This document shows, in pieces, positions 1 to 64,000 of a DNA stretch of 64,000 bases. Every line of letters begins with the position of its first letter. The stretch's first letter is position 1. The position numbers were made by a program, and so were the translations under genes. Below the pieces are notes generated by a model. That model had not been told where the DNA came from. It did no database searches and saw nothing but the letters and a program-made list of their open reading frames with translations. The DNA is from Arbacia lixula (lineage: Eukaryota > Echinodermata > Echinoidea > Arbacioida > Arbaciidae): positions 22,092,092-22,156,091 of the forward strand of contig OZ022588.1 of NCBI GenBank assembly GCA_963669155.1. Reading direction: 5' to 3'.

Positions 1-443
1 TGATATTAAGAACATGTTACCCTTTTCGAAAGACCAGCCTCCCGTCAACAGCCTCCCCCCCCCCCCCAAATATATAGATTTTGTCTGAAGGGGGGTGCGT
101 TTGCACTCTCTGCACCCCTCCCCCCGGCGATGCCCATGTTTATGGTACTATGTATATGATGGAAGATGGTATAGTGTGTGTAGTACATGTATTTCAATGT
201 AATTCATGTTCTTTCTGCTCTCAAATGACATAAGTCATGAATCCTGAGGCTACTTTTAGATACTAAAATACATGGACATACAGCTACGTCAACTTTCAGT
301 AACTGACTATACCGGTAAGGATTTCACATTATGGCCCCAGTTCTACAATACACAGAAAATACCTAGTATTTGTATGTTTAACTTGTTGGGTCTTTCATAT
401 TCTATCGTACAGCAATGACTCATTTTGATGTTCTTTTTAATAT
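1..443. other. non-coding, C-tract and small hairpin
   Basis: No gene seen. A run of 13 C lies at 55-67. A G-rich stretch near 90-98 can pair with GCACCCC near 112-118, giving a short hairpin. The rest is AT-rich unique-looking sequence. Confidence 0.5.
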
Positions 444-957
444 CCTAGTCACACTAGAGGCGGAATAAGCCAGAATGCCGTAGGAATGAAAATTCTTGGC
501 ACATTCCTGGATGTTCGAAGTGCATTCTAAAAATTCTGACTGCATTCTGAGTGCATTCCAAATATTTGGGTCCATTCTTGTGTCCGCTCCAAATGTTTTG
601 TTCACGCTCAAAACTTTCGAGGTGCATTCAAACTGGAAAAATATTGAACAGCATTCAAAGTGCAGTCCAACAGCACTCTGACTGCATTCCAAATATTCTG
701 ACAACATTTCAACAAACATTCAAAATATTCTGATCGCATTCATGGGAGAATTGAATCGCATAAAAGCACGGCTAGCTGTTATTACAGCGTCAGTCAGCAT
801 TGAGGAGTCACTGAGGAGCATTTAGGTCATTCCGCCAAGAAAGAAGGAAGCCCGCCTTATTTGAAATTCCCTCTCGAATGTGGCTCGAATTTTGGAAATT
901 TTTCATTCTGGCTGGTTCAGATTGATTCCTGCTTATTCCGAATAAGTGTGACGGAGG
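444..957. mobile_element. non-autonomous DNA element with CCTMSGTCACAC-type inverted ends
   Basis: The left end reads CCTAGTCACAC and continues to GGAATAAGCCAGAATG. The reverse complement of the right end reads CCTCCGTCACAC and continues to GGAATAAGCAGGAAT. The inside is built from loosely repeated GCATTCCAAATATTCTGAC-like words between about 490 and 750, which is why spurious frames open on both strands. No transposase frame is present. The target duplication is not clear, so the superfamily is not assigned. Confidence 0.6.
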
Positions 958-1557
958 CTTAAAAAAAATGAAATTAACAGCCTGAACTTAGTAAAATTAG
1001 GTTGTGTTAGGATCCTGACTAGATTAAGGTAAAGGATTAGAGAAGGGAAGTGTCAGATCTGTGAGGTAAATGCATGATTATATTGTAAATGTTCTGGCCC
1101 AATCATCGCACAAACCATCCTTATTAATCATGCACTGCAACCTTCAGCTACAACACATTTTTCAATGGCTTTCCAGCATGCATGCACACACTCAATATAA
1201 TGCATGTCTGATGAAGCAATAAAAAAAAACATTTCTTCACAAGGAATGCATGCAAATCTCATACATGTAGGGCAGCATTGAATCTGGCACACAAAGGGTA
1301 ATTAGCAGTTGTGTGGAATGCATGTATCGCTCAATGTATTCCAATCACCTCATGTGCCAACTGATTTCTGCACTTTGTCAATTTGTATACTGCATGCATT
1401 TATCTGGCATGGTATTCAACACTGCAACATTGACTCCTGAATCATAGATTCAATAGGCCAGCGCTGAAATCAGTATACAGATGTGTACTTTGGAAAGTGG
1501 GCTAACATAAAGATTATAACCTTTGGAGTTTTCCAACAATACAATGTACACCACAGA
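958..1557. other. non-coding, nothing recognised
   Basis: AT-rich sequence with repeated TGCATG words. No exon-like frame, tandem repeat or inverted repeat was noticed. Confidence 0.4.
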
Positions 1558-1697
1558 GCCCTGTCTTATAACTTAAGGAGTTGCAATTGATTGGAACTTG
1601 ACTTGCGATTGATGTCACTCGTAACGTTATACATTAGAAATAGAGGGTTGGCATCGCGATGGATTCAGATCAATTGCAACTCTTCACAAGACGGGGT
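1558..1697. mobile_element. 140 bp MITE
   Basis: Inverted ends: left GCCCTGTCTTATAA then GAGTTGCAATTGAT; the right end reverse-complements to ACCCCGTCTTGTGA then GAGTTGCAATTGAT. The arms are about 35-40 bp with few mismatches. No coding capacity. It stands next to two other small palindromic elements with similar GGGYCCTG-like ends. Confidence 0.6.
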
Positions 1698-1742
1698 CTA
1701 CAATAGCATAAGATTTTATCCATCATGTGCAGGTCTAGATCT

Positions 1743-1901
1743 GGACCCTGTTGCATAAAACGTACCATTTATGGTAACTTTGCTACCAATGGCAACTTCT
1801 GTGGAATCCTTGAATTTGATTGGATGTTGAGCAATGTTACCATGGTAGTTACCATTGATGACAGAGTTACCGTTAATGGTAAGTTTTATGCAACAGGACC
1901 C
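1743..1901. mobile_element. 159 bp MITE, CCTGTTGCATAAAAC ends
   Basis: The left arm runs GGACCCTGTTGCATAAAAC, then ACCATTTATGGTAAC. The right arm reverse-complements to GGGTCCTGTTGCATAAAAC, then ACCATTAACGGTAAC. Internal short palindromes of the type ACCATnnATGGT recur. The short frames across it on both strands are products of the palindrome. Confidence 0.7.
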
Positions 1902-2240
1902 TGCATACATGATGGGGCTGTCATGTAGTTTTATATATGGGCACATACCCTTGTTAGTCAGTCAGTGAGGATGAACCAAGAGGTCTGAAATCAGAGACTA
2001 GCCCTATTATGTTTGTATGGCGAGACAGCTGGCCATTCAGGATGTAGCCTTTGCTACCAGACGCAAAGTGTGAGACAGTGTCCTACACAAGTCTGTTCCT
2101 GTACACTAGTCTTCATCAGCCCATGTTTTAAAATAGTTCACCCCTTGTGCCCCATCAGGCATCAGCCCACTGTGGAGCACAGCAAGCAACAGTATAGCAA
2201 GCTACAGTTTGTATCTGGTAGAAAAATATCCCCCTCCCTT

Positions 2241-2241
2241 C

Positions 2242-2272
<31 letters not shown>

Positions 2273-2286
2273 AAAAAAAAAAAAAA
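2241..2286. repeat. C22 followed directly by A24
   Basis: A homopolymer of about 22 C runs straight into about 24 A. A C-run/A-run junction of this size is prone to slippage and sequencing error, so the lengths are approximate. Confidence 0.8.
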
Positions 2287-2528
2287 TCTTGGGCTAGACT
2301 GCAAAGTAATGAGCAATTGCTTCTTTGCCGGATGCAGCGCTTTTTCAGTCAGACCTAAATCTAGGCAGAGTTTGCATGCTCCATATTTTTTTTGAGGCTC
2401 TGCACTGCATTATATAACAGCAATAGCCTGGCAGCTTACACGAACAACAGGTGCAATGTGGGCAGGCAAATCATTGCATGTTCACTTTGAAGAAGACGCA
2501 TTTTCAATTTCGGGCTAACTTTTTTCCA

Positions 2529-2687
2529 GGGTCCTGTAACATAAGGGTTTTCGATCATTCACAAAGTTAAAAGAAAAATTCTGATTGGTTACTGGTCGGT
2601 CTTTTGAACAAAAAGCACATGCAACAATGATGTTGATTGGCCATTGCCATTTTGCGATTGATCACAGACCTTTATGTTACAGGGCCC
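2529..2687. mobile_element. 159 bp MITE, CCTGTAACATAA ends
   Basis: The left end is GGGTCCTGTAACATAAGGG. The right end reverse-complements to GGGCCCTGTAACATAAAGG. It has the same length as the element at 1743-1901 and a related first block (GGGTCCTGT), but different inner sequence. This suggests two families mobilised by one kind of transposase. Confidence 0.65.
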
Positions 2688-4033
2688 AGATCAGAGAAAG
2701 CGAGGAAACAAATTTGTCAACTATTGGCTGATGCAACCACACCTTAATCCTTTAATCAGCTTGTTTTCTTAAGTCTCTCTAAGAGCATATTTATATCATC
2801 CCATTGTTTTCTAAAATTAGCTTTCATAAATGCTCGTTCTATAATGATCCAGATTCTACAACATGCTGTTTTCTTCAGAGATCGTATGTAGTGATTCAAC
2901 TGACTTTCCTCTTTAGATTTTCTCTTGTGTTTATATCTACTTTTAAATGCTTCAACTAAATATATGAAAATACAAAATACAATAATGAAGTACTGAATAT
3001 TGGTCAGTAATGAATACATCCTGTTAATTTTCTTTTGTTACATGTATTGTACTATTGTTGTCCCGTGGGTTTTTTTGTGGAAAAATATATTTTTTGAATC
3101 TTCAATCTTGAATTTTGAATTTAGTACAAATGTTTCATTGTTTAAAATCAGCAAAGAGTATAATTGCGGTTATAATCAACATAAATCTCTCTAATTTTGT
3201 ATAGAAATGCTGACTCTAGCCAAGGAGACCAGGAATAGATACGCCCCCTTGTAGAGCAGACCACCTGTCTAGCTCAGAATTCAACCCTGGCTGATCCATG
3301 TTATACTGACAACTGTTCCTGATCCCCAGGTCACCCTTATCAGGATGAGAAAATTTAATGTTCTGCCTTTTTTCCATATCTTTAATTATCAAAGTACTTA
3401 CTTTTGTTATGTTTGCTTAATATATAAAAGGACATGCTACATGCCACAATACGTTAAATATTCTATAAATCCAGCATAGAACCTTACAGAAAGTTGAATA
3501 GCAACAACAAATGCCCTTAATTAGAGATGAGAGATTCATGGTTTGTGACTGTGTTTGGGTCTATTTACCAATTTGAGCAAAGATAATGAATACATGTGTT
3601 TTTAATGACTAAAGTGAATCAAAGAAAATAATTCAGCTCTCATATAGATAAGAAATAGGAAGCCACCCTATAGCCTCAGGAGTTGAAGGGGGTGGGGGGG
3701 GGGGGGGGGCGGGGAGGGGATTTAACCCTTGAAATGCAAAAAGAGCCCCTTACAAATGATATAAAGTTATTGAAAGAGCCCATGTGGAAGAGCTTGTTCT
3801 AATATAATGCACATCATGGCTCGAAGTATTTGTTTAATGACAGCAGATTTGAAAAATAGCCCCCTCAAATGTGTCATTCTATTTTTGTTCATTTGTATAC
3901 AGTATATCAATAACACATGTAAAGTGCATTGATATGTAGAGCATGTGTACGCTGTGCAACTAAAGACAACAACTTCCTCTCTGGAAAGGCTAGCGTCCCC
4001 CGTGCCTTTCCTTTGCCACAACGCTCGTTACAG
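2688..4033. other. non-coding; G-tract at about 3694-3709
   Basis: No exon was recognised until the coding-like island just before 4034. A run of about 16 G lies at 3694-3709. The sequence after it (AGAGCCCC-type words to about 3870) is related to the sequence after the G-run at 39240. Confidence 0.4.
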
Positions 4034-4156
4034 AGCCAACATGAAACCAAAACACGACACAAGTTTCTCTTGTTCTGTCATTCAACTGTTGAGTCCTGTA
4101 TCTTGCCAAGGCTCGTGGAGAGCTTGAGTTTCTACATGACGTTCAGCTCAGTCAAA
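4034..4156 (+). CDS. candidate internal exon of unrecognised gene (upstream gene, exon a)
   Basis: The exon is open in one frame (41 codons, starting SQHETKTRHKFLLFC and ending FYMTFSSVK). It is preceded by a pyrimidine-rich stretch ending TTACAG and followed by AAA|GTGATA. Third positions near its 3' half are strongly GC-rich, unlike the AT-rich surroundings. Phase 0 at both ends would join it directly to the exon at 4380. I recognise no family. The donor is only moderate, and the frame stays open past it to a stop just after 4220, so the 3' boundary could be elsewhere. A second frame in this island is also open. Nothing is known of its role. Confidence 0.35.
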
Positions 4157-4379
4157 GTGATAGCGATCATCAAGCTCTGCACAGTGCTGTACAGCAAGCG
4201 TCGGTCGGTCGGTGGTCGTGGAACCTAGAAATCATTCATCATACATAGCAGAGCTGTAGCTAGGCTCAATCCTCCCTGTACTCTTTCTGCTTACTTCATT
4301 ACAAGCGGGTGGGCAGGATCTCTCTGTGGTTATTTGTGTTAGTGTGCCAGGTTGGACCCATTACATGGAATTATTACAG

Positions 4380-4458
4380 CTGTCTTTCAAGTGGATCCAC
4401 TATGTGTCCTGCGAGGCTGAGAATGAGTCGGAAGAAGACCCTTTCTTCCTCTTATCCG
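4380..4458 (+). CDS. candidate exon of unrecognised gene (exon b)
   Basis: Acceptor TTATTACAG and donor CCG|GTATGT bound 79 nt that translate as LSFKWIHYVSCEAENE then SEEDPFFLLS, ending in phase 1. About two thirds of third codon positions are G or C, and the composition (acidic SEED patch, aromatic residues) is protein-like. An alternative acceptor at 4350 would lengthen it by 29 nt (WTHYMELLQ) and change the entry phase from 0 to 1. The entry phase used here fits the exon at 4034, and the exit phase fits the next candidate at 4647. No domain is recognised. Confidence 0.5.
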
Positions 4459-4646
4459 GTATGTAATTACTCAATTTTAGAGAAAATTAGTCAAGAGTTA
4501 TTTATAAATGTGATAATTGAATCTTTGTCAACACGATTAATGAAAGTGTGTCGAAGTCTCATATGTGAGTCTATGAGTACATATTCATATTTGCAGTTAC
4601 TTTCAAAAGCATTTATTTGAAGTTGTTGATGTTTGACGTCTTCAAG

Positions 4647-4774
4647 CGCTGGGAGTGCAGAGCTGTGTTGATATTTCGGGGAACTCATCGGCTGTCATCA
4701 TGCCTATTATGAGGAATGAGGGGGAGGAAGTTATGCATATATCTCCTCGGATGAAACATTACGGTACCTCCTCC
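4647..4774 (+). CDS. candidate exon of unrecognised gene (exon c), 3' end uncertain
   Basis: After TTCAAG the frame that completes the G left by the previous exon is open: ALGVQSCVDISGNSS, then AVIMPIMRNEGEEVMHIS, then PRMKHYG. The frame reaches a stop at 4796-4798. No consensus donor is visible. GAA|GTTATG (end 4729) and TCC|GTCCCT (end 4774) both leave phase 0, which is what the terminal exon at 5146 needs. Alternatively the exon runs to its own stop and is terminal. The intron before it would be only about 190 bp, short for this sequence. Confidence 0.35.
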
Positions 4775-5145
4775 GTCCCTCTCTCCATTCTAAGTTAGGC
4801 CGCTTACATGTTTCAGCTGTGGTTTTGCGTTGTTTAGTAACAAAGTATGGCGCACGTAACTGTGCCTTCCATGCCTAATGGGTCCCCCCTTACCCCAGGA
4901 AGCGTTCACAGTTTATATTGAACCTTTTAATCGTCAGACTTTTTAATTGCGTCTTTCCGCCAGAGGCCTGCCTTGCATCGCCAGGCTTACTTACGAGGGC
5001 CTTGCGTACGAACCCTACTTCCCTTTGCTCTTAGTTTGTGATTCATATAGCGCTTTGGGTCACATGGTCTCGAGTTAAAAATACATCTTAAACCCACCCA
5101 TAGCTTTGAGTGTAGGCTGAGTGTTGTTGTCATGGTGTAGTGTAG

Positions 5146-5331
5146 TTGACAATGAGAAGGAAGGGAGAGAAGACCCACAACAAAGTCACTGTTGATTTCA
5201 AGAAGGATCTACATGCATACATGAACAGGACAAGATTTGGCAAGTTCTTAATTGATTTAGAGTGTGAGGAAACAGATCGTAGAAGTTTCATGAGTTCTGT
5301 GATGAGCGTGAAGAACAAAGGCCTCGTATAG
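5146..5331 (+). CDS. candidate terminal exon of unrecognised gene (exon d)
   Basis: An open frame of 61 codons follows GTGTAG, with stop TAG at 5329-5331. It reads MRRKGEKTHNKVTVDFKKD, then LHAYMNRTRFGKFLIDLE, and ends SVKNKGLV. Lysine, arginine, aspartate and glutamate are well mixed and hydrophobic residues are spaced as in a soluble domain, unlike the hydrophobic shadow frames opposite. Entry in phase 0 is compatible with the exon c candidates. No polyadenylation signal AATAAA was seen between the stop and about 6650, so the 3' UTR end is not placed. The family is not recognised. Confidence 0.5.
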   Translation: MTMRRKGEKTHNKVTVDFKKDLHAYMNRTRFGKFLIDLECEETDRRSFMSSVMSVKNKGLV

Positions 5332-6795
5332 TTCAGTGCGTGGGATATAACTGTGGGATTATGTTTCTGGTCAGTGCTGCTGTTGTATTCATCCCATCCA
5401 AATCTGACAGTGTAAGCATAATTTAATGTGAACTGTTTCCCTATTTTGTCTTGCTGCCTTTGTACAGTGTGCATGAGAATGAACATCTGTGTAGGTCTAT
5501 TGGGTAGGTTTTCATATTTAGTACAAGTTGTATAGAGAATGTATTCTGGAATGTTGGCAAAGAGTCAAGTATGTCAAGAGTCACATGTTCTTTACAGCCT
5601 TAACTTATGTGAACATTCAATTTATAGCAATGAATTGTTGTATTTCTTTGTATTGTGTATAGTTCCTGTTTATATCGTGTACTGTTAGCTTTTCTTCACT
5701 GCCATGTTTTGCGCAGTGCATTGACAAAAGTTACAGAGATAATGCATATTATGCATAATTAATGCAAGTTATAGTACTGCACACTGCGGTAATACACACA
5801 CATCAAGGAAGCGTGATAACGATTTCATGTACAACAAATATGTATACACAAAGTACATTATGTGTGTTATCTAGTATGTTATGTGTACACAATACATTGT
5901 GTTCACCTTTGTACACAGAAACGGCAACAAGTATTCGTGCGTTATGCAGCCATAATGAGTTTTAAAGTGTTTATCATAGTGGTTGCTTTTTGTGCTTATC
6001 ACAGCCACACATATCAACTCTTTATGTTCCATAGCGTCATTTGTTCATATATATGTAATTAACACCATTCCCATACTGGGCAAAGTAGAGTCTGGCAGAG
6101 AAGGCGTTAGTAACAACCAAGGATACATGTATGTGTTGTCTTCTATGTACATCTTCATGTGTTCAATGACTTTTTGACTAAAACCACAATCTTGCATTGT
6201 TTAAAAGATGGTGTATTCCTGTAACAGGTATAAACTTGTTACACACTACCACAGTAAAGTGAAGAATACAATGTTAACCATCTTGTTTACAAAATGGTAT
6301 GCTAATGAAGTACTCTGCATTTTAATTACCAATGATGCTGCTATTGGTCACAATTATCTAATGTAGGATACCAAGACAGGCCAAGTCATTATCATTTTGT
6401 TTGTTTGGAATGAAAAGGTGATACAGAGCATACATTACTCTACCTTTAAATTGTCATCAGTGTTGTTGTTAGTGATTTCAAATCTATTGTAGGCTACCAG
6501 GAAATCATGGTAATTTTGTTTGTGTGGAATTGCAGTAGAGCCAAAGTCTCCATATTAATTGGTATTATATTCCACATACTAAGAATGTTGCTATATGATT
6601 GGTCAAGAGTTGATCACGTGATGAGGCGCAGTTTTTCCTATCAGATCACCTGAGAATAAAAGTTCGTTACACTCTAGGTGATAGTACTTTTTGGTTTCGC
6701 TGATCTCTTCACTCCTCACAGTCCTAATGCGTGATTAATATTTTGAGTACGCGCGAAATAAAAGTGCGTTACACTCGGACTATCACTTGACATCT
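5332..6795. other. 3' flank or intergenic, no gene recognised
   Basis: AT-rich sequence with TGTACA/ACACA-rich patches at 5790-5930. AATAAA occurs near 6653 and 6757. No exon-like frame was noticed. Confidence 0.35.
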
Positions 6796-6861
6796 AACGC
6801 GTCCTAACGCGCGTCCTAATGCGCGTCCTAATGCGCGTCCTAATGCGCGTCCTAACGCGTG
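6796..6861. repeat. 12 bp CpG-rich tandem repeat
   Basis: The unit GCGCGTCCTAAT is repeated about five times with minor change (ACGCGTCCTAAC variants at the edges). A single related unit occurs at about 6720. Each unit carries GCGCGT. It lies about 100 bp before a foldback element. Confidence 0.85.
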
Positions 6862-6965
6862 TTCCCCATGGCAGCGGCTCGGGGTTATGGAGATAAGTAA
6901 ACATTACTTTTTTACGTCAAATTGTCATTTTTGGTATAGATAGTTGGTTTCAGATGTGGAATATA

Positions 6966-7137
6966 AAGCAAATAATCAACTTTTGGTTTCAAGCAATGAG
7001 ACGAGTTATCACTTCCTCGGCGATCTGAATGTATACGCTATCTTTCCTCAGCTGCGCTTCGGAAAGATAGCTACATCCAGATCGCCTCGGAAGTGATAGT
7101 TCGTCCCATCACCCTCACCAACGCTGATTATTTGCTT
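6966..7137. mobile_element. 172 bp foldback element with near-perfect hairpin
   Basis: The outer arms AAGCAAATAATC and GATTATTTGCTT are inverted. The inner arms pair ACTTCCTCGGCGATCTG with the complement of CAGATCGCCTCGGAAGT, and CTATCTTTCC with GGAAAGATAG, around a short loop at about 7048-7060. The whole can form one long hairpin. No coding capacity. Confidence 0.7.
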
Positions 7138-7624
7138 ACTACACTGTAGTCTGGCAAATCACACTGGTACCAGACTACCAGCCTAATTTGCATGATCACA
7201 GAAGGTGCTTTCAAATCCTCCCCAATCAGAAAAATAGCTGGTATTTTCTTATAATCAGTTACTCTACCCTGATTTAGAAAAACTCTATATTTTCTCTTTG
7301 TGAAGTTCTTGTAATATATCCCTGATAAAGAAAATCCTGTAATTTACATGTAGTAGGTACAAAACTAGGCTCGTTTTTCCAAGGTCATGGGGATATTTGT
7401 AGTGGGAGAGCGAATTCGAGAACTTCTATCCAATCAAACAACAAAGCTCACAAAAAATACGAGAATTTAGCCACTACAGGGAAGTGTTGATGTATAAAAT
7501 AATTATCAGGGATGATCAGGGCCTGAATCTGATCTCGTAAACTTCAAGTATTTTCCTGTGTGGGGTTATATGAAAGTGCAAGATTTTGAAACAGTATCCT
7601 TGTTTCCTTTTTTTTCACCCCATA
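7138..7624. other. non-coding, nothing recognised
   Basis: AT-rich sequence without a clear repeat or exon. Confidence 0.35.
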
Positions 7625-7742
7625 CACTACAAAGCATCATGTTTCATGCTGAACTGGACAAAATATACCGCGGTTTAAAACTGCGGCTCCTTCCCTTTCT
7701 TCCCTTTCCCTTTACCCATGCCAATTCCTTTGAGCTGTAGTG
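7625..7742. mobile_element. half-length copy of the CACTACAGCTC foldback family
   Basis: It begins CACTACA, then skips directly to AAGCATCATG and continues through the full right arm to GAGCTGTAGTG. It is flanked by TA on both sides (7623-7624 and 7743-7744). The left arm present in the copies at 8518, 41017, 43319 and 44558 is missing. This is an internally deleted copy or a separate one-armed form. Confidence 0.7.
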
Positions 7743-8298
7743 TACATCTTCAAAATGTGAGAATTATGACTGGAGCTATTGTTGTTTTGTGGAGCTGGTT
7801 ATCTTCTCGCAGTGTGGGGTTGTGGTAGTGATTAGTGCCAAGTCTGGCAGACCATGTTACCCGTCTGATTAGGGTATCCTATGAATGATTAGAGAAAGTA
7901 CGTGAAAAGGTTTAAGGTTGTGTGACCGTTTTGTTGGCAGAACCATTCTGCAAGTCAGCATAGGTCACGGTCTTATACTCTCAGTTGATTTCAGCGACTA
8001 TTATCATTTTTGAGATGATTTCTCCATGTGATCCTTGAAATCAAACGAGAATGGGACCCTTGTCGTGACGGAACAGTTCTGACATCGTGACAGATCGGCT
8101 AATCTTTACTACTACTATCTATTGCCTATCAGGCTTCTTGGTGTCTTCGCTTGTCTGTTGACGTTGTTGCCCATTTTGTTTTGGTGTTCACTAGGAACTT
8201 ATGTTTACATTGCTACTGGGTATCCCATTTTCACTAGATTTCAAGTTACAACAAAATAGTTGCAAGGCAAGACACACGATAATGACAAATAAGGAAAT
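7743..8298. other. non-coding, nothing recognised
   Basis: No exon or repeat noticed. Confidence 0.35.
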
Positions 8299-8434
8299 CT
8301 CTCTCTTTCTTTCTCTCTCCCTCTCCCTCTCTCACTCTCCTTCACTCTTTCTTCCTTTCTCTCCCTATCTGTGTGTATCTGTCTCCTATCTTTCTCGTTC
8401 TCTCTTTCACTCCCTCTCACTCTCTTTCTTGTTG
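8299..8434. repeat. CT-rich microsatellite
   Basis: Imperfect (CT)n/(CTTT)n tract. It accounts for most of the serine- and leucine-rich frame reading across it. Confidence 0.8.
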
Positions 8435-8517
8435 AGTTATGATGAGAGCTACATGGGCAATGTGGATGGAGTGTTTTATGGTTATATGAATTTATGGAAA
8501 ATGTTATTGTCTACATA

Positions 8518-8739
8518 CACTCCAGCTCAAAGGAATTGGCATAGGGAAAGGGAAAGGGAAGAAAGGGAAGGAGCCACAGTTTTAAACCACGGTATATTTT
8601 GTCCAGTTCAGCATGAAACACAATGCTTGAGCCTAAAAAACATCATGCGTCATGCTGAACTGGACAAAATTTACTGCAGTTCAAAACTGAGGCTCCTTCC
8701 CTTTCCCTTTCCCTATGCCAATTCCTTTGAGCTAGAATG
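8518..8739. mobile_element. foldback MITE, CACTACAGCTC family, full length
   Basis: The left arm is CACTCCAGCTCAAAGG, then AATTGGCATAGGGAAAGGG, and the right arm is its inverted copy ending CCTTTGAGCT. The arms are about 105 bp and meet near 8630. TA flanks both ends (8516-8517 and 8740-8741), the target duplication typical of Tc1/mariner-type elements. No transposase is present. Confidence 0.75.
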
Positions 8740-8879
8740 TATGAAATAAGCTTACCGGTAACCCTTTCTGTACCAAAATTAATGCTGCTCAATGGGTTTT
8801 TTGTGCATTATTGGTGACGAAATACACACCTACAACACAATGAATTGACAGCCTAATAATACAATAAGCCACATTCGTA

Positions 8880-9060
8880 ATGTATTCACAACTTTCCCTC
8901 TACTGTCTGGTGACGCGTTACTACATTCACCTGTATTTCGTGATTCAGTTTCAATGGATGGAACGCTCTCTGAATATATAGGTTGTTGCTACTCGGACAA
9001 ACCTCAGGCAAACGTTGAGGTTGCTATTAGTTTGAACAACGTGAATAAAATTTGCATACC
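8880..9060 (+). repeat. diverged interspersed repeat, copy 1
   Basis: Shares in order ATTCACA, GTGATTCAGTTTCAATG-like, GCTCTC, TTGTTGCTA and GACAAACCTCA blocks with 11966-12160, in the same direction. One copy lies just upstream of the first PH exon and the other inside the following intron. Ends are not defined. Confidence 0.5.
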
Positions 9061-9173
9061 ACTCTGACAATATAATTTAGAAAGAACAGAATAAATAAAG
9101 TAATTAAGAATAAAACATGAAAATAGAAACCAATTAATATGTTATATTTCGAAACTCTCACTTTTTCTCGTAG

Positions 9174-9360
9174 AATCATGGGGAGAGCCACCACAGCATT
9201 GTGGGTAGTAAATCTCCCCACATAGCTGCTGTGGATGGCGACAGTCTCAGCAACCGTAGCAACAACATGGCGGCTGCTGAGCAAGCCTCGGCTCCGACGC
9301 TGAGCCTCATGTCCGCCACTGCGGCCAAGACCGGCTACCTTCAGCACAGACCAGGGGGAG
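9174..9360 (+). CDS. PH-domain protein, first exon in window (possible start at 9267)
   Basis: The frame is open from 9174 and carries NHGESHHSIVGSKSP, then MAAAEQASAPTLSLM, then AKTGYLQHRPGG. It ends in phase 1 at a good donor (GGAG|GTAAGC). GYLQHRP is the first PH strand. Two readings exist. Either ATG 9267 (CAACATGGCGGCTG) is the start, since no other in-frame ATG follows the stop TAG at 9171-9173. Or the strong acceptor CTCACTTTTTCTCGTAG ending at 9173 makes this an internal exon entered in phase 0. Its out-of-frame ATGs at 9178 and 9235 would form short upstream frames if this is the 5' exon. The next exon continues the PH domain exactly in phase. Confidence 0.75.
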
Positions 9361-9759
9361 GTAAGCATATAGCTGAGGTTTATTTGGCGCTCAAATTGGC
9401 AACACTGTTTATTGTTTAAATGAGGTTTTAATTGCAACAAAGAACACATTTTTCTTTGTAAATGGGCAGGTCAAAATGATACAATTCATAGTAATTATTG
9501 TACCAATTTCAAGAGCAAAAGTGTGACTTCAGCCTTTTACTGCATTTGAGATTAAGTCATGATTTCGCTTTGAACACTGTGCCAAATGTTTAAAATGGAT
9601 TCAATTGTGCTGAAATGTATGCTCTTTGAGTTTAATGGATCTTGATATCAAATGTTAAAGCCCCCAAAACAACTACATGTATTTGTCGTACTCGGTCCTG
9701 AATATGATAACTTGCAGTAGTAACTCTACAAGAACAGCACAAAGCTTTTCTTTTTTTTC

Positions 9760-9777
9760 GGGGGGGGGGGGGGGGGG
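9760..9777. repeat. G18 homopolymer in intron 1
   Basis: A T-run ending in C is followed by about 18 G. It is capable of quadruplex formation and prone to length error. Confidence 0.7.
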
Positions 9778-9900
9778 ATTGCTTTTCAGGCTCAGCCTAC
9801 ATCAAGAAACGAACACTCTGAAATATGCAGTGTATTTATTAAAGCATGTGAGAAAAATACAATATTTCCAAAGGCAGTTTTTGTTAGTACTGGGGCTAAT

Positions 9901-10147
9901 TCTGCCCTAATCTGCCAAAAAGAAGCAACTTACAAAAGAGACTTTTCTTGTAAATGAGTAAAATGTGTCAGTCACTTGCATTGGCATCAGTGCAACACCA
10001 CATCATGTTAGATTGAATATCTTGCAGCAAGATGAATATTTCTTGTCCAGATTTTGCCTGTATGTAGGGAATGCTGGGAACAATTTATGAGTACCAATAG
10101 CTCAGATTTGAGTGATTTGTCACTTGCTTCCTTTTGTCAGAGTAGGG
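9901..10147. mobile_element. MITE related to 52998-53264, copy 1
   Basis: The left end is TGCCCTAATCTGCCAAAAAG and the right end CTTTTGTCAGAGTAGGG. The inside shares GCATTGGCATCAGTGCAA, CACCACATCATGTT and ATTGAATATCTTGCAGCAA with the second copy. It is an older copy with decayed ends, inside the intron after the first PH exon. Confidence 0.65.
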
Positions 10148-12360
10148 AAAAATTCACCCTGAGCCCCCTGTGTGTCTTTTTTTTTTTTTACTGGAACCCA
10201 GTACAGTGAATTAAGCCTTTGTTTGCTAGAATGTATTTTTCTGCTGTACAGGTTTTATGTGTGTTACTTGTGCAAAAATGCATCAATGCCAAAAAAAGAG
10301 TTTAAGCCATTCGGGACCAAGTACCACAAATGTGTGGTTTGGTGCCATGATTTTTTTATATCATCTGTTCAAAATAACAACCACATGACAGAGCATACAT
10401 TTATGCACAAGATGAATAATTTAGGGGCATTTAGTGATATTAATATTATATTTGTAATGATTTTTCGAAGCAAAATAAGGGTTAAATGATCACTAAATCT
10501 TCAAATTGGCAACGCACTGAGTTGAAAAGTTGAAACCTCACCATTGCTCTTCAAATCAGCATGAATATTGCTCTAACTTGAATGATTTTGATATTTTGTT
10601 GATTTATAATAGAATTTACATTCTGTTTTCTAATAAAAAAATCATTTAAAGAAAATAGCGCTGCCAATTTAAAAGCCCAGTAGTGATCAGTTTTGCTCTA
10701 AAAAGGCCTTCGTCCCCAAATGAGTTAATCTGCTTCCTCACTCGCTACTGCACTTGCATTATGTACATACTTTGAGGAGTAGTTTGCAGTGCTGAGGAAT
10801 GGTTTTTCAACTCAAAGGTCAAGTTCAGTGCGTGTATCATCTATTCCTGCTCATTATAGTAAAGCAATGGTATTGGTCAATCTGCTAAAGTGTTTGAGGC
10901 AAATATTTGAAGACTCCAGTCATATAATACAGACAGATGACAGTTCCCTGGCATCTTCTTATGTACATGTACATACATGAACGTGTCGCAGTGGAATGCA
11001 ATCATGGACTTGAGATTGGAAAAGTGGTAAATTTCACTCTTTTTCTGCTACTTCCACATTATCTTCATACCAAACTGACATGTATCCATCTCTCTCATAA
11101 CACAACATTTTGACTGCCACAGAAAGAGTGAACTCCTGATAACAAACATCCTCTATTATTTCTTATTATCTCTTATTGTAAGTTGCAGACATAGAAAAAA
11201 AAAGTTTGTAATATGCTGAAATACTAGAAAAATATTGAACGTATACATTTGAGTAATGTAACATTCCACATATCACACTTCACATATCACATATCACATA
11301 TCACATATCAAATTGCGATTAATATGTAATGTGTTTGCTATGTTGTTGAAGGGGGGATGTTTGGGGGACAGGGGGTAATCCCCCTTGAAAGCTCCCCTTT
11401 TCCAGCCAAGTACTTCAAAGCTTTACAGAGTAGAATCTGTATACTGTGAGAAGCAATTGAGAAGACACGGATGCTTCAAAGGACTTTCTATTGGGCATTC
11501 TTTGAAGATAATGGTCTCAGTTTCATTTTCCATCTTGTGACATTAATTGTATATGATGCTCTTGGTCATTAATATCTCATAAGTGGGTCATTACAAAGTC
11601 TGTACATGACTCCTTGGACAGTCATTACTTATTGTTTGTGATACTAGAATCAGTCCTCATACAATCCCCTCACAAGAAGCTTTAGCAAGACACAAGGCTT
11701 CAAGTAGGCTGTATTCATAAATAGAAAGACAGACAGAAGAATCATGATTCCATTTCTAATAGATCAAGCAATTCCTTAAAAATGTATGACAAACCCTTTT
11801 TTGTCCTCCAATGAATCGAGTTTGCACAAATGCGTTGTGGCTATCCTCGCTTTTAATGAAACCTTAAGCAACTACTAGCTTAAGGCAAGCCAGAGTTTTG
11901 AGCACAAGCAAAATATTTTATGCTTGTATTTACAAATTTAAGCAATAAACCATTTTGAATAAATATATTCACAGCTTTTCCCTTATTAATAAAGTGCACA
12001 ATAATGTGGTATTGCAATCTAGTGACTCAGTTTCAATGTGTAAAATGCTCTCCTCTATACTTGTATATGAATTGTTGCTAGTCAGACAAACCTCAAACAA
12101 GCCTGAGGGTTATTAGTAAAAACATATTATTTGAATGATGTGCATAATGTTTACATACAGTACATTACAAACATGGTTTATTTCTTGAGCTTGATATTTT
12201 GCTTAAATAGTAATGCTTGGAGCAATTGCCACTTTTGATGAATATGACCCAATGAGTTGTATCAGACGCTGCATGTACATGTCAAAATAAGTCTGAAGGA
12301 ACTTCTTGACACTTCTGTCATTCTGACAATGTCAATTTGTCATAAAGATAATATCTGTAA
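10148..12360. other. intron 1 remainder, no exon recognised
   Basis: Contains a short CACATAT microsatellite at about 11268-11312 and the second diverged repeat copy at about 11966-12160 (see 8880). No frame with acceptable splice sites was noticed. Confidence 0.4.
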
Positions 12361-12919
12361 TTGTTTCCTTCCATTTTCCCTGATTATCCACTGCCTGTCT
12401 CACCCTGCCCCTTTCCTAAATCTACTTGTTCCCCTCACTTAATCTCTGAATCTCGCTCTCTCTATCCGTCCCCATGTATCCATTCCTGTCATTTTTTTTT
12501 CGTGCTTTCTTTTTCTTCTAATGATTTTTTCACCCCCTATCCTTTTTCTTTGTGGCCTCAATATTTCCTTTTACTCTTACTGTACTCTTTCTTCCCCTTT
12601 TGTCTCTTCCATTCCCCTCCCATCCCCTCTTCCTCCTCTCCCTCCTCTTCTTCCTCTCCCTCCTTCCCTCTTTTTGTTTCTACTTCGTTCTCTCCCTCCT
12701 CCTTTCTCCTCTCACCTCCCTCCCTTCTTCCACCACCTCCCCCTTCCTTTGCAATTTCTTTTCCTTCTTGACCCTCTCACCCCCCTCCCCCATCCCCCTC
12801 TTTCCCCATCCCCCATCCTGCACCCCCTTCCTCTCCAATTCCGCATCCCACTTTCCCCTTCCCCTATCCCACACCCGGTTCCACCATCCCCCATCCCACA
12901 CCCCCCTCTGTAGCCCTAG
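12361..12919 (+). promoter_or_regulatory. about 550 nt polypyrimidine tract leading to the exon 2 acceptor
   Basis: Almost unbroken C/T on the + strand up to TCTGTAGCCCTAG. It includes a CCCCATCC-rich imperfect tandem section at about 12780-12905. Two AG acceptors six bases apart (after 12913 and after 12919) keep the same frame. The proline/serine frames across the tract are composition artefacts. Confidence 0.7.
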
Positions 12920-13082
12920 GTCGCTGGAAGAAGCGTCGGTCCTGGTTTGTTCTAGACAGGGCTACCTGTTACCTGCTATACTTCAAGTCTCAGCATGACA
13001 ACGGGCAACCGCTGGGTGTGGTGGACGTCAAGGATGCCTGTATCTCCCTCCTGCTCGAACACTCCAACCAGTTCCTCATCGC
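12920..13082 (+). CDS. PH-domain protein, exon 2 (core of PH domain)
   Basis: Enters in phase 1 and leaves in phase 2 at GC|GTAAGT, a consensus donor. The translation carries GRWKKRRSWFVLD, then ATCYLLYFKSQHDN, then GQPLGVVDVKDACIS, then EHSNQFLI. These are PH strands 1/2 to 4: the W-x-x-R basic pair of the phosphoinositide loop, the FVL strand, and the YLLYFKS strand. The CYL-YFKS-D-PLG-D-DAC pattern resembles the PH domain of TBC1D2/TBC1D2B as I remember it, but no TBC domain is in view, so the family name is an inference. PH domains of this type bind phosphoinositides or small-GTPase partners at membranes. Using the upstream AG (12913) adds two residues (A-L). Confidence 0.85.
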
Positions 13083-14880
13083 GTAAGTCTCTGCTCTGTT
13101 CTTCATATCTGTCTATGAAATGGGATGGTAACAATGATGCAATAATAATTGTGACAAATTATCATCATTCAGCACTCCAACCAGATCCTCGTGGCTTAAG
13201 TCTCTTCCCCATTCTTCATGTCTGTGTATGTGATGTTACGAATGGCACAATGATAATCAACATTCCTCAAACATTCTTTAACTGAACATTTAAAGATTGT
13301 TTTCTGGCTTAAAACAGTGTTTCTAGCCAGGAAGAAAATCTTATAAAGCTAGTCATACATTCAAACACAGTTCAAATGACTTCACAATTATGCTGCACAG
13401 AAAGCTAGTCCCCTGTCTGACCTTTTGCAAAGGAACAAACTGCGCAGAATGAGTTGTGTAATGGCACAGTGGAAGAGAGCCCCAAACACGCTTGGGGGAA
13501 CAAATCTTATAAATGCTGTTTTCTAAATCAGCCTCCTATCAGACAGATAACATGTTATATTTGAACTGATGAAGTGATTTCAGTCCATGCCAGTCAACAA
13601 TGCCTTGTCTGTGTATATTCAAGGCTTTTGATCAAAAACTGCTTTACTGAATGAAGATCATCCAAAATGTCTGCATATTTCTTGAGATGTCATTGCATTG
13701 AGACAGCCTTTTAAGTATTTTTGCTTTGTAGAACCTTAATTATTCTTGCTGCTCCAAGTACATGTACAGTACTTACCATTGCTGTATTGTAAGGTAATAC
13801 TGTGTAAGTGTGCTACTCATAGTGCAAGAAGATTATTCCTATCCAGCCTTGATGTAAGACTATGAGTTTGTGATAAATTCCTTCTCAAGTGTATCAGCAG
13901 AGGTAACCTTGGCATTGCCATAGCAATGGGATATGTCGTTATCAAGCAAATATGTCAAAAAATTGTGTGGATACCTGAACCTTTCTCTGTCTATAACGTT
14001 GGAAGAGAAAACTTCTTTTTATATATAGAAGCAATTTAATTAGACTGGCCTCATCACACAGTTTCATTGAGTAATATTTTTATGTGGATTTTGTTTGTGT
14101 TTAGTGGAGGAAAGTAGAAGAAGCACCTGATATTCATTTACCCATGTATAGTTAAACCCTCACAGTACCAGTATTTGAAAGTTCCATTGAGTTTCTACAT
14201 ATCTTCACGCCCAAAAGGGTTGGACTGAGAAAAGGAAGGCTGCTTTAACATATAAGTTACATCTGTACATACTGTAGAACGCTTATACCGACTTTAATGC
14301 AAATCAACTTTGAAACATGAACCTTTAATGTAACAAGACCATACAAGACATTATTTGTAGTATTGCTGTTCCATAACCCATGTACACAAATCCAGTCACG
14401 AACACCAGCTTAACAGACATCAAGTATTCATAAGCCCCATGGCATGAAGTGCATGTACTTGAAGGTAACATCAGAAAGATGTCATGCTTTACAAAACGAG
14501 AAAGACAGGCAAACAGCAGACCACATAAATTTGCCATTCTCTGATTAGTCATACGCCACGGATTTAAACATTTAATCTGCCCGCATCGAGAGTAGGCCTT
14601 GCGCTGCTATGAATGTGAAGGAAAATCGCGAACGTGATCGCCACAATCACGTGATACTCTCGGCAAACACAAGTCAGCTAGGATTTCTGCATCTGATATT
14701 TGCGCCGTCTTCATGTGATATTTGCGATGTGTCTCGGCTTTTAGCTACAGAGTATTAACTCCTTCTCTGCCTGACTCCATACTGCCCTATGGGAGTGGTG
14801 TGTATTACCAGTGCCATAATGCTTCGATGGCGTCTAAAGAGTTTAAGATGCTCCACACAGTAGCAGGTTAATTAGAGGGC
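13083..14880. other. start of a very long intron; CpG-richer patch at 14575-14720
   Basis: 13083-13280 contains a short echo of exon 2 sequence (CACTCCAACCAG at about 13172). The patch at 14575-14720 is CpG-richer than its surroundings (AATCGCGAACGTGATCGCC, CAATCACGTGATACTC) and is not explained by a gene or a recognised repeat. Otherwise nothing. Confidence 0.4.
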
Positions 14881-15356
14881 TCTGTCTCTCCCCTTCTCTC
14901 TTCATATTCTTCTTGTCTTTTTCTTACTCATTCTTTTAAGCCTGTTGCTGTTCTTTATCTTTACCATTTTCTCCTTTCTTTTTCATTTCATACTAATATT
15001 TTTCTTCATTGTCCTTTTCTTTACCTTAATATTTGTCATTTTCTTTTTGTTTGGTTGCATTTTCCTTTCTTCTTGGTAGTTTTGTCTTTTTCCTCTTCAC
15101 ATTCTTATTTAAATTCTGATTTTTCTTTTCGATTGTCCTCTTTATCATCTCCATATTTGTACTCTTTTCATTTGTTTTCTTCTCCATCGTTTATTACGAT
15201 ATTCAATTTAGATTTTGTTCTAGCTCTTCTTTCATTTCTTCTACTTCTCACCCTCTCCCATGTCTTCCTCCTTGTCCTCTTTTCCAAGTTCTCTCCCCCC
15301 CCCCCCCCACTCTCTCTTCCTCCCTCTCCAACTTCCTTCACAATCATCTTTAAAGT
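14881..15356. repeat. T/C-rich low-complexity tract with C-run at about 15295-15309
   Basis: Pyrimidine-rich + strand. The serine/phenylalanine/leucine frame across it is a composition artefact. Confidence 0.65.
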
Positions 15357-15456
15357 TACAAGTAATCATTATTTTCAAAGCATACAATGTGTAGCAAAAA
15401 AGTATGTCTTATTGTGATCTCTGAATGTCTATTAAGAATAATAAATTGCATATTAA

Positions 15457-16123
15457 CTCTTTGCCCGCTTTGTTCGACTCGCGGCACATACAGCGGGCTG
15501 CCAAGTTCGACTCAAGTCACATTTCGCGCACAATGCATACGGAACGCATTTAATTGTATTGTGCGCACACACATACAATAGCGACGCGTGTATTGCATAA
15601 GGGGATCAAAGTATCAATAGGCAGGAAGTCTCCCAGGACAGGAAGTCTATTGAGAAGTACCCAGGGTCAATTTCAATAGAGGAGTTTATTTAATTGTTAG
15701 CTTACTCTTTTTGAATGCCCCATTTTAATCCTAAATTGCTTGGCTCATTATTCCCATAAAGACATGGGTTTGGTATGCAATGAAAGCTAAAGAACACATC
15801 TTTTTTATGAACTAACTTAGAGAATAACTTTCATTAGGACATATTGAATATAAGAGGTTTAAACTGGCCTCCAAAACGATAATTTGGAGACAGAATGTAA
15901 AGTTATAATTCTCAGAATCTATGATATTATACATGACAAAAATGATACCATTGGCAAGAGTATTAATTTCTTTTAGACTTTGCTACACATTTTTTTATCA
16001 TCACTACAAACCAATACAAAGTTATTGCAAGTTGAATAAGACAGTGCATGCAAAACCCCTCTGAATGTGGCACCCTGAAATTAATGTGGCCCAGGGGAGA
16101 TAGTGTGCGTGGCGGGCAAAGAG
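15457..16123. mobile_element. 667 bp TTAA-flanked non-autonomous element
   Basis: Perfect 12 bp inverted ends CTCTTTGCCCGC / GCGGGCAAAGAG, flanked directly by TTAA at 15453-15456 and 16124-16127. TTAA target duplications are known for piggyBac and Kolobok superfamilies. The terminal bases (CTC) do not settle which. No transposase frame. Confidence 0.75.
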
Positions 16124-16974
16124 TTAACGCAAACAATCATATGGTCTTCCAGTGTTCAATACCCAAAACCAAGACCAAATTGTAACCAGTGTGCTTAAAC
16201 CCTCTCAGTCAGTACTAAGCACTGATATCCCTGTATTAATAACAAACTCAGTTTCTTGCCTGTGGGACTGACAGCATAAACTTATCTCTCCAGACATTAT
16301 GTTAATGTTGTTTGTTATGACCAAATGCTAGGTAACCTATTTTTTACCCTTTTCGTGAATATCTCACAATGATCAAGTCACTCTAGAAGAGAGGATATCC
16401 CGGCCAGTTTGTAGCGATAGCAATTTCCAAAAAAAAAAAAAAAAAGAAGAAGTTCTTGATTAACAGTTCAAGTAGAGTGCACTTCTTTTGACTGATTGAT
16501 GTATCCAAATGGTTTTCTTTAAAATGTGAATATGTGTTCATGTGTGAATGCACTACATGCTGCCAACTGCAATGGATACCTGAATATGAACACATACGCT
16601 CAGAGTGAACATGGTAGGACTCACGTGTTGAACCTGACATTACTCCTGGCATGTTACAATGACAGTTGAGTCACGCTGAATGTTACAAATCTCTATGCTT
16701 GTGCTTGGTCACATTTGTCCTTGCTACATGCATGTGACAGAAATTCCCTACATAGCGGAAGTTACAGTTTGATTCCCAGTTATTTATAATCTCCAGTGGA
16801 ATGCGCATATAATGACCAATCAAGTGAGACACAGTCTGTATAGTCTGGGGGTCATTATGAACATGTGATTTTAACATTTCCTTGCCAGGAAAATTTTCTT
16901 TTATTAGATTTGTGTGCATTAATGGTGGAAATGTAGGTTAAAGGTCAAAGGTCACATGTGACAGTCTAATCCTA
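16124..16974. other. non-coding; DR1-like site at 16935-16954
   Basis: No exon recognised. 16935-16954 reads AGGTTAAAGGTCAAAGGTCA, three half-sites spaced by one base, a textbook DR1 nuclear-receptor element outside the 34-37 kb array. Function is not shown. Confidence 0.5.
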
Positions 16975-17191
16975 AGATTCCCTTCTTCTTTACCTCTGTG
17001 TATTTCTTGTATATCATTCTTTCTCTCTTCTCTTTCCCGCTCTCTATCTGTTTGTCTGTCTGTCTGTCTGTCTTTCTCTCTATCTCACATAGTCTCTGAT
17101 CCTACTCTCTGTCTCTTTCTCTCTCTCTCTCTCCACCTATTTGTCTCTGACCCCCTATATGTCTCTTTCTGTTGTTCTCCCCCCCCCCCCC

Positions 17192-17231
<40 letters not shown>

Positions 17232-17446
17232 CCGTCTTTGTCCTCCTTCCTCTTTTTGTCACTCTGTCTCTCACACTAAACACACACATTTTCTACTCAT
17301 CCTTACCAAACAGTCTCTCTCTCTCTCTCTCTCTCTCTTTGTCTGTCTCTCTCTCTCTCTAATCTCTATCTCTATTTGTCTCTCTCTTTCTCTATCTCTC
17401 TCTCTCTTTCTCTCTCTATCTCTCTGTCTCTCTATCTTTATTTATC

Positions 17447-17488
<42 letters not shown>

Positions 17489-17518
17489 TCTATCTATCTC
17501 TCTTTATCTCTCTCTCTT

Positions 17519-17572
<54 letters not shown>

Positions 17573-17608
17573 TCTCTCTCTTTTCTCACCCCCACTTTCA
17601 CTTTCTCC
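16975..17608. repeat. CT/CTGT microsatellite block
   Basis: Imperfect (TCTG)n then long (CT)n with a C-run at about 17180-17193. All long frames here are Ser/Leu or Arg/Glu repeats of composition only. Confidence 0.85.
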
Positions 17609-18242
17609 CTCTCCAAAATGAAGCCCACAAACTCCTTGAATGACAACCCGAGGTGTGTTTATTGTTCTGAGCGAGGGGACGGGTTCATCTCCATGATGAT
17701 AAATGGAGATGATAATGTTAGTGTTCATGATGATGAATGATGATGATAATGGAGGGTACTAGAAGTCAGGATCTAATGCCCTGGCTGACTTCAAAGGGAT
17801 CATTCCCACTAAACCCTACAAACTTAAAGGACGCCCAAACCCTTGCAATAAATTGACTTCAATACAGCAGACTGATTTAAGTTTGACAAAAATGAAGGTA
17901 CATCTACTATGAATGGATTTTAGTGATAAGGACTTTTGCCTAGTGCCGGTAATAATTCTTTTGAAAAACACTCTTAATAAATATTTGTTATAAAAAAATT
18001 GCCAATTTATTTCTCTGATTTTGCTGTTATTGTGCAAATGTCAAGCTGGGGTTGGCCTCTTATGATGGGAATACGACAATGACCAAAAACGTTATCCTGT
18101 GCATGGGTGGGGAGACAGCAGAAAGAATCTGTGAGCATCAATTCTGCCAGCTCAATTTTTCATCAGACCGTGTCTGGAAAGTACCTTTAAAATATCCCTA
18201 ACCTGTGTTAGAATGATTGATGATATTCTGTCTTCTCTTTTC
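17609..18242. other. non-coding between two CT microsatellites
   Basis: A few GATGATGATAAT-like words at 17692-17750. No exon seen. Confidence 0.4.
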
Positions 18243-18450
18243 TAATGACAGATGCTCCTCTCTCTGTCTGTCTCTCTGTCACTCTCTGTCTGTCTGTCTG
18301 TCTGTCTGTCTGTATGTCTGTATCTCTCTGTCTTTCCCACTCTCCCTCTCTCTACCTCCCATCCTCCTTTCTCCCCCCCCCTCTCTCTCTCTGTCTGTCT
18401 CTCTCTCTGTCTCTGTCTGTCTCTCTGTCTGTCTGTCTGTCTCTCTCTCT

Positions 18451-18504
<54 letters not shown>

Positions 18505-18597
18505 GTCTCTCTCTTTCTATATCTATCTCTCTGTCTCTGTCTGTCTCTCTGTCTCTCTGTCTCTCTGTCTCTCTCTCTTTCTCTTTCTATCTCTATA
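18243..18597. repeat. CTGT/CT microsatellite interrupted by a transposon
   Basis: (TCTG)n and (CT)n tract up to the insertion at 18598. CT-rich sequence resumes at 19113, so the element landed inside the microsatellite. Confidence 0.85.
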
Positions 18598-19112
18598 GGT
18601 GCGTCTTCATTAGCTCGAGCTGGACAAAATAGCGAGCTTGTTCTGATCCGGCTAGCTAGCCAGATCACGAAATAGCTAGCTATTTGCGTCTTCATTAGCC
18701 AGATCAGGCAAAATAGCGAGCTATTTGGTCGAGAAAATTTCCCAAGAAATCTTGGGCTAGATGGAGCTAGCTCGAGCTAGTTCGCGAAATAGCTCGAGCT
18801 AGTTCGGAGCGTCTTCATTAGCCCGAAAATTTCTCGATCCCGGCATGCATAAGCGCCCACGAGGCATTGTTTACATAATAGGTTTTTACACGTGCGTGAA
18901 TGCGAGCTCACAACCGAAGCCATGCAGTCATGGCCTATTCCTGTCGCACACTGCTGGTATGTGCGAAACTCGGGATAATTTATGCAACCCGAGCTCGAGC
19001 TTACGTATCCCGAGTTTCGAGCTAATGAAGACGCGATTGCAACTTCAGGCTAGTTCCCCGGATCAGAAAAATAGCTCGCTATTTCGTCTGATCGGGCTAA
19101 TGAAGACGCACC
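18598..19112. mobile_element. 515 bp GGTGCGTC-ended element, intact copy
   Basis: Perfect 17 bp inverted ends GGTGCGTCTTCATTAGC / GCTAATGAAGACGCACC. GCGTCTTCATTAGC also recurs inside at about 18686 and 18809, and inverted near 19022. GAGCTAGCTCGAGC-type palindromes fill the left half. TA precedes the left end. The right flank is TT, so the TA duplication seen for the second copy is imperfect here. Non-coding. Confidence 0.75.
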
Positions 19113-19284
19113 TTATCTCTATCTCTCTCCCTCCCTCTCTGCCTGCCTCTCTAACTCTTGTATCCCTCCATCCATCATCTTTGTGTGAATCTTTCCCCTG
19201 GAGACTCGAAGTGATGGATTTATTTTCCTGAGGGATGACATACATGCATAGATGCCTGTAGTACGGGCCAGGAGCGTACACCGC

Positions 19285-19600
19285 TATGTACATGTCGGAA
19301 ATTGCAGCGTATTGTCTATTATAATGCACATTGTGCATTCTGTGTATATGTACAGTTGTATGTACAGCTATTTACATGTAGGAAAATTGCAGCATATTCT
19401 CTGTATGATACTCATTGTATGTACTGTGTATACATGTATGTACAGGTGTATCACTGTATATACAGGTAGGAAATTGCAGGGAATTGGCTCCGATATACTT
19501 TGTACATACAGAAGTATGCACCTTTATGTGTACATGAAGGGAATTGCAGCGTATTGCCTATACTGTAGTGTACATTCTGCATGTATTCTGTGTGGCTGTC
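19285..19600. repeat. degenerate 82-91 bp tandem repeat, about four units
   Basis: GGAAATTGCAGCGTATTG-like cores recur at about 19289, 19380, 19466 and 19548, each followed by TGTACA/ATGTAC-rich sequence. Confidence 0.65.
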
Positions 19601-19795
19601 TAGAATCTTGTTGTCAAGCACAATAAACCCTCTTGCTACCATTGGCATGAAGATGTGTATTATGCCTATAGGATTTTCATCTCCTGGCCATGTTTGGGAG
19701 CAAACTCCCTCTGTACGTACCAGAGAAGGTGCTGGTTTATGGGAATTGTGTGTAGTACTTGTGTATGAATATGGCATTGGCACACACTGTGTTAA

Positions 19796-20075
19796 ATGCT
19801 TTCATGCTGCGTAGGCATGATATATCCCTAGCGCGCTGTCATATTGCGTACGCCGCACGTTCCATGCAAAACGCACACTTATTTATGTGTATTGTTTCTT
19901 GGGCACTTACGCATTTACCCGCCTGGTTAGAATGCATGATGATTAACGAAGCTAAGCCTTCGGCCCTGATCGTGGCTAGCCATTTCGCTGCGTACGGCAT
20001 ATGTGCGTTAAGTTCGCAAGTAAGCGTAGCAGCTAAATAGTGACGTCTCCCCACAGAATCGACGCATGAAAGCCT
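19796..20075. mobile_element. 280 bp CpG-rich TTAA-flanked element
   Basis: Ends ATGCTTTCATGC and GCATGAAAGCCT are inverted with two mismatches. TTAA flanks both sides (19792-19795, 20076-20079). The inside is unusually CpG-rich (TAGCGCGCTG, GCGTACGCCGCACG) against its surroundings. No transposase. Confidence 0.65.
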
Positions 20076-20079
20076 TTAA

Positions 20080-20718
20080 CAGCACAGCTTGCAGTGTAAG
20101 ATTATTCCACACACGTAGTGGAATTTTGGGTTGAAGTCACTTTTATCCAGAACGCAATTCATCCTGCAGATACATATGCATTGATATTGAGAGAGAAGTT
20201 ATGCGTTGTGCATGTTACAATAGTGCAGTAAATATTTGTCTAATTATACTACTTTTTAGGTATATTTTGCTTTATACATTGCAGTATAATAATATGATGA
20301 TGATCCTGCAAGTCCAAGATATTTTGGATTGGCATTGGTGGTGTAGTAAGTATTGGTGAGATCTTTGTCAACCCCCTTGCTCCAAAACCTTTAGACCAGT
20401 GCTCACAGCCTAGAACAAGATTATCTTTGGGTACTCAACCACTGTGCTAATGTACAGCGTGGATCACGCTAATGAGAAACAAAGGGTGAATATTGATCAT
20501 TACTTGTTGCTTGCAAGCATTGCCATTGTGTCTCCACTGGAAATTTTGCATGGTAACTAAAAGTTGCTGCCAGTGTATGTAATGTGGTATCAATATTACC
20601 TTCAGAGACTGATAAATAACTTTGAGTAAAATTCTTCTTAAACAACATTTTTCCAAGGAATTTCCACAAAATGGTAGCTAAACAATTTAACGACTGATTG
20701 CATGAATCAACCACATTA
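20080..20718. other. non-coding, nothing recognised
   Basis: No exon or repeat noticed. Confidence 0.35.
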
Positions 20719-21909
20719 GGGGCGTCTTCATTAGCCTGATGTGGCAAAATAGCTAGTTAGTTCTGATCGGGATAGCCTAGTCAGATCAGGGAGGTGTTAC
20801 GAAGGAGTAGAAACTCGAGCATAATATATTCAAACATCTGTATGGGTTCTAAAGCGTGCTCATGAATGCCAAAAGCATTCCATAATCATGACAATGCTTT
20901 GATGTTCCATGTGCCGTGCCGACATTTAGCTGATGTCAACTTGAAAAGAAATTTCTTTAATTTCCCATTTGTCTGTAGACGTTTTGTTTTTGACAAATTT
21001 GTTTGCAAACTTTAAGGAAGTTAACGGCAGATAATGACAGATCCTTTACTCTGCTTTTGTTTCGAAAAGTATTGAGGAATCATTAAAAATCGGACATATA
21101 AGCTATTTTTATTACTTACAAAATTGGCCAATTTCTTCACTTTCCGACAACTTGTGCATCTGGGGGATTCAACCACTCTCAAAATGATATATTAAGCTGT
21201 GTATTATCATTAACGGCGTTTGTGTGTGTTTGCGTGAAACAGAGATATTTCACTTGAAAAACTTGTTTATTTGTGTTTGCTGATACCTGTTATGCTCATG
21301 GAAGTATAAACAGAACGGGACAAGCGAAATGAGACTGTACATTTCTTTTGTCCTCTCCGAGAAGCCGTTGCCACACAATCATATTCATAATTGTTCAAAC
21401 ACCTGAACAGCACCTGTTGAGAACACATAACTTTTCAGCCGCTTGGCACATGGGTTCAAAGGAAGAAAGTTGCTTCATATCCTTCCATAACACATCCCTG
21501 GTCAGATCGTCAAATAGCTAGCTATTTGCATCTTCATTAGCCAGATCAGACAATTAGTTAGCTATTTGGTCAAGAAAATTTCCCAAGAAATCTTGGGCTA
21601 GATGGAGCTAGCTCGAGCTAGCTCGGAGCATCTTCAGTAGCCTGAAACTTTATCGATCCCGGCATGCATCAGCGCACACGAGGCATTGTTTACGTAATAT
21701 ATTTTTGTAAGTGCGTGAATGCGAGTTCACAACCGAAGCCCATACAGTCGTGGCCTATTCCCCTCGCACACTGCGTATGTGCGAACATCAGAATAATTTA
21801 TGTATCCCAAGTTTCGAGCTGATGAAGATGTGATTGTAACTTCAGGAAAGCTCCCAAGATCAGCAAGCTAGCTCGCTGTTTCGTCTGATTGGGTGAATGA
21901 AGACGCACC
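20719..21909. mobile_element. GGTGCGTC-ended element, second copy, split by a hAT-like insertion
   Basis: The left 68 bp (GGGGCGTCTTCATTAGCC onward) and the right part (from about 21508, ending GACGCACC at 21909) align in order with the copy at 18598-19112. Between them lies the 714 bp insertion at 20787-21500. TA flanks the ends. Many CpG sites of copy 1 are TG or CA here, so this copy looks older. Confidence 0.7.
20787..21500. mobile_element. 714 bp hAT-like non-autonomous element nested in 20719-21909
   Basis: Inverted ends CAGGGAGGTGTTACGAAGGA and (reverse complement of the right end) CAGGGATGTGTTATGGAAGGA's first 20 bases match with a few differences. GTCAGAT is duplicated immediately outside (20780-20786 and 21501-21507). 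CAGGG termini with a 7-8 bp duplication fit the hAT superfamily. No transposase frame. Confidence 0.7.
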
Positions 21910-22207
21910 TATTTAGATAATGACAAAGTACTTGATACAAGCTGACATTGGTATGTTGCTGGGAACCAGATATATTCATTTCCTGTTTCTGAGTGAGACA
22001 CTTGGGAACTGGGTAAATCATTCCCTCCCACGGGCCAGGATCAAGGCACAACTGCACTGCCATGATCATCAGGTCCAGATTTTGTTTAATTTCAATGATT
22101 TTATCATTTTGAGATGATTCCTTCCTGGTATCCTGAAATCAAACAAGCATAGGACCGATGGTCATGGCAGAATTTTATGTCAATCCAATCATCATGAGTC
22201 CTCATAA

Positions 22208-22719
22208 GCCCTTTTCTCACTGTCAAAAATTTCGCTTAGCCCCGGCAATTGCGGTGCTAAGCCCCTGCAATTGCGGTGCTAAGCCCCCCCCCCCTGCCCC
22301 CCTAATTTAGCCCACCAATTTCCCGGGGTTAAGCTTAGCCCCGCTTCTGCTCTCACTGTGTTTTTGGAAAGTGGGCTAGCACCACCGATAGTCTGGGACT
22401 ATCTAGCACCACAATTTGGTAGGGCTAGCACCGCAAGAAAGCCATTGAGAACACACAAAAAATTAGTCCAGGGTTAAGCAAGGTGACGAAAATGTACTGC
22501 AACCAATACGAGACAAGGTAGTCATGAATATGCAATTCCTAGAAAGTCCAGGGTTAACGAAAGCAAGTAAGAACAGGAGTGATTTTTCTTAGCCCAGGTT
22601 TCGTCGATAGTATGGGACTAAAATTGCCAGTGAGAAAACGTGCTAAGGATAGTCCGGGGTTAAGGATAGTACAGGACTAACAATAGTACGGGGTTAAGAA
22701 ATCATAGTGAGAAAAGGGC
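22208..22719. mobile_element. 512 bp MITE, GCCCTTTTCTCACT ends
   Basis: Left GCCCTTTTCTCACTGTC; the right end reverse-complements to GCCCTTTTCTCACTATG. The inside is rich in GGGGTTAAG/CTTAGCCCC words in both directions, including two direct copies of GCAATTGCGGTGCTAAGCCC-like sequence. The target duplication is unclear. Confidence 0.65.
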
Positions 22720-23090
22720 AATAATCTTCACCACTTGCGCCCCTCAGGTACCTTTAAGAGAAATATCATTCAGATCTGACCAAAAGGCAGAGTGGCTTGT
22801 CAGCATGATAGATGTACAGCCAACATTCTTTAATAGAAAACCTGTACATGCATGTTTGTGCCTTCTCTCCCCTAGTACGAGCACATTAGCCGTACGCTGG
22901 AGAGCGCTGCTGCCTCCTAAAACATGTTTTTGCCGCGGGCGAAATACATGTACCTCATCTCGTACATTCTAAGCTATAGCCTCACTGCAAGGCTATTGAG
23001 CATTTCTACACCTTACTATTTAATAAAGGGGTTTAGCTGTAGTAGACTAATCATCCTCGACTTTATTTCCAGCTCACCTGAAAAAAAGAT

Positions 23091-25762
<2,672 letters not shown>

Positions 25763-26277
25763 AGATTGTCCGTCCCTTTTGCAAGCCTAAAGTTTGAAAT
25801 CGTCTATCACAATCGTAAATTGAAGAAAGTGTGATTCAAGACCATTTCTCAGAATATAGTACGTTGAAGCTTTCTGTATATGTAAAAATTTCAGCCGTTA
25901 AATTTCAAACTTTTTTTGTACTACGAAAAAAGTATTAGTCTTCGTTACAGTTTCTATGTGGTTATTATGCGTGTGTGAAATCCTAATTTTGTGAGTAATT
26001 ACCAAACTTTGGAGATGATTCCTTCTGTAGAACAATTTTTTTCATAATGCGTTTTATAATTTAATAAACAGATTAATCAATAAAGCAGGTATTTCAACAC
26101 AAACTGCTCAGAGCCTGAGGTAAAGATTATTAATCAGACGTTGTTTACATGCATTATTTGAATTTTACACTACGTATCAGTTTCAAATTATGAATATACA
26201 GATTGCTAACACTTATCTATATGTTTTGCCAATGTTTCGATGGTTTTGTGGTGATCTGAAAAAGGGACGGGCTGTCT
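25763..26277 (+). mobile_element. 515 bp TTAA-flanked element, inverted-pair member 1
   Basis: Ends AGATTGTCCGTCCCTTTT and, inverted, AGACAGCCCGTCCCTTTT, with TTAA directly outside (25759-25762, 26278-26281). The same element lies in opposite orientation at 27400-27921. Non-coding. Confidence 0.8.
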
Positions 26278-26281
26278 TTAA

Positions 26282-27399
26282 GTGAACTCATGTGAAGTAC
26301 TAAATATCTTATGTTGTACAAGGTGGGTGAGAGGTGGGGGGATGCTTCTATCCATGTACCTTGAACCTTTCCAATTTTCCATGGAAACTAACATTTTCCC
26401 ACGCATCTGACCCTATAACTTGGCCTACCTTGGGCCCCAATCATTCTTCTCTCTCTATCAGCAAAGATAATCTCTATTTCTGACAGATTGATGGGGGCAG
26501 TATACTTGCAGTATTATATTTTCCCCATGAAAAGCATTGTGAGAATCGTTTGCATTCTTTACAAAGTAAAGAATCTCAGAGTACATGTACTTGACTGTCT
26601 AATATGTAGGTCTATGGTGTTAAATGCATTCATGTTTTATGACTTGGACAGGGAAGTCTCATACAAAACCTAGGGGCCTGCTTTTTAAGATAAATGTACA
26701 TTATTGTGTGCTGTGAAGAATTTTGATGTACTGCAACCATACTTTTTATTGCATATTGCACTGTAATATGCTACAAAAGCTGGTGATGTAGATTTTCTAT
26801 TTTATTTTCATCACTTTGATGTTTTTACTTCCCCTCCCCCCCCCCCCCCCCACAATCTAGTTATCTTAATCTGTCACCGAAAAGTGTACAGTACATGTGT
26901 AATGTCTGCTTACTAGTTGACTGTACAAATTACCTTGATATTATAATTATGTAGGTCTTTGTTATTTCCATACATGTAGGTGCACAGAATTTGTGATAAG
27001 TCAATGGGCTTCTCCTGACTTGGTACTGAGAGGGTTAACTCCATCAGTATCATAGGAGCATAGTCAATGGCTCTTCCTGGCTTTTACTTAGAGACTTAAT
27101 TTCTCCTTGTAAATAACAGCAGTGATAACAACGATAACAAAACTCATCGCATTTGACATTTGGCATTGTTTGTTTATGCTTGTATTTTGAGAAAGTAGGC
27201 CAGTCGCCATATGTCACAATGTGAGGGGGCCATAGGCTCAAAACGCTGCAATCCAAAATGCAAATGAGTGACATTTACCACAGGCCAGCTCAGTGTTGTG
27301 TTACATGTGTACATGTCTGCAACAGCGTGGCCTTCCTGTGTATGTATTTGTAGAATTGGTTTTGGGATGGCTATATTTGTCTGAGGTTTTCTTCTTTAA
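26282..27399. other. 1.1 kb spacer between inverted elements; C-run at about 26836-26851
   Basis: No exon recognised. The two flanking elements could pair as a stem with this segment as loop. Confidence 0.4.
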
Positions 27400-27921
27400 A
27401 GACAGCCAGTCCCTTTTTCAGATCACCACAAAACCATCGAAACATTGGCAAAACATATAGAGAAGTGTTAGCAAGCTCTATATTCACAATTTGAAACTGA
27501 TGCGTAGTGTAAAATTCAAATAATGCACATAAACAACGTCTGATTAATAGTCTTTACCTCAGGCTCTTAGCAGTTTGTGTTGAAATATCTGCTTTATTGA
27601 GTAATGTGTTGATTAAATTTTAAAACACATTATGAAAAAAAAAATGTTCTATGGAAGGAATCATCTCTAAAGTTTGGTAGTTACTCATAAAATTAGGATT
27701 TCACACATGCATAATAACCACATAGATACTGTAACAAAGACTAATACTTTTTTCGCAGTACGAAAAAAGTCGGTTTGAAATTTAACGGCTGAATTTTTTT
27801 ACATATACAGAAAACTTCAACATGCTATATTCTTAGAAATGGTCTTGAATCACACTTTCTTCAATTTACGATCGTGATAGACGATTTCAAATTTTAAGCT
27901 TGCAAAAGGGACGGACAATCT
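27400..27921 (-). mobile_element. 522 bp TTAA-flanked element, inverted-pair member 2
   Basis: Reverse-complement of 25763-26277 along its whole length with scattered differences. TTAA lies outside both ends (27396-27399, 27922-27925). Each copy has its own TTAA pair, so they are two insertions rather than one inverted duplication of the locus. Confidence 0.8.
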
Positions 27922-27925
27922 TTAA

Positions 27926-30125
27926 AGCATGTCTGTATTTAGAGGTCAGGTTTTAAGACCTTAATCTTCTTGAGACTATTTTGGAGAAAAATGAACATGC
28001 TCTCAATAAAATTTTTTACTACAAAATGATATTTTTGTTGAAATCTAGTCAACATGAATTTTAACTGCTGGAGAGAAATATCTTGGATGTCAACTCTGAG
28101 TATTACTCCATAACTAGCTTGGCTTCCAGGCTGTTGGGACATTTTTTTTTTATCCCAACTGACAACAGAGTCTAGTACTCTAAGCCTACTAACCTATTCA
28201 CTGTATCATTCTCCTTCTTTCCCAGTCCACCTGAGAAGAAATTGAGAATGAGCAGTCTACTGCTGCCAGACCCCTTTATTGAAAAAAAAAAATGTATTAA
28301 CCTTTGAGAAAAATCAAGTTTTGACTAGGGGCTCTTTCTTCACATTTATAGGACTACTTGTGCTATTGTTTAAAGATGTTGCCTTTTTTCCTTAAATGTC
28401 GTGCAATGAATGCATTGCATTTCTCTATTTAGTGGGCACAAACTGAATCACAAAATGAATATTGGTAGCTGGCTTGCATTTTGCAGTGTTCCCCAAAGAA
28501 TCCATTCATTACAAATAATGAAGGTAATCAATGGTCTCTTCCATAATCTCACTTGATGATTATTATGGATAAGAGTCTTAATATTTAATTTCAACTCAAA
28601 TCTGCAATGCATTCGGAGTTGTAGGCCGCTGTATATGTGGGGAGAATCTTACTGGGCAATATATCGAGCCAAGATTTCTTCATTTCATCACTGGCTCCAT
28701 CATGGCAAAAGTGCACCCGACCAATAAACTGGTGGTATAGCATTATATGACACCTTTATGACACAGCGTGCCATTCTCTCGCAGGCAATAAGGTGCCCCG
28801 AATGTCTCTCTCTTCACATTCATGCGCCTGCAATCTAATCAGCCAGCACATTCCTCCACCTCTGTCCCACGGGAGGGATCGGATTCGCCCGGCAGAGAGG
28901 AAGGGGAGAGGGGGGTGGGGGAAAGAAGAAGAAGGGGGTAGCCGTGCCCCCTTCCCCTTGCCTTGGGTGTATACCACCGGTACCAGTAGCCGTGGCGACT
29001 TGTAATTTGAGGTTAATGATTCGTGTCTGCGACAGACAAATTGAGTGGCATGGAAGGCAGGAACATTAGAGTTAATTAATTGCCAGGATTTTGTTTGGAG
29101 GTGAGGGACAGGGAACGAGGGAGAGACTTTACGCGTCATTTATTATTGATAAGGCAGTAAATGTGAAATGGTCTCCTGAGACTCATCAACATGATCACAA
29201 GTGTCTACTTCATCCAGCCTCCGCTGCACTGGAATAGTGGTATGTAGTTCCATCCTTTAATCGCCCTTTGTCATTTCAAGTCGGAAGTTTATTTTTAAGT
29301 GTTATTTTAGCAGAAGAGTATTCATGTTGTAAGTCCTTTTTTCCATTTGTTGTTACTCGAATATGTTCAACAGTATGCAGTTCATATTCAGTATGATAGT
29401 TAACATTTAAGTCAGATTGTATGTGATGAAAATATCATCTTCAATATGGCGGCACATATGTTTGCCCATTGAGCCCCAACTTTACTTGTAGAATTGCATG
29501 TAGGTGTATGTGAGGAACTTTAAAATGTAGCATTGTTAAACGAATTAAAATGTACACAGTTCTTATTTACTGAGAGCTAGTTCTGGTGTACTTTGAATTT
29601 GGAAGCCTTGCCTTCATGCAACACCTTGAAATCCATCTCACACTCAGCTCATAAAATCTGAAAAAATGCAAATATTGATATTGCCTCCCGCATATTTTTA
29701 TCCTGAATTTACCATTTTCATCATGAATGTATTGTAGTCAAATGATATACAGTAAGCTGTATTCACTTAGATACCTGACAATATTTAACTCAACATGTCC
29801 CTACATGTATCTGTACTTTAAGGTCATGCATTGTCTTGCATTTGTTCAATATTGATTTGCATTGTAGCTGTTGCTACTATAGGTTATGACTCATACAGCC
29901 TTTGGTTTGAAGAACCGTTCTAGCTGCCAAGATCAGCTGTGAAGGCTATAACATGCTTACACTCAAATAATTTTTGAATGGCAAAACAGAAATTTGTGCT
30001 TTAATATTATGAATTTCCAAATATTTATACATACTTATGTAATGCTTAATATGTTACTCATTTCGGATAAATCGCTAGTGATAATCTTTTGTCTCGCAAT
30101 GTATGGTCAACAAGGAATCTAAAAA
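27926..30125. other. non-coding with a GC-rich island at 28790-29130
   Basis: The island has the acceptor-like TTCTCTCGCAG at its left edge but its frames stop early in the phase needed by the PH gene. It includes TTAATTAATT and GCGTCATTTATTATTG words and may be a regulatory island. The rest is unremarkable. Confidence 0.35.
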
Positions 30126-30170
30126 ATCACGACGTTTCATGGGTCGCTGCAACTCTTCATCAGGTGTGAT
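30126..30170 (-). ncRNA. possible decayed hammerhead-ribozyme-like core
   Basis: The minus strand reads CTGATGA (30157-30163), then an interval with a small GTTG/CGAC stem, then GAAACGTCG. This is the order of conserved hammerhead core boxes known from Penelope-like retroelements. Stems I and III are weak, so if real this is a relic. Confidence 0.3.
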
Positions 30171-31082
30171 ACAAAATTGTATTTTGTATGCATGTACACA
30201 AGTTCGCATACAGTTCTTGGTGGTTGAAGATATGGAATGATATAGAAATAAGAATTTAATTCACATGCACATTGTGTAACTTCATGTTTATGTACAGTCA
30301 TGGCATGATGGCATGTATTTGCACTCCGCACGAGTGGGATAGGAATATATGGCCATGACCTCTGCTTGGCATTGGTGGAGTATAGGCATATGTACCTCAA
30401 ATATTTGTTGATGGGTTGGACTTTGTGAATGTGAACTCGAGCATGAAATATGTATGAGGTGTGCTCAACCTACATGTATAAACAGAACGAGCTTAACTTA
30501 TTCTATGCTAGTAAAATTCCTGCTCCAGAGGATCTGTATTTATCATGATGCAAACATTTTAAAAAAGACTATGAGAAATGTAGGTACCGTGTGTCATAAT
30601 GAATATTTTTTAAAAGTATTGTACTGCTTAAATGGTGCAATATTGTTTTACACATGATATTGAAGAGCACAATGAGAGAACGATCAGATTGCATTGTTGA
30701 ACTTTAAAAATCAATAGTAAGAAATACATTTTTATTCTGGTTTGATGAATCATCATCTTGAATTCAATATTCTTGTTTTTTGATTAGGTTGACAAACATT
30801 TCAAACATTTGTAAGTACATGACATTCAGAAATTGTAAAGTAAAGACACAAACACGGAAGGATCGCTTCTTCTGTACATTCTGCTCAATAAGAGGTGTAT
30901 TGTAGTTGCTACATGGCTGATCTTACCACACTACCAAACCACACACTAACGCTCATTGCAAGTGGCCACAGCTTTTCGTCCATATTTGATGAAGTCCGTC
31001 TTCAGCATTTGCTGTGTTGAGGAACTCTCTGCCCTTTTCGCCCCCAAGATATAGACTGTTGTCTAGGGATTCAATTATTGTG

Positions 31083-31500
31083 CACCACGGTGAAAGGACC
31101 CGTTCACATTGGGCCTTTGCTACATCTTGAGAGGGGCTTTTCACACTGACCCACATCTATAAGATTGTATAAATAAATGTACTGCAGTACATGTAGGTTC
31201 ATTTACACTAAGCATGCACTTAGTGATCATTATGAGAGGGTCTTTCACACTCATCCACGTACATGTATTTTAATGATACATAGCTTTTTTCACGCTGAGC
31301 CACAACCTTGAAAAATTATGCCGGATTGTGAAGTGGGCTATTTAGTCTGACTTTCAGCTGGTGTGAACATTGTGAAAGAGCTAATATATGCTCTCTCTGA
31401 AGTACTTATCCCCTTTAGATAATGTACACACTGTGAAAGGGCTCAATCACATTTGGTCACTAAGATAACATAATGTGAAAGGGTCTGCTAACACTGCTTA
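31083..31500. repeat. decayed inverted/direct repeats of a GTGAAAGGGYYC word
   Basis: GTGAAAGGACCCGTTCACA, TTTTCACACTGACCCACA, GTCTTTCACACTCATCCAC, TGTGAAAGGGCTCAATCACA and GTGAAAGGGTCTG recur in both directions. It resembles a worn non-autonomous element. Its ends are not defined. Confidence 0.4.
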
Positions 31501-33977
31501 TTTTAATGTACACTGTACATACAGGGTTCTCAATACAGTTTCACTGGTAACATGGTTTGACAATCCTTTCAAATTTCTTTCTTAGTAGCAGCCTACATGT
31601 GGTCGACTGGAAATTTGGTGACTGAAATTATATTACGTTACCTTTCCCTTGCACACCAGGAATATGTTTTCTTGAGATTTGATTTTATTGCAAAACGCAA
31701 TAAGCAGCAAATGTCAGCCATTGTCAGGAGGTGGAGTGAAAGTGTGTGTACATATTCCAACATTCTATTTCTCGGTTTATATTGTGCAGAATAAGAAGTG
31801 GGGCTTGATAGTGTAGAAAGTCAGAGATGTTTTTTTTTCTCTTATCATTAATCATTGATTGATCATCAGGAATAGTGCTACTTCTGCTGTAAAAGTGATA
31901 TGATTTTATTATTACAATACATTTTTAGTGCTTGTCTAAACAAGAAGTATAAGAAAAGCACATTTGAGAAAACATTTCTTTTTTTAAATTTTATTTCATA
32001 AAATATCAACAGGCATATTTTTATATTTTCAGCTATACCACTAATGTGTTCTTTTGTATAATATGTTATATATTGCTATATTTTAATGTCAAGGAAGTTC
32101 CTGATATCCCCATATCTTTGATAAACAAGCATCTTAATTTGGTACAATTTTGATAATCTCCCTAGTCATTAGACAACAGGAATCGGATCATAATTCATGC
32201 AACAGATATTTCTATTCATCTACCCAACATACATGTACTGGAACATGCCATTTTACCACACACAATATGTACATACCCCTCAACTTTCTCTTTGAAAGCA
32301 GGCTGAATTGAATCTCTCTCTCTTTTCCCCATCTCGTGCAAACCAACAACGTTGCTTTCAAATCAGCATTTGATGAGCAACATGCGCAGGCAAATTGCAT
32401 TCTCACACATTAAACAATTCGAGAGGGCCCTGTCGAAATTGCTTGTTGGAGTAGTGTTCGGAACTTTAAATTTCTGTGAGTGCACCGTAAAAGATGACTC
32501 ACCAAGCGTCTTGTCGGGTTACAAATAGCCTCTGAGCCAGACATTTTTGACAACAATTCTTTGAAAAAGATCGAGTTATTTATTTCTTCTGTCTGACCTA
32601 TTGAATATTTTGTGTGTAAACATTGATATTAAATTGATAGAATGTGTATATTGATGTAATTTCAATTCAATCTTGGTTTATTTGTTGAAATGAATTTCCA
32701 TGTTTTGTTACAACGATTAAATTGCACATTAAGTTACATTGTAAAGAACAACAACACTATAACACACAGAAACATGATTAAAAAATGCAATGACACTCGA
32801 TATATCTAAGTTCTCCAATTACATTTTTGACATTAGTATTGTATTTCTCACATAATTTTTGAGATGAGGAAGTATAACACTGTTGATTTCAAAAGCAATG
32901 CATTTAAAAGTGCTCAGTTTTATAAACAACAGAGCATTGACAATTGAAATCAAATGTAATCCTTTGTGTAATCAAGTCTGATTTTGAAGACTATAGTGAC
33001 CTTTGTTGGCTTTTTTTTTAGACCCATCTGTGTTCATCCACATCACTGCTCATCTAAATATTTGCCCTGAGAATGCACCCCACACCATAGGATTGAAAGC
33101 AGAGAAACGTCATGACAACCTAGGAGCTGAGGCATCACATTTCACATAAAATGTTTTTTTTTTCAAGTCATGCACATTTCAGTAACTTCCGGGGAATGTC
33201 ATGACTATTCATGAGATAAAGTACCAGTAATGAAATGTTTTTCAAGTTGTGTATATTTGGGAATATCCATGGAAACAGAATTTTAATAATTGTTCACATT
33301 CAAAGCCATTACACTCCAACATTCTCAAGGTACTTTTATTCAATAAATTGAAATCAATGGTGTAATTCTTTTGCTCTATCTCTGCTCAATATTTTCTTTT
33401 TGCTCTCAAACTGTAACAAAGCAATCCAAATCATTTAATATCATCTGTAATTCAAACATTTGGATATGGGTCTTTTGCTTCCTGCTAATCCTTTTATCAT
33501 GAGATAATAAGCTACTCAATGGGATTCGTGTGTAGGACAGGTGAAAACCTGCGACAGTGGCACATGAAGCGTGAAATGTGGAAAGGCTCCAAGAACTTTG
33601 AATACCCCGAATGAACACAGATCATTCCAGAGTTCCCAGTCCTCTATGAGCAATCAACGCCCCACATCTCCTCGCTTCATCTTCCTCACCATGAATAGTT
33701 AATGCTTTCCCTGATCATATCATAGTACTTAATTACAATGATGGATCGCCTCTGTGCTAGTCTGATGGCAGTGTAGGGACCACAATCATCACATCATATC
33801 ATCATTGACCTTGACTTCTCAGAAGGTAGGGGAGCCCTTGTATAAAAATGATAAAAGTCATGATGAAAGGTTATAACATGGATAAACAGCATACCCTAAC
33901 AATAACATACATGAAATCTCACAGTCAAAGCTTCATGTGGCTTTTCAGGAAAAGTGAAAAGCCATAGACCCATTTTT
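31501..33977. other. non-coding, nothing recognised
   Basis: AT-rich. No exon with matching phase was noticed. Confidence 0.35.
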
Positions 33978-34439
33978 TGTCTCGCCCACCGGAGGTGAAG
34001 GCGAGACTAAGGGATCCAAATGGCGTCCGTCCGTCGTCCGTCCGTCGTCCGTCGTCCGTCGTCCGTCACAAATGTTAAAGTTTACCTGCAAGACTCTCTT
34101 TTGACAAATAACTTCACATGGGTTGCTTGGATTACAACCTAACTTGGGTCATAGATGCACTGGGGGTACCTTCATGTTATGGTGCCGTTGGAGGTCACAA
34201 GATAAGGTCAAAGGTCATTTGAGGTCATACGTTAAAGTTTACCTGCAAGACTCTCTTTTGACAAATAACTTCACATGGGTTGCTTGGATTACAACCTAAC
34301 TTGGGTCATACCCTTACAGAAATCCAAGCTTGCAACAAGCTTGCAACAAGCTTGCGGTGAGCGGTGAGCAGCAATCTTAATAAGCGTGCGTTCACAAATT
34401 TAAGATTGCAGACCTTGCTTGCAATCTTGCTGCAAGCTA

Positions 34440-34740
34440 ACCGCAAGCTTGCAGCAAGCTTGCAGGATCTGCAGTTGCATCCTGCAAGCTTGCAGCAAGC
34501 TTGCAGGGCCCGAGGTTGCACCCTGCAAGCTTGCAGCGAGCTTGCAGGGCCTGAGGTTGCAACCTGCAAGCTTGCAGCGAGCTTGCAGGGCCCGAGGTTG
34601 CAACCTGCAAGCTGGCAGCAAGCTTGCGGGATCCGAAGTTGCACCCTGCAAGCTCGCAGCAAGCTTGCAAGACTGGACGTCATATCCTGCAAACTTGCTG
34701 CGAGCTTGCAGGCCTCATGTTCCGCAAGCTTGCAGGGTGC
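34440..34740. repeat. 41 bp minisatellite with CTGCAAGCTTGCAG palindrome
   Basis: CCTGCAAGCTTGC recurs at 34481, 34522, 34563, 34604 and 34645, exactly 41 bp apart, then decays. Each unit holds two AAGCTTGC words. Several frames stay open because the unit lacks stops. They are not genes. Confidence 0.85.
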
Positions 34741-35449
34741 AACCTCGCGACCTGCAAGTTGGCAGGACTCAATCTTAGGTCCTGCAAACTTGCAGACTTG
34801 CAGGACATGTATTCTGTACTAGTAACCTTATTCCTCTAAGCTTGCTGGACATAAACATGGTTACACACGTAAGCTTGTAAATATTTATGTAAATATAAGG
34901 CCCATAAGCACCACAATTGCACCCTGTAAATTAAAACAGTACATTACTTGATAAATGTTAGCACATGACACTAATTCATGCATACGCCCCAAAAGTGTCA
35001 AATCATATTTAATCATTTCAAGCCCATTTCTTTTTAAATCTTCACCAAATCTTTAGTGTTTTTATAATGAAACTAGACAATATACAGACACTAACAACTT
35101 ATTGTTCTGACCCTTGCCAGAACTCAACATCACCTATATAGCTGAGTTAAAACAGATATTCATCTGATATCCATCCCTTGCCATAGATATGCAGTTTTGA
35201 AAATATTCTAATCATCTTCATTTAGATAGAGGTCACATGTAAGTGACATGGAACTTACCATTAATATATGACAAATGCATGCCTAGATGCCGACCAAGAC
35301 CAAAAGGTAAACAATTATTGCATTAAAGATAATGTTGATATATTTTTGCCTGTATTCAGTTTACATTTCAGTGTACATTACCATTGTGGTCCAAATCAAG
35401 ATCCATTATTGTTTGTTGTGGCCACCCAGGTCGAAATTCCCATAGAAAC

Positions 35450-36520
35450 CAGTAGAAACCAGTAGAGACTGTCTACTGGTTTCTACTGGTCCAGTAGAGT
35501 CTACTGGTCTGAAGAGGAACTACGAAATCAAACCAGTAGAAACCAGTAGAAACCAGTAGAGTCTAATGTGTTGAAGACCAGTAGAAACCATTAGAATCCA
35601 CTGGTCTCTAATGGTTTCTACTGGTTTGATTTTGTTTTTTTCACACTACTTCTCAAACCACTAGATCTCACTGGTTTCTATTGGTTTCTACTGGTCTTCA
35701 ATACCATTAGAATCCACTGGTCTCTAATGGTTTCTACTGCTTTGACTTTGTTTTTTTTACACTCCTTTTCAAACCATTAGATCTCACTGGTTTCTATTGG
35801 TTTCTACTGGTCTTCAATACCATTAGAATCCACTGGTCTCTAATGGTTTCAACTGGTTTGACTTTGTTTTTTTTTTCACACTAATAGAAACTAGTGAGAT
35901 ATAATGTTTTGAAAAGGAGTGTGAAAAATTCAAAGTCAAACCAGGAGAAACCATTACTAATAGAAACTAGTGAAATATAATGTTTTGAAAAGGAGTTTGA
36001 AAAATTCAAAGTCAAACCAGGAGAAACCATTTAGAGACCAGTGAAACTTAATGGTTTGAAAAGGAGTGTGAAAAATACAGAGTCAAACCAGTAGAAACCA
36101 TTAGAGACCAGTGAATTCTACTGGTGGAGACCAGTATAAACCAATAGAAACCAGTAAGACCTAATGGTTTGAAAAGGAGTGTCAAAAATTCAAAGTCAAA
36201 CCAGTAGAAACCAATAGAAACCAGTGAGATCTAATGGTTTGAAAAGGAGTGTGAAAAATACAAAGTCAAACCAGTAGAAACCATTAGAGACCAGTGAATT
36301 CTCCTGGTATTGGAGATCAGTAGAAACCAATAGAAACTAGTGAGATATAATGTTTTGAAAAGGAGTATGAAAAATACAAAGTCAAACCAGTAGAAACCAA
36401 TAGAAACCAGTGAGATCTAATGGTTTGAAAAGGAGTGTGAAAAATACTAAGTCAAAGCAATAGAAACCATTAGAGACCAGTGAATTCTACTGGTAATGGA
36501 GACCAGTAGAAACCAATAGA
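35450..36520. repeat. head-to-head satellite palindrome of CCAGTAGAAACC units
   Basis: Left of about 35878 the units read GGTTTCTACTGG with AAACCATTAGATCTCACTGG. Right of it the same units read inverted (CCAGTGAGATCTAATGGTTT, AAAAGGAGTGTGAAAAAT, AAAGTCAAACC). The unit is about 120 bp, itself built from the 12-mer CCAGTAGAAACC. Arms are roughly 0.4 and 0.65 kb. Confidence 0.8.
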
Positions 36521-36985
36521 AATAGAGATGCTCATGAATATTCATGCATGTATTTACGTGTCCTAATTTTGTACTTTTAAATAGATAACCTCCCCCTAAC
36601 CAGATAAAAGGAATTTTACCAAGTAGTGATTTCAAGTTTAAACATAAAATAGTGAATGTCACCTACTTAAGTGAAGACAATAATGATAATAACAACAAAA
36701 ATGATCTTCTTAAATGTAAGTTGTAGTAACCAATATCTCATGAACCTTATAACCGTACTGCTATATATATGAAAGTCTGTGAAGGAGAGACCAGGAATTA
36801 GGATAGGTATAGGATAGAATAGGAATAAATATAGGATTGGATAGGATTAGGTTAAAACGTTAAGGAAATATGCCATAATTCGGATTATCATATACTAAAT
36901 TTAAATCGATATTTCATCAATATTTATAATTTTGATTCATATTGGTCTCCTGATGGCTCCAGTAGGTGTTCTACTAGTTTCTACT

Positions 36986-37141
36986 GGTAAGCTTGCAGCA
37001 AGCTTGCGGCAAGCTTGCGGCAAGCTCACTCTGCAAGCTTGCAGCAAGGTTGCAGGTTGCAAGCTTACTAGCTTGCAGCAAGGTTGCAGGTTACGCGCTA
37101 TATTCTTTGCCCTGATTGGGCAAAGCTTGCAGCAAGCTTGC
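36986..37141. repeat. AAGCTTGC repeat cluster near the 3' end of the insertion
   Basis: AAGCTTGCAGC and AAGCTTGCGGC words, matching the minisatellite at the insertion's other end. The two clusters form subterminal repeats. Confidence 0.75.
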
Positions 37142-37211
37142 AGATTTTTCTATAAGGGTAGATGCACTGGGGGTACCTTCATGTTATGGTGCCGTTGGAG
37201 GTCACAAGATA

Positions 37212-37695
37212 AGGTCAAAGGTCATTTGAGGTCATACGTTAAAGTTTACCTGCAAGACTCTCTTTTGACAAATAACTTCACATAGGTTGCTTGGATTACA
37301 ACCTAACTTGGGTCATAGATGCACTGGGGGTACCTTCATGTTATGGTGCCGTTGGAGGTCACAAGATAAGGTCAAAGGTCATTTGAGGTCATACGTTAAA
37401 GTTTACCTGCAAGACTCTCTTTTGACAAATAACTTCACATAGGTTGCTTGGATTACAACCTAACTTGGGTCATAGATGCACTGGGGGTACCTTCATGTTA
37501 TGGTGCCGTTGGAGGTCACAGGATAAGGTCAAAGGTCATTTGAGGTCATACGTTAAAGTTTACTTGCAAGACTCTCTTATCACACATAACTCATCACATG
37601 TTGCTACAATGGCAATCAAACTTGGATGATGGATGCACTGGGGGCACCTGCATGTTATTGTGCTGTAAGAGGTCACATGATAAGGTCAAAGGTCA
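37212..37695 (+). promoter_or_regulatory. array of DR1 nuclear-receptor-type sites, one per 157 bp unit
   Basis: AGGTCAAAGGTCA lies at 37212-37224, 37369-37381, 37526-37538 and 37683-37695, with a fifth at 34205-34217 before the insertion. Each is followed by TTTGAGGTCA. The motif is a consensus DR1 (RXR, HNF4, COUP-TF type). Binding is inference only. Confidence 0.65.
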
Positions 37696-37840
37696 TTTGA
37701 GGTCATACATTAAAGTTTACTTGCAAGACTCTTGGTGAAGGCTTCCTAACTTGTGCACAGAATTGTGTGAGGGATACAATTCTTTTGCGTAGCAACGGAG
37801 ATAGCGATATTTCTGGTTATTTTCGCAAGTGGGCGAGACA

Positions 37841-39239
37841 CAATATTGCTAATGCCTTGTGTTAATTTATCATATTGAATCGCTCTATGTATTCCTCTGC
37901 AGTTTGCCCCTTGCCTCAATGTGTTACCATATAGCACAGAGCCAAGGTTTGCATTATTATATTATATGGTCTACAGTCTCTAGACTCCAGGAACTGCTGA
38001 GTTTTAAATGACCCATCCAAACCAACTCACAATCTTGCAATCAATATAATTCTGCTCAAAATCTGGTTTCAGTTCTAATAGAATGAGGAAAGATCTTTAA
38101 CAGATTTTACTTCCATTTTCCATGGTAGTTACACAGTTTAATTTTTCTGACCTGTAAAAGGGCTCCCGTTCCTTTAACATACTGTGCATTATGTAGACAC
38201 ATTGTGATTGTCCTAATGCAATCACAATCCCTGTGTCCTTGGGACTGGGGGAGACTAGCTAGTACAGAGCTGCATTATGTGGTCATATTTTTGTATTACA
38301 TCGCAGTATATATTGACTGATTAGAGATTTATTAGGGTATTGCGAAGAGCTTGTATCCCATTTTTCAGGCAGTGATGAATTGCATTTCAGTGGAAACATG
38401 GGATCACCACAGCCAAATTTGATTTGTTATTTCATTGATTGGACTGTTGTGGCTTTCACTGTAACCTCAACATTATTTTTCAGGGTTACTTCTAAATATC
38501 CATGCAGATACAAAGCTGGTGTGTGCATTGTAATTACAAAATGTGCATTACCTGCATATTACCGGATCGTGATTCATAATTTCAATGTATACATGTTTGT
38601 TTTAGTGCAAATAGAGCAGTAATTGAAAATAAATCTGTATCCACATATACACAATAGACATTGATGGATCATTACGCCACAGAGATTTTTATGCTGTAAC
38701 AATTCTTACACGATGTTCCGTACGCTGTTTGTCAAAAGTACATACAGTAGTGTAGCTATATGCAAACTATAGCCCTAACATACTAGTACATATTACTGCA
38801 CATTATCTTATATTAAGACAACTGATTTTGAGGATTTGAAGAATGTATTATACTATTGCAATAATTTTCTTTCCTTTGGTGGGTTTTTCATTTGTAATTA
38901 CTTCAAAATTAATACAAAACAATCCACCTTATGCATTCAAACCATCAACAAAGCCCCAAACGAAGTGTCATGACCATTTAACAGCACAAAAAAACTGAAG
39001 GCTGTACAACATGTTACAGCATGCAATATGCGTACAAGTTGAAAAGCAGTACTAGTAAACCTGGAATCCCAGCGTCTAGCCTGCTTAAGATAGCAGGATA
39101 ATTCTAAATTCATTGGGATATTAAATGAGAGCTTGGACTTTGTGGTGCAAAAACCACAAAAAATAAATGTTACATGAAAATTTCCATTTTTGCAGTGTAT
39201 TACTCTACCAGGAATGAGGTGAAGCCACAGCAGTGCATC
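37841..39239. other. non-coding, nothing recognised
   Basis: AT-rich. No exon or clear repeat. Confidence 0.35.
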
Positions 39240-39263
39240 GGGGGGGGGGGGGGGGGGGGGGGG
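39240..39263. repeat. G24 homopolymer
   Basis: Followed by AGGGGGCTCAGGGTAATTTA and AGAGCCC words related to those after the G-run at 3694. Probably one end of an interspersed repeat. Confidence 0.75.
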
Positions 39264-39825
39264 AGGGGGCTCAGGGTAATTTAGCCCTCCAAATGCTTAA
39301 AAGAGCCCAGGAAAATGTTTCAAGAGCCTCTAAAAATTCCTATAGACACAATGTAAAATTGTAGCCAAACTGGCCAATGTGCTCAAAAAGGAGCCCCCGA
39401 AAATTTTGAATTATTTTTTTTCCCTGCAGTGCATGTTTTGAGATGTGTTCCTTCCTCTTTACATGTATGTGCCAGTAATCCAGTGAGTCACAAGTAACAC
39501 ACATAAATGCCATAGAGCTGGAGTTTCTCTTGCACCCAAAGGGTTAATGTTGATCTGCAGAATGTGATGTGCATACTTGCATTAATGCCCGCCTACTGTG
39601 TTTCTTTTCTCATATGCAGAGAGAGTAATGTGACAGTAATATCCACTTTAACATGGTAAAATGGAAATGACATTTGCAGTTCTCTAGGCATCTCCATCCT
39701 TGCCCCAGTAAAATGCGAGCTGAAGGAGCGTTGGTGATATACTTAGATGGAAGCTAGGATATTCTCCCGCATATTTTTGTGGGACACGTTTCAGTTTCTC
39801 CCGATCAGCAGTACGCACTCTTTTT
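39264..39825. other. non-coding, nothing further recognised
   Basis: Continues the G-run-associated repeat to about 39430, then unremarkable sequence. Confidence 0.35.
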
Positions 39826-40066
39826 TCCCTCTCTCGCTGTCTCTGTTTCTCTGTCTGTGTCTGTTGTCTCTCTGTTTCGTTTTGTGTTTCCTCTCTCTCT
39901 CCCCCTTTCTCTCTTTCTTTCTCTCTCCCCTCTCTCTTTCTTTTTCTCTCTCTTTCTTTCTCTCTTTATTTCTTTCAATCCCTCTCTCTCTTTCTTTCTC
40001 TCCCCTCTCTCTCTCTTTCTTTCTCTCTCTCTCTCTCCTTTCCTTTCACTCTCTCAGTCATTTCTT
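39826..40066. repeat. CT/CTTT microsatellite
   Basis: Imperfect (CT)n with CTTTCTTT interruptions. The leucine/serine frames are composition artefacts. Confidence 0.85.
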
Positions 40067-41016
40067 TTGAAATGATATTAGAGTGAAACCCAGATTAATC
40101 TGCTAAAACTATCAGACACTCCTTTACTTTGAATAACATTTATTGAGAGGATACTTCTAAAAGTATGTTCTTGATTGGTAGCACTTGAATATATTTTTAT
40201 TCTGTTTTTAATTTGCAATCATATTACTCTGTCGACATTTCCATATAAGATAAAAAGGCTGACCAGAAAGTTTCAAGTGTTAAATGGAGGTGGCTACATG
40301 CACCGATACAATTCTATTTCCATGTAGTACCTGACATAAGATTTATCATTTCTCGTACACATGTACCTAACCAAATAAAGGCCACACAAGTACGTATCTC
40401 TCTACTTAAGAGCCGGTGCTGCGACACGAACCTGTAATTTAGGAGAAGACTTCTATCTGACATGGGGGGAGATGCCATCCTCTAATATACCGAGCCAAGC
40501 ATCAGAGAAGGACATGGAATTTATGTGCGTGTGTGTTGATACCCTCCTGCCACACAAAGTGGCATTGAATGATGGTGAAGATGTGCACCGAGTATACAAA
40601 CCCAGCGTAGAAGAGGACATTTAGATGTGCACATCCCCCGTGGTAATTTACGACACCAATACCGCTCCTTTCCTGACAAACAGACGCAAGTAGGATCGAG
40701 AGATTGTCAGAATTCCTATATGGATATGAAGATGCGAACGTTTGTGTGTTGAAGTCATTTTCAGTTCCAGCTTCAGTATAAGATAAGATATAGACACCAA
40801 TACTTCTTGATTCCTTACAAACAGATGCAATTAAGATCATTAAGATATTCATAATTCATAAGGACATGCAGGTGCGCATGTTTGCATGTTAACTGTTTCA
40901 CTTATGACCTTATTTATGCGTATGCATGTCGTAGACTGAGTATTGATTTTAAGAATTGTATGAACCTTAGAGGGTTATTTAGATGTCCACATTCAGATTG
41001 TAATTGCTAGTACATG
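40067..41016. other. non-coding; internal repeat at 40640-40860
   Basis: GACACCAATACCGCTCCTTT and GACACCAATACTTCTTGATT, each followed by ACAAACAGACGCAA-like sequence and TTCATAA/TTCCTATA, lie about 130 bp apart. This is a two-unit tandem duplication. No exon recognised. Confidence 0.4.
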
Positions 41017-41249
41017 TACTACAGCTCAAAGGAATTGGCATAGGGAAAGGGAAAGGGAAGAAAGGGAAGGAGCCGCAGTTTTAAACCGTGGTATATTTTG
41101 TCCAGTTCAGCATGAAACATGATGCTTTTTAGGCTAAGCAGCATCATGTCTCAGGCTGAACTAGACAAAATATACTACGGTTTAAAACTGCGGCTCCTTC
41201 CCTTTCTTCCCTTTCCCTTTCCCTATGTCAATTCCTTTGAGCTGTTGTG
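41017..41249. mobile_element. foldback MITE, CACTACAGCTC family
   Basis: Left CTACAGCTCAAAGGAATTGG, right the inverse ending GAGCTGTTGTG then TA. The centre carries GATGCTTTTTAGGCTAAGCA. About 233 bp, full length. The extreme left end is mutated. Confidence 0.75.
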
Positions 41250-42858
41250 TAGCTCTTTGTTTTCTGACTAGAGGCTGAAAGTGAGATGCAAAGTATTCAG
41301 CATTTCAAAAGGTAATGAATGAGATAATGCAGGATATTTTGCACAAATTAAGTATTGAATTGATGAATTATCAATGTACCAACTTATTATTAGTTCTGTT
41401 CTTGAATAATTCCTTAGTATTTTTCTTCTTCTTTGATGATTATATTAGTGTGCTTCTGTTTCTGAAATTCAGAATTATCCATGTAAACATTTAGTTGAGT
41501 GTCACATTTATCCTTTTGTCACACAATTTAACAAATGTGGAACAATGACAATTTTATGATTATACAGAATTCCTCAGAATTGCACAAAATATCTGCCTGT
41601 TTCTGATAAAAATAATGCTCATATACATGTAGACACAAAATCATGCCATGAGCTACATCTGTCCTTCTGCCGGGCCTTCAAGGAAGAGACAGGATATCTG
41701 ATTAGTCTTTAGACACAGACTCAATTGAGACTTTTTCTCCAAACACATGTCTGTGAGAGCAGACTAGAGCAGCGATTTAACGGTTGTGTCCCCCAGTAAG
41801 AAGAGACATGCTTTAAACATGTGATAGTTAGTCTCTGCAGCTTCAGACATAATCAATTCAGATTCACTGACTCAGTGGTGGACTGGTAAAGGTCTGAGCC
41901 CACAAGCTAACTCATACCGGACTGGTTTATTTGAGCAGATGCATCACTTTCTGAAGGGGAGGAGAGAAAGATGTACCCTGTAAATGCAGGCCTGCTCCTA
42001 GCTGTTTCTACATACATGTACATGCCTCATCTTCTAGCCGATTGGCATAATTTATATACAAGGCCAATAGCCCTGCTGTTTGAGTTATTCGGAAAAGGGG
42101 AGAAGAAAAATTGCATGAGGTCCTCTGCACACCTATGGTGATATCTTTTATATTGACTTATTTCATGATCATATATATGCATGTTATTTATTTTGCTTTG
42201 TATTTGTTATCTATGTGATAAAACGGTGTTAACAAATGATATTGTTTGTTTCTCTCACACTTTTGGCTTTGTTTAAGATATCCTTTTACCTTTACTTTTT
42301 ACATATTGTTTTACCTGACATTTTATTTAATAACTCTTAAAGTTGCTTGAAGACAGTCACCTAAATTGAATTGATGATTCCAAAGAGGGTTTTAGTAAAG
42401 AGATACTAATATTGTAATTGGCAAAACTTCTTCCTCTCACTCCATGTTCATGTCCACATGCCGTTAATTTCCTAGGCTTAATTCCCAAGTCAAGTCTGTT
42501 AAATGTAATTATCTCTGATAATCAATAGGCTTTCTAAATTACATGCTCAGTGCATGTGATGTCCTGACATCACAGCCGGAACTTTAACTCTCTAATTCCC
42601 AAGTCTGCTTTTCATGAAATGTTTTTTACTGATTAGATTTGCCAACAGACATGGTAAATTACATGCATGTACAGCACACATGTTTTGACATCACAAACGT
42701 GGTTTTGGTGTCGTGTTTTCTGTTTAGATACAGCACCTTTGCTGGAACTATTAAAGACCTCCCTGTATCTTAGGAATGCATGCTTAGTTCACCTGTTCAG
42801 GCAAAGTGTTAAATATAGCACAGACATGCCAGAACTAATGCCAGACATGCTTCTACAA
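41250..42858. other. non-coding, nothing recognised
   Basis: No convincing exon or repeat. Confidence 0.35.
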
Positions 42859-44097
42859 TGTTCAATACTAAGGTGTTGCACTGCTATTGGTCACGTAGCT
42901 TGTATATTGAGCTGTAATTTTGTGCACTAAGTTACAGTAAAACTCCTATTATCCTGCCCTTTACTGTGCCTTTACCCACTCAGATACTAAGCTGCAGGAT
43001 TCCCGCGTAATCTGCTCTATGGACAATAGACAATATGCTATGAATAAAGTAAAAAAAAAAAAATCCTTATAGGGCATCCCTTTGGTTACTTCAGTACCAT
43101 GGGAAATGCTGACAATCCTACCTGGACCTGGATTCACTTAAGCCTGAAAATCTAAATGTGAGCAACGGGTTAGAAATAATGGTATTCTCATTGAAGAAGT
43201 GTTGTGTATCTTAAGTAGATGTGGAAATACTCAACACAAGAAGACCTTCACATGTTTGAATTGATTTCAAGCCTCATGTTGAGTTAATGCGAATGCCCTA
43301 AGAACTCTAGAAGTAATACACTACAGCTCAAAGGAATTGGTATAGGGAAAGGGAAAGGGAAGAAAGAGAAGGACCCACAGTTTTAAACTGCAGTTTCTTT
43401 TCTCCAGTTCAGCATGAAACATGATGCTTTTTAGGCTAATGCATCGTGTTTCATGCTGAACTGGACAAGATATACCTTGGTTTAAAACTGCAGCCCCTTC
43501 CCTTTCTTCCCTTTCCCTTTGCCTATGCCAATTCCTTTGAGCTGTAGTGTACATGTATTAATCCTTTGTGTTCCTAATAAATTGGCACTCTATGGGATTT
43601 GTGTGTATTACTTGTCAATAAATATGTATGTGTCATGCAAAGAGTTTCAAGTAAGCTGATAAATTCTGACAAATTACTGTTTGACTTTTAATCAAAAGAA
43701 TGCTAGAACTAACATGTTTATTGTGTAGCGTATTAGACATTGATTACTATATGCACCTGTGCTGAGCAAATGTTAACTTCTCTCATCTCCATTGGCAATA
43801 GTGTTTCTAAGGCCTGGTGATGCATGGGTTAATGAATACTCAATTACTACATCCCTTTACCATTACATGTGATGCTGGCCATAATACATTGCTTCAGCTC
43901 CTGCATGAAATACCTATGATACATAATTCTGATCTGATTTGCGCTTGTCTGTCTCATCCACAATGAACAAGCGTTGGTTTACCCACAATGCATGGCTCAC
44001 GTTACCTCATTTCAATGCAGCTGGTTCCATTGTGTAAGGCATCCAAACATAATTCCACCCCGATTTTTTTTTCCATGCCTGCCTCTCGGCGAAACGT
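42859..44097 (+). repeat. 1.24 kb tandem duplication, copy A
   Basis: From TGTTCAATACTAAGG to CTCGGCGAAACG. Nearly identical to the next 1239 bp, with only about ten differences noticed. It includes one CACTACAGCTC foldback (43319-43549) and an A13 run. Confidence 0.9.
43319..43549. mobile_element. foldback MITE inside duplication copy A
   Basis: CACTACAGCTCAAAGG to CCTTTGAGCTGTAGTG, flanked by TA at 43317-43318 and 43550-43551. The arms are GA-rich on the left and CT-rich on the right. Confidence 0.8.
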
Positions 44098-45337
44098 GTT
44101 CAATACTAAGGTGTTGCACTGCTATTGGTCACGTAGCTTGTATATTGAGCTGTAATTTTGTGCACTAAGTTACAGTTAAACTCCTATTATCCTGCCCTTT
44201 ACTGGGCCTTTACCCACTCAGATACTAAGCAGCACAATTCCCACATAATCTGCTCTATGGACAATAGACAATATGCTATGAATAAAGTAAAAAAAAAAAA
44301 AATCCTTATAGGGCATCCCTTTGGTTACTTCAGTACCATGGGAAATGCTGACAATCCTACCTGGACCTGGATTCACTTAAGCCTGAAAATCTAAATGTGA
44401 GCAACGGGTTAGAAATAATGGTATTCTCATTGAAGAAGTGTTGTGTATCTTAAGTAGATGTGGAAATACTCAACACAAGAAGACCTTCACATGTTTGAAT
44501 TGATTTCAAGCCTCATGTTGAGTTAATGCGAATGCCCTAAGAACTCTAGAAGTAATACACTACAGCTCAAAGGAATTGGTATAGGGAAAGGGAAAGGGAA
44601 GAAAGAGAAGGACCCACAGTTTTAAACTGCAGTTTCTTTTCTCCAGTTCAGCATGAAACATGATGCTTTTTAGGCTAATGCATCGTGTTTCATGCTGAAC
44701 TGGACAAGATATACCTTGGTTTAAAACTGCAGCCCCTTCCCTTTCTTCCCTTTCCCTTTGCCTATGCCAATTCCTTTGAGCTGTAGTGTACATGTATTAA
44801 TCCTTTGTGTTCCTAATAAATTGGCACTCTATGAGATTTGTGTGTATTACTTGTCAATAAATATGTATGTGTCATGCAAAGAGTTTCAAGTAAGCTGATA
44901 AATTCTGACAAATTACTGTTTGACTTTTAATCAAAAGAATGCTAGAACTAACATGTTTATTGTGTAGCGTATTAGACATTGATTACTATATGCACCTGTG
45001 CTGAGCAAATGTTAACTTCTCTCATCTCCATTGGCAATAGTGTTTCTAAGGCCTGGTGATGCATGGGTTAATGAATACTCAATTACTACATCCCTTTACC
45101 ATTACATGTGATGCTGGCCATAATACATTGCTTCAGCTCCTGCATGAAATACCTATGATACATAATTCTGATCTGATTTGCGCTTGTCTGTCTCATCCAC
45201 AATGAACAAGCGTTGGTTTACCCACAATGCATGGCTCACGTTACCTCATTTCAATGCAGCTGGTTCCATTGTGTAAGGCATCCAAACATAATTCCACCCC
45301 GATTTTTTTTTCCATGCCTGCCTCTCGGCGAAACGTG
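44098..45337 (+). repeat. 1.24 kb tandem duplication, copy B
   Basis: Starts at the same TGTTCAATACTAAGG and ends GAAACGTG before TCCCATG. TGT is shared at the outer left edge, the junction and the outer right edge. The differences (for example AGCTGCAGGATTCCCGCG against AGCAGCACAATTCCCACA) cluster early in the copy. Confidence 0.9.
44558..44788. mobile_element. foldback MITE inside duplication copy B
   Basis: Same element as 43319-43549, carried along by the duplication. It is not an independent insertion, since it occupies the same site in both copies. Confidence 0.8.
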
Positions 45338-45994
45338 TCCCATGCCTCTCCCATTGTGACTGACGCCAGAGCGACACAGGAGCATTCAATGCATCGACAG
45401 CTTTTTGCCTCCACGCTAAATATAGCTGCTGGATTCTACAAGGCAAAATATTTCCTTCATATTAACTCTTTCCTGCCCAGACAAATAGGATGTCCAGGAT
45501 TTCGGTTTAAAAATCCGAGAAAACTTGAATCCTATTTTGTAAACAAAAAAAGCCAAATTACATACTCTATAGGACTAGTGTGTATTACTGCTTCAAATAC
45601 TTTGGCACATAGAAAATTAACCCCTTCCTGCATGGCTAGACAATATTCAGATTGGTATGTATTGCTAGTGCAATAATAAAACAAAACATGCATAATTGTG
45701 ACAGTGTTATGTAAAGAGTTGTGTCTGTCCGTGCCAGACACTAAAATGCTTTATTGAATTTGTGTGTATGATGGGTGTTGAGGTCATATCGGTGGAACAA
45801 ATCTGTTAGACGTGACAAGACTCCCAAAGGCGATATGCATAATTGCTCCAGAAGCTCCTCATCTCTCAAAGCGCTCATATTAATCCTGGAGTCTCCTAAG
45901 GCATCGCAACCAGCTCTAGCCCCCCTCCCCCGCACCCCACCCCTCCTGTCCTCCCTATAGGTGTTGATTAGGGGTGCTGCATCTGTCCCTCCTA
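45338..45994. other. non-coding with interspersed TTAACTCTTTCC / GTGTGTATTACT words
   Basis: 45463-45480 reads TTAACTCTTTCCTGCCCAG, similar to the ends of the TTAA element at 15457. GTGTGTATTACTGCTT follows at about 45579. These look like pieces of one repeat family. No exon recognised. Confidence 0.4.
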
Positions 45995-46015
45995 CCCCCC
46001 CCCCCCCCCCCCCCC
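45995..46015. repeat. C21 homopolymer
   Basis: Uninterrupted C-run on the + strand, followed at about 46110-46180 by a CT microsatellite. Confidence 0.75.
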
Positions 46016-46520
46016 ATGTACCCTATCCCCTGGTTATGTAAGATTTACACCTCTGACAATATTTGGGTTCCCCTTTTAGCACTTCCTTTCCCATGTAATT
46101 TGATTAGTTTGATCTCTCTCTCTCCATCTCTCTTTCTCTCTCTTTCTCCGTCTCTCTCTCTCTCGTTCTCTCTCTCTCCCTTATATATATTTATTTTCAC
46201 ATCCTTTTGTTACATCCAGCTGCTGATGAGCGTGACCACTAAACTACTTTCTTACATACTATTTTATTATGTGCTTGTCCCCTAAGACATTGCACTTGCC
46301 AATTTTACTTTTCATACACATATATTTTGGCAACTTACTGTGTGGCTCCCCATCTAAGCCCAAGAACCTCTCCCCTCTCCCCCTGTAATGATAGATAACT
46401 GGTCTACCACCCTCCCCACCAACACCTTACCCCATGTAATATGATATCTACACCACTGGCAACATACTGGTGGTTCTGTATAGAGGATGCTCTATTTCTT
46501 CCCCCTTCGGTTCAAGACGC
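46016..46520. repeat. CT microsatellite and non-coding sequence
   Basis: (CT)n at about 46110-46180. The remainder has no recognised feature. Confidence 0.5.
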
Positions 46521-46710
46521 TCAGTACCTATTGATGAGAGGTAAAGGGATTAGAACGCTCCTCATCTCTCTAGGAGTAATCTGGAGTCTCCCAAGGAGTC
46601 AAAACCAGCCCCCTCCTCACCCCACCCCCCTCTTTCTCCTGCAGGAGAGGATAGGCTTAGTACCCATTGATGAGAGGTAAAGGGATTAGAACGCTCCTCA
46701 TCTCATGAAA
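46521..46710 (+). repeat. 136 bp tandem duplication
   Basis: GATGAGAGGTAAAGGGATTA then GAACGCTCCTCATCTC occurs at 46533 and 46669. A diverged third version (GAAGCTCCTCATCTCTCAAA, TGGAGTCTCC) lies near 45850. Confidence 0.75.
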
Positions 46711-46832
46711 TGTACCTGCGTCACCAAGAGGCAGAATTATATCGCTGAGATATAAGCAGATTTCATTGGGAAAATTGAGTAAAGGGCACAGTTACCCTTC
46801 ATTTGGCCTGTAGGTGTGTATGGGTATGAGGG

Positions 46833-46873
46833 GAGGGGGGGGGGGAGGGGGGAGGGGGGAGGGGGGAGAGGGG
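46833..46873. repeat. (GGGGGGA)n tract
   Basis: Repeating G-runs separated by A, with a second G-run at about 46930-46940. Strong quadruplex potential. Confidence 0.75.
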
Positions 46874-46940
46874 GTGTAGTGTCTGTCTGTGGACTCTCAC
46901 AGTATTTTACATTGATGTTTTGCTCTGCAGGGGGGGGGGG

Positions 46941-47988
46941 GTCCTACAGATACAGTTTGACTGAAATGTTTCTTTCTTTTATTGTTTAGAAGGGATCTAC
47001 ACACATGGCATTGGAATTGTTTGATTGTAATTGCTGTTCCTCACATGTAATTACAATATGCAATCCATTGTTAGTTAGCAATGATTCCTTTGTGTAGACA
47101 CTGAGTAAAGTGCACAGTACATTAAGTTAATTGGATAATGGTGTTATAGCACCACATGCCTGTTAATGTGCTTTTGCTATCATGTCAAAATAGACATTGA
47201 TGATTGATGATCATGATGGTGATCATTTAAACATACAAAAAGAAGACATTCTTTCTCTTTGTCAGGAAATGTCTACATTCAGTCCATAATAACTTAATAA
47301 CTATCTCAGCGTGCATCATAAGAAAGGGTTATACCTAGTTCTAGAAGGAAATGGGCTCACAGTTTATGGGTTCCACTACAACATGCACCCCGTTATCTTC
47401 TACCAAAAAAGGTTTGCCAATGCATAGCATTACAACATGGACCGTAGAGAAGAGGAGAGAGAGCGAACCTCGCTGCATCTTCGATCATCATTAGCGCTGT
47501 GAGGGCTTCAATTAAAACACACATAGGTGGCGCTTTTGTACACAGAGAATCAAGGCTACGAGTCGGGTTTCATAGGAGCGTCCCTGCCGCGGCCCGGCAC
47601 TCCTGAAACCGAAGACTCGCCGAACATTGTCATAATGTGGATGAGTCAATGGCAGGCCTCCACTAGGATGCTTCGTTCACATATGAGATTGTGTTTCATA
47701 CAACCATACCTGCCATCCAGGGTTTTTAACATGTTTTTTGTTTAATCTTTGTTCCCCTTCCATTGTGTTCAAACATTGATTCAAACCAAAGATGCCAGCC
47801 ATTATAGAGAGTTCTTGAAGAAATGGTGTCTGTTTTTATGGATATTCTGAACTCACTGATGTACAATGATCCATTCATGCACTACATGTACAATGCAAAA
47901 ATAAATGGAACTGATTGGTTTTCAGGATTTTACCTGTTGATGTATACAAGGGATGAAAATAATTGTTTGCGAAACTTTCATCTTCTTA
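46941..47988. other. non-coding with GC-rich island at 47440-47690
   Basis: The island includes ATCATCATTAGCGCTGTGAG and GGTGGCGCTTTTGTACACAG. The frame after that AG stops or lacks a donor in each phase, so I do not call an exon. It is a candidate conserved regulatory island. Confidence 0.35.
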
Positions 47989-48430
47989 GTATCACTTGAT
48001 TGCAGCTTTGTATTACAGGTGCAATACGAGATGGTCGTCAACACTGGGAACATATCAACAAAAGGCATTGATAGCCATCGCAGACCTAAAACTGAACGTC
48101 AGATCGATATGATCCGTAGTGCACGTTTATAGAATGATAAATCAAAACATATGTCCAGGCACACATCTGAAATGGCCCCCCCCCCCCTTCCGAGACACCT
48201 ATAATTTAGTGTCACTTAATTGCAGCTTGCGCTACAGGTGGAATACTAGAGGGCAGTTAACTCTGCGAGAACCAATCAAAATCTTTGTTTTCATGACAAA
48301 GCAATCACAACCCCGAAATTAAACATACCCTAAGTCCAATATGATCTATAGAGTGAAAAATAGACAAAAATATAGTCCACGCCACATGTGCCTGAAAGAG
48401 CCCCCCCCCCCCCCCCCCTCCCAGACAGGT
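47989..48430 (+). repeat. 220 bp tandem duplication, each unit with a C-run
   Basis: AGTATCACTTGATTGCAGCT (47989) and AGTGTCACTTAATTGCAGCT (48209) start two diverged units. Both end near a C-run (about 48177 and 48402) followed by TTCCGAGACA or TCCCAGACA. Confidence 0.7.
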
Positions 48431-49296
48431 GATGTGCCCCAAGCCGTCCACGGGAAGGAAAATCAATACCTTTCACCTCGGCGAGAAATCTCCGCTGAAA
48501 CCTGGGCCGAAATGTGACATTCTCAGGAGAGAAGTGACATTGTAGGGGGCAGGCTTCTGCCTCAGCACGTGGCAAGGTAACAAAAGAAGACATCGATCCC
48601 ATATTTTCCCTTTCAATTTCTTTTTCCCCCCATCTTTTTTTACCTTGTGCGTCGTCGGATGGCACAGAGGAGGGACATGAACCTGTGGGTAATTGAAGAA
48701 TGTTTGACCTTTTTCGCTTCGGCTCTTTGCACTAATGCAATCCAATTTCAGGAATATCAAAAGGAGAGGTAGAATGTGTGCACGTTCATCTCTTAATTGA
48801 GAGACCTGTACTTCACCTCTCTGTACAATTACATTTGTGGGATATTAAAATTGGCATAAACACAAATACAAATATCATATGTTACTTGCTTTTCAACTTT
48901 CAAGAGAGAAGGTTCAGTATTACATCTCTTTGTAGAGTTACATTGCAAGGGGGTGTTTCGCCAAGCTGTTCGTAAGTTACCAACAACTTAATGAATGACT
49001 GGTGATCCCTTCTTGTGCCAATTGCGATACCACACTTTGTTTCTGTTTTAACATATTGGGAGTTAATTTCCAACAATCCTAATAACATTTCAAAAATCAT
49101 AAGCTTTGAATACAAGAATTTTCACTCATAAACATCAGATAAGAAGTCTTAATCTTAAGCTGATGGGAATCAAAATCATTGAGAATGTGATTTAGCACAA
49201 GATGGGATCACCAGTCATTCATAACTTACGAACAGCTTAGTGAAACACTCCCCAGGGATAGTAAAACTAGAATCTAAAGATGTGTCAGAATATTAA
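48431..49296. other. non-coding, inverted GTTACTTGC/CTTAC words
   Basis: GGTGTTTCGCCAAGCTGTTCGTAAG at about 48951 and CTTACGAACAGCTTAGTGAA at about 49227 are inverted copies about 280 bp apart. ACTGGTGATCCC at about 48999 and GGGATCACCAGT at about 49204 are also inverted. This gives an additional small foldback element of roughly 310 bp. No exon. Confidence 0.5.
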
Positions 49297-50041
49297 CCAG
49301 TTCTTTACTGTGCTAGCATATATGCTTTTCTCCACTCTGATACTCAGCAGCGCGACGCCTTTGTAATCTGCTGTAAAGGCCATAGACATGAATAAGCTTC
49401 CAATTCTCTGAGGGGTGCAAGTAAGCTACAACCCTTTGGTTACTGCAGTTCCATGGCAAATGTTGAGATCTTTACCAGATCAGGGTTCACAAATCTAAAA
49501 CATGAGCAATGGGTAAACAATGAAATTAAGAGGTAAAGTCTTAGTTAATGGACCAACGTTCAAGAAGTGCTGAAATCTAACCATGAGCAATGGGAAAAAC
49601 AGATCCATTCCTGCCCCTGTTGAATATAACTGAGAGTTAACCTCCTAATTTCATTATTTACCTGTTGCTCATCTTTAGATATTCATGATTTGTGAGCCCT
49701 GGAGGGCGTTTTATGAACATTGTCAGCACTGAAGAAATGGTCAGTTCTGACAACTTCAGTGAAATCCTCAGTTTTGATTGGCTGACTGTTACTATGGTAA
49801 CTGTCGAAGAAAGACAACTTATCAGATGAAAAATGTTCATGAAACGCCCTCCGGATCTGGTTAGGATCTCACCATTTGCCATGGAACTGCAGTAGCGAAA
49901 CGTGTGTGGCTTGATTGCGCCCTATAAGAAATTGAAAGTTTATTCATAGCCTGTTATCCATTGTCCATTCAGCAGACTGCATGGGGGTCGCACTGCTCAG
50001 TATTTTAGTGGAGCAAAGCCAGCTTGTCTGTAAAGAACAGG
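49297..50041. mobile_element. 745 bp TTAA-flanked foldback element (piggyBac-like ends)
   Basis: TTAA at 49293-49296 and 50042-50045. Ends CCAGTTCTTTAC and, inverted, CCTGTTCTTTAC. The arms (about 220 bp) pair GGTTACTGCAGTTCCATGGC and TAAACAATGAAATTAAGAGG with inverted counterparts. CC-starting ends with TTAA suggest piggyBac. The arm sequence is related to 42950-43170 in the duplication. The right arm holds another MITE. Confidence 0.7.
49701..49852. mobile_element. 152 bp MITE nested in the foldback arm
   Basis: GGAGGGCGTTTTATGAACAT and, inverted, GGAGGGCGTTTCATGAACAT. It interrupts the pairing of the surrounding foldback arms, so it is younger. Confidence 0.7.
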
Positions 50042-50377
50042 TTAAAGTGATTTTAAACAGTTTACAACTTAGCTCCTAGAGTCTGACGTTTCTCAACTGA
50101 CACATTAAAATAATCCGTAATGTCCACATTCAATGTGATTTCATCTAATCAAGTTCTGAAATGAATTAAATATCACAATTTGTGAGAATTTCTCTCTTAA
50201 GAGCCCTTCAGGAAATCATTTGCAGTATGAAAATGTAAACTGCAAAATATAAACATGTTTTAGTACTTGGTTGGTTGGATAGGCAATGCGACAATTTCAA
50301 GTGACATTCATGACTTTTTCATACAATAACTGCCCATGAAATTTTAATACAAATAATTTTACATTAAACTATACACA

Positions 50378-50455
50378 AAAAAGCGCAGAGAGAAATAGAG
50401 AGAGAGAGAGAAAGAAAGAAAGAGGGAGAGATTCAGAGAGTGAGAGAGAGAGAGA
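50378..50455. repeat. GA microsatellite, left part
   Basis: (GA)n with GAAA interruptions. It resumes at 50884-50908 after an inserted element. Confidence 0.8.
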
Positions 50456-50883
50456 AAGGCCGTGTTTATCAACTTTTCAGAAATTTAAACGCGTTTCCAA
50501 AGGCCTTTACAAACGCGTTTCCAAACGCGTTTTAAAAAATGGTGCGTTTATCAACTCCAAAGGCCTTTACAAACGTGTTTCCCAAACGCGTTTCCTAACG
50601 TGTTTAAAAAACGGTGCATTTATCAACTTGATCACCCAAGTCGAAAACCGGCCTTGTCACCGAAAACATGTGGTTTAAACGCGTTTCAAAACAGCTTTGC
50701 GTTTATCTTGCTTCTTTAAACGTGTTTAGGATCGTACAAATTTGCGTGTTTCAAAACAGCTTTCCAAACCCCCTAATCAAAACACCTTTGCGTTTATCAA
50801 CTTGTTTAAACACATTTAAAATAATTTAAACGCATTTGGAAACCCTTATTCTACCCAAAAAAAAGTTGATAAACACGCCCCTT
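50456..50883. mobile_element. 428 bp element with AAACGCGTTT repeats, inserted in a GA microsatellite
   Basis: AAGGCCGTGTTTATCAACTT and, inverted, AAGGGGCGTGTTTATCAACT. Inside, AAACGCGTTT and close variants occur at least eight times with GCGTTTATCAAC between. No coding capacity. Confidence 0.75.
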
Positions 50884-50908
50884 GAGAGAGAGAGAGAGAG
50901 AGAGAGAG

Positions 50909-52224
50909 TAACTGTGTCCTGAGGTTGGTTTCACACAAAGTTGAGAATTCTAGATGGTGGTCAGGCAATCCCGTTTGTGACGCAAGCCCGACACCACAGT
51001 GGTGGTATTTTGGGCAAATGGTCAGAAAAAGCATCAACCACAGTAAAGGTATCTTTCCATTAATAACTCTTTTCATCACCCACTGGAGTATGTGTGTACG
51101 CACACACTGATCGTTGAGAGCTGTATTTTCATTGGCAACAATATAACACAAAAACAATTATCACTGCAATAGGCAGATTTATTATTTTTTCAGAGAAAAG
51201 TGTCATTACCGTACATACAGTGTATCTTAAATAAAAACTGTTTTGATGTTGAATATTTTTTTATACCTGAATATTTAGATGTTTGTTATATCTAGGACCC
51301 TGTGGCAATGACAAATATGCCTGAACTTTATTCAAATTTCAAATGCATGAATATTGGTGTATTGACAGTATACATGTACTTATACAGTATTTACACACTG
51401 GAGTGTGTATGTATACACATCTTGCTTCCACATATTTGCACTGCATTTGAAGGCCAGGAATTAATGCTGGATTGGCAATGTACAGGCACTCCAATTGAAG
51501 CAGGCAGGATAATTGTGCATGCAAGCATCTTTTGTAATTACAGCAGTTTTATCTCGCTTAAATGCCAATGGGGGTCTATTTCATGACAGCCATCGATATG
51601 TGCACTAGTCTATCCATTCATCCATCTCTCTGTCTGTCTGTCTGTCTGTCTCTCTGTGTGTACATGTATGTCTGTGCTTGATTTGGGGTCAGCTAATGAG
51701 ATTATGGGATATGAGTTTCAGGAATATCAACAGCCTCGGGTAAGCTAGGGGGAAAGGGGCACAAGGATCAAGGGATGAGGCCCTGTTCAGATTGGGAGAA
51801 AGACCAAGAGATTTCCTGCAGGATTAGAAGAGTGTAATTTACGGGTTCATCTTCACACGTGTGTCTATAGTAAAAATACATATGTGTGAATGTGCACCTG
51901 TAAATAACACTCTTCTAATTCCTTAAAGTTAACTTGCCTAAAGCCCTATGCAAAACAATCCTTTTTTTCTGTAGCCTCATCCTTTCCAATATTTGTTTAT
52001 CCCATTGCTATTGGAGATAAATGATAGTTTGATTCATTTAAAATCACTGCCCTAATTTTCAGGCTGAATATTGACTCTATTTCATGATTATTGTCAGATT
52101 TTCATTCTACCTGTCTTTTCTACACTCCAACATACATCATCATACTAATGCGCACCTGTTATATGACTCATACCAGTCTTTACAATATTGGCACATCTCG
52201 TTACCGCCGTGGTTGTGTGAACAG
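50909..52224. other. non-coding; TCTG microsatellite at about 51625-51660
   Basis: No exon recognised until 52225. GC content rises from about 52140. Confidence 0.4.
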
Positions 52225-52283
52225 CGCAAACGAAATCAGAGCAAAGCGCTGGCTCCAACACGAGGAGGTCAAGATGAAAATAG
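52225..52283 (+). CDS. PH-domain protein, candidate exon 3 (C-terminal PH helix)
   Basis: The acceptor GTGTGAACAG and the donor ATAG|GTTAGC bound 59 nt. Entry needs two bases from the previous exon: GC from exon 2 plus C gives alanine. The translation then runs ANEIRAKRWLQHEEVKMKI. Joined to exon 2 this gives QFLIAANEIRAKRWLQ, the usual end of a PH domain: a last strand with LxAA, then a helix with the invariant tryptophan. Exit is in phase 1. The implied intron is about 39 kb. An additional in-phase exon carrying the middle strands could lie inside it, because the domain seems short between strand 4 and the helix. Confidence 0.55.
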
Positions 52284-52997
52284 GTTAGCAACGCATTTAG
52301 TTAGAGCAGTGCTATCAGCGGCGAAACGCTAGCCTCCGCTGCCAGACACTTCATCGGATCCAAATGGCTCATTATTAGATTTTTATTTTTATTACTCCGC
52401 TATGTTTTTATTTGCATCTCGGTCAATTGATGCTCACAATTTTGCAGTAAGGCTGAGCCAGGCATGCTGTAATGTAGTATCATGGAGAAGCACATTACAG
52501 AAATCTTTCATGTGTGTTTGTCCTTCTTGTTTTATGTGAAGAATTGTAGTATTCTGACTTGGAGAACGAAGGAGTGCTAAGTTCATTTAAAGGCTTAAAA
52601 TGTTCCAGATGGAAGTGATGTAGATTACGGAACCATAATCACTGCAGAACTGTTCTGCCTATTTAGTGATTGAATAAGAAATGATAAAATGGTTGAAAAT
52701 CAAAGGAGATCTGTACCCAGAATTATGGCAGAATGGTTCTCCCATGATTCTGAGTGTTATAATCAATCCTAGATTATGCAACTGATGAGTGCAATTCAAA
52801 GTAAGTCAAGTGAATAGTTAAAAGTGTAATACACACGATCATAATTATGAAAATAGCTCCACTTTGTAGACCAACACTTTCTCAAAGGGACGCTTTTGTT
52901 TCAAAAGATACTGTTGCTCCCGATATTCAGTAAGAAACCACACATATGAGAGGATTCAAAATGATAACATGCTTGTGCTTAGTATGAGTCCAGTATA
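52284..52997. other. intron, nothing recognised
   Basis: GC-richer for about 90 bp after the exon, then AT-rich. Confidence 0.35.
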
Positions 52998-53264
52998 GTG
53001 CCCTACTTTCACAAAAGGAAGCAACTAACAAAAGATACTTTTCTTGTGTGTGTCTGTCATTTGCATTGGCATCAGTGCAACACCACATCATGTTTAACAT
53101 GATGTGGTGATGTGATATAGATTGAATATCTTGCAGCAAAATAAATATTTCCTCTCTAGTTTGCTTGTACCAGTATGTAGGGACTGCTGGGTACACTCTA
53201 AAAGTACCAATAGCTTAAATTTGAGTGATTTGTCTTTTGCTTCCTTTTTGTCAAAGTAGGGCAG
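52998..53264. mobile_element. 267 bp MITE, GTGCCCTACTTT ends, TATA flanks
   Basis: GTGCCCTACTTTCACAAAAG and, inverted, CTGCCCTACTTTGACAAAAA. TATA on both sides (52994-52997, 53265-53268) contains the TA duplication expected of Tc1/mariner-type elements. Related to 9901-10147. A CATGTTTAACATGATGTGGTG insertion-like extra palindrome sits in the middle of this copy. Confidence 0.75.
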
Positions 53265-54046
53265 TATACTACACGGCGGTTGTAAGTTTACAAACCTTCC
53301 CCTTCTGATCAGAGAAAATGGGTTCCGCTGCCCAGACTAGCGAGATAGATGGCGAAGAGGGGATCTTAGTCATCAAATTTCCTTCGTTCATATAACACCT
53401 GATGAGCGTTAAGTCCTTGCATGCCAGACGTGGCAGGACCAGTCTTACATAGTATATGCCATTTGCATGGAGACAGGGTTATGCAGTGTGGTATGTACAC
53501 AAATACACTGAAGGCTTGGATCGGAGGACACAACCTGTTGAAAATACTCTACATTCATCGATGTCATATTTGTACCGTAACATCGAGGGGGTAAAACAGT
53601 GAGTACAAGTGCAGTGCTTTATACTTTGTCTACAGTTCACATTTAATGTGTGAGTTGTGCAATGATCTTTGCTTGATTCTATGTGTCCATTCAGGATTTG
53701 TTGATCAACATTTTGAGGATTTGTTTTATAATCTTGGTTGTGCGAAGTCTTAGAATAAACAATCCTCTATAACGGACGACTATAGACACACAATATCATG
53801 ATGTGCTTTAGCAAGTTTGTATCGCATGTAGCGCGCTTTAATGTATGATCACATGTATCAGTTAATTGGAATGATTGCTTTATTGCAGAAGTTGATGATG
53901 GAGTGGTTATGATGGCATCTATCAGACCCTAGTGGGTAGCTTGATTAATCTATCCTCTGGTTGTGCATTTAATAGTGATGATAGAATAGACTCCCACAGA
54001 ATTTTGAAAATTGACAAATTGTGATGGTCCTGCTCTCTACCCCCTC
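53265..54046. other. intron, nothing recognised
   Basis: No exon or repeat noticed. Confidence 0.35.
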
Positions 54047-54071
54047 CTGTCTTTTTCTCTCTCCCCCCCCC

Positions 54072-54118
<47 letters not shown>

Positions 54119-54207
54119 TTTCCCCCTCTTTTTCCCTCTCTCTCTCTCTTTCCCTCTTTCCCCCTCTCTCTCTTTCTCTCTCTCTCACTCTCTCTATCTA
54201 TCTCTAG
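54047..54207. repeat. CT microsatellite
   Basis: C-run then (CT)n with CCC and TTT interruptions, leading straight into the 94 bp minisatellite. Confidence 0.85.
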
Positions 54208-54227
54208 GGTACCCCACACATTCACAC

Positions 54228-54765
54228 ACATTTTTCAATTTATTTCATCTACCCCATCCCCTTTTCCCTCATATGTACACTCTTTTGATAGCACACCATA
54301 CATGTACACATACACACAGAAAGTTACTTCTCAATTTATTTCCTATACCCCCACCCCGTTTCCCCCCTACACTCTTTAGCTTACCCTACGTATACAAACA
54401 CATATACACACAGACAGATACTTCTCAATTTATTTCCTATACCCCTACCCCCTTATCCCCATACACTCTTTAGCTTACCCTACGTATACAAACACACATA
54501 CACAGAGACAGTTACTTCTCAATTTATTTCCTATACCCCTACCCCCTTTCCCCCATACACTCCTTAGCTTACCCTATGTACACAAACACACATACACAGA
54601 GACAGTTACTTCTCAATTTATTTCCTATACCCCTACCCCCTTTCCCCCATACACTCCTTAGCTTACCCTATGTACACAAACACACATACACAGAGACAGT
54701 TACTTCTCAATTTATTTCCTATACCCCCTTTCCCCCATACACTCTTTAGCTTACCCTATATGCTA
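54228..54765. repeat. 94 bp minisatellite, about six units
   Basis: CTTCTCAATTTATTTCC recurs at 54328, 54421, 54515, 54609 and 54703 (93, 94, 94, 94 bp). Each is followed by TACCCC, CATACACTC, TTAGCTTACCCTA and ACACAAACACACATACA. The last units are nearly identical. Confidence 0.9.
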
Positions 54766-55151
54766 CCAGACTAATCACAACTAATCAAGTTTGGCTGTCA
54801 GTTTAATGGCTCTTGTCCCAGATCCATCTGCCAATAGCTCAGTCTCTGATAGCTAATGGCATGTAGACTGAGCCACGTCCTCATTACCCACTTCAGTCAC
54901 AGCCAGAGAGCTGTATCTAAATCTAAACCCTTCCAGTACCAGCCATTGAAACCCCCATTGGCTTACTACACAGCTTCATACCAATGATAGCAAGAGAGTT
55001 AATCTACCACTTGTGCATGTTTGCATCCGAAATGCACAAAAGTTCAGTGGAGCAGTTCCTCGTCTGGCTCAGGAGGGGTTATTTATAACAAAATTTAGAT
55101 GTAAACATCCCACATGAAGTAGTATATATATATTAAAATTCATGATAAATA
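54766..55151. other. intron, nothing recognised
   Basis: No exon or repeat noticed. Confidence 0.35.
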
Positions 55152-55321
55152 CTGCCATTCTCATTGGGCTTAAAAAATTGTTGAGTGAAAAAAATTGTGA
55201 AGTTAGGGGACAGGGACAATAGGACCATTTGGCTTTTGGTAGGATTGCTAGGTAACTTTCACTCTAACTTCATGAATTTTCTAACTTCGCAAAATTTTTT
55301 TAAGCCAAATGAAAATGGCAC
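55152..55321. mobile_element. 170 bp MITE with TA flanks
   Basis: CTGCCATTCTCATTGGGCTT and, inverted, GTGCCATTTTCATTTGGCTT. TA on both sides (55150-55151, 55322-55323). The inside pairs GTGAAGTTAG with CTAACTTCATG. Confidence 0.75.
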
Positions 55322-56063
55322 TAATATCTTCAGATGTAGCTTACTGATGGCATGCCTATTAAATCCTAGTCTGTTCTTGTTAGAGCCATTGATGCATTTT
55401 TTTCACAAGTGAGAATACACAGATCCCATGAGCCCAGTTCATATACCATAATCATGAGACTTCTACTGAATTACTAGGTATAGGTGATTGAAATGCTGGG
55501 TTGCTACACACTTAGGGGAAAGTTGTGAATACATTATGAAAATGGGTTATTGCATAAATATGAATTATACCAGGATAATATGAAGCAAATTGAGAGAATG
55601 GCTAATACGTGTAGCTTTGTCCTGACTATCTAAATAAGTGAAGTATGATATAAATGCATTCTTGTATTTATAGTAAAGAAAATCACTAACTAAAAGCTTG
55701 AAATGCATACACATTTGTATGGGGTAGGTTCAGTTGCATTTAAGTCTGAGTATTCATGGGTAATGGCATATATTTAGCTTTGTCCTGTACTCTACTCGAC
55801 TACTTACATTATTGAAAACAGAATTGCTATTAATGTGGTAATTCACAAAAGCATATGACATCACTTGAATTACTTTAAATGTTATCTGGACTTTCATCTC
55901 TAAAAGTTGATAAATATTGTCATGTTTTTCCTCTTTATGTGACACTGACATAATTTTGCACGAGCAATACACACAACACCCATAAAACAGACATTAATCT
56001 CGAACTCAACGAGTTCAGTGAAATCATCAGATATGGATAAAATGTAGGCTTTCTTCTCTTTTA
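55322..56063. other. intron, nothing recognised
   Basis: No exon or repeat noticed. Confidence 0.35.
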
Positions 56064-56336
56064 ATAATAATAATAATCAGTTCTTATATAGCGCTTTCCT
56101 AGTATGAAGTACTACCCAAAGCGCTTGATTATTACCCTAGCCTTAGCCAAGCAGCCAAGTATGTAGCGCTAGAAGCTAGTTGATCTAATTAGATCAGGAA
56201 TACCATTTCACTGCCATTTACTACACCTGGGTTGAGAGGGACAAACATGAGCAAAACACCTTGTCCAAGGGTGTACGCACCGGGCTGGGCTTGAACCCAG
56301 GATCTCTCTGCCTCTTACCACTATACCACAGTGCCC
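56064..56336 (-). mobile_element. tRNA-derived SINE
   Basis: On the minus strand the 5' part reads GGGCACTGTGGTATAGTGG (A box TGGTATAGTGG). After about 30 bases comes CCTGGGTTCAAGCCC (B box GGTTCAAGCCC), the internal RNA polymerase III promoter of a tRNA. The 3' part carries AAAGCGCTATATAAG and an ATT-rich tail (TTATTATTATTATTAAA). Length of about 270 bp fits a SINE. It is not a functional tRNA, because the body continues past the tRNA-like part. Confidence 0.75.
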
Positions 56337-56603
56337 TTTTAACTCTTCATCCACTATTGGTGCATACTCTCACAAATTATATACTCAAATCCCATAGAGT
56401 AGCAGTTTATGTGGCACACAAAGCGTTTAATACCTTGGATGTTTCCCTCTTAATGACATTATTCCTTACTGTTTGTACTGGGTAATTGATTCAAATTAAA
56501 TTGTGACAAGAAATCGATTGCACACGGCATGCAGTGCCGTACCTGTGCATGTGCCCACACTTCATTCTCACACTATGCAATCAATTGGGCTCCCTCTAGC
56601 CAG

Positions 56604-56688
56604 GTAGAACATATACATCCAGTGGGCTTTCTATGCCACGTACCCTGTTTGCACCCCAGCCCTCTGACGACAGCGCTCAGACTCCAAG
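56604..56688 (+). CDS. PH-domain protein, candidate exon 4 (linker)
   Basis: The acceptor CTCCCTCTAGCCAG and the donor CCAAG|GTGAAA bound 85 nt. The G from exon 3 plus GT gives glycine, then RTYTSSGLSMPRTLF and APQPSDDSAQTP, with no stop. Exit is in phase 2. The serine/proline-rich composition is that of a flexible linker after a PH domain, with no recognised motif. The phase match and both splice signals support it. A competing acceptor at CACCCCAG (56657) would put a stop in frame. Confidence 0.45.
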
Positions 56689-56859
56689 GTGAAACATTAA
56701 TGATGATAGATGATGTTTGGAATGGCCCATTTTGCTCCCGCATTACTGCCCCTATCCAGCGATTAGTAGCTGTGTCACCAACCCATGACTCAGTATTAAG
56801 GGCATGCACCGCTCATGCTCCTAACGTCTCGAGTGTGTGTATATGAAATACACTCTCAT

Positions 56860-57400
56860 ACATTGTAATTAGAATTTTTGTCAAAAGTCATTTGGAAACA
56901 AGGTTTTCAAACATCAGGGATAATTGTTTTTGATAAACTAGTGACTCAACATAACATGTGCTTGCTCTGCACGTCTAGAATGTGTATGAAAAACGCTTAC
57001 ATAATTATGATTTTTGTCAAAAAGGTACTTTCGAAACAAGGTTTTCATACATTAGGGATTTATTGTTTTTGATTAACTTATGACTCGACATAACATGTGC
57101 TTGTGCTCTTCATGTCTTGAATGTGTGTATGAAATACCTTTCAAAATTGGAATTTTTGTCAAAAGTCATTCACAAGCAAGGTTTTCAAACGTCAGGATTT
57201 TTATTGTGGGGGATAAACTCATTACTCAATATTATATTTTTGCTGATTACACTTTATAGTTGTGTCGTATTTTGTGTCTTTATACACCTTCAAAACTAAA
57301 CTGTTTTAAGGCAAAAGGTGTTTCGAAACAATTTTTATGAAAATCAGGGATTCATTGCATTCATGAACTCTTGCTTTTTAGAGATGAAGGATATATCTAT
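56860..57400 (+). repeat. degenerate tandem repeat of about 140 bp, four units
   Basis: TTTTTGTCAAAAG, AACAAGGTTTTCA, CAGGGATT and ATTGTTTTTGAT blocks recur in order at about 56875, 57011, 57153 and 57300. Confidence 0.75.
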
Positions 57401-59599
57401 TCTCAGTTTCATGAACTTGTAATTAATCTGCCAAGAGGGAGAGCTATATTGTTTGAATTAGCAGGTTATGATTGCACCAGGCAGAGATGGCATAATTTGA
57501 AAGTACTTTCAGAAACATGATTTTGGCTATAATGCGTTTCATTTCCCAATCAATACATTGTTTGTAAAGTAAAGAACAGATTTTAATAATTTGCCTGCAT
57601 TGCACTAAAAAATTATACAGAATCTAGGCTAGAATAGAAAATGAAAATAAAAATCAGACATTTCATTAAAAAAGAGGTTCAGACGATATGAAGCAAAACC
57701 CAGACAAGGCCTTTAAGCCTGTTAGCCTTGGCTTCTTCTTTAGCCAGGGACCTAAATAGCAACCAATCAATATCACTTCACATATGTCACTTTAGTCCCA
57801 TCAATACTTAATCAATGTACCCAAACGAGTTCAGTGTCAGGCCGCTTGTATATGCATGTATACAAACAAACCCACAAAATGGGGGAAATGAATTTAATTG
57901 TAGAATAATTTGTTAGGGTTTTCTTTTAATCTGCAAATGGAACAGATGCTTCATCAGTCAGTATGTTGACTGAGGCAACAATTTCTGTTTAATTATTTAA
58001 TCGCGGTGAAATTAGATGTTGGATTATGTTTCCGAGGTCACAAAAAGCCTATCCATTAAAAGATTTCAGTGCTATTACAGTTGCAAAAAGTGCAGGAGCA
58101 AATGCATCAGTTTGAGTACAGTTGACTTGATAATGCGTGCAAGTATTATATAATTTTGTGAACATGTAACAATAGTTTAATGCTTTGTCAGCCAGATGAA
58201 ATGGGGCTCTATGGATTTGTGTGTATTACCATATTCACATGTTCACATATAGCGCCTGTCCACAGTAATGGGTACATTTCTGTTACATTTACTGTAACAT
58301 TTGCATAAATCTCTTAAATTCCAATTGTGTTTTTTTTTCTTGAATACACCAGCCAATAATGATAAAAGAAATGTATTGATTTGCACCTTACAAGGATTTG
58401 TACGCTTCAGAAAATTTGCCCTGTACAAATTTGCCACAGCACGTTGGTAACGGGACAGATGAGTTTGAAATACACTCGTCTGTCCCCTACCACTGTGATA
58501 TAGCAAATATGTGCAGGCTTAGTTTAGAAATATATAATAATGAACATTCAGGGCAGGATTTTAGCTGAAGCTATTTTGGAGGAAATTCAACACTCAATAC
58601 ATGTATGCAATATTTTGGTGGTGCAAGGTGGTCATAATTTGAAATGATTCAGTTGTGCCAAAAAAATATCCCTTTACTGTAGACAAATGCATATTCATAT
58701 GAAGCATGCAAAGAGTTAATTAAGTGGATATTATTTGAATATTAAGTTTGTAAAAGAATACATGAAAAAAGTAAATGTGTATTTTCAGCACATTTCTTGC
58801 ACTCATATGCTAAATAATGCAATATATCGTCAGGATTCCGTCAGCCCTTCCTGTAAGATACAAATTGCTTCTCTATGAAATTTATGTCCATTACTGATGT
58901 ATGCATATATCTTCATTTCTCATCAGGCATTGTTCAACCATTGTTAGATGAAGCCCTCCTCAATCAGTTTCCATTCACTTCTATTTGCTGCTATTCCGTT
59001 TCCATGTTGCTATGTTTGTTAATGGTGATATTTCGTTTCTCCACCTTCTCTTTTGTCGACCCCTTCTTTGCTTGCCTGTCCTTGGTTGCCATTCTGTGAG
59101 TTTCTTGTTCCATCTGTTGTCTTGTGTTCTATATAAGTGTCCTGCCCATCTCCATTTCATCTCTTAATAGCATATGGCACATATTTAATTGTAAAATAAA
59201 ACATAAAAAGGCAGAGATGACTGATGTTACATCATGAAAGGTGTAAATAAGAGGAAGAACATGAACATGTAGAAGGTATGTGTTCATGTGTGATGTTCAC
59301 ACAGTGCTCTGATGGAGCACCCTCGATGTTCAGACCTCATCCAACTTCATCTTAAGTGATTGGTCGCGGCTCTAAGGTTGCCGTGCAAATGAAATCGAAT
59401 GCTGCGCAAATATCTAGGTTACTCCATATTGCCTTCCCAGTTGATCATGTTTGAATCAGTTTTGATGCATGGGATGTTCCTGCACGACACTACCCCCCCC
59501 CCCACCCTCCCCACCCTCCAAATCTTCTGATCATCTTCGTGTTGTCAATTGAGAATACTCATTGCGAGCGAGTGAAATATGAATATAGTGTTGTATTCC
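57401..59599. other. intron, nothing firmly recognised
   Basis: 58196-58240 carries another copy of the CTCTATGG-ATTTGTGTGTATTACC word. CCACAGTAATGGG (58259) and CCTACCACTGTGATATA (58487) look inverted and may mark a worn MITE. No exon called. Confidence 0.35.
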
Positions 59600-59935
59600 T
59601 TCTGCAGGCTTGAAATGTAGAGTTTCATAAATAATAGAGAAGGAAATATTGTACAATAACCTCCCTCAGAATATTGTAACTTGAAAGTGAGTTGTAATGG
59701 TTTTATTTTTACTTCCAAATTTGATATGAATTTAAAAATAAAAAATGTATGGAGAAAAATTGAAGATTGCATTGATAACTCAAAAAGCCTGAAAGGTGGA
59801 GTTTCATGAATAATATAGAAGAAATTTTGTATGAATTTAAAAAGGAAATATTTATGAAGAGATATTGAAGATTGCATAGGTAATTCAAGTTGCAGTTGCA
59901 GATACTGAGTCTGAGAGGCAAAGTGGAATGAAACA
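59600..59935 (+). repeat. degenerate local repeat
   Basis: TATGAATTTAAAAA at 59724 and 59830, TTGAAGATTGCAT at about 59760 and 59865, and GAGTTTCATRAATAATA at about 59620 and 59800. Irregular units. Confidence 0.5.
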
Positions 59936-60462
59936 GTGACAGTTGGAGTACAACTATAATTTATGGGATGTATTCAATTATCTATTGGGGTATAGCATGT
60001 TTTTTTTTTTTTATGGAGAAATCTTTACAGTTTGAAATGTGCTGCAAATGTATCATTTTTTTATGAGAATTCTCCTCTATGTGACCTATGTGTACTTGTG
60101 TCGTATGGCAAACGTAGATAATACAGAAGGTAAAAAGAAAGTGCAGTTTATTTGCTTCAAACCAAGTTTGCTTTCCAACCCTCAGAAGTGGGAATTTTGC
60201 CAGAGTAATGACGTCTGCTGAGGTTAAAGTGTGCTACTGATATTAATATGAGGGTGATACAATGTATCGCATGGCTCGCAGCCAGTTAGATCCAACTCTT
60301 TGTTCAGTTGAGTGTAAAACCAAGGATCAATGATGTAAAGATGTGTACGTCTAATTCCTGTATGAAAGTTCATGACAGTAGCTCTAAACTTGACATGATT
60401 GGTTGAAGAAGGTAATGGCTTTGTGGTCAGTGCTTTCCTGTAATAGATTATGTAGCGCACTG

Positions 60463-60478
60463 CCCCCCCCCCCCCCCC
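60463..60478. repeat. C-run of about 16
   Basis: C homopolymer on the + strand within intron sequence. Confidence 0.7.
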
Positions 60479-60607
60479 TTAGTAGGAACTCGTCTATTAC
60501 TATAATATTCCCAGCTGATATATAACAAAGCAAGCGGCAACAGGCGTGGGTCGTGGGAGGGGCGTCCAGGTTTATGTCTTTAACCTTAAGTGTGCTTTTC
60601 CTCCAAG

Positions 60608-60679
60608 GCCTGAGCTGATGACGTCGAGATTTGCGGCGTTTTCGCAAGCTCAAACGTCATCAGTCCCGCATGGCGCTCG
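60608..60679 (+). CDS. PH-domain protein, candidate exon 5, 3' end uncertain
   Basis: After the strong acceptor TGTGCTTTTCCTCCAAG, the AG left by exon 4 plus G gives arginine. The frame then reads PELMTSRFAAFSQAQTSSVP and HGAR, staying open until a stop near 60733. No consensus donor is present. GCTCG|GTTGTA (end 60679) is one choice and leaves phase 2, which does not fit the next candidate, so the boundary or an unseen exon is unresolved. The same stretch includes GATGACGTCGA, repeated at about 60831, so a regulatory reading is also possible. Confidence 0.35.
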
Positions 60680-60839
60680 GTTGTACTTGTGTCAACTGCC
60701 TCTCGCGACTGATTTTTCCCTCTGACAACAATACAAGCACGGCTGGTTATGATTGTGGGCAGTTTCAATCAAAGCAATTTTCATTATTCCTTCCCTCTTG
60801 CCCCCTAGGCCAATCTGCGGGCATTTTGGGACGATGACG

Positions 60840-62035
60840 TCGATTCCCGGCCTATTTGTGGCTGTTTTGATTCAAATATTGATAGGATGTTGGTTAACGT
60901 GTAGGGGAGTTGTTAATTAGGATTGTGACGACAGAGCTTTGCGTCGGTGGAGAAGTGCGATTTGAGTGCATGATGAGAGCGAGGAATAAAGGAATTTTAT
61001 TAATTTGTCTCATTAATTAAAGGAAACATCAAGCTAGGGAAGCAGTAGGAGTTATTGTACTATTGTGCTCTTAAATATTTGCGGTAAATAGAAGTCTAGC
61101 TTCCAGCTGGGGGCATATTTGTAAGACCCTGCATTCAAGATCAATGTTGGGAGGAGGTAGTAAAAGTTCACCCAAAATTATGCGTCTTAAGTCTGAAATA
61201 ACTCCTTGGAGGTATTTGTGTCCAAATAATACATGATACATGTATGCAGTTTATTTGGCACACAAAATGTTACTGGCAAAAAATGTAACAAAATCTGAAC
61301 TGCAGTATTTATTACCAAAGTGTGACCGCCCCTTCTATGATTGTTGCTACACATGTAATCCTCTCAGCGCTTGACTCATTGGTGCCAGTTGTCAAGACCT
61401 GCAACAGGTGTGTGCTTAGCCTTGCTTCCTTGCTCTTAGGCATTTATATAAGTATTCACAGAAGGGGTCTGGTTGAGGTAGACTTATCATTCACAATTTC
61501 TTCTCCTGCTCACCCAGACAAGATGGCCGGAGAGCAGAGGAGAATGTTTAAGTGACTAGTCTCAGAGTTCTAGACTCGATTTGTCGGTTGGGATCAGAAA
61601 TATTTAACAGCCAGGCAGCTAGGCTACTGTTTGCTGGAAATGGCTTGGGAGGCTAGCTGACATCTGATAGCATCGACCAAATGAATCCAGTCGTCATTAT
61701 TGGGTTGACAGTTTGGTACGTAACTGAAGATGATAAGCCATGTCACACTGTACAAGGTGTGCTCAAGTAGGGCGATATGTGTTGTTTTCCCAGCTCTGGA
61801 ATATATACGACAGTTACATTTATGTAATATGTAGATTTTGTTTATTAGAATAGCATATTAGAGAGTTACTGAAAAAAGCAAGTTATTACATTACATGAAT
61901 AGATGCATTCATGTTTATTATGAGTGCTTGAATGTACTACATTTTAATAGGAAAGTGTATGTAAATGCAATTAGATGAATAGATTTTTCCATTTCATTTC
62001 TTATTTAATACCATATTATGCGACTGTTGATAAAA
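60840..62035. other. intron; homeodomain-like AT palindromes at 60985-61025
   Basis: TTTTATTAATTTGTCTCATT then AATTAAAGG. No exon called. GACAAGATGGCCGG at about 61518 is YY1-like in sequence but lies in no supported promoter. Confidence 0.35.
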
Positions 62036-62160
62036 GATACACATACACAGACATGCATACACACTCACAAATACACAGGCAGACATTTGCAGACATCACA
62101 CACCTACACACATACATACATGTACACATATACATGTATGTAAACACAAACACACATACA
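62036..62160. repeat. CA-rich microsatellite
   Basis: Imperfect (ACAC)n with ATACATGTAC words. A second CA-rich patch lies at about 62400-62490. Confidence 0.75.
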
Positions 62161-62635
62161 GATATTTTTTCTTTATTTTAATCATTTTTTTAAATGAATA
62201 AAATGGTAAACATCTATTATCTAATGTATAATACATTATCACATTATCATTTCATTAACAGTTATTCTCGTACATCACGACTTCAATATAATACTATGTA
62301 CGCTTTCAGGACTATTCTACTTAACAACTTAAAAACTCCAGACCTCCGACGAATCAGTTAAAAAACTACACTATATATATTATGGTAAAAAAGTTAAATA
62401 CACATATGCAGACATATGTAGACAAACACACACACACAAACACAAACACACAAACAAACATACCATACGCACTCACAAACAAAGGCACAATCCCCACATA
62501 CCTGCACATATGAATCATGATTCATCCTAAAGGCTAAAGTGAACCTAGCTTCTCCTGTCCTGCATTACTCACGCTCACAAAAACAAGATGAGTCACGGAA
62601 TATTTTATTAGACGTAACAAGTATCCCTCTCGCAG

Positions 62636-62706
62636 GGAATCCCATCCCCCAGCTCTCCACGGCCATTCTTAACCTCCCGAGGCCAGATGGAATACTGCAC
62701 GATGAG
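62636..62706 (+). CDS. PH-domain protein, candidate exon 6
   Basis: The acceptor GTATCCCTCTCGCAG and the donor GATGAG|GTTTGT bound 71 nt. Two frames are open: NPIPQLSTAILNLPRPDG then ILHDE (entry phase 1, exit phase 0), and GIPSPSSPRPFLTSRGQ then MEYCTM (entry phase 0, exit phase 2). Only the first fits the next candidate at 63021. Entry from exon 5 is unresolved. The minus-strand frame across the same bases (62608-62802) is also open but its acceptor is poor. Confidence 0.4.
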
Positions 62707-63020
62707 GTTTGTGTGTAGGTATTTTACCCAGTGTGACATGCAACAGTTGGCATGCAAGGACTTAGAGGAGCTAACCCTCTCAAAGGATCGCAGTGTCCCC
62801 ACCTTATTTTCTGCTGAGTCGTCACTTCTCGTTTTACAGGAGCCATAAGGTAGCTTTCACCCAAGTCTGCTTCTTGCTTATATTCTTAACTCTAGCATCG
62901 CAGGAACGAAAGTGTCTTTTAAAAACAAGATTAAAGGACTATATCTTCCTTCTCTTTTGCTCATCAAATGGATGGATAAACAGTACATGCACATTACAGC
63001 ATTTAGTCTACCTCTACCAG

Positions 63021-63086
63021 ACCCGTCTGTTAGCTATACCCAAGGAGAAATATCAATCAGCCTGGAAGCAGATTAGCCATGAAGCC
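63021..63086 (+). CDS. PH-domain protein, candidate exon 7
   Basis: The acceptor TTTAGTCTACCTCTACCAG and the donor GCC|GTGAGC bound exactly 22 codons: TRLLAIPKEKYQSAWKQI then SHEA, in phase 0 at both ends. The frame continues open past this donor (VSTSSTQTEHEIGDKR), so the exon could be longer. The amphipathic, charged stretch is helix-like. No family recognised. Confidence 0.3.
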
Positions 63087-63239
63087 GTGAGCACCTCAAG
63101 CACCCAGACAGAGCATGAAATTGGAGACAAGCGAGTCATATGTTATTTTTTTTTTATATTTGGAACTTTGAGTCAAACTTGTGGCATGTGGCAAATTCCC
63201 TCAGCCACTCCACCTATCACTCTCTCTGTTTGCTCCCAG

Positions 63240-63344
63240 TCCTACCAGGCTGTTGTGAGACATGTGCAGCTCTCGCTGTGCGGCTGGGACGAGGATCGAA
63301 GCACTAGGGAGAAATGTGGCCAGCATTTCTTACCATGTCTGTAG
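63240..63344 (+). CDS. candidate terminal exon (exon 8)
   Basis: The acceptor is the best in the region (TATCACTCTCTCTGTTTGCTCCCAG split across 63215-63239). In phase 0, as exon 7 requires, it reads SYQAVVRHVQLSLCGWDED, then RSTREKCGQHFLPCL, and stops at 63342-63344. A consensus donor (TGT|GTAAGTG) follows at about 63365, after the stop. So either this exon has a 3' UTR intron, or the true coding frame or boundary differs. No polyadenylation signal was assigned. Confidence 0.3.
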   Translation, partial: SYQAVVRHVQLSLCGWDEDRSTREKCGQHFLPCL

Positions 63345-64000
63345 TTGAGCTGTAGACGATCTGTGTAAGTGATAGTGTATTTGGATCATTTGATTTGTAA
63401 CATTTGTATTCATATCATTGCTCGGATTTTCAATTGAACTCGTAGTCCCAACAGTACATGTACGTGTAGGCATACTTGCATAAAGGCCTGTTTGAGATGT
63501 GATGTATTTGGACCTTTTGACATGTTTACAATTTATTATATCATAATAACAATGATTATATCTTTCTGACTTTTCAGAATGTTGAATGATTGAAACTTGT
63601 CAATGTCACTGCTCTATATTCAGGTTGTCTTAGAGATTGTTTAAATGTACATTTTTGCGTGATCATGGATTACTGTGAAATTTTACAGTGTCACCTTATT
63701 TCAACGATGTGTGCTTTATTTAATTTTACCTCATGATAATGTGAGGGTTTTATCGATTACGACACTCGTATTTTAAAACCATATTAAGGATTTACAACAT
63801 TAAAACGATAACAGATATTAAGTGCACTCATTTGATCGTGTACATACATGTATAGGTGTTGCTAATAAGGACAACAAGTGCTAGTCAAGTCTGGCCCTCA
63901 TAGTAAATTTTCTAACATCTTCCTTTAGATCAGAGTATTTATGGCATTTTGACTACTCATACGTCACTGGAGGCATGTGTTTTTTCAAATTTTCGTCAAA
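63345..64000. other. non-coding end of window
   Basis: AT-rich. No exon or repeat noticed. Confidence 0.35.

Follow-up and report, generated by a model that had tools for sequence, protein, structure and literature searches.

The window analysed here is a 64-kb stretch of the 607-Mb genome of Arbacia lixula (C13:22092092-22156091). Within it, a tandem array of 157-bp units is interrupted by a 2848-bp insert at 34311-37158, the parts of which are listed in Table 1. The insert is bounded by terminal inverted repeats of 12 bp, with 11 of 12 bases paired, and TA-flanked inverted ends are indeed found inside the 157-bp array, as the first-pass annotation of this DNA had described. When the insert and one TA were removed in silico, the marker GTTAAAGTTTAC was found at offsets 74, 231, 388, 545 and 702, a spacing of 157 bases throughout, including across the join. 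The empty site is thus exactly restorable, and the window copy would have entered a 157-bp array that previously lacked such an insert. The two ends had been described as a pair; they are paired and not fully alike, as position 7 is C in one and T in the other. Each of 35 end pairs among the genomic matches listed likewise has one C end and one T end at this position.

The insert-bearing 157-bp array is enclosed by an inverted pair, TGTCTCGCCCAC / GTGGGCGAGACA (window 33978-37840), around which no clear target duplication was seen. The host array may itself be the interior of another array-bearing transposon.

Table 1. Features of the insert and of its host array (positions in the window; family A is the transposon family of the insert, family B a related one)
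Feature	Position	Strand	Remarks
Host 157-bp array, left part	34074..34310	+	
Target-site duplication, left copy, TA	34309..34310	.	matching 2-bp flanks in 24/25 complete family A and B copies
5' terminal inverted repeat CCCTTACAGAAA	34311..34322	+	starts the insert; recurs in other copies
5' subterminal repeats: GCAAGCTTGC palindrome and 41-bp tandem unit	34325..34850	+	unit number differs among copies
41-bp tandem unit	34439-34712		within the 5' subterminal repeats
Family-A-specific stretch, mostly unique	34822..35430	+	markers 34822-34856 and 35278-35312
Fold-back core, tandem units of 70, 116 and 186 bp	35436..36522	+	unit number differs among copies
Inverted arms of the core	35585-35811 and 36200-36426		90% complementary
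116-bp unit array	35587-35874		within the core
186-bp unit array	35959-36522		within the core
Unique stretch common to family A copies	36523..36988	+	11-copy alignment
3' subterminal repeats, AAGCTTGC type	36989..37145	+	
3' terminal inverted repeat	37147..37158	-	reads CCCTTATAGAAA on the minus strand; TTTCTATAAGGG ends at 37158
Target-site duplication, right copy, TA	37159..37160	.	
Host 157-bp array, right part	37159..37732	+	3.7 units

Both ends of the insert are adjoined by AAGCTTGC repeats, which occur 19 times within it versus once in the remaining 61 kb of the window; the same subterminal repeat is therefore present near both ends, as had been noted. The tandem arrays reported inside the element are also real, with units of 41, 116 and 186 bp, and the units of the core are arranged partly head to head. 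Two further arrays lie elsewhere in the window. Inspection of the sequence of one (54306-54758, 94-bp unit, 4.9 copies) and a scan for inverted repeats in the other (56866-57196, 139-bp unit, 2.4 copies) gave nothing clear as to their origin.

The insert is one copy of a multicopy family

The left-side family-A marker (34822-34856) was found at 51 places genome-wide, 45 of them exact, and the middle marker (35278-35312) at 47 places. Searching the genome at the DNA level with bases 1-690 of the insert yielded 132 candidates. Forty were scored, the window copy among them, and each aligns from base 1 as far as base 688 or 690, at 85-100% identity. The identities of 85-91% seen for some candidates probably stem mostly from array differences. 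Twenty of the forty (L022-L041, the window copy again included) were recovered as loci without requiring the terminal sequence in the search, and all 20 begin with the exact 12 bases. Constancy of the ends holds for the 5' end in these loci and fails in a further copy, L051, whose 5' end carries one substitution.

A pattern that combines the end with the subterminal repeat matched 62 + 91 places, a count that includes some ends twice, versus 0 + 0 for the reversed control. Among the matches listed, which extend through part of C15, there are at least 78 distinct ends: 35 convergent pairs, plus 8 ends that lack a partner. One of these 8 belongs to the window copy, which goes unpaired because its 3' repeat differs by one base. 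As the pattern requires the ends, the 35 pairs demonstrate pairing and not constancy of the ends. The family therefore comprises at least 35 end pairs 1155-4601 bp long; of the 35 listed, 23 measure 2750-4601 bp and 12 measure 1155-2179 bp. The further end-bearing copies proposed as a genome check are thus present in numbers, and the window insert belongs to a genuine family of non-coding transposons, which we term family A.

Two of the first 11 family A copies, L042 (interrupted by another insert) and L051 (truncated), show no exact 3' end in the sequence retrieved. With these incomplete copies excluded, the remaining nine (the window copy and L043-L050) diverge by 1.7% on average (0.6-2.4%) in their unique part, which we read as a young burst. 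At the break point of the truncated L051 lies a further short array, three identical units of 62 bp (GGTGGTCTGCCATGCCATGGCAGATCACC...) that close the copy at about 1640-1820, read in the orientation of family A.

Core arrays differ in length between copies

Comparison of the internal satellites between copies, a check proposed at first pass, revealed that they differ. Core units were counted by profile on both strands in the window copy, ten other copies and L058-L061 (n=15); the last four were picked for their extreme lengths from the matches to the pattern of end plus subterminal repeat, and the range obtained is not a frequency. There are 2 core units in L058 (1161 bp), 11 in the window copy (8 + 3) and 30 in L061 (4601 bp), while the 4 units of the truncated L051 count only loosely. 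By TRF, the 186-bp unit is present in 13.1 copies in L061 versus 3.0 in the window copy. Ten intervals were cut from L061, and the eight unbroken units among them are 99-100% alike; compared with a single window unit they are 97-98% alike. This likeness is as expected of recent local multiplication. L061 has also lost most of an inverted arm, so the change in length is not simple addition. The 5' 41-bp array varies as well, from 4.6 to 7.6 copies among family A copies. Since copies of a young family hold between 2 and 30 units, array length changes within the transposon itself, whether growth took place before or after insertion.

Target-site duplication and superfamily

We examined the flanks of 27 family A and B copies, 25 of which have both ends (L042 and L051 lack one; the incomplete family B element L021 was not counted). 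The 2-bp flanks match in 24 of the 25 complete copies, and the 3-bp flanks also match in just one. The exception is a family A copy, L049, with the unlike flanks GT/AC. Thirteen kinds of 2-bp duplication were observed: TA accounts for 5 of the 24, and the other 19 are AT, AA, TT, AC, GT, TG, AG, TC, CG, CC, CA and CT. The element duplicates any 2 bp of free sequence, and the TA of the window is one instance; TA as a specific target is not supported.

A reading of the insert as an assembly join, or as a chance pair of 12-mers, gains its only footing from the bare 12-mer, which with up to 1 mismatch occurs at 1708 + 1619 places, barely above the 1562 + 1493 of its reversed control. The counts of end plus subterminal repeat and the exactly restored 157-base register refute it, and we regard it as scarcely credible. 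The TA at each side of the window copy could by itself suggest a Tc1/mariner-type transposon, which targets TA, but just 5 of 24 matching duplications are TA, and the variety of the duplications makes this identity so improbable that we reject it. PiggyBac, whose target is TTAA, is ruled out by 2-bp duplications of free sequence; taken together, the varied duplications exclude the TA- and TTAA-target superfamilies.

More serious is the possibility that family A is a non-autonomous member of CACTA/EnSpm (CMC) whose terminus has changed. Like CACTA/EnSpm elements, family A and B copies combine short ends and a short duplication with long arrays of subterminal repeats, and the genome contains two Transposase_21 (PF02992) loci, in L054 (7253-9676, plus strand) and L056 (8340-9815, minus strand), one an 808-aa open frame and the other interrupted by TGA. 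CACTA/EnSpm elements, however, end in CACTA or CACTG, and the terminus in the copies examined is CCCTT. None of the family A or B ends, which read CCCTTA[CT][AG]GAA, occurs within the 18 kb fetched around either Transposase_21 locus. A scan of these loci for inverted ends with duplications gave weak pairs, none convincing (5 and 10 at two settings on C21, 1 and 5 on C19; the counts are uncontrolled). We therefore consider membership of this superfamily possible and somewhat doubtful.

Related families and the search for an autonomous partner

The genome also contains larger elements with paired, exact CCCTTACAGAAA ends, thirteen of which, 6.1-10.3 kb long and 12 of them whole, were chosen by eye from at least 100 CCCTTACAGAAA places listed. 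We refer to these as family B. Their first 13 bases are those of the family A 5' end, and their subterminal repeats are of the ACCATTGG type; the interiors differ. Comparison with L009 and L020 over long pieces separated family B into two groups, one 97-98% alike and the other mostly 87-94%.

The size of these elements made them candidates for the autonomous relatives of family A, and we rejected them as such. Frames were examined at 150 aa or more in all, and at 85 aa or more in four elements; the longest stop-to-stop frame in the 13 loci is 179 aa and begins in the flank. A six-frame Pfam search of L009, a 9.2-kb element, matched no transposase family, its sole hit being MalF_N_TM at an E of 0.034, under the cut-off for that family. 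By their frames, and in L009 also by Pfam, family B elements look non-coding; intron-split genes with short exons are possible in the other 12. The autonomous relative with a transposase anticipated at first pass was thus not found among the family B frames, in the Pfam search of L009 or at the two Transposase_21 loci.

The piece that interrupts L042 from about base 2560 begins CCCTTATGGAACAATCACAGTG and carries 137/132-bp tandem units. Judged from this one end, it is probably a member of a third family, C, with a like terminus.

The core array is common to a more numerous repeat

A 33-base piece of the core unit, searched with up to 3 mismatches, was found at 1272 + 1306 places in the genome versus 0 + 0 for the control. 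The left edge of the core occurs at 171 + 174 places, 345 in all, compared with 47 for the marker 124 bp to its left and 51 for the marker further left. The core and its edge are therefore common to another, more numerous dispersed repeat, which we call D; on these counts the left end of D is between window positions 35312 and 35436. Of 39 unit loci listed on C1-C4, 30 lie no more than 3.5 kb from the edge, and 8 coincide with family-A positions, one such position being deduced from an unpaired end. Of the 2578 places of the unit, 100 exact ones were listed, from C1 into part of C8. Outside family A, these show at most 3 exact units together and no long free satellite; arrays of diverged units would escape such a listing.

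Family A may give rise to satellites, as suggested at first pass, but the array is present at many loci outside the family, and family A may have taken it over instead of creating it. Taken further, the core would be a separate and far more numerous mobile element, D, nested in or swapped into the ancestor of family A; the array would have been born in this putative element, and family A would be a mere carrier. The excess of core edges over family-A markers and the small share of C1-C4 loci at family-A positions both point in this direction, but the D loci could instead be older, decayed A-like elements. On present counts we find an origin in D moderately probable.

Discussion

It had been claimed that the insert is a non-autonomous transposon, and its non-coding sequence, paired ends, 2-bp duplications and presence in many copies support this. 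We conclude that family A is very probably a non-autonomous cut-and-paste DNA transposon with free 2-bp duplications that is moved in trans and whose core has been shortened or enlarged during its spread. The copies show directly that the ends are inverted, that 2 bp of free sequence are duplicated, that the family has spread to many copies and that arrays differ in length. Movement in trans we infer, because no transposase with family A ends was found. Most likely, a transposase encoded elsewhere would bind the CCCTTAYRGAA ends and the AAGCTTGC subterminal repeats and move the element. Recognition of an end together with subterminal palindromes is suggested by analogy with CACTA elements (PMC8978399) and with the binding sites discussed for Tetris/Galileo (PMC4079207). 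The element would carry with it the fold-back core of 70-, 116- and 186-bp tandem units, in which unequal exchange or slippage would shorten some copies and enlarge others.

That transposons carry, spread and enlarge satellites is already established (PMC9659126, PMC12628747, PMC4079207, PMC7492417, PMC8978399). miDNA4 of Xenopus, classed as a Tc1-mariner MITE (PMC9659126), contains an internal satellite that ranges from a single unit to many (PMC9659126, PMC12628747). Family A resembles it in being non-autonomous, with inverted ends and an internal unit number that varies between copies, but duplicates any 2 bp, is 1.2-4.6 kb long and has a fold-back core with separate subterminal repeats. 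Tetris, a fold-back transposon of Drosophila virilis, has 220-bp repeats inside long inverted repeats and has seeded kb-long satellites (PMC4079207). Like Tetris, family A is non-autonomous and fold-back, with tandem repeats that change in number and ends common to another family, whereas its core sits mid-element and no long free satellite was found among the matches listed. The Jozin elements of Chenopodium are CACTA-like, with a 171-bp satellite array and a Transposase_21 (PMC8978399). Family A shares their combination of subterminal repeats several hundred bases long and an internal satellite array, but the family A and B copies examined lack a CACTA terminus, and no transposase was found in them. 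The oyster Cg_HINE elements are non-autonomous Helentrons built of end and array modules that disperse tandem arrays (PMC7492417). Family A, also non-autonomous, carries and disperses tandem arrays as they do; unlike Helentrons, it has inverted ends and a target-site duplication. With its inverted ends, 2-bp duplications in 24 of 25 copies and 2-30 units in 15 copies, family A has features of the miDNA4 and Tetris kind and is clearly a further case of a known route by which repeats are spread and enlarged.

What this genome adds is a clean series of copies and a set of families with one common terminus. Families A, B and, judged from one end, C are at least three non-coding families that have the terminus CCCTTA[CT][AG]GAA in common and unrelated subterminal tandem repeats. 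A speculative and, in our view, unlikely extension is that they represent a so far unrecognised lineage of transposases, one that can insert anywhere, duplicates 2 bp on doing so, and tolerates or selects for ever-changing, satellite-like binding arrays; if this were true, the shared-terminus transposon system would itself keep producing new tandem repeats. In family A, copies about 1-2% apart hold from 2 to 30 units, and the earliest steps of array growth can thus be put in order and tested within one genome.
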